Source of the DNA: a virus
Reading direction: 5' to 3' (one strand)
IMG/VR virus record: IMGVR_UViG_3300045961_000165
Span: 1-26,530 of that record
DNA length: 26,530 nucleotides
The notes under the pieces are model-generated. The model ran no database searches, had not been told where the DNA came from, and saw only the letters and a list, made by a program, of their open reading frames with translations. Shown here piece after piece: positions 1 to 26,530 of this stretch. Positions within the stretch are counted from its first letter, which is position 1, and each line of letters starts with the position of its first letter. The translations under genes were made by a program, and so were the position numbers.

Positions 1-306
1 AGTAAATTTAAGAGCATTATCCTTGGCTGCAGAAAACGTTGGGAACGGCCCACCAGTAATACCTTCCTCAGACTTCCATTTAGAGATACCAACGCCTCTA
101 TCAGTTATCGTATAAAACCACTCTTCATCTTTTTTCTCCGATTCTGGAGACGCTTTAACAGCCTCTGGGACTTTATCTTTAGCTGCTAGTATTTTCTCTG
201 CTAGTTCAATTAACTCTTTACTCAGCGGAAGTATTACCGTTTCATTAATTGTCTTAGCTTCTATTACTACCTCTTTTTGCTCTGTTGTCTTTGCTTTTCG
301 TTTCAC
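1..306 (-). CDS. hypothetical protein, 5' part (runs off left edge)
   Basis: The minus strand is open for 102 codons from a GTG at 306 to the window edge. An AAAGGA lies about 8 nt upstream of the GTG (reverse complement of bases near 314-320). The nearby ATG at 323 is excluded because it reaches a stop after six codons. The product starts with a Lys-rich segment (MKRKAKTTEQKE), continues with a charged helical stretch to about residue 65, and then has EEWFYTITDRGVGISKWKSE and a Gly-Pro turn (EGITGGPFPTFSAA). The last part reads like a small beta-rich domain of the kind found in short phage accessory proteins. I do not recognise a family. It is the only leftward gene seen, so it probably belongs to a divergent transcription unit. 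The open frame, start signal and natural amino acid composition support it being real. Confidence 0.6.
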   Translation of the reverse strand, partial: MKRKAKTTEQKEVVIEAKTINETVILPLSKELIELAEKILAAKDKVPEAVKASPESEKKDEEWFYTITDRGVGISKWKSEEGITGGPFPTFSAAKDNALKFT

Positions 307-604
307 GTTTGTATTCCTTTCATTTTTTAATTACGTCAAACATTTGTTTCAAAAAATATTGCTGTTCGACTTGTTTAACCGATATCTCTAAAGCGTATTC
401 TGTAAGCTGGTTATCCCGATAATATCATTCAAGAAAAGAAGCTTTAGAAGCCCGCTCACGAGATGGGCGTATTTTATACTAGGAGCTTTCAGTTTTGTAA
501 AACGAAATAGTTAAACGTTTGACGTTTTATATTTTGATGGACGAGCTAAGTAATTCTATTTATCATCAAGAATATGTTTAATATTCACTTAAGGTTATAA
601 CGCA
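307..604. other. divergent intergenic region
   Basis: No convincing coding frame lies between the leftward gene start (306) and the rightward start at 605. The region is strongly AT-rich and must hold promoters for both directions, but I could not find a good -35/-10 pair. A short imperfect hairpin (GCCCG at 450-454 with TGGGC at 464-468, followed by GTATTTTAT) could be a weak rightward terminator or part of a small RNA. TTAAACGTTT at 511-520, followed by GACGTTTTA, is a near-palindromic AACGTT-type motif that recurs in two other intergenic gaps. The ribosome binding site for the next gene is AAGG at 591-594. Confidence 0.4.
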
Positions 605-1531
605 ATGCCCGTCTCCCATAAGAATTATTTGTCTAAAGATATCTTAGAGTTAAAAGAATACGCTGGAAATGCCCGAAAACATTCAGAAAAACAGATAAAA
701 CTACTAGCTGATTATATCAAAAGTACTGGTTTTATAGATCCAATCGTTATCGATGAAGAAAATACGATTTTAGCTGGTCATGGGCGACTTTTAGCCTTAA
801 AAACGTTAAACACTTCTAGGGTAGACTGTGTACAGGTCTATGGTTTAACGAATGCTGAAAAAAAGGCCTACTGTTTGGCAGACAACAAACTCGGTGAGCT
901 ATCAACGTGGGACATCGATATGCTCGAACAAGAAGCGGCTGCTATCCTCCACGAGGACCTTGATTTTGATTTTTCAAGTCTGGGATTTGAAGCTGAAGAA
1001 ATTGAACATCTGAGATCTCTTATTGACGATGACTCAACAACTAAAGTCTCTTTTGAAGATGACGATGAGCTCTTGAAAGATGACGAGTTGAGTAAACAAC
1101 AAACAAAAGATGAAAAGTACACTAAGAAAATCGAAGCTCCTATATATGAACCTAAGGGTGAAAAGCCAAATCTTAAGGACATCTATGATCTAACCAAAAC
1201 AAATCAACTGTTTGATGGAATACATCGAGCTGAAGGTATCTCTGAAGATGAAAAACGCTTCCTACAGTTAGCTGCTTATCGCCACACTGTCTTTAACTAT
1301 GAGTTAATAGCTGAGTACTATGCTCATGCTAATAAAGAGATGCAGCACGAAATGGAGAAGTCTGCTCTAGTTATTATCGATTTTGATAAAGCGATCGAAA
1401 ATGGCTTTGTTAAAATGACTGAAGAGATAGCAGACGCTTACCGAGACGATAAAGCTTTAGATGACGATGAAGATGAGTTAGACAACGAGTCAGACAATGA
1501 GTTAGACAGTGAGGATGATATCGATGTTTGA
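605..1531 (+). CDS. ParB/Srx-fold nuclease-domain protein with conserved C-terminal domain
   Basis: The protein has 308 residues. Residues about 8-110 form a ParB/Srx-type N-terminal domain with the hallmark GHGR at 58-61 (context DEENTILAGHGRLLAL), preceded by GFIDPIVID and followed by ADNK at 92-95, as in phage ParB proteins tied to DNA methylases. An acidic linker (about 138-162) leads to a second domain at about 176-280 whose wording (EYYAHANKEMQHEME, then SALVIIDFDKAIENGFVK) I remember from phage proteins near DNA-modification genes, though I cannot name it. The tail (281-308) is almost entirely Asp/Glu. The protein lacks the methyltransferase domain often fused to such ParB modules; a methyltransferase is instead the next gene, overlapping by 8 nt. 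The likely role is DNA binding or nicking, or regulation of a base-modification system. Domain identity is good; the role is inferred. Confidence 0.8.
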   Translation: MPVSHKNYLSKDILELKEYAGNARKHSEKQIKLLADYIKSTGFIDPIVIDEENTILAGHGRLLALKTLNTSRVDCVQVYGLTNAEKKAYCLADNKLGELSTWDIDMLEQEAAAILHEDLDFDFSSLGFEAEEIEHLRSLIDDDSTTKVSFEDDDELLKDDELSKQQTKDEKYTKKIEAPIYEPKGEKPNLKDIYDLTKTNQLFDGIHRAEGISEDEKRFLQLAAYRHTVFNYELIAEYYAHANKEMQHEMEKSALVIIDFDKAIENGFVKMTEEIADAYRDDKALDDDEDELDNESDNELDSEDDIDV

Positions 1532-2342
1532 TTTTAGATCTAAAACATCGATCAAAGATTTTGATCTTTTGATTAAGCGTGTAAGTAAATATTTACCTGT
1601 TACTACTGATTTACCTAAGCTAAAGCTTGATACTATAGCTATGATTAACTTTCATAAGAAAAACATAGCTTTAAAGAGTGATAATGGGATTAAGAAATTA
1701 CTTGATAAGTGGTATGTGTCTCTTGAAAATGGTAGTCCTGATTATTCTGTTTACTCAGATCCATTTTATCTTGGGGACATATGGACTTGTTGGTCACATC
1801 ATAGTTCACACTGTATAAATACGCTTAATAAAGACTCCCAGTTAATTAACACTGTGACGCCTAAGCTTAAATTAGACGACGTGACGATCGTTGACGCTGG
1901 GTGTGGGTTAGCCTATACAACTGCAACTTTAAAGCAGCTATTCCCTAAAGCACGAGTTGTAGGGACTAATCTAGAAAACACCTGGCAATACAATCTAGCC
2001 AAAGAGTTATCGCCTTTATGTAAGTTTGAAATTGCGTCATCTTTTAATAAGATTCAAAATGTTGATCTATTTGTAACAATTGAATACTTTGAGCATTTTC
2101 TTGAGCCCATTAAACATTTGGAAGAAATAGTTCATAGATGTAGCCCTAGATATTTTCTTATTGCTAATGGATTTAATTCAAAGACTATAGGTCATTTTAA
2201 TTTTTATAAGCATAATGATGAAATGATAGATAATAGATCTATGTCGAGATTGTTTTGGAAGTCTCTAAGAAGTTTAGGCTATCAAAAGATTGAAACGAAT
2301 ATTTGGAATAACCGCCCCTCAATATGGGAAAGAGTGAAGTAA
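1524..2342 (+). CDS. class I SAM-dependent methyltransferase
   Basis: I take the ATG at 1524 (MFDFRSK), which has GAGG at 1511-1514, 9 nt upstream; the GTG at 1509 and ATG at 1515 have no usable site. The product is 272 residues. Motif I is VTIVDAGCGLAYTT (DAGCG at about 124-128). It is followed by an acidic position after strand 2 (VVGTNLEN) and by VDLFVTIEYFEHF, which has the spacing of motif IV in small-molecule, sugar or nucleic-acid methyltransferases. No DPPY or Pro-Cys motif is present, so it is not an ordinary adenine-N6 or cytosine-C5 DNA methyltransferase. It overlaps the ParB-like gene and sits 1 nt before the glycosyltransferase gene, so it is probably co-translated with both. It may methylate a base adduct or sugar in a hypermodification pathway. 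The fold is confident; the substrate is unknown. Confidence 0.82.
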   Translation: MFDFRSKTSIKDFDLLIKRVSKYLPVTTDLPKLKLDTIAMINFHKKNIALKSDNGIKKLLDKWYVSLENGSPDYSVYSDPFYLGDIWTCWSHHSSHCINTLNKDSQLINTVTPKLKLDDVTIVDAGCGLAYTTATLKQLFPKARVVGTNLENTWQYNLAKELSPLCKFEIASSFNKIQNVDLFVTIEYFEHFLEPIKHLEEIVHRCSPRYFLIANGFNSKTIGHFNFYKHNDEMIDNRSMSRLFWKSLRSLGYQKIETNIWNNRPSIWERVK

Positions 2343-2343
2343 T

Positions 2344-3210
2344 ATGAATGAATATGAAAATAATTTTGCTGCTTTTATTTTAAGTCATAAACGCCCTGAT
2401 AATGTTATTACAATAAAATCTTTAAGAAGGTGCGGTTATACAGGTAAAATATATGTAATCATTGATGATCTAGACGACACGAAAGAACAATATATTAATA
2501 ACTTTGGAAGCGATGTGATCATCTTCGACAAGATGGAATACATTAAGAAAACTGATACAGGAGATAACTTTAAAGGACATGGCACAGTAGCATATGCACG
2601 TAATGCTTGTTTTGATATAGCTCGTAATTTAGGACTGCAATACTTCTTAGTACTTGATGATGATTATACCTGTTTCAGATATCGATTTAATGACTTGTGT
2701 TTATACGGGCCTAAGAAGCTTCGCAATCTAGATAGTGTTTTAAAATCTGTGCTTAAATTTCTAATTGCATCAAATTGTCATTCAATAGCTTTAAGTCAAG
2801 GCGGTGACTTTATAGGCGGGAGTAAATCAGCACTTGCTACAAGAGTTAAACTAAAAAGAAAAGCAATGAATTCATTCTTTTGTAACGTTGATAGACCATT
2901 TCAAATTATTGGCAGAATGAATGATGATGTAAATACCTATGTTTATAATGGCAGTATTGGAAAGCTTTTCTTCACAGTAAACCAAGTGTGTCTCGAACAA
3001 ATGCAAACTCAGAAAAATAAGGGTGGTCTTACTGAGATGTATCTCGAACATGGCACATATGTAAAAAGCTTTTATACTGTGCTTTATCAGCCCTCATCAG
3101 TATCGATTAGGATAATGGGTGGATGTGCTTACCCAAGATTCCATCACTTTATCTCATGGAAACATACGGTCCCTAAAATACTAAGGGAATCACTTAAGAA
3201 AGGTAGTTAA
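2344..3210 (+). CDS. TET/JBP-associated (TAGT-type) glycosyltransferase, predicted DNA-base modifier
   Basis: The protein has 288 residues and a GT-A-like layout. The N-terminal strand AAFILSHKRPDN is followed by GYTGKIYVIIDDLDD. A metal-binding acidic motif FLVLDDDYTCFRYRF lies at about 101-115. SQGGDFIGG (151-159), KRKAMNSFFCNVDRPF, a second acidic motif RMNDDVNTY (191-199), and a C-terminal SFYTVLYQPSSVSI with a final HHFISWKHTVPKIL follow. This order matches my memory of the TAGT family, glycosyltransferases described beside TET/JBP dioxygenases in phages and predicted to glycosylate hydroxymethylated bases. No TET/JBP gene lies in this window, so the acceptor-making enzyme would have to be elsewhere in the genome or be a deoxynucleotide hydroxymethylase. 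The ribosome binding site is weak (GAG), consistent with translational coupling. Family assignment is good; activity on DNA is inferred. Confidence 0.78.
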   Translation: MNEYENNFAAFILSHKRPDNVITIKSLRRCGYTGKIYVIIDDLDDTKEQYINNFGSDVIIFDKMEYIKKTDTGDNFKGHGTVAYARNACFDIARNLGLQYFLVLDDDYTCFRYRFNDLCLYGPKKLRNLDSVLKSVLKFLIASNCHSIALSQGGDFIGGSKSALATRVKLKRKAMNSFFCNVDRPFQIIGRMNDDVNTYVYNGSIGKLFFTVNQVCLEQMQTQKNKGGLTEMYLEHGTYVKSFYTVLYQPSSVSIRIMGGCAYPRFHHFISWKHTVPKILRESLKKGS

Positions 3211-3213
3211 TAG

Positions 3214-3747
3214 ATGAAAACATTGTTTTTCTCTATCGATGGTGTATTTCATCTGGGTTCTTTTAGTAACGTTGAAAGAATTGTTAAATACCATCAGAAG
3301 CAGCAAGCACGTTACATCATGAGTGATGCTATCAATCGCACTACTATTAAGAACCTAAATAAGCTGATGGGTAGCGTCTCTAATCTCTGGCTAGTGTCTG
3401 TAAGTAACTGGAATGAGCTATTCACGCTTAATGATATTAAAGAGATCTTTTCGTATGCAGGTTTTAACTACTGTCATCGACTTCTTGATTGCGCTCCAAA
3501 GATCCCAGGAGTAAAGACAACTAGAGTCGCCTTATGGTTAAGAGAAAACGCTGAAGTAAACGAGGTAAATTCATTTGCAGTGGTTTCAGCATATCCACCT
3601 AAGGGACTATTCGATCAGTATTCTATACAGACGTCAGACGTCATTGGGTTATCTGATCTAGATATAGGTGTGTTGATAAATAACTTTAATCATCAAGCTT
3701 ATAGGTTAAGCGCAGTATGGAAAAACGTAACGCAAAAGGGTCACTAA
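3214..3747 (+). CDS. HAD-like protein, catalytic Asp replaced (probable pseudo-enzyme)
   Basis: The protein has 177 residues. The N-terminus LFFSIDGVFH aligns with the FLDIDGVL motif of short HAD-superfamily proteins, but the nucleophilic Asp is Ser7; Asp9 remains. The rest follows the small phage/bacterial HAD layout: WLVSVSNW in place of the usual SSSWR motif, CAPKIPGVKTTRVALWL where family members have TP...R..EI..WL, then FAVVSAYPP where an acidic pair (DD) is expected, and IGLSDLDIGVLI at the end as in GLT..D. At least the nucleophile and the last acidic pair are missing, so phosphatase activity is unlikely. AAAGG lies about 10 nt before the ATG. It is 3 nt after the glycosyltransferase gene and overlaps the small terminase candidate by 31 nt, so it belongs to the same operon. 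It may be a binding or scaffolding subunit. The family call is moderate. Confidence 0.6.
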   Translation: MKTLFFSIDGVFHLGSFSNVERIVKYHQKQQARYIMSDAINRTTIKNLNKLMGSVSNLWLVSVSNWNELFTLNDIKEIFSYAGFNYCHRLLDCAPKIPGVKTTRVALWLRENAEVNEVNSFAVVSAYPPKGLFDQYSIQTSDVIGLSDLDIGVLINNFNHQAYRLSAVWKNVTQKGH

Positions 3748-4334
3748 AATATAACTGGGAAGACCTATTTACACGGTGGGTTAAGAGTGGTCTTAAGAAA
3801 GATGAATTTCTGAAAGCTGAAGGTATTAACCCAAATGGGATGATAGCTAAAAAGAAAACCGAGACATGGTTAACAGACTTAAAAAAGACTGCTGAAGTTT
3901 TACGCAAAGAAGCCAAGGACGATCAAATAGATCAAGCTATAGCAGCACTCGACGGAGAACAGTCTAAACCAGCTCCTGGTCATGTTCTTAAAGAGATCTG
4001 GCAGATAGTAATGCAGTGGCGTGGGAAGCAAGCTGAAAGCGATTATAAACTGGCAGACGTGATAAGGCTTCATGCTAAGGTTCTTCTTAAGAACAGTATG
4101 ATTACAAAGATTGATGTGAACGGTAAAGAGGTCGTAATGAGTACCTTACGGCCTGCTGATCTAGTGTCTCTTGCTAAAGTAGCGGAGACTGTTCAACGAG
4201 TACAGCGGTTAGCTTTAGGCCTTTCAACAGAGAATATCGGTGTAGATAGGAATCTTGAGATCGACACCCAAGACAATATCCCAGTGTTCGAGGTTCAGGT
4301 TAATGATAAGGGTAAATTCGTTAATATTCGGTAG
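3717..4334 (+). CDS. terminase small subunit (probable)
   Basis: The protein has 205 residues. The basic N-terminus (MEKRNAKGSLKYNWEDLF) begins a helical region (FTRWVKSGLKKDEFLKAEGINPNG) compatible with a helix-turn-helix DNA-binding domain. A long helical middle follows, and the C-terminus IPVFEVQVNDKGKFVNIR resembles the end of small terminases in many tailed phages, where it reads like VPVFEV.VN..GKFV. The start at 3717 has AGGT at 3703-3706, 10 nt upstream, and lies inside the preceding gene (31-nt overlap), indicating translational coupling with the modification cluster. Terminase small subunits recognise the packaging site and load DNA into the large subunit. Unusually, about 1.35 kb of small genes separate it from the large subunit. 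An alternative is a generic phage DNA-binding protein. Confidence 0.65.
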   Translation: MEKRNAKGSLKYNWEDLFTRWVKSGLKKDEFLKAEGINPNGMIAKKKTETWLTDLKKTAEVLRKEAKDDQIDQAIAALDGEQSKPAPGHVLKEIWQIVMQWRGKQAESDYKLADVIRLHAKVLLKNSMITKIDVNGKEVVMSTLRPADLVSLAKVAETVQRVQRLALGLSTENIGVDRNLEIDTQDNIPVFEVQVNDKGKFVNIR

Positions 4335-4395
4335 ACTAACGTTAAACGTTTTGATATTAACTAATCACTAACATCATGAAAATATTGGAGACGTT

Positions 4396-4698
4396 ATGAC
4401 AGAACCAAGCAAAGTAGCAAATCATCTCATTAAGCTGCATAAGCAGTTTTGCGCTCAAGATCGACTTATCAGAAATAATAGTTCTTATGTGGGAATGGAT
4501 AGTAAGACCGCACAAGAGTTATTCGATGCTGTACTAGAGACGATATTTCTTTCAGTATCAGTGCTTTATCCTCTTGTATATGCCACTAGTAAAACACCAG
4601 ATGATGATATTTCTAATGCTGTAAAAGAGATTTTAGCAATTTATAAAAGTCATTTTAGTAAAGAAGAAAATCTTAAAATTAATGCGGTACATATGTAA
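4396..4698 (+). CDS. hypothetical helical protein
   Basis: The protein has 100 residues, with GGAG 6 nt before the ATG (TTGGAGACGTT). It is predominantly helical with no clear motif: N-terminal helix VANHLIKLHKQF, a short polar loop, a hydrophobic helix ELFDAVLETIFLSVSVLYPLVYA (too polar in the flanks to call a membrane segment confidently), then DDISNAVKEILAIYKSHF. The stop overlaps the ATG of the next gene (TAATG). It begins the five-gene cassette that separates the two terminase genes. The 61-nt gap before it holds the AACGTTAAACGTTTT motif (4338-4352). I do not recognise the family. Confidence 0.7.
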   Translation: MTEPSKVANHLIKLHKQFCAQDRLIRNNSSYVGMDSKTAQELFDAVLETIFLSVSVLYPLVYATSKTPDDDISNAVKEILAIYKSHFSKEENLKINAVHM

Positions 4699-4850
4699 TG
4701 GGTAGCTGTTTAAATTGTAAACATATTGCAATGACTCAAAGCTTCGATGGCTTCTATTGTTGTTTAAAAAGGGTAAAGTTAAAGGTTACTAGATTTCAGT
4801 TAAATTTGATGGGTTGTGATGATTTCTCAAGATATGTATTAGAGGAATAA
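4698..4850 (+). CDS. 50-residue cysteine-rich (putative zinc-binding) protein
   Basis: A 50-codon frame opens with an ATG that shares its A with the preceding stop (TAATG) and ends one base before the next ATG, filling the gap exactly. The product contains CLNC (Cys4, Cys7), a CC pair (21-22) in GFYCCLKR, and Cys40 in LMGCDDFSRYV. This spacing (CxxC ... C ... C followed by an acidic-aromatic end) is typical of tiny phage proteins with a structural zinc. The tight packing, start/stop coupling and cysteine pattern argue that it is real despite its length. Function is unknown; it may bind nucleic acid or protein. Confidence 0.7.
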   Translation: MGSCLNCKHIAMTQSFDGFYCCLKRVKLKVTRFQLNLMGCDDFSRYVLEE

Positions 4851-4851
4851 A

Positions 4852-5178
4852 ATGAGCGACTATTATCAAAGTAATACTTTACTTCGTGAAATGGGTATCC
4901 GAGAGGATATGCTTACATATAAAGACACTATAGCTGAACCATTAAGACAGTATATCTATGAGGGTTACTGCTCGTGTAAAGATAAAAATAGACCAGTAGT
5001 TATCGTAAGAGAACGGAAATCAAGAATGACTGAGTGCCCTCACTGTGGCTATGTACTTTTATGGAAGTCTAAAGAGGTAGGCGTTAGCTTTACAGAGGGA
5101 TGGCTTCAGAATTATGCTCGTGAACAAATAGCAGGATATAAGGAACATGTGAATGGGAAAATACTTAAAGGCGTTTAA
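4852..5178 (+). CDS. zinc-ribbon-like small protein
   Basis: The protein has 108 residues, with GAGGAA about 5 nt upstream of the ATG. A CxC (YCSCKD, Cys about 40 and 42) and a CPHCG knuckle (about 62-66) separated by a basic segment (VVIVRERKSRMTE) make a probable zinc ribbon at about 38-75. This is followed by strand-like YVLLWKSKEVGV and a C-terminal helix ENYAREQIAGYK-like in character (actual sequence WLQNYAREQIAGYK). Zinc ribbons of this kind mostly bind nucleic acids or protein partners. The next gene starts 26 nt inside its end. It has no recognised family beyond the ribbon. Confidence 0.75.
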   Translation: MSDYYQSNTLLREMGIREDMLTYKDTIAEPLRQYIYEGYCSCKDKNRPVVIVRERKSRMTECPHCGYVLLWKSKEVGVSFTEGWLQNYAREQIAGYKEHVNGKILKGV

Positions 5179-5521
5179 AAACTTATCGGCGTTAAATGAT
5201 TTCTATTTAACGAAAATAAGGGAGTTAGAAAAAGATGGGCGTATTTGTTCTTATGCTGACAACTGTACTGAAGATGAGGAGATTCAGTTTTTACAGTCAG
5301 TAACTAGAATAACTCACCAATCTATCTCAATGTTATACGGCTGTTTAATTGCTGATCATAACGGCAACCATTCTACAGCTCAGAATATGTTAGACACAGT
5401 TATTGCTAACATGAGAAATTATATTGTTGACGCCTATGCCAATGCTGGTGATTATCAAGATCAATGTAACGAAATAAGAAAGGGAGAATATGATAGCAAC
5501 AATGTGGAAGCAAATAAGTGA
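5153..5521 (+). CDS. hypothetical helical protein
   Basis: The protein has 122 residues. Its start lies 26 nt inside the preceding gene, with AAGGAA at 5140-5145, 7 nt upstream, so the overlap is supported by a real ribosome binding site. It appears all-helical: KYLKAFKNLSALNDFYLTKIRELEKDG, a short loop with two cysteines (RICSYADNCTEDEE), then long helices to residue 115. No catalytic motif is visible. It is part of the small-gene cassette between the terminase subunits and overlaps the following gene by 32 nt. Confidence 0.72.
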   Translation: MGKYLKAFKNLSALNDFYLTKIRELEKDGRICSYADNCTEDEEIQFLQSVTRITHQSISMLYGCLIADHNGNHSTAQNMLDTVIANMRNYIVDAYANAGDYQDQCNEIRKGEYDSNNVEANK

Positions 5522-5693
5522 AACAGAGTGGCGTGGTACTAAAGGGCGCGAGGACTATAAAATATTAATGCGTTCTATTGGTCGAGGTAAATACACTTAC
5601 CATGGTTATTTTACTACTACCTATATAGCTAACGGTAATACTTTAGATCAGTGTAAAATCTGTGTTGACCTTTATATTAAGGCTAAAGCTTGA
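5490..5693 (+). CDS. hypothetical small protein
   Basis: The protein has 67 residues. AGGGAG at 5481-5486 lies only 3 nt before the ATG at 5490. A second in-frame ATG at 5502 would lie 15 nt from the same site, so the first is preferred though not certain. The body (ETEWRGTKGREDYKILMRSIGRGKYTYHG and onward, with Tyr/Thr-rich FTTTYIANGNTLDQC) suggests a small beta-sheet domain. It ends in TGA, overlapping the TTG start of the large terminase by 4 nt, implying coupling. No family is recognised. Confidence 0.68.
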   Translation: MIATMWKQISETEWRGTKGREDYKILMRSIGRGKYTYHGYFTTTYIANGNTLDQCKICVDLYIKAKA

Positions 5694-7144
5694 AACAACC
5701 TACCAGACGAGCTCCCAAGAAAATTATTATCAGACTTCCAGCTCCTCATGCTGGAGGTCAAGAGCTATTCGCAAAGTGGAATCTCTTAAACCCAGATAGC
5801 CAAGTATTAATAGCTCCATGTGGAACTAAGGTAGGGAAAACATTTGGTTCTTCGTTATGGATGGTAACTGAAGCTTTAACGAATAAGGGTTTATACTGTG
5901 CTTGGATCGCTCCTACTCTTTTAAAGTGTCAGATAGCTTTTAGATATATAACTCGTATGCTTCCCCAGTTTGATTTTGTAAAGGTAGTTAAATCGAAAAT
6001 GGAGATACATATAGCAAATGGGACTATGATTAAATTTCTTCATGGCTCTGATGCTGAGACTGTTATTGAGGGCGAAAACGTTGATCGCTTCGTTATCGAT
6101 GAAGCAGGTAAGATTAAGCGTCAAGTCTGGTACTCACTCTTTACGACGATAACGCAGACCCGAGGTATTGGGATTATAACTGGGACACCTAGAGGTTATA
6201 CTTGGTATTATGATCTTTTCAAGAAAGCCCAGAATGGCGACCCATTTTTCGTATGGACTCAACTAGCAACTTCCACATCGCCTTATGTTAGTGCCTATGC
6301 GATTGAGTCAGCTGAACGTCTATTACCACCTCATTTGTTTGCTCAATACTACAAAGCTGAATTCATTAGTTCTGGATCGGTGTTTGGCGACTTAAGTCAG
6401 ATGTGGGATCACTCTATTAAGACTGAACAGAAGAGGTATTGGGTACATCCTAAGCCAGAGCAAAGAACTGGACTAGTAGTTCATGGGATAGACGTTGCTA
6501 AGAAAAAGGACTACACGGTTTTCTATAGTGTTAATGGTACGGGTAGGTTAGTTGGGTTTGTTCGTGTTCAGCATATGCCTTATACAGCACAAGCAGCTCT
6601 TGTTAAGCGGTATATTAAGAATTACTTTCCAGATGCTGAAAATTCTATCTTTTATGACTCGACTGGTGTAGGTGAAGCGTTCGGAGATATCTTAAACGAT
6701 AAAGATATCAATGCTACTATCGAACCAGTTATTTTCACCAATCAGTCTAAAGCCGACATGATTACAAAGTCGATGTTAGCTATTCAAACTGGGTGGCATA
6801 AAGCTCCGTTAATTCATTCTATTAACCATGAGTTTTCTACATACGAGTTAATTGTTTCTAAGAGTGGTAATTATCAATACTCAGCTCCAGAAGGTGAGAC
6901 TGACGATATTGTATCTGCTGCTATAATCGCTTTAAGTCATGCTTATTATATCGAGCGTGGAGACTCAGCTCTTGAGTTACTTCGTGAACACTTTAAAGGC
7001 GGTCCAACAGCTATTGAAATACTTAGTGCTTATGATCAAAGCAAAGAAGTTGACGATGAGCACGATATTAACGCTGATACATTTTTTAATAACGATGACC
7101 ACTTCTCAGATGAGACTTTCGATGAAGATCTTGACTCGATGTAG
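5690..7144 (+). CDS. terL: terminase large subunit (ATPase-nuclease)
   Basis: The protein has 484 residues and is the DNA-packaging motor. The ATPase domain has the Walker A-type loop APCGTKVGKT (about 43-52), Walker B with catalytic Glu in RFVIDEAG (about 133-140), and a coupling motif ITGTPRG (about 159-165). The C-terminal RNase H-like nuclease shows the expected acidic residues: HGIDVAKKKDYT (first Asp), SIFYDSTGVGEA (second) and EGETDDIVSA (third). The start is TTG at 5690, overlapping the preceding TGA and preceded by AAGG 8 nt upstream; the first internal Met comes after Walker A, so a non-ATG start is required. The C-terminal 40 residues are acidic (DDEHDINADTFFNNDDHF). The packaging strategy (cos, pac) cannot be told from this. 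Confidence 0.95.
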   Translation: MKQPTRRAPKKIIIRLPAPHAGGQELFAKWNLLNPDSQVLIAPCGTKVGKTFGSSLWMVTEALTNKGLYCAWIAPTLLKCQIAFRYITRMLPQFDFVKVVKSKMEIHIANGTMIKFLHGSDAETVIEGENVDRFVIDEAGKIKRQVWYSLFTTITQTRGIGIITGTPRGYTWYYDLFKKAQNGDPFFVWTQLATSTSPYVSAYAIESAERLLPPHLFAQYYKAEFISSGSVFGDLSQMWDHSIKTEQKRYWVHPKPEQRTGLVVHGIDVAKKKDYTVFYSVNGTGRLVGFVRVQHMPYTAQAALVKRYIKNYFPDAENSIFYDSTGVGEAFGDILNDKDINATIEPVIFTNQSKADMITKSMLAIQTGWHKAPLIHSINHEFSTYELIVSKSGNYQYSAPEGETDDIVSAAIIALSHAYYIERGDSALELLREHFKGGPTAIEILSAYDQSKEVDDEHDINADTFFNNDDHFSDETFDEDLDSM

Positions 7145-7214
7145 AGCGTTTAACGTTATTTATCAAATCTTAATCTAACCATGTAATATTCCAGAAATAC
7201 ACCTAAAATAAAAT

Positions 7215-7234
7215 ACGGCAAAATTTGCCGTTTT
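7215..7234 (+). terminator. rho-independent terminator after terL
   Basis: ACGGCAA at 7215-7221 pairs with TTGCCGT at 7225-7231 (7 bp, 3-nt loop), followed directly by TTTT. An A-run upstream (AAAATAAAAT) makes it potentially bidirectional. It lies 70 nt after the terL stop and 68 nt before the next start, so a separate promoter for the downstream gene probably lies between about 7235 and 7290. I could not identify a convincing -35/-10 pair there. Confidence 0.7.
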
Positions 7235-7301
7235 ACACATCGCTTTGAGTAGTTTAACTTTTTGAGATGTGATCACCATTAACATTTTAGGAGTTACTTT
7301 T

Positions 7302-7865
7302 ATGGCCACAGAACAGACTTTGGACACGATCAACAATGCGAACCTCAAGACGGTTGGCGAGGCAAATGCATGGTCTATCGCTCAAAAAGCGATGAACGAT
7401 GTATCCCACGCTAAACGTGTTGACTCGATTGCTGAGATCGCATTATCTAACCTGACAGCACATCAAGGGCGTATGTTACAGCTTAGTGAAATGGTTGTTG
7501 GTAAATTTGGTGAAAATGCTACAAGCTTTGATCCTATTGAAGCTATTTCTATCGCCAAAGGTTTCCGCGCTGAATCCGATTCCGCTTTAACATCAACTCT
7601 TGCTGCTTTATCGAGCGGACAAATTGGTGCAAAAGTCGCTATGACAACTCCTCCAGAAAGTGGAGTTACTCAGTTGTTTGCTCAGCTTAACGCTTTAAGC
7701 CAGCAAAACTCTCAAAACGTTAACAGCCAATCAGCTCAGACTCTGGCTGCTTTTAACGCTATGAATCAAACCAACCAATCTACAAATGCAGCGATGCTTG
7801 CTATTGCTCAAGTATTAGCCAAGGTTGCTGTAACCACTCCTCCTGAGACTGGCGTTTCAAAATAG
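7302..7865 (+). CDS. unknown protein with RebB (R-body)-like N-terminus and duplicated C-terminal motif
   Basis: I take the ATG at 7302, with AGGAG at 7289-7293, over a GTG at 7269 that lacks a site. The product has 187 residues. Residues 8-23 (DTINNANLKTVGEANA) match, position by position in my memory, the RebB/killing-trait consensus D-x-V-x-Q-x-N-V-K-V-x-G-E-A-P-A. The following helical region is Ala-rich with ALSNLTAHQ, again RebB-flavoured but with a shifted spacing. The C-terminal half is Asn/Gln/Ala-rich with an imperfect duplication: AKVAMTTPPESGV (110-122) and AKVAVTTPPETGV (173-185), 63 residues apart. It has its own upstream terminator and a strong ribosome binding site, suggesting independent, perhaps high, expression. 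Alternatives are a virion decoration or minor head protein, given its place between terL and portal. Function remains open. Confidence 0.75.
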   Translation: MATEQTLDTINNANLKTVGEANAWSIAQKAMNDVSHAKRVDSIAEIALSNLTAHQGRMLQLSEMVVGKFGENATSFDPIEAISIAKGFRAESDSALTSTLAALSSGQIGAKVAMTTPPESGVTQLFAQLNALSQQNSQNVNSQSAQTLAAFNAMNQTNQSTNAAMLAIAQVLAKVAVTTPPETGVSK

Positions 7866-7881
7866 CATTTAAAATTTCAAT

Positions 7882-7911
7882 GTGGTAAACGGTAATAAAG
7901 CCGTTTATCAC
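7882..7911 (+). terminator. intergenic hairpin (terminator-like or mRNA-processing)
   Basis: GTGGTAAACGG (7882-7892) pairs with CCGTTTATCAC (7901-7911): 11 bp with one G-T wobble and an 8-nt loop (TAATAAAG). There is no T-run after it, so classic intrinsic termination is doubtful. It may stabilise the upstream transcript or attenuate. It lies between the 187-residue gene and the small coiled-coil gene that starts 19 nt later. Confidence 0.5.
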
Positions 7912-7930
7912 CCTAATGAGGTCAACAAAC

Positions 7931-8161
7931 GTGGATTGGCAAACGATCGTGAAACAGCAAGAAGAACTAGAAAAATCATTTTCAGCATTAAGGATGATTT
8001 TCGAACAAGCTGAAAAAGATTTCAAAGCAAGATCTAATGTATTTATTGGCGCCATGGCACAACAACAAGCACAGGACGCACAACATCTAACAAAAATTCA
8101 TCAAGCCCTTATGCAAATTATTGAATCAAATAATTCTGTTAAACAAAACCAACCCAGCTAA
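7931..8161 (+). CDS. small coiled-coil protein
   Basis: I choose the GTG at 7931, which has GAGGT 8 nt upstream (7918-7922). The in-frame ATG at 7916 has no ribosome binding site, and its GAGG is part of this one. The product has 76 residues, nearly all predicted helix with heptad-like hydrophobics (QQEELEKSFSALRMIFEQAEKDF, then HLTKIHQALMQIIE) and a Gln-rich hinge (AMAQQQAQDAQ). There are no cysteines and no catalytic motif. Placement just before the portal gene fits a small head-assembly or scaffold-like helper, or a partner of the 187-residue protein upstream. Neither can be shown from sequence. Confidence 0.65.
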   Translation: MDWQTIVKQQEELEKSFSALRMIFEQAEKDFKARSNVFIGAMAQQQAQDAQHLTKIHQALMQIIESNNSVKQNQPS

Positions 8162-8230
8162 CCATTGCTTCATAAGAAAAATTAAGGTCATCGGGTAACA
8201 TATCCTTATTAATTTTTAGGGATATTACCA

Positions 8231-10540
8231 ATGTTTAATTTTTTAAAAAGCAAGTCTGAACCTGTAAATCTTCAACCTAAAGATGATTTCTCTGATTTTG
8301 GTGAGCTAAACGGAGCGTTTAAAAATGCTCGTGATGAAGTACTTGAAAATTTAACGAAGCAATTTGACTACACTCAATTTGATCCAACCAAGGACGATCA
8401 GTCTAATTACTTTGGTCTTGAGTTTGATATTCAAACAACCAGTAGCAGACTTAAGAGTCTTTACGTTAGAGAACCATGGGTCTATGCGTGTTCTGATCGT
8501 ATTGCTCGTAATGCTTCTAGTGTACCTCTTTTGATTGTAGATGCTAAGACTGAAGAACCACTTCCAAATCACCCCGCAAATGATATCGTTAATCAGGGTT
8601 CATCTTTTCAGGACGAGTTAACCAAGAGATGGGTTCAATTTCTTGATTTAATTTTAGCTGGTAATGCATTTCTCATAACTGATAAAGCTTATACTTATGG
8701 CTGTACCGTTCCAACTGAACTAGTAACGCTTCAAGCTAAAGTCGATCAGCAGTTTGAGGATATCTTAAAATACGGCCCTATCGATCACGCTAGTATTTTT
8801 GGTTATGGGACTAATGCTAACGTTGGAATGAAAGTACCTTTTCAACAACTAATTCATTTTAAGCTACCAAACCCATTCAATCCGTTTTATGGGTTATCTC
8901 CCTTTGCAGCAGCTTCTAGACCAGTTTTACTAGACAGATATAAAAATGAATTTGAGATGGCGTTTTATCACCGTGGAGCGTCTCATTCAGGAGTTATAGA
9001 AAACGATAACGAAATTGGCAAAGAGAAGATGAGAAGGCTTATTGCAAGCTTTGAGGCGCTATATACGGGTAAACGCAACTGGTGGCGCCCTATGTTCTTG
9101 CCAAAGGGCGCGAGATGGAAAGCGTCATCATTAACCATGTCTGAGATGCAGCACTTAGAAGGACTAAGAGAAAACAGACTAACACTCTTAGCAGTATTGG
9201 GAATGCCTCCTAGTCAAGTGGGATTAGTACAGGACGTAAATAGATCAACGTCAGAAGAGCAAGCAAAGATATTCTGGCAGAATACTATCATTCCACTAGT
9301 CAACTTCTATTGCGCTGGCTACAACAACTCATTCTTATTCAGATATCAATATGCTGGTGCGGTTAAAGTTATGCCAGATCTTGCAGGTATAACCGCACTA
9401 GAAGGATCTCTTGTTAGTAAGGGCGAAGCTGTAAATGCTTTGAAAGAAGTATTAACGATCAACGAGCTAAGAGTGGACGTATTAGGCTATGAAGAACTAC
9501 CGTCAAATGACCCCAGAGGAAATCTCTTTGTTAAAGAAATTACTCCAAACATTTTCGGACCCGAAATACCACAAACTCCAACGCCTGTTCCAGAAAAGAC
9601 AAGTACTAGTGGAGAAGGCGAAAGCACTGACGGAGCTTCAGAAAAAACTATAAATATTGCTAAAGAGAAAAGCATTGCTAAGACAGGAATAGTAGCAATA
9701 GAAAAAAGCTTTGGCGCTAAATTTATGGTCTATATGCGATCGTATGAAGAAAAGCTATTAGAGCAAACTATTTATGCTTTAGAAAATTATCGTAATGTTA
9801 ATGCTTATCTTTTAACTAAACAGCAAGAGCGTGTTGATCAATTTAAAGCTGAAGCACTGCCTATCCTTTTAAGCGCAATGGATAGGGGTTTTACTATGTC
9901 TATGCTTTCAACTAAGCGTATGACTGATGTATGCCATAAGGCTTCACAAGGCTATGAGTTTACACCTGAAGATGAGCAGGCTATAGCAGCCATTAAAGAA
10001 CGCACACGAGATAGACGGCGTAAAATTCTTGTCGATAGAGAAATCACTAAATTTTATGGTTGGGATGAAAACTACTCTGAAAGAATAATGAAGAAAATAG
10101 AGGCAGGTCTAGAAGCTGGCAAGACAAACGGCGAAATAGCTAAAGAGATAAAAGATGACATGGATAGTAAAGGCGGTGAGACTTATCGAGATCAAGCTTT
10201 TACGATAACTCGAACTGAAACACTTACGGCTGTATCTGAAGGCATTAAGTGGTCAACAGATGTGCTTAATACTTTGTTTACTGAAGTTAATAAAATCTGG
10301 CTACATGTAGGCGATTATGACACTAATGATGACGCAAGAGACGAACATCATGACTTTGAGCTATTAGGTGAAAAGCCCTCATCTTATGTTTATAAAAACC
10401 CAAAAACAAAGAATGAACTGTTATATCCAAGAGATCCTGCGGGTGGTGCTTCAGACGTAATTAATTGTCGTTGTAGTTTATCTAACGTTATTCCAAAGAC
10501 ATCCCATTCTAGGGCAAAACCAATACTTAATGAGGTTTAA
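8231..10540 (+). CDS. portal protein fused to MuF-type head morphogenesis domain
   Basis: The protein has 769 residues. The N-terminal part (about 60-440) is an HK97-type portal: YVREPWVYACSDRIARNASSVPL, then HPANDIVNQ, LILAGNAFLI, LIHFKLPNPFNPFYGLSPF, and SSLTMSEMQHLEG followed by LLAVLGMPPSQVG. This is the usual order for the ring protein through which DNA enters the head. A Pro/Thr/Ser/Glu-rich linker (about 441-475) joins it to a C-terminal helical region and a MuF domain with DTNDDARDEHHDFE (about 695-706) and VINCRCSL near 743-750, where MuF proteins have D.R..H and NCRC. Portal and MuF are usually adjacent genes, so the fusion guarantees 1:1 stoichiometry. AGGGA lies 9 nt before the ATG. 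The product is likely a head-vertex component; the MuF part may be injected or act in assembly. Confidence 0.9.
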   Translation: MFNFLKSKSEPVNLQPKDDFSDFGELNGAFKNARDEVLENLTKQFDYTQFDPTKDDQSNYFGLEFDIQTTSSRLKSLYVREPWVYACSDRIARNASSVPLLIVDAKTEEPLPNHPANDIVNQGSSFQDELTKRWVQFLDLILAGNAFLITDKAYTYGCTVPTELVTLQAKVDQQFEDILKYGPIDHASIFGYGTNANVGMKVPFQQLIHFKLPNPFNPFYGLSPFAAASRPVLLDRYKNEFEMAFYHRGASHSGVIENDNEIGKEKMRRLIASFEALYTGKRNWWRPMFLPKGARWKASSLTMSEMQHLEGLRENRLTLLAVLGMPPSQVGLVQDVNRSTSEEQAKIFWQNTIIPLVNFYCAGYNNSFLFRYQYAGAVKVMPDLAGITALEGSLVSKGEAVNALKEVLTINELRVDVLGYEELPSNDPRGNLFVKEITPNIFGPEIPQTPTPVPEKTSTSGEGESTDGASEKTINIAKEKSIAKTGIVAIEKSFGAKFMVYMRSYEEKLLEQTIYALENYRNVNAYLLTKQQERVDQFKAEALPILLSAMDRGFTMSMLSTKRMTDVCHKASQGYEFTPEDEQAIAAIKERTRDRRRKILVDREITKFYGWDENYSERIMKKIEAGLEAGKTNGEIAKEIKDDMDSKGGETYRDQAFTITRTETLTAVSEGIKWSTDVLNTLFTEVNKIWLHVGDYDTNDDARDEHHDFELLGEKPSSYVYKNPKTKNELLYPRDPAGGASDVINCRCSLSNVIPKTSHSRAKPILNEV

Positions 10541-10541
10541 C

Positions 10542-11792
10542 ATGGCGCTTACAATAGTGGGTAATGATGCTGATATAGCTCGTTACAAAGAGATTTTAAA
10601 AAGTAGAGGTATAAACATAAAGGGTACATCTAACGAGATCATCTATAAGGATCGACCTGAAGGCTATCGTATTCTATCAGGCCAGATAATGGGCTGCTCA
10701 TATGATAAGAGTTATTCAACTTCTGCAAAAGCAAAGGCTGACCCAGATGCTAAGCTATATATTCGTGGCATTGCTAATGCTCGCATTATTGATCGAATGG
10801 ACGAGATAGTAGAACCTGCTGGCGGTGATTTCAAGTTTTTCATGTCCGCTCCTATGCTTATGGCTGATCACTCTTATCAATGCTGTTCTGCTATAGGTCA
10901 AGTCATATCGCTTATGCCTGAATTTGATGGTCTTCACTTTGAAGCTTGGATTGGCGACCCATCTAATGGCCAGCTTACAGATAAGCAAAGGGAAGTAAGA
11001 TCACTAGTTGCCCAGGGTATCTTAAGAACAGTCTCAATTGGGTTTATTCCTAAAGAGATTAAAGCGCCAACATGGGACGTTGAAGGCAATCTTCAAACAC
11101 CAGCTTTGATAGTTAGATGGGAGATGCTTGAGTTATCAGTAGTACCAATACCATGTAATGCGGGTTCATTATTTGATATGAGATCAATAAATGAAGATAT
11201 TTCGTTAAACGCTACGGAAGCCCCTCAAGAAAAAACTTTGACCGAAATAGCTAAAGCCATTGAAAATGAGACCAAAGCCGACTCGACTGTTGTTCAGACG
11301 CTTATCTTTGACAAGAAGTTATTCACGATTGAACAAGCTAAGAAATGGGCTAGGGATCATGATTTCATTGATTCAAGTGTTGATGAAACAGCCGAAAGCA
11401 TAAGACTTAGGCAAAAGGATCCTGCTGATTTTATCGATGGAAGCTTTAGAACTATCGAACTAACAAAAGGCGTTAATGCCGTAATAGGTAGATTAAAGGA
11501 CGACATAGAGATGGAAAAAAAACTAGATGAATTGATTGAAGCGTTAAAAAGTCTTCATACAGGCATAGAGACGCTGGGAGTTAAGATCGATAAAGGCATG
11601 GAGATCAACACATCAATACTTGGACTCGTTGAAGCTAAAGCAAAGCCCATGGATGATGAAGAAGGCAAACCTTGTGATGAGACAGATGAAGAAGGTTGTA
11701 AGCCTAAAAAAGATGCAGATGAATTAGAGACAGTCAAAGCAGAGATAGCAGAAATAAAAAGCGTTCTAAAACTTATCATAGAAAAATTATAA
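10542..11792 (+). CDS. prohead protease with C-terminal coiled-coil (probable scaffold)
   Basis: The start is ATG 10542 with GAGG at 10532-10535. The ATG at 10530 would place that site inside the gene and has no site of its own. The product has 416 residues. The N-terminal 200 residues match HK97-family (S78) prohead proteases: MADHSYQ with His110, RTVSIGFIP with Ser165, and ELSVVPIPCNA after it. A middle region (KLFTIEQAKKWARDHDF followed by RQKDPADFIDGSFRTIEL, about 260-310) matches a domain often seen C-terminal in phage proteases. The last 90 residues are coiled-coil-like (KLDELIEALKSLHTGIETL; ELETVKAEIAEIKSVLKLI) around an acidic Cys-containing loop. No separate scaffold gene lies between this gene and the capsid gene, so the C-terminus may scaffold assembly before proteolysis. 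It starts 1 nt after the portal stop. Confidence 0.88.
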   Translation: MALTIVGNDADIARYKEILKSRGINIKGTSNEIIYKDRPEGYRILSGQIMGCSYDKSYSTSAKAKADPDAKLYIRGIANARIIDRMDEIVEPAGGDFKFFMSAPMLMADHSYQCCSAIGQVISLMPEFDGLHFEAWIGDPSNGQLTDKQREVRSLVAQGILRTVSIGFIPKEIKAPTWDVEGNLQTPALIVRWEMLELSVVPIPCNAGSLFDMRSINEDISLNATEAPQEKTLTEIAKAIENETKADSTVVQTLIFDKKLFTIEQAKKWARDHDFIDSSVDETAESIRLRQKDPADFIDGSFRTIELTKGVNAVIGRLKDDIEMEKKLDELIEALKSLHTGIETLGVKIDKGMEINTSILGLVEAKAKPMDDEEGKPCDETDEEGCKPKKDADELETVKAEIAEIKSVLKLIIEKL

Positions 11793-11808
11793 GAAAGGGT
11801 TCACGATC

Positions 11809-13140
11809 ATGAGTACTGAAAATCTAATGGACATTTTAAATAGCAAAACCGCACCAGCTCAAACTGGTAAGCCTGTTTTTGCTAACCACATTGAAAAATG
11901 TAAATATTTGGGAGCTACTACTCCTCATCAGATCATCGGTAAAGCAATCGATGAGATGGACAATCACACACCATCTATCCCTTTGAACTACGGTTCACGT
12001 AAATCAACTGGAATGTTAGGCGACGATAGCCGAATTGCTCTTTTAGCACTTAAGAAAGCAATTTCTAACGTTCAGATCCAAGCTCAGTTCAAAAGCCGAT
12101 GTGCTACTCCTAGCATTGAAGTTTACAAAAGCGTTCCAGAGTATGAGCGTGAGTTGATGCCTTTGTTGAAAGCTTTTGATATTGCAAGCTGGGGCAACTT
12201 TATCGACACTCTTCAGTCTAGATTTTACTTTGAGGAATATGAGATTCCATTCATGTTGGCTGATCAATTTGACTCAATGCCGATGAACAGCCCACTTATT
12301 CGAGTTCCTGGTGCTTTAGGCCGTCTGATGGGTCAATTAGAGACAGACGATGCAGACTTCACACCACAATATAACACTCAAGCTTCTTTCTTAGTTGAGT
12401 CCAAGAACAACGTTGTTCATTCTGTAATCACCAATGACCTGTTGGACGATTCAGCTCCTGCAATCATCGACAAGCTTCGTAAAGAAGTTGTTTGGGGTAT
12501 CGTTAGAGCATACGAGCGATCTATCCTTGACGGTGACACTTCTGTTGCCCATATGGACAGCGATGTTACCTCGGCTAAAGACTTTCGAAAAGCTTTCATG
12601 GGCTTGAGAAAAATAGCTTTAGCTAACAGCGCAAACGGTTCGATCTATGACCACTTGAATGATACAGCTTCTAAGGCTGTTTGGTCTGAGACTTTGAAGA
12701 AAATGGGAAAACAAGGGTTAGTTAAAGATGATCTTGTCTTTATCATACCTCCTACCATTTCTCATGATCTTGTAACTGGTGCTATCCCTGAATTGTTTAC
12801 AGCGTTTGCTTTCGGTGGATTGGCTTCTAACGTTACCGGTACCGTTCCTCCTGTGTTTGGTATCAAGAACATCGAGTCAGCTTATATGCGTGAAGACTTG
12901 GCTGCTACTGGCGTTCACTCGGGCGTAGCACTTGACGACACAAGAACCTATGTTCTTCTTGTTCAGAAAAGCCGTTGCTTAAACTGGGTACGTCAAGCTT
13001 CTAGAGTTTGGGCTTCTCCATCGTTGCCAAGCAGCGACAAGATGTTAATGTCTGGTAAAGCACGACATACTTTCTCTGTTATTCCACAGACATCAGTAGA
13101 AAAGAGTGTTGTTGCAGGTATCAACATTAAGTTGTCCTAA
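11809..13140 (+). CDS. major capsid protein (HK97-fold, probable)
   Basis: The protein has 443 residues and directly follows the prohead protease, the standard position of the major capsid gene. It has a helical N-terminal stretch (1-110) that may act as a scaffolding delta domain removed by the protease, then FYFEEYEIPFMLADQFDSMPMNSPLIRVP, a long helical middle (NDLLDDSAPAIIDKLRKEVV, AYERSILDGD), KDDLVFIIPPTISHDL and a beta-rich C-terminus (TYVLLVQKSRCLNWVRQASR), compatible with P- and A-domain order. Codons are visibly more uniform (GCT, GTT, CGT, AAC) than in the small upstream genes, as expected for a highly expressed gene. AAAGGG lies about 10 nt before the ATG, and a strong terminator follows. 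The identification rests on context plus general layout. Confidence 0.87.
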   Translation: MSTENLMDILNSKTAPAQTGKPVFANHIEKCKYLGATTPHQIIGKAIDEMDNHTPSIPLNYGSRKSTGMLGDDSRIALLALKKAISNVQIQAQFKSRCATPSIEVYKSVPEYERELMPLLKAFDIASWGNFIDTLQSRFYFEEYEIPFMLADQFDSMPMNSPLIRVPGALGRLMGQLETDDADFTPQYNTQASFLVESKNNVVHSVITNDLLDDSAPAIIDKLRKEVVWGIVRAYERSILDGDTSVAHMDSDVTSAKDFRKAFMGLRKIALANSANGSIYDHLNDTASKAVWSETLKKMGKQGLVKDDLVFIIPPTISHDLVTGAIPELFTAFAFGGLASNVTGTVPPVFGIKNIESAYMREDLAATGVHSGVALDDTRTYVLLVQKSRCLNWVRQASRVWASPSLPSSDKMLMSGKARHTFSVIPQTSVEKSVVAGINIKLS

Positions 13141-13162
13141 TTAGAGATAGTTTAGTTTCACT

Positions 13163-13200
13163 AAGCCCTATAGCTCGATTTGGGCTATAGGGCTTTTGTT
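13163..13200 (+). terminator. strong rho-independent terminator after the capsid gene
   Basis: AAGCCCTATAGC (13163-13174) pairs perfectly with GCTATAGGGCTT (13184-13195), a 12-bp stem with a 9-nt loop, followed by TTGTTT. The next gene starts only 14 nt after it (13214), leaving no room for a promoter, so downstream genes must be reached by read-through or from a promoter inside the capsid gene. This would lower connector gene expression relative to capsid. Confidence 0.88.
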
Positions 13201-13213
13201 TAAAAGGATGATT

Positions 13214-13498
13214 ATGAAAGCAAATGTATATGAAGTAATCCAGGACGCATTTTTGCCTTTCATAAATGTTTTCGTTAAAGAGGGTGATGAAATAATCATC
13301 AAAACTAGCTTTATTAAAAACATGCATGATTTTAGTAATGTATTAAAATTTAAAACTGAAGTTGATATTGAGTCACGACAAGCTTGCATAATAGCCAACA
13401 AGAAGCGTGACGGTGAAGTTATAGTACAACCAGAATTTCTCGAAGCTTTACCAAACAAATCGATGAACGGTAAACGCAAGAAGGTGAGGGTTAAATGA
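13214..13498 (+). CDS. hypothetical small protein after capsid
   Basis: The start is ATG 13214 with AAGGA at 13204-13208; an ATG at 13208 would overlap that site. The product has 94 residues: an N-terminal EVIQDAFLPFINVFVKEGDEIIIKTSF (helix plus strands), then FSNVLKFKTEVDI, and a basic C-terminus NKSMNGKRKKVRVK. The basic tail suggests contact with DNA or RNA, but no family is recognised. It overlaps the connector gene by 4 nt (ATGA). Phages often carry a small head protein or head-stabilising protein at this place; that is only positional inference. Confidence 0.68.
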   Translation: MKANVYEVIQDAFLPFINVFVKEGDEIIIKTSFIKNMHDFSNVLKFKTEVDIESRQACIIANKKRDGEVIVQPEFLEALPNKSMNGKRKKVRVK

Positions 13499-14112
13499 GC
13501 CTTTTAAGCGTTCCTAATGATATTAAGCCATGGCTGGGTATCGAACCATCGAACACTAGCCACGATGCTAATTTAAGCATTATAAACGATGCTATTGAAG
13601 CTGCTGTTTTAAACTATATTGAGACAACGTTTACTGAGACTACAGTTACAGATGAAATACTTGATGGAAATATGAGCGACATCATACTTCCTGAGCATAC
13701 GCCTATAAGATCAGTTCAATCTATTTACTTTTATACTAAGACTGATGGTTCTAATGGGACTTTAGTTGACCCATCTAATTATAAAGTAAGAAGTGAGGGC
13801 ATCTATTTAAGTGAGCTTAAATCGCCTCGTGGTAGAGCTATTTTGAAGGTTAGCTATAAGTATGGTTACACCAGTCTACCAAGCGATATTAAGTTAATGA
13901 TGCTTCAGGCTGTTGAAGCTGAGTGGAGACGCAAAGGGAATAAATCTCTTGGTATGGGAGGGAGATCAAAGAAGGACGAGTCAGAAAGTTACATTAACGA
14001 CATGGGTCAATGGGACGAGAAAACAGGACTGCCTAAAGTACTTGTGAGTAAATTAACACCCTATAAGAATTGCGACTTTCCAACGATGCCTATAGCTCAA
14101 AGGAACTGGTAA
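13495..14112 (+). CDS. head-tail connector (adaptor, gp6-like)
   Basis: The protein has 205 residues. The opening LLSVPNDIKPWLGIEPSNTSHDANLSIINDAIEAAVLNYI follows the pattern of phage adaptor proteins (V..vK.wL.i....D..l...i.aA...ie.y). PEHTPIRSVQSIYFY and RGRAILKVSYKYGYTSLPSDIKLMMLQAVEAEW match the later part, in which the Y..G....P..i..a........ signature is typical. It would bind the portal ring and extend the DNA exit channel. GAGGG lies 5-6 nt before the ATG, and the ATGA overlap with the preceding gene implies coupling. The C-terminal 50 residues after the usual domain (SLGMGGRSKKDESESYINDMG) resemble the common extended form. Confidence 0.82.
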   Translation: MSLLSVPNDIKPWLGIEPSNTSHDANLSIINDAIEAAVLNYIETTFTETTVTDEILDGNMSDIILPEHTPIRSVQSIYFYTKTDGSNGTLVDPSNYKVRSEGIYLSELKSPRGRAILKVSYKYGYTSLPSDIKLMMLQAVEAEWRRKGNKSLGMGGRSKKDESESYINDMGQWDEKTGLPKVLVSKLTPYKNCDFPTMPIAQRNW

Positions 14113-14288
14113 TGAACATTAACGAATTACCTACAGCAGTAAGGACGCAGTACCTCAAAGATAAAGAGGAACACGACACATATTGCGATGAAGGTTATAT
14201 CGTTAGCGTTAGTTATTTTGATTTAGGTACACAAGAAAAACAATGTCCTTACTGTCAACGCTTTAATAAGGAGCTCTTTGATGATTAA
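14112..14288 (+). CDS. small CxxC protein in the connector operon
   Basis: The start is ATG 14112 (TAATG overlap with the connector stop), preceded by AAAGGAA about 7 nt upstream; an earlier in-frame ATG at 14070 lies deep in the connector gene without a site. The product has 58 residues: a charged helix (LPTAVRTQYLKDKEEHDTYCDEG), a strand, and a C-terminal CPYC knuckle. With Cys in TYCDEG it may complete a small metal site. Function is unknown. Confidence 0.65.
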   Translation: MNINELPTAVRTQYLKDKEEHDTYCDEGYIVSVSYFDLGTQEKQCPYCQRFNKELFDD

Positions 14289-14940
14289 AGATAAGATCTC
14301 CATCGATCAGTTTAAGCAGCACTTAGCAGAAACAAGTAACATCATGGGTAAAGCTATTGCTATAACACTTGTTCGTTTAGGCCAAGATGCTGAAAAGTGG
14401 GCTAAACAGAATGTAGCTAAGAATTTCGGCAAAGGTAGTAAAGACACTATTTTTGGTAAGTACACTCTTTCTGGCGCTCTAATGGGTAGCATCTATAATC
14501 GCTTCGAGAAAAAGGGTAAAGACCTGACAATGTGGATTGGGTCTCGTGGTGTTGTCTATGCTCGTATTCACGAAATGGCCGAAAATGGGATTAGTACAAC
14601 TGTTAAAGTAAAAAATCGAAAATTTCTATGGTTGAGATTAGCCGCTACAAATAATAAAGGTAGCCCATTTAGACGACTGTCGCCTACTGACTTCTATTTA
14701 GGTGCTAAGAAGGCTCCCTTACTGACTGGGTTCTATTACGGCAAGTCTGACAAGGGCAATCTCTTTGCGATGGTCAAGCAGTTAGGTAAAAAAAGTGGAG
14801 AAGGCATACCTCTTTTCATGCTTAGAAAATCAGTGACTATTAAGCCTAGACCGTATTTAGCTCCAGCTCTAATGATGGCTAAGAAAAAGTATCCTAGTTA
14901 CTATCGTGAGGAACTCAGAAAGTTAATGGGTGGTAAATGA
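14281..14940 (+). CDS. HK97 gp10-like neck / head-tail joining protein
   Basis: The protein has 219 residues from ATG 14281, with AAGGAG 7 nt upstream. The TTG at 14278 is not needed. The first part (ISIDQFKQHLAETSNIMGKAIAITLVRLGQDAEKWAKQNV) is a long helix as in gp10-type proteins, followed by YTLSGALMGSIYNRF (the common tG.L..Si... element), WIGSRGVVYARIHEMAENG, and a C-terminal RPYLAPALMMAKKKYPSYYREEL, where family members end in RPfl.pAl......... . An insert of about 50 residues (140-185) makes it longer than the usual 120-150. It lies between the connector and the tail terminator, the canonical slot. It overlaps the preceding gene by 8 nt. Confidence 0.82.
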   Translation: MIKDKISIDQFKQHLAETSNIMGKAIAITLVRLGQDAEKWAKQNVAKNFGKGSKDTIFGKYTLSGALMGSIYNRFEKKGKDLTMWIGSRGVVYARIHEMAENGISTTVKVKNRKFLWLRLAATNNKGSPFRRLSPTDFYLGAKKAPLLTGFYYGKSDKGNLFAMVKQLGKKSGEGIPLFMLRKSVTIKPRPYLAPALMMAKKKYPSYYREELRKLMGGK

Positions 14941-15401
14941 GTTTAAGAGGAGAGATTAAAAACAGCATAGCCACAAGGCTAAGAACAATAACATCAGCTA
15001 ACGGTTATGCAACTAACGTTATCGGTGTTTATGCTAACGATATTCCTATGGGTCTATCTCTTGAAAGCCATGAAGTACCAGCTATTCTGTTAATCCCTGG
15101 TAACGACACGTTATCATCTAGAGCGCAAGGCGTTGTTTTCTGTGAGTGGACGTTTTACTTGCAGCTTATTCATGCAGATGTTGACGACGACACGATGCTA
15201 AACTTTATAAGAGATGTAGCAAAGGCGCTTTATGCGAACAGTGCTACAGCAGACAGACAGGATGAGTTCAGAACTATGCATCATTCGATTTATCAATTTG
15301 AGATAACCCAGATTGAACCTGATTTAAATATGATCGAGGCGAATAGATTTGCGATTATGGAGATACAACTTAAATATACAACGCAATACAACAAATTTTA
15401 G
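14937..15401 (+). CDS. tail terminator / tail completion protein (probable)
   Basis: The protein has 154 residues and shares ATGA with the neck gene. Features: LRGEIKNSIATRLRTI at the start, IPMGLSLESHEVPAILLIPGND, CEWTFYLQLIHADVDDDTMLNFIRDVAKALY, and a C-terminal EANRFAIMEIQLKYTTQYN ending in the strand that minor tail terminators use (l.i.Y....). The layout (helix, strands, a helix of I.D...AL, final beta strand) and position just before the tube gene fit the protein that caps the tail tube and binds the neck. The call rests on context and general layout rather than a signature motif. Confidence 0.72.
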   Translation: MSLRGEIKNSIATRLRTITSANGYATNVIGVYANDIPMGLSLESHEVPAILLIPGNDTLSSRAQGVVFCEWTFYLQLIHADVDDDTMLNFIRDVAKALYANSATADRQDEFRTMHHSIYQFEITQIEPDLNMIEANRFAIMEIQLKYTTQYNKF

Positions 15402-15413
15402 GAGATAAAAAAG

Positions 15414-17018
15414 ATGTCAAAGTTTAGAAGTAAAATAAATTTCCTTTCTATCCTTAATGGGGATAAAGAGGGCTATAACCTTGGTATTGATGGTTCATTG
15501 TTTATCAGACAACAAGCTACACGTGAGACATTCCAAACTCCACGTATTGGAACACAAGGTTCAAGTTTTTCAGGCGCAACACCATCGACTGATATCAGTG
15601 CAGGGACTAACAATAAGCTTAACGTTGCTGTTGACGGTGAAAGTCCAGTACTTGTTACTTTAACAGTTGCTGGCAAAACAACAGGTGCTTTAATTGCTAC
15701 TGAGTTAGAAACAAAAATAAACGCTGCTCTTTTAGCTTCTGGGTCAGATAAACGTGTATGGGTTGCTTATGACACGCTCTATCGTATTTACAGTCAGTAT
15801 ACAGGCGTTGCTAGTAAAGTAGTGGTAACTAACGCTCTAACTGATAACGTTGCTGTTGACCTTAAATTGGGCCTTTTAAACGCTGGCACTGAAGCATTAG
15901 GCACAGACGATCAGGACTTTTTACTTTATACAGAAGGCGGTGCTAAATACGCACAGCCAATCGAGTCAAGTCCACACCGTTCTGAGCGTTTTCATGTATC
16001 GTTTATTCCTAAGAAAATCACCGCTGATTTTGATATCACGTCTCTAATTAACATGGACGGCCTAGCTGGTAACTCTTTAGATGCAGCAGTAAGAACGCTT
16101 CTTAAAGGCGCTTGCGGTTCTGAGACTGTAGTAACCAATACAGCGATCAATTACAGCCAAACTTCTGATGTGCTTTACTTTTCACTTGTTAAAGTCTCAA
16201 CGATTTTTGCTGAGTATTACACAGGTTGTTATGTTAAGGACTTCACGCTAACCCAAGCTGGTGATGCTCCTGGTACTTATAAGTTTGCTGGTATGGCTAA
16301 AAAAGCATCAACAGCAGGCATTGGTAAAGTATTCGGTGCGGTAAATGCTTCAGCTAGCGTTATTCTTGACTCAAGCGTTTATCCTCATGTCGAGCGTTTT
16401 AGTGTTGGTTCTAGAGTTATGCTTGTAGGCGCAGACGGAAGAACGATTACCAAAGGCTATGATGGTTCGATCTATGTTGTTTCAGTTGATCTTGCTTTGA
16501 ATACGATAGTTCTATCTGAAGCTGTTGACGCTGTTGATCAGTCTCTTGTAGTGTTCTGGCATCCAGGTGCTGTTCAAGTAACGGCTAAGAATAACATCTA
16601 TAGTGATCTTTACGGTTCGTTTAAGTTTTCACCTACTGAACCTGCTGTATGTATTACCAATATGACCTTGACACTAGCCAATGATCATATTGATAAGATG
16701 AACTGCTTTGGTTCTGATAGTAATGAAGGCGCGATCGCTGGTAACAGAGCGACTTGGACACTTTCAGTAACTTTTGACTTATCTAACGATCAGTTGGGCA
16801 AGTTAATTCAAGCTGAGAAGTTTGCAGGCTTCCAACCTGAGATCATTATCGGTGAGCAAGGGACGACACGTTATCTCAAGATAACCGCACCACGCTGGAT
16901 TCCATCGATCCCAGCTAAGGACATACCAGCGAATGGGACGACACCCATCACGATGGAAGGTATCTTGTATGAAAGTGAAGGCGGTGCTAAAGACTGCGTG
17001 ACATTGAGCTACTTATAA
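15414..17018 (+). CDS. major tail tube protein with inserted domains
   Basis: The protein has 534 residues, long for a siphovirus tube protein (usually 150-350). The core tube parts seem to be the N-terminus and the C-terminal region from about 390, where NIYSDLYGSFKFSPTEPAVCITNMTLTLANDH and LSVTFDLSNDQLGKLIQAEKF are typical. One insert (about 56-165) reads like a flagellin-hook type beta domain (NNKLNVAVDGESPVLVTLTV, TELETKINAALLASG, YRIYSQYTGVASKVVVTNA). A second (about 312-388) looks like a small SH3/OB-like barrel (VERFSVGSRVMLVGADGRTI, SIYVVSVDLALNTIVL). Inserts on tube proteins usually project outward. AGGAG lies 9 nt upstream. Codon use is similar to the capsid gene, and a terminator follows, as expected for an abundant protein. 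Confidence 0.82.
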   Translation: MSKFRSKINFLSILNGDKEGYNLGIDGSLFIRQQATRETFQTPRIGTQGSSFSGATPSTDISAGTNNKLNVAVDGESPVLVTLTVAGKTTGALIATELETKINAALLASGSDKRVWVAYDTLYRIYSQYTGVASKVVVTNALTDNVAVDLKLGLLNAGTEALGTDDQDFLLYTEGGAKYAQPIESSPHRSERFHVSFIPKKITADFDITSLINMDGLAGNSLDAAVRTLLKGACGSETVVTNTAINYSQTSDVLYFSLVKVSTIFAEYYTGCYVKDFTLTQAGDAPGTYKFAGMAKKASTAGIGKVFGAVNASASVILDSSVYPHVERFSVGSRVMLVGADGRTITKGYDGSIYVVSVDLALNTIVLSEAVDAVDQSLVVFWHPGAVQVTAKNNIYSDLYGSFKFSPTEPAVCITNMTLTLANDHIDKMNCFGSDSNEGAIAGNRATWTLSVTFDLSNDQLGKLIQAEKFAGFQPEIIIGEQGTTRYLKITAPRWIPSIPAKDIPANGTTPITMEGILYESEGGAKDCVTLSYL

Positions 17019-17050
17019 TTTTGCTTAATTCTTAGTTGTGTAATATATCT

Positions 17051-17087
17051 TAGGTTATGAGCGATAGTGTTCATAACCTATTTTATT
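17051..17087 (+). terminator. rho-independent terminator after the tube gene
   Basis: TAGGTTATGA (17051-17060) pairs perfectly with TCATAACCTA (17071-17080), a 10-bp stem and 10-nt loop, followed by TTTTATT. It lies 33 nt after the tube stop and 17 nt before the next ATG, so it probably trims the highly expressed tube transcript, with read-through feeding the chaperone and tape measure genes. Confidence 0.85.
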
Positions 17088-17103
17088 ATCTAGAGGTTCA
17101 AGT

Positions 17104-17580
17104 ATGGCTATTTCAATAAATACAATTAAAAGATTAAACTGCGTTAGATTGATAAGTCGTGTTGATGATGCTGTTGATCACGATGCAAGCGACTGGGAAA
17201 AGTATGATGAAGATCCCATGAACAATGAAAACGCTATTAAGTTTTTAGCTGACAAGCAACCAACTATATTTACCTGCAATTTTGAAGTTGACGCTAAAAC
17301 AAACGCTAAAATTCAGGATGCTATGTTTGCGGGTATCGACGACGATAAACAACCTAAACCTGCATACGGTGGCTGGGCTTTAGCAGTCGTGAAGCATACT
17401 CTTAAGGGTATAGAGAACCCAGCTAGTACAGTCGATCCTATACGCCTTAAAGTTGATAATAAGGGAGCGGTATCAGAGGAGACTTTAAACTTCTTACAAC
17501 AATGTGGGATTATCTCTGAGATATTTAACCACTATCTTAAGTTGACTAGTAAGGAGAACGCTCAAACCTCAAAAAAATAA
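17104..17580 (+). CDS. tail assembly chaperone (gpG-like)
   Basis: The protein has 158 residues in the canonical position between the tube and tape measure genes. AGAGG lies 8 nt upstream. It starts with SINTIKRLNCVRLISRVDDAVDHDASDWEKY; the body is mixed, with PTIFTCNFEVDAKTNAKIQDAMFAG, GGWALAVVKHTLKGIENP and a C-terminal helix FNHYLKLTSKENAQ. Sequence similarity among such chaperones is low, so the call rests on place and on the -1 frameshift signal at its 3' end that fuses it to the next frame. It would bind the tape measure protein while the tail is built and not enter the virion. Confidence 0.82.
   Translation: MAISINTIKRLNCVRLISRVDDAVDHDASDWEKYDEDPMNNENAIKFLADKQPTIFTCNFEVDAKTNAKIQDAMFAGIDDDKQPKPAYGGWALAVVKHTLKGIENPASTVDPIRLKVDNKGAVSEETLNFLQQCGIISEIFNHYLKLTSKENAQTSKK
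17571..17577 (+). promoter_or_regulatory. -1 programmed ribosomal frameshift site (A AAA AAA)
   Basis: Seven A residues lie in register as X XXY YYZ: Ser TCA, Lys AAA, Lys AAA, then TAA stop at 17578-17580. A -1 slip on AAA AAA continues as ATA ATA GGG GTA TTG GTC and stays open to the TAG at 17991. An internal AAGGAG (17551-17556) lies 14 nt upstream, matching the Shine-Dalgarno-type stimulator of known -1 sites (dnaX has one about 10 nt upstream). The stop directly after the heptamer also favours pausing. I see no clear downstream hairpin apart from GTCGAC, so efficiency cannot be estimated. Confidence 0.88.
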
Positions 17581-17993
17581 TAGGGGTATTGGTCGACATA
17601 TACTTTGCTGATGGCAAAGATTTGAAACAATTCAATTGTGACCAATGCTCTGAAATCGTTAAACGTCAACGTAAATGTCTCCATGATGGGTTTGATAATT
17701 CAAAGATCTTAAAACAGACTGATATTTATGGACTGAAAGTTCCGTTCTGTCCTGGTAAAGCGACTTGGTTTGAGGCAGCACGTAAATTGTTCGACGATTG
17801 TCGTGTTGCCATGTTAACAGGGCTTTTACCAAGAGCGGGTGGGTTAGAGGATCAGGATGCAAAATTTGCCGATGTTTTTCCTTTCTTTATTGAGCGTTGG
17901 CAATATCGACAAAAGATTAAGTTATGGTCTGACATCAATGATTTTACAGGCCGAATATTTGAGGCTGTAGGTAAGATGTTTGGGAGTAAATAG
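17577..17993 (+). CDS. tail assembly chaperone T extension (made by -1 frameshift)
   Basis: This frame encodes 138 residues after the slip (IIGV, then LVDIYFADGKDLKQFNC and onward), giving a 296-residue fusion with the upstream protein. Independent initiation would need the TTG at 17589, with AGGGG only 2 nt before it, so fusion is far likelier. Contents: CDQCSEIVKRQRKCLHDG (four Cys, including CxxC and a third eleven residues later), KVPFCPGKATWFEAARKLF, then helices FPFFIERWQYRQKIKLWSDINDFTGRIFEAVGKMF. The cysteines may bind a metal. In lambda, GT-type fusions bind tape measure through G and recruit tube subunits through T. It ends one base before the tape measure ATG. Confidence 0.85.
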   Translation: MIGVLVDIYFADGKDLKQFNCDQCSEIVKRQRKCLHDGFDNSKILKQTDIYGLKVPFCPGKATWFEAARKLFDDCRVAMLTGLLPRAGGLEDQDAKFADVFPFFIERWQYRQKIKLWSDINDFTGRIFEAVGKMFGSK

Positions 17994-20900
17994 ATGGCAG
18001 TTGATAAAACGACGATTGAGTATGAATTTACGGTAAGAGACGCAACTGGTAAGCCTCTAGTTCAAGTTAAAAAGAATGCAGATGCAGCACAAGCAAGTCT
18101 AAAGCAACTCGGTGAATCTGGCGGTATGGCGTTTAGTAAGATGCAGTCATCGATGATTGCTTTCAATCAAGGTCTTGATCTCTTAGGCAGGGCGACTCAG
18201 TTTGCATCTAGTACATTTGAGGGGATGTTTAGATCGTCTATTGATCTCGAAAAGGGTATTGCTAGTATAAGCACTCTTTTTGATAGCACAGCACAATCAA
18301 CCGCACTGTTAACCCAACAGATAGTTTCACTTCAAAGACGGTTTGGATCAGAGCAAAAAGATATTACAAGCTCATACTATGAAGCTATAGCTTCTGGTGC
18401 TGTACAGGTCTCAGACGCTATGAGTTTTATGATTGATGCTGAAAAGCTTGCTATCGGTGGTATGACATCCCTTAAGACTGCGGTATCAGGCTTAACTTCA
18501 TTAATCTCATCTTATGGGCTTAGTGCTAAAGATGCTGGGAAGATAAACGATGCTCTTTTTATTGGTGCTGCTGCTGGTAAAACTAACATCGATGAGTTAG
18601 CTAGTTCACTAGGCTCGGCTGCTGCTATGGCTAAAGCTTCTGGCGTTACATATCAAGAATATATTGCAGCAGTCAGTGCTTTAACTGCTGGCGGTGTTGG
18701 AACTAGTGAAGCAGTAACACAAGTCCAATCTACAATGACAGCTTTAACGAAACAAACTACTGAACTAACAGACACATTATATAAACTAGGTATTGGGTCT
18801 ATTCAGACTGAGATTACTCAAAATGGACTAGTAAATACTTTAAATAAAGTCATGGGATCAACTGACGGGACAACAGAGACACTAACGAAGCTATTCGGGC
18901 GTATTGAGGCTGTTAACGGTGTCTTAGCTTTAACAGGAAGCACTATAGGCCCTAAATATAAAAGCATCATGAAAGATATGGGCAAAGCTTCAAACGAAGC
19001 TGGAGTTGTTACAGATAAAGCGTTCGGAAAGATGGCTAATACAGTTTCATTCAAGCTTGATCAGCTTAAGGGTAGAATGGAGACTGTATTTATTAAGTCG
19101 AATATATCAGCAATGCTTAAGCCGTTAATAGATGCAGCTAACGAATTGATAACTGTATTTGAAAGACTTCAGTCAGCAATCAATGGGATCGATTTTAAGA
19201 AGCTTGCTAACGATCTTGTATCTCTTTCAATTGCAATTGGCATGGTAACACTTGCCGTCAAATCTTTTGCTGTTTATAAGTCTGCTGGGACCCTTGCCAT
19301 AGCTGCTGAATATATAGCTGGAATGACTCTTATCATGATCGAAAATGCTGGCAAGTTAGCATGGGCAGCAGGTAAATGGCTTGCAATAGCTGCTGCTATA
19401 GGTATAGCTGTTGCTTCGATTGATATCTTTATCAGAAATGTAGACAATCTAGGTAATCTCTGGCGAATGGTTGCCGCTGGCTTTATGGATGGTCTCTTAA
19501 GAATACAACGTGCATTACTTGCAACCTTTGTTTGGATCGAAAAGCTTGCAACTGGAATTGTGGGATTATTTTCTAAAGTTGGCTTAGCATCAGCCGATCA
19601 AGTAAAAGCAAGAGAGGATGAGGTTGCTAGACTATCAGAGGAATATGGCAAATTAAGTGAACAGATCGACAAAGCCGACACAACATTAAAAGAGACTGCT
19701 AGTAAAGTCGATCTAGGCTTTTTTGGTGATATCTTTACAACTGCAATGAAAGCACTCAATGACTATAACAAGGGCTTAGATAAAACAGGTGATAAGCTTA
19801 AGGGCTTAGGCAAGGATGTAGTAGTTCCTCCTCCTCCTCCAGTAGTAAAGCAAAAGTTTGAAATGCCTCAACTTATCCCAACTGAAGGCATCAAGCTTAT
19901 TGGCGCTACATTTGGCAACGTGACTGCAAACTTTGCTAGTTCTATGAGCGGTATCTTTTCAACTGCTGTAATGGGCTTTGCAGGAGCTGCTAACATCATT
20001 CTTGATGCTGTAAAAGCTATTCTTGAATTCATTCCCAATATTGTAAATAAAGTCGCTGATATCTTTAATATGATAGCCGATATACCAACAAAGATTTTAG
20101 ACGCTTTTAAAAATCTCAATAAATCTTTTTCTAATGTTATAGAAAACTTTTTAACTAATTTCTCAACTGCAATGCTTGAAAGTTTTGATGTACTTGAAAG
20201 CTTAATGGATAGCATTCCGCAAAGTCTTTATAAGATGCTAGACAAACTTCCTGATATTTTCACAAAAGCAGCTTTATACTTTGTACGTGCTGTTCATACT
20301 CATATACCTAGACTTGTAGCATTTTACATTGGATTTGTACTACATGACTTACCAAAGATAATTAAACTTATTATTAAAGCTATAGGCGAAGCGTTACCGA
20401 TGATTTGGAAAGGTATCGTTGATGATTTTAAAAAGCTGATAAATCAATTTGCTGCTGCATTTAATCTTAAAGCACCATTTAAAATAGATGCCGCACCAGC
20501 TGAGAAGGCATTGAAAAAATTAGGAGCTAGCGTTGAAAAGAGTGCTAGTGATGTTTTTGCTGTTGTTGATCTTGTTGCTAGTGGTCGTGGTATGGATGTC
20601 GCTGATCGAATAAGAAGCGCAATTGACTCATCAGTTACTAGAGCTAAAAACGTGTTTACTAAACTGTGGAACGAGTTAGAGACAATCTGGCGCAGAATTT
20701 GGGATGAGACGGTAAAAGCTTATACTAAAGTTTGGGATACAATCGTTAATATTTGGCGTAAAACTTGGGAAGTAACAATAAATTCTTTGACAACTACATG
20801 GGACACGATAGTTAAAGTCTGGGATTTTACATGGGGTGTCACTGTTAAGTCTGCAACTACAACGTGGGACTTAATTGTAAAAGCTTGGGATTTTACATGG

Positions 20901-21740
20901 GCAGTCACAATTGCTGCGGCATCTAAAAGCTGGGAAACAATATCGGCGGTATGGGATTTTACTTGGACAACCACAGTTAAATCAGCATCAGCTACATGGG
21001 AACTAATAACAGCGATCTGGAAGCTTGTTTGGGAAGGATCTATCTCTAGCACTACCAAGTCATGGGACTCGATTGTAACCGTCTGGAAAGCGATCTGGGA
21101 TGGTACTGTAACGGCTGTTACTAATACATGGGCTTGGATAGCTGACAAGATGTCTAATCTCAAGATGCCTGAAATGCCTGAAATAAAAACACCAGCATGG
21201 CTTGACGACTTCAGAGGGTTAATATCAAAACTTGAAAGTATTAGAATACCAGGCTTAAGCACTGGCGGTGTTGTTATTCCATCGACAAGTAATATGCTCA
21301 ATAAAGCTGCATCATCTTATCAACGTTCTGATGCAGGTAAAGTATTAACAACTGTTGGCAAGCGATTAGGATTTTCAACAGGTGGTGGTGTAGTTCCACA
21401 AGGTAAATGGTTAGACGGCAAACTTTATGCTGCTGGTGGTGCTTCTGTCAATCAAGGGACTGATGTTGTCCCAGCACAGTTAACGCCTGGTGAGTTTGTT
21501 GTTAATCGTGAAGCGGCTCGTTATAATCTGGGTCTACTCAGTTTTATCAATAAAGCTAAAGCGCCAGTTAGTCCCGTAGCGGCTACAAGTAACATCAGTG
21601 TAATCATTAATGCTAAGACTGATCTATCACCCGAACAGATTAAACGTGAAGTTATTCCAACACTTGAAAAAGAACTTAAACGTAAAAGTCAAGATGGCAA
21701 GTTTATGCTGGCAACAAGCGGTTTGAGGACTAACAAATGA
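17994..21740 (+). CDS. tail tape measure protein
   Basis: The protein has 1248 residues and sets the length of the tail. GGGAG lies 7 nt before the ATG. The N-terminal TP901-type core (about 75-370) includes GIASISTLF, DITSSYYEAIASGA, KTNIDELASSLGSAAAMAKASGV and AVSALTAGGVGTSEAVTQV. Hydrophobic segments at about 405-480 and 640-740 could cross the host membrane during DNA entry. PPPPPVV at about 608-614 breaks the chain. Residues 892-1045 are seven 22-residue repeats with Trp at positions 1, 8 and 12. The C-terminus has the usual tape-measure signature GTDVVPAQLTPGEFVVNREAA (about 1154-1174), with glycine-rich TGGGVVPQG before it. It ends with a 4-nt overlap (ATGA) with the next gene. At about 1.5 angstrom per residue the tail would be near 190 nm (inference). 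Confidence 0.95.
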   Translation: MAVDKTTIEYEFTVRDATGKPLVQVKKNADAAQASLKQLGESGGMAFSKMQSSMIAFNQGLDLLGRATQFASSTFEGMFRSSIDLEKGIASISTLFDSTAQSTALLTQQIVSLQRRFGSEQKDITSSYYEAIASGAVQVSDAMSFMIDAEKLAIGGMTSLKTAVSGLTSLISSYGLSAKDAGKINDALFIGAAAGKTNIDELASSLGSAAAMAKASGVTYQEYIAAVSALTAGGVGTSEAVTQVQSTMTALTKQTTELTDTLYKLGIGSIQTEITQNGLVNTLNKVMGSTDGTTETLTKLFGRIEAVNGVLALTGSTIGPKYKSIMKDMGKASNEAGVVTDKAFGKMANTVSFKLDQLKGRMETVFIKSNISAMLKPLIDAANELITVFERLQSAINGIDFKKLANDLVSLSIAIGMVTLAVKSFAVYKSAGTLAIAAEYIAGMTLIMIENAGKLAWAAGKWLAIAAAIGIAVASIDIFIRNVDNLGNLWRMVAAGFMDGLLRIQRALLATFVWIEKLATGIVGLFSKVGLASADQVKAREDEVARLSEEYGKLSEQIDKADTTLKETASKVDLGFFGDIFTTAMKALNDYNKGLDKTGDKLKGLGKDVVVPPPPPVVKQKFEMPQLIPTEGIKLIGATFGNVTANFASSMSGIFSTAVMGFAGAANIILDAVKAILEFIPNIVNKVADIFNMIADIPTKILDAFKNLNKSFSNVIENFLTNFSTAMLESFDVLESLMDSIPQSLYKMLDKLPDIFTKAALYFVRAVHTHIPRLVAFYIGFVLHDLPKIIKLIIKAIGEALPMIWKGIVDDFKKLINQFAAAFNLKAPFKIDAAPAEKALKKLGASVEKSASDVFAVVDLVASGRGMDVADRIRSAIDSSVTRAKNVFTKLWNELETIWRRIWDETVKAYTKVWDTIVNIWRKTWEVTINSLTTTWDTIVKVWDFTWGVTVKSATTTWDLIVKAWDFTWAVTIAAASKSWETISAVWDFTWTTTVKSASATWELITAIWKLVWEGSISSTTKSWDSIVTVWKAIWDGTVTAVTNTWAWIADKMSNLKMPEMPEIKTPAWLDDFRGLISKLESIRIPGLSTGGVVIPSTSNMLNKAASSYQRSDAGKVLTTVGKRLGFSTGGGVVPQGKWLDGKLYAAGGASVNQGTDVVPAQLTPGEFVVNREAARYNLGLLSFINKAKAPVSPVAATSNISVIINAKTDLSPEQIKREVIPTLEKELKRKSQDGKFMLATSGLRTNK
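20667..21128 (+). repeat. seven tandem 66-bp (22-residue) Trp repeats in the tape measure gene
   Basis: Units begin with Trp at residues 892, 914, 936, 958, 980, 1002 and 1024; each is exactly 22 residues of the form W-x6-W-x3-W-x10 (for example WDTIVKVWDFTWGVTVKSAT and WDLIVKAWDFTWAVTIAAAS, plus two residues each). The block is 462 bp without insertions or deletions. Trp at 1 and 12 gives an 11-residue sub-period, the period known for tape measure repeats. The first two and last two units have diverged most, and the third to fifth (WDFTW core) are closest, suggesting recent expansion in the middle. It is an easy place for length change by slippage. Confidence 0.93.
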
Positions 21741-23530
21741 CAATAAATAACTATGGATATTTAACAACAAGCTACTTAAGCGGACCTTATCTTGGCGGTT
21801 ATGTTGGGAATGGTCTAGGAGCTCAAGTAACAAACAAAGTTTATGATCAACTTAATATAGGTAGTCAGTCTAATCAGTCGATTTATGACACACTTGATCT
21901 CGGTCAATCTATCAGTCAAAAGATTTATAAAACTGTGATTAATGGACAACAGGTAATGATGTTCATTAATCGAAATGATGATAGTGAGATAGTTGGTTCT
22001 GAAGTCGAGATTAAAATCTATTCAGACTTATTCGTGAGTGGTCAAGTTAGTCAAAAGATATACTCATCGTTACCTCTTGGATCTCAAGTCGAGTTAATCA
22101 AATCGGCTGTACTTGAGATGATGGGATCTCAGATTAATCTTCAGTCTTTTGAAGGCGAGATAATTGGGCAAGAAGTAAAAGCAAAGATTTATGATTTATT
22201 AAGTGAAGGTTTTCAAGTCGATCAAAAGATTTATGATACTAAGACAACTGGAAGTCAAGTCGATCAGAAAATCATTGACGCTTCGAGTAACGGTTTAAGC
22301 GTTAAATTCGCGCCTCTGCTTCATTGTGTTTATGAAAGATATCTAACTAGGGGTTATCTGACTGACGCTTACCTAGCTGCTGGTTTTAACACCTACCAAG
22401 GGATGCAGGTAGAACAGAAGCTTTATCATCCTAACAACTGTGGATCTCAAGTCTTTCAGAATGTTTACGAGACTAACTTTTTAGGTAATCAAGTTGATCA
22501 AAAGATTAACGATGACAGAACAATTGGTAATCAAGTCGATCAGAAGCTATTCCAATTTTCTGAGACTGGAAGTCAAGTCGATCAGTTTATTACTGAAGCA
22601 TTATCTTTAGGACATCAAGTCGAGTTAAAGATATTTGATGATAATAAAATAGGGTGTCAGGTAACTATTATTAAGTCTGTCTTAAAGGGCAGTCAGGTAA
22701 GAATGGTTATCTATAACCGCACTCAATTAAGAATACTTCAAAACTTTGTAAGCCGTGGTACTCCATCTCAAGGCGGTAACAACTGGACAAGTAATACAAC
22801 GCTTAAGACTGGCGATTTTGGAACAGCGAATATTAATACTGATGTTTTAGAACAGCGATGTGAGACATCATTTGTACCTTCATTATGGACACTTGATTGT
22901 GACACTGGCATATCACAAGGCGCTTTTGTTGATACTCTTGCAATACTTCAACATAACTTTAGTAAATCAGCGCAGGTGATCTTTCAAGGTTCTACTGTTC
23001 AAAACTTTTCAACGATAGGTTTTTCAGTGACGCTTAACAGCGAGTTAATTAATACCTACTACATAGCTCCTGAGTTACCAAATCAAGGCTTTAGATATTG
23101 GAGATTATTGATTACTGATAATACGAATACTGCATCGTCTCTTTATGTGGGAGCTATCATCTTTGGAACATCATCAATAATGTCTGTAGCTGAGACTTTT
23201 GAGAACCCGATTAGTTATGGTACAACGCACTATAAGGACTCTGTAGAGACTGAAGGCTATAGAAATGTATCTAACGATAGAGCGTTAAGAAAACGCCTTA
23301 GTCTTTCATTTAGCCAGCTTCGTTACGATAGTGGTAACTTTGGCATGTTAAGAGACTACTGGCTAAATGCTCAGACAGACATTGCTTGTTTGATTATTCC
23401 TAGACCCACGAAGCCTAGTGCGTTTGCAGTATTCAGCAAACTAACTCAACTTCCTGCAGAAGAACATAATGCGATAAGCGATTATGATCACTATGTGTCA
23501 TTCAGTTTAGATTGGGACGAGTCACTATGA
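21737..23530 (+). CDS. tail protein with 14-residue GxQVxQKIYD repeats (distal tail region)
   Basis: The protein has 597 residues and sits where a distal-tail protein gene usually lies. The N-terminus (YGYLTTSYLSGPYLGGYVGNG) is a Tyr/Leu/Gly-rich cap. Residues 28-185 hold eleven repeats and 222-331 eight more of about 14 residues: G-[SNQ]-Q-V-[DES]-Q-K-I-Y-D-x4. The break between blocks (186-221) contains RYLTRGYLTDAYLAAGFN, a second copy of the N-terminal cap. A beta-rich domain (340-470: WTLDCDTGISQGAFVDTLAI, GFRYWRLLITDNTN with the GFRYWRL and IFGTS elements of discoidin-like or tail carbohydrate-binding folds) and a C-terminal tail domain (LSFSQLRYDSGNFGMLRDYW to SLDWDESL) follow. It overlaps the tape measure gene by 4 nt. 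The repeat unit is clear; the exact role (fibre, tail-tip shaft or adhesion) is inferred. Confidence 0.82.
   Translation: MTINNYGYLTTSYLSGPYLGGYVGNGLGAQVTNKVYDQLNIGSQSNQSIYDTLDLGQSISQKIYKTVINGQQVMMFINRNDDSEIVGSEVEIKIYSDLFVSGQVSQKIYSSLPLGSQVELIKSAVLEMMGSQINLQSFEGEIIGQEVKAKIYDLLSEGFQVDQKIYDTKTTGSQVDQKIIDASSNGLSVKFAPLLHCVYERYLTRGYLTDAYLAAGFNTYQGMQVEQKLYHPNNCGSQVFQNVYETNFLGNQVDQKINDDRTIGNQVDQKLFQFSETGSQVDQFITEALSLGHQVELKIFDDNKIGCQVTIIKSVLKGSQVRMVIYNRTQLRILQNFVSRGTPSQGGNNWTSNTTLKTGDFGTANINTDVLEQRCETSFVPSLWTLDCDTGISQGAFVDTLAILQHNFSKSAQVIFQGSTVQNFSTIGFSVTLNSELINTYYIAPELPNQGFRYWRLLITDNTNTASSLYVGAIIFGTSSIMSVAETFENPISYGTTHYKDSVETEGYRNVSNDRALRKRLSLSFSQLRYDSGNFGMLRDYWLNAQTDIACLIIPRPTKPSAFAVFSKLTQLPAEEHNAISDYDHYVSFSLDWDESL
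21818..22729 (+). repeat. 42-bp (14-residue) tandem repeats, two blocks of 11 and 8 units
   Basis: Unit starts (residues): 28, 42, 56, 70, 87, 101, 115, 130, 144, 158, 172 and then 222, 236, 250, 264, 278, 292, 306, 318. Most are exactly 14 residues; exceptions are 17 at 70, 15 at 115 and 12 at 306. The best copies are GFQVDQKIYDTKTT, GSQVDQKIIDASSN and GNQVDQKINDDRTI. At DNA level the core CAAGTCGATCAGAA recurs with few changes, so duplication is fairly recent in parts. Gly at position 1 followed by alternating hydrophobic strand residues suggests a short beta-strand per unit. The unit at 101 is shifted by one residue (SGQVSQKIY). Confidence 0.9.
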
Positions 23531-23748
23531 TTTATCGAGTTAAACCTGGAGTTAAGTTTGATGGGCTACAGTGGACTGAAAACAGTTCATTTCCTGGAGT
23601 TGCTAGATTTTGCGTTAACTGGCTGATTAAAACTGCATTTGGGATGCTAAGAGTTAACATAGGCAATTACATTATCAAAGGCCCAGGTGATTTTAAGATG
23701 GTAATGGATTCATCTACATTTAATCAGATCTTTGAAAAGGATGAGTAA
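23527..23748 (+). CDS. hypothetical small tail-region protein
   Basis: The protein has 73 residues from ATG 23527, overlapping the preceding stop as ATGA; a TTG at 23512 is unnecessary. A weak GGACGAG precedes it. The content includes MIYRVKPGVKFDGLQWTENSSFPGVARF (beta), ARFCVNWLIKTAFGMLRV (amphipathic, one Cys) and GNYIIKGPGDFKMVMDSSTF. It may be a small assembly or tail-tip accessory protein. The family is unknown, but it is tightly packed between two tail genes (next ATG directly after the stop). Confidence 0.72.
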   Translation: MIYRVKPGVKFDGLQWTENSSFPGVARFCVNWLIKTAFGMLRVNIGNYIIKGPGDFKMVMDSSTFNQIFEKDE

Positions 23749-25494
23749 ATGGGTACTAGTGATAGACGCCCCTACATTTCAGCTACATCATTAACACAGG
23801 CATTATTAGATGAGTGCCAGCATAATCTTAGCAATCGCCTAGAGATGGTTGCAGAGATATACGACATAGGAAGCGATCACGTTAATATCTATGTATCTGA
23901 TCGGGCTAAATATGTTGGACCTACTTATTATGAGCCTAGAGTGAAGTTTCCGACGATCGAAAGAACTATCGGCGACTGGCTATCGAATGAACTTGAGTTT
24001 AGCTCTTTGAGCCTTGTGATCAATAACAGCGATAGCAAATACAGTCGTTTACTTCCTGGCGGCAATCTATTCAACGGGTTTATTGGTAAGCGTGTAGTGG
24101 TGCGATTAGGGTTAGCTGAAATAGCTAGCAGTTATGTAAATATCTTTTCAGGACAAGTGACTGATGTTAGTGGCTTTAAGCGTGATACTGCTAGTTTTAC
24201 TTTGGTTTGCCGTAGTGATTTTGAGCGTGTTAATAAATCTATACCTACGCAAACGCTGACTACAGTTGATTGGCCTTTCTTAGAAGATGATAAGATTGGC
24301 TTGAACGTTCCCATTATTTATGGCGATTGGACTACAGGCTTAAGACCAGAAGCGCCAGAAGTCCCAGCGTTTGCAGTTAATGGGTTAGACCCAGAGGTAA
24401 ACAACTCGTTAGACCCTCCAAGTCCTACAGTGGGTAGTGTCGCTGTAAGAGCTGTAATCGCTTCAGCACCATTACAGTCAGTTGATCTTGACAGTGTAGT
24501 GCTTTATCGAGGCAGTGTCTTTTATCCCATCCCTTTAGGAGATATCTCAATTGTACCTGGGCTTGACAATCAAGTGATAGATATAGCTCAAAAGGGATTT
24601 CAGATTGACGGTACTGATTGGATTTATGAGACAGGCGATGAGTTCTATCTTAAGTGTAAAGGAATAGATCTAGGTGCTTATTCAGATAATGTAGTGTGGC
24701 AGGCAAGAGACATCTTAAAACGCTTTGGTGGTTTAACTGATCTTGACTTTGACTTCACCTGGATAACATACAAAGATAAGATAACGCCTCCTCAAGATGC
24801 GATTAAAAACATTAAGTCACGAGTGTGGCAGCAGGAGACACGACAAGCGTTAGAGTATGCTTTAAGTATGCTAGAACAAGTAAGACTTGAAGCGTTTGTC
24901 AATCGCAGTAACATGTTTTCATTATCTAGTTTGCATTTTTCTGATTTTATTCCATCGCCATCATTCTCAATATCTAACTGGGATATTATTCGAGGATCTT
25001 TTCAGCCTGAGACTGACGAGCGTAACCAGTTTAATCGTGCTAAGGCTGATTATAGCTATTCACCTGCAACTCAGCAGTCGAGATATTCAACACCTGTTTA
25101 TCGTAACCAAGGGAACATTGATCAGATAGGGCGTGAGATAAGTAAATTGATAACATATCCTAATCTTTATGTTTTCGACGATGTAGTCAATCAGCTTCAC
25201 GACACCTTACGTTTAGCGGCTTACGTTGAAAATATCCAATTAAGTTTAACAAGTAGGTCATTCTTAAAAGACTTAGGCGACCATATTGCGTTTAACATTA
25301 ACATTGGGTCAGTGGTTTTTGAAAATACGACTGAACCAGTGACCGGTAAAATCAGGATGTTAAATTACGATCCAACAGGGATGACTATTCAAGCAAAAAT
25401 CTGGTGTTTTCAGATGGTTCCTTTTCCGGGTTCTGAGAAAACTAGCATTAGTGGAATAACAGGCGGCTTTAATGCCGTCATTACTCAAGAATAA
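23749..25494 (+). CDS. baseplate hub / tail-tip protein (probable)
   Basis: The protein has 581 residues, starting directly after the previous stop, with AAGGA 8 nt upstream. The N-terminal part (RLEMVAEIYDIGSDHVNIYVSDRAKYVGPTYYEPRVKFP, then ELEFSSLSLVINNSDSKYSRLLPGGNLFNGFIGKRVVVRLG, IFSGQVTDVSGFKRD, ASFTLVCRSDFERVNKSIP, NVPIIYGDW) follows the tail hub layout I recall, with the strand order of gp27/Tal-type hub domains. The centre has VVLYRGSVFYPIPLGDI. A helical stretch, RALEYALSMLEQVRLEAF-like in type (actual TRQALEYALSMLEQVRLEAF), precedes a second beta part. The C-terminus RSFLKDLGDHIAFNINIG and VTGKIRMLNYDPTGMTIQAKIW is the common hub end. Its likely role is the ring closing the tail tip and anchoring adhesion proteins. 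It was identified by layout, not signature. Confidence 0.75.
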   Translation: MGTSDRRPYISATSLTQALLDECQHNLSNRLEMVAEIYDIGSDHVNIYVSDRAKYVGPTYYEPRVKFPTIERTIGDWLSNELEFSSLSLVINNSDSKYSRLLPGGNLFNGFIGKRVVVRLGLAEIASSYVNIFSGQVTDVSGFKRDTASFTLVCRSDFERVNKSIPTQTLTTVDWPFLEDDKIGLNVPIIYGDWTTGLRPEAPEVPAFAVNGLDPEVNNSLDPPSPTVGSVAVRAVIASAPLQSVDLDSVVLYRGSVFYPIPLGDISIVPGLDNQVIDIAQKGFQIDGTDWIYETGDEFYLKCKGIDLGAYSDNVVWQARDILKRFGGLTDLDFDFTWITYKDKITPPQDAIKNIKSRVWQQETRQALEYALSMLEQVRLEAFVNRSNMFSLSSLHFSDFIPSPSFSISNWDIIRGSFQPETDERNQFNRAKADYSYSPATQQSRYSTPVYRNQGNIDQIGREISKLITYPNLYVFDDVVNQLHDTLRLAAYVENIQLSLTSRSFLKDLGDHIAFNINIGSVVFENTTEPVTGKIRMLNYDPTGMTIQAKIWCFQMVPFPGSEKTSISGITGGFNAVITQE

Positions 25495-25506
25495 GGGAGC
25501 GATAAA

Positions 25507-26175
25507 ATGGCTGTTAGTTTGACAATATCAAAAGTATTAAACCCACCTTCCCAGGTAAGTGACTCGTTAGCCGGTGGTGGTAGTGGATTAGATTTTGGTC
25601 AATGTGTGAATGGGTCTTATTGTCCCGTCATAAGTAAGGCGGCAAATACTGGATATCAAGCATTATATTTGTCTCACGATGCCGTGATCGATCCAATAGT
25701 TGAAGTAAAGACTTTCATTGCTCAATACAGTCAGGCTTACGGTGGTGCTAAAACTGCTGCCCTAGACATAGCTGCATTGATTGCTAAAGGTCAGAACAGT
25801 GGAGAGTTAACAGCAAATAATAGTGACGGTCTATCAGGTGGTTTAAGGATAGAACATGCAGGACAAAACATTGCATCACTTGGAGCTAGTGCATTCAGCC
25901 CAGCAAGAGCGCAAGTCAAGATCTATGGGAATAACGGTACAGATGGTATTGATCTACCATCAGCCTTTGACCTGCATGTTGACTCTTGTGGTCTTAACAC
26001 TGCTGGTGTGTGGTCTGACGCATCGTCACCCGTCACAGGTAAGATCGGTAAAGATGGTGATGCATTTCTAGGCGACACAGCATGGGTAGGCTTAAGATTC
26101 TATCTTGAAGATGCTGCTGCTGACGGTGGTATTATGCAGTGGGATTGGGTTACAAGTTTTGCTTATACGGCTTAA
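25507..26175 (+). CDS. tail/baseplate structural protein
   Basis: The protein has 222 residues, with AAGGGAG 8 nt upstream. It is Gly/Ala/Ser-rich, beta-sandwich-like: SDSLAGGGSGLDFGQCVNGSYCPVI, GYQALYLSHDAVIDPIVEVKTFI, SGELTANNSDGLSGGLRIEHA, FDLHVDSCGLNTAGVWSDAS, and a C-terminus GDTAWVGLRFYLEDAAADGGIMQWDWVTSF that I associate with phage tail-tip proteins (W-x-S... G.......R.YLE....GGi.QWdw). Three Cys are spread out. It probably decorates or stabilises the tail tip and may contact the receptor. The family is moderate; the place is consistent. Confidence 0.68.
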   Translation: MAVSLTISKVLNPPSQVSDSLAGGGSGLDFGQCVNGSYCPVISKAANTGYQALYLSHDAVIDPIVEVKTFIAQYSQAYGGAKTAALDIAALIAKGQNSGELTANNSDGLSGGLRIEHAGQNIASLGASAFSPARAQVKIYGNNGTDGIDLPSAFDLHVDSCGLNTAGVWSDASSPVTGKIGKDGDAFLGDTAWVGLRFYLEDAAADGGIMQWDWVTSFAYTA

Positions 26176-26184
26176 GGTTTACTA

Positions 26185-26530
26185 ATGGTAATCGACAAGA
26201 AATATAGATTGAGATGGTGCTTCGAGTTTGCAGACAAGAAGCCCATTCGTGGAGTTTGGGATAACGGTTCACCGCATTTAAGCGATAGCGCATGGGTTAA
26301 GAATAAAACAGGTCTTAAGTATGCAGTGATCGAAGCTGAAGAAATAAATGCGTGGGGCCAATATCGAATGATTGAGTGTAGTGGAGATCGCTTCGTGACG
26401 TTTAAATGGGTTGCAGCGGTCTCTTTACCAAATGGGTTAAGTACTGTTACTAGTTCGGGAATGATAGTTGGCTTACAGTTAATTACGCCTGACAATTCTT
26501 TTACTGTTTATGTTGATGGTAAAATTATAA
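26185..26530 (+). CDS. hypothetical tail-region protein, 5' part (runs off right edge)
   Basis: The start is ATG 26185 (MVIDKKYRLRWCFEFADKKP), with AAGG at 26173-26176 about 8 nt upstream. 115 codons are open to the edge, giving RGVWDNGSPHLSDSAWVKNKTG, AVIEAEEINAWGQYRMIECSGDRF, VTFKWVAAVSLPNG and GMIVGLQLITPDNSFTVYVDGKII. The alternating strands and many Trp/Tyr suggest a beta-domain, plausibly continuing the tail-tip or fibre module. No family is recognised. The minus-strand open frame that covers most of it has no ribosome binding site and is rejected. Confidence 0.72.
   Translation, partial: MVIDKKYRLRWCFEFADKKPIRGVWDNGSPHLSDSAWVKNKTGLKYAVIEAEEINAWGQYRMIECSGDRFVTFKWVAAVSLPNGLSTVTSSGMIVGLQLITPDNSFTVYVDGKII

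Follow-up and report, generated by a model that had tools for sequence, protein, structure and literature searches.

INTRODUCTION

The TAGT-family glycosyltransferase of phages T2 and T6 places a second glucose onto glucosylated hydroxymethylcytosine in DNA, and a model of the T6 enzyme with a GT-A fold has been published (PMC13216743). The same report counts 288 of 753 TAGT-bearing phage genomes in which TAGT occurs without known partner glucosyltransferases, with its function given as undefined. The family may not be dedicated to DNA alone, since O-GlcNAcylation of a protein has been attributed to human GREB1, in which a domain of the glycosyltransferase kind is reported (PMC10908778, citing Shin et al. 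2021), and some TAGTs of the kind studied here are named "GREB1-related" in E. coli annotation. In a further type of phage DNA modification, genes for CmoX DNA-cytosine carboxymethyltransferases often have ParB-domain genes as neighbors, and fusions of ParB domains with DNA methyltransferases are common (PMC12783734); the word "glycosyltransferase" does not occur in the text of that paper.

The window analyzed here is the whole of IMG/VR virus record IMGVR_UViG_3300045961_000165 (26,530 nt), and all window searches were confined to this 26.5-kb record. A sequence-only reading had proposed that four of its genes, encoding a ParB-fold protein, a methyltransferase, a TAGT, and an inactive HAD, form a DNA-base hypermodification cluster. 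The TAGT identity, the ParB fold, and the position of the operon beside packaging genes are all supported, and a base-modification role is still the likeliest reading. We put at roughly 60% the probability that this operon glycosylates the virus's own DNA, forming a sugar adduct with the assistance of the ParB/YYAH protein described below and with optional tailoring.

RESULTS

The four open reading frames (605–1531, 1509–2342, 2344–3210, and 3214–3747) are all open and lie on the + strand. Their coordinates confirm the overlapping or abutting arrangement described earlier, with a 23-nt overlap between the ParB and methyltransferase genes, spacings of 1 nt between methyltransferase and TAGT and 3 nt between TAGT and the HAD-like gene, and a 31-nt overlap of the latter with the next frame. 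That next frame (3717–4334, + strand) is a possible terminase small-subunit gene, as suggested by its position and a weak match to phrog_6299 (E 0.02). The placement directly upstream of the terminase is broadly correct: this weak candidate abuts the operon, and the large subunit (5690–7144, + strand; phrog_2, E 8e-36; PF04466 subthreshold) comes after several small frames and is followed by a portal gene at 8231.

The third gene (2344–3210, + strand) encodes a 288-aa TAGT of subfamily A. A profile search, which had been suggested as a check on this protein, matched it to PF20691 (E 2e-32; 113 bits against a cutoff of 27.5) over profile positions 3 to 205 of 205, and it also belongs to phrog_842 (E 3.5e-66). 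The three motifs by which it was originally recognized (LDDDYT, SQGGDFIGG, and MNDDVNTY) are all present in the translation, and, in an alignment of 50 sequences, it retains every one of the 27 invariant columns, the DD of LDDDYT among them. PDB sequence searches with the TAGT returned nothing convincing. Related loci contain up to five TAGTs in tandem as well as a second, divergent subfamily with 21 to 25% identity to subfamily A; an inserted gene in two loci (L005 and L077), once read as a methyltransferase, was recognized as a second TAGT.

The first gene (605–1531, + strand) encodes a 308-aa ParB-fold protein (phrog_620, E 1e-51) fused to a TAGT-partner domain termed YYAH. The N-terminal ParB/Srx-fold domain (aa ~1 to 145; 605–1039, + strand) is indicated by structure matches and a GHGR motif, and the C-terminal YYAH domain (1109–1441, + strand; HMM E 4e-46) is all helical and ~110 residues long. 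An AF2 model of the protein (mean pLDDT 81.6) matched ParB/Noc structures over residues ~5 to 150 with VIA Z scores of 13 to 15, which agrees with the earlier ParB assignment. The YYAH domain had no Pfam match above the cutoff and is a domain without a Pfam family. No convincing hit came from PDB sequence searches with either ParB or YYAH as a profile, and no PDB fold match was found for the YYAH part, which was searched inside the whole ParB model, whose ParB domain filled the list. In HMM searches, YYAH was found in 79 of 80 viral and 48 of 49 genome TAGT loci, the exceptions appearing truncated, while a reciprocal search with YYAH as the sole query found TAGT in all loci (80/80); the two genes usually overlap. 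YYAH is the near-constant partner of subfamily-A TAGT, and the pair looks obligate. ParB, matched in 86 of 135 homologues, is an optional fusion rather than a constant TAGT partner. The earlier reading of a ParB fold is supported, with the refinement that the constant element is the C-terminal domain.

The second gene (1509–2342, + strand; GTG start, exact start uncertain) encodes a 277-aa class I SAM-dependent methyltransferase. The protein is subthreshold in Pfam, one relative passes the cutoff, and the Pfam scan gave no PF00145 or PF01555 match up to E 1. Its AF2 model (pLDDT 84.8) has the class I methyltransferase fold (VIA Z 12 to 15), and the lack of DNA-methylase signatures supports the earlier reading of a noncanonical methyltransferase. 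Motif I (DxGCG; D129-x-G-C-G) is invariant or nearly so among relatives, and the window protein keeps the invariant columns. The fold is generic, and the closest structural matches are enzymes with small-molecule, tRNA, or protein substrates. Single-sequence searches drew no hits in phages, plasmids, or viral contigs, and relatives emerged only once TAGT operons L114 and L125 supplied an alignment. Homologues are present in these two operons and in L147 to L152 (L148 and L149 being near-duplicates), L205, and L208, where they adjoin two TAGT subfamilies, including the divergent one. Because it recurs beside TAGT elsewhere, the second subfamily included, the methyltransferase looks like a real, optional component of the module.

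The fourth gene (3214–3747, + strand) encodes a degenerate HAD-like protein of 177 aa whose sole family match is phrog_1818 (E 1.2e-5), a direct comparison not being significant; a phrog_1818 member in another record matches HAD_SAK_2 (E 2e-23). Its first motif reads FFSIDGV, versus FLDIDGV in an intact-looking relative, so that the nucleophilic Asp of the DxDG motif is missing (SIDG versus DIDG). No relatives were found in the phage collection, the first TAGT loci, or the viral-contig scan, and phrog_1818 was found in 1 of 29 records by a search in which the window protein itself fell below the pass level. Since no related locus searched contained a relative, we rejected the HAD-like protein as a module part, and its proposed membership in the set is unsupported; the gene may be passenger cargo.

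In related loci, a histidine phosphatase-cytidylyltransferase fusion sits between partner and TAGT (six loci), and other cytidylyltransferase-like genes follow or lie among the TAGTs, a set of associated genes that fits glycan building. In a ParB-X-TerS-TerL arrangement, position X holds DNA-modifying genes, namely, a ParB-N6/N4-methylase fusion in phage Javan178 and a gene for a Tet_JBP-like protein, matched below the curated cutoff, in Nigel. A reading of Nigel gp2 as a queuine ribosyltransferase was rejected, its sole Pfam match being to Tet_JBP and subthreshold. The YYAH-TAGT pair often abuts packaging genes, which would also suit a TAGT that glycosylates a phage or host protein (e.g., capsid, portal, or terminase) with YYAH/ParB as an adaptor. 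The protein target reported for GREB1, the "GREB1-related" annotation, and the failure to find an acceptor-making base enzyme in the records searched point the same way. However, many partner proteins include a ParB fold, relatives of which occur in DNA-methylase fusions, larger viruses keep the pair away from head genes, flanked by those for DNA polymerase A and the sliding clamp, and the T6 TAGT acts on DNA; we consider a protein target unlikely.

Under the classical pathway, TAGT would glycosylate a hydroxymethylated pyrimidine whose source, be it a TET/JBP, a hydroxymethylase, or a host enzyme, went undetected; T6, where the TAGT gene adjoins a hydroxymethylase gene, is the family precedent. 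Profile searches of the 26.5-kb window, an incomplete genome, found no TET/JBP, thymidylate synthase or hydroxymethylase of that fold, or C5-methylase, in keeping with the sequence-only reading, which had left the acceptor source open. Among related module records, Tet_JBP was absent from 26 and then 21, thymidylate synthase from 26 and then 10 more, and C5-methylase (PF00145) from 30; the exception, pv27, carries the pair plus a thymidylate-synthase-fold gene and favors the classical pathway. In positive controls, the thymidylate synthase search detected T6 and the Tet_JBP search detected the Nigel protein, the latter below the curated cutoff, so divergent Tet_JBP members could be missed; IMG/VR records may also be incomplete, and some module records are fragments. 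Against this, the complete 38-kb genome of the cultured phage phi jlb1 has no such enzyme among its listed genes, and the module also occurs in strict anaerobes (Veillonella and Blautia among them), whereas TET/JBP enzymes need oxygen. Because relatives searched as whole records, this cultured phage included, have no detectable TET/JBP or hydroxymethylase, such an enzyme elsewhere in the genome is probably not the acceptor source, and the classical pathway appears decidedly improbable. Decaying or accessory cargo without current function, as the nearby degenerate HAD and the losses in relatives (the partner domain in the LL-Ku locus, both domains in K-12 Rac) might suggest, is very improbable, with all four window frames open and the TAGT and methyltransferase keeping their invariant columns.

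DISCUSSION

The best reading of this operon is ParB-assisted, TET-independent base glycosylation with an optional methyltransferase, nucleotidyltransferase, and tandem TAGTs. We infer DNA as the target, as well as the role of each protein, the sugar, the acceptor, and the benefit. The ParB-fold/YYAH protein would probably bind DNA and present it to TAGT; alternatively, the YYAH domain would present the acceptor group. TAGT would then transfer the sugar carried by an activated nucleotide, and in this virus the methyltransferase would most likely cap or tailor the sugar or modified base; the product may be a methylated sugar on DNA. DNA modified in this way would resist host restriction and other DNA-targeting defenses. 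Counted for a DNA target were the action of the T2/T6 TAGT, the near-constancy of the pair, the DNA-modifying X genes upstream of TerS-TerL, the ParB associations of CmoX and of DNA methyltransferases, the replication-gene neighbors in larger viruses, the glycan-building genes, and the methyltransferase beside two TAGT subfamilies. Counted against it were the acceptor-making enzymes not found in the module records searched, except pv27, the protein target reported for GREB1, the generic fold of the methyltransferase, the possible incompleteness of IMG/VR records, and the usual site of the pair beside head genes, which also suits a structural-protein target. More tentatively, and at somewhat less than even odds, the pathway may dispense with a premade hydroxymethyl pyrimidine, either by adding sugar directly to an ordinary base (e.g., at an exocyclic amine) or through an acceptor made without oxygen by YYAH and subfamily-A TAGT themselves, with methyltransferase capping or dedicated donor synthesis as options.

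The YYAH domain gives many partnerless TAGTs a concrete, testable partner, and two recurring kinds of accessory enzyme have been shown for the TAGT module. Cultured phages such as HHTV-2 and the Lactobacillus phage phi jlb1, whose ParB-YYAH-TAGT set is intact, together with E. coli prophages, provide tractable material. If TAGT indeed needs no TET or hydroxymethylase, the module would add sugar to DNA by a new route, which would matter for restriction evasion and could serve as an enzyme tool.

The beta-glucosyl-HMC-alpha-glucosyltransferase of T2/T6 is likewise phage encoded and shares PF20691 and a PHROG with the window TAGT, and its T-even substrate is DNA. However, the T6 and window TAGTs have no significant BLAST match, and T6 has hydroxymethylase and alpha-glucosyltransferase genes and, by HMM, neither a YYAH domain nor a subfamily-A TAGT in its TAGT region. 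TET/JBP-linked systems share the TAGT family, and the Tet_JBP-like gene of Nigel occupies the equivalent position before TerS-TerL; unlike those systems, the module records searched had no Tet_JBP match. Solitary TAGTs, like that of the window, lack an alpha- or beta-glucosyltransferase, and in the passages on them no partner is described; "ParB" does not appear in the text of that paper (PMC13216743). CmoX 5-carboxymethylcytosine systems also modify phage DNA bases near ParB genes but use a DNA cytosine C5-carboxymethyltransferase, whereas no C5-methylase was matched in the module records searched. The ParB-DNA methyltransferase fusion of Javan178 has a homologous ParB domain at an equivalent site upstream of the terminase, with a DNA N6/N4-methylase in place of YYAH and TAGT. 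Finally, the window ParB-fold protein may differ from chromosomal and plasmid ParB partition proteins, its C-terminal half being the YYAH domain.

Results

On the window sequence, we confirmed the four open reading frames of the operon (all on the + strand), with the overlaps and motifs claimed in the sequence-only reading. Its assignment of the 288-residue protein (2344–3210) to the TAGT glycosyltransferases was borne out by matches to PF20691 (E = 2e-32) and phrog_842 (3.5e-66) rather than to an unrelated family. The 308-residue protein (605–1531) indeed has a ParB/Srx-fold domain, matching phrog_620 and modeling near Noc and ParB structures, and the 277-residue protein (1509–2342) is a class I methyltransferase by profile searches and structure model. 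The 177-residue protein (3214–3747) is probably a HAD protein that has lost its nucleophile; direct comparison with one HAD relative gave no significance. Genes for the terminase large subunit, portal, and head lie downstream. An opposite-strand open reading frame of unassigned function (1–306, - strand) runs off the record end. Overall, the observations of the earlier reading were sound, while its interpretation was correct in part only.

The "ParB" protein could be split in two: of 135 homologues, 130 matched the C-terminal part and only 86 the ParB domain; many partners were stand-alone proteins of 130 to 150 residues. The C-terminal domain, named YYAH from its motif and given its own HMM, has no Pfam family and is covered in PHROGs only as part of phrog_620; its predicted structure consists entirely of helices, with confidence across roughly residues 190–252. 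Since the best-scoring loci were used, near-duplicates included, the counts describe constancy within this subfamily rather than frequency over all TAGTs: YYAH was present in 79/80 TAGT loci from viral relatives and 48/49 from bacterial genome contigs of many phyla, a reverse scan with the domain alone returned 80 loci, all 80 with TAGT, and the two lay within 150 bases in 208 of 221 domain-TAGT pairs. In the two loci lacking YYAH (L036 and L143), the TAGT gene was at a contig edge or matched only in part. In pv27, a module-bearing virus, the 139-residue gene preceding TAGT is a YYAH domain by HMM.

The commonest order in both locus sets was "ParB" gene, TAGT, and usually the small and large terminase subunits; in larger viruses, the pair is flanked by genes for DNA polymerase A and the sliding clamp. 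Cultured phages with the arrangement are phi jlb1, HHTV-2, c5, SPF_0923, and NTR1. LL-Ku (L085) has TAGT without the partner domain in its locus, and several otherwise conserved motifs are altered in the c5 TAGT (L084); these loci are possibly relics in that phage genus. Rac-like prophages of Escherichia coli (E69, L138; ATCC 8739, L145; K-12, L146) carry the module as ynaK (the ParB gene), TAGT, and terminase. In ATCC 8739 the ynaK annotation is truncated, yet the YYAH and TAGT HMMs both match; K-12 has lost YYAH and TAGT and retains only remnants (ynaK and ydaY). A megablast query of part of trkG, ynaK, and TAGT matched 1,611 of 5,426 genomes, and in 904 of them the match covered 80% or more of the query; since trkG sequence is part of the query, the 1,611 should not be read as the number of TAGT carriers.

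Single-sequence searches of phages, plasmids, and viral contigs with the window methyltransferase returned no relatives. Relatives (34% identity) occur within the same operon in Verrucomicrobia and Falkowbacteria MAG contigs (L114 and L125), and an alignment scan gave nine viral loci: six with TAGT adjoining (L147–L152, L148 and L149 being near-duplicates), one with TAGT about 10 kb away in the same record, and two short fragments. Two more (L205 and L208) came from the YYAH-first set. L147–L151 have the ParB domain, no YYAH domain detected by HMM, and a TAGT of a divergent subfamily, with Pfam E-values of 1e-37 to 1e-49 and BLAST identities of only 21 to 25%. This second subfamily has a different C-terminus (KLIVHF...KTIWFP) and stands beside a methyltransferase of the window's family. 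A functional link between the enzymes is favored by the finding of one methyltransferase family with both TAGT subfamilies. The tree fits a small number of changes and does not fix the count of independent gains. Because the modeled fold is a generic one, matching methyltransferases that act on small molecules, RNA, or protein, the substrate is inferred from context.

In six loci, YYAH and TAGT are separated by a gene that joins a histidine phosphatase to a cytidylyltransferase-like domain (L162:1338–2291; also L174, L180, L184, L198, and L218) and whose product may be a dedicated sugar-donor enzyme. Other cytidylyltransferase-like genes lie after TAGT or inside a TAGT array, as in L064. More than one TAGT match occurred in 22 loci, with a maximum of five, and L064, L078, L141, L207, and L225 have arrays of three to five. 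The accessory genes point to the supply of an activated donor and to glycans built in steps.

Discussion

TET-independent DNA glycosylation is predicted as the best explanation of the module, with a probability of roughly 0.6. Part of the link to ParB could already be present in earlier descriptions. Searches of the window, for which the searchable genome was the 26.5-kb virus record alone, agreed with the earlier statement that it holds no TET/JBP or hydroxymethylase gene. Because many records are fragments and the control match in phage Nigel falls under the curated cut-off, absence of acceptor enzymes is not proof: Tet_JBP was found neither in 26 records nor in a further set of 21 (Nigel control, E = 4e-8), thymidylate synthase neither in 26 records nor in ten additional module records, and C5-methylase in none of 30 records, with most control genomes positive. 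The window belonged to both the set of 21 and the set of ten. Thymidylate synthase was found in pv27, and the T6 control returned its known genes. No other base-modification enzyme is among the genes listed for phi jlb1. The module is also carried by strict anaerobes (Veillonella and Blautia, for example), in which TET, being oxygen-dependent, is unlikely.

Against a DNA target stands the possibility that TAGT glycosylates protein: protein O-GlcNAc activity is reported for GREB1, and some of these TAGTs are named "GREB1-related" in E. coli annotation. DNA is, however, the likely target: the T6 TAGT acts on DNA (PMC13216743), and the module's ParB domain shares homology with ParB domains that, at this same position upstream of terminase, are fused to N6/N4-methylases, for example in Javan178. 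In phage IPP66 (L087:3974–5068), a ParB domain upstream of terminase is fused to DUF4417, possibly another ParB partner at that genome position. Nigel gp2 (L239:776–1744) is annotated as a queuine tRNA-ribosyltransferase, but in Pfam it matches Tet_JBP alone, at E = 4e-6, which falls short of the cut-off. A DNA target is also favored by the location of this Tet_JBP-like gene between ParB and TerS and by the ParB-domain genes often found close to CmoX systems (PMC12783734).
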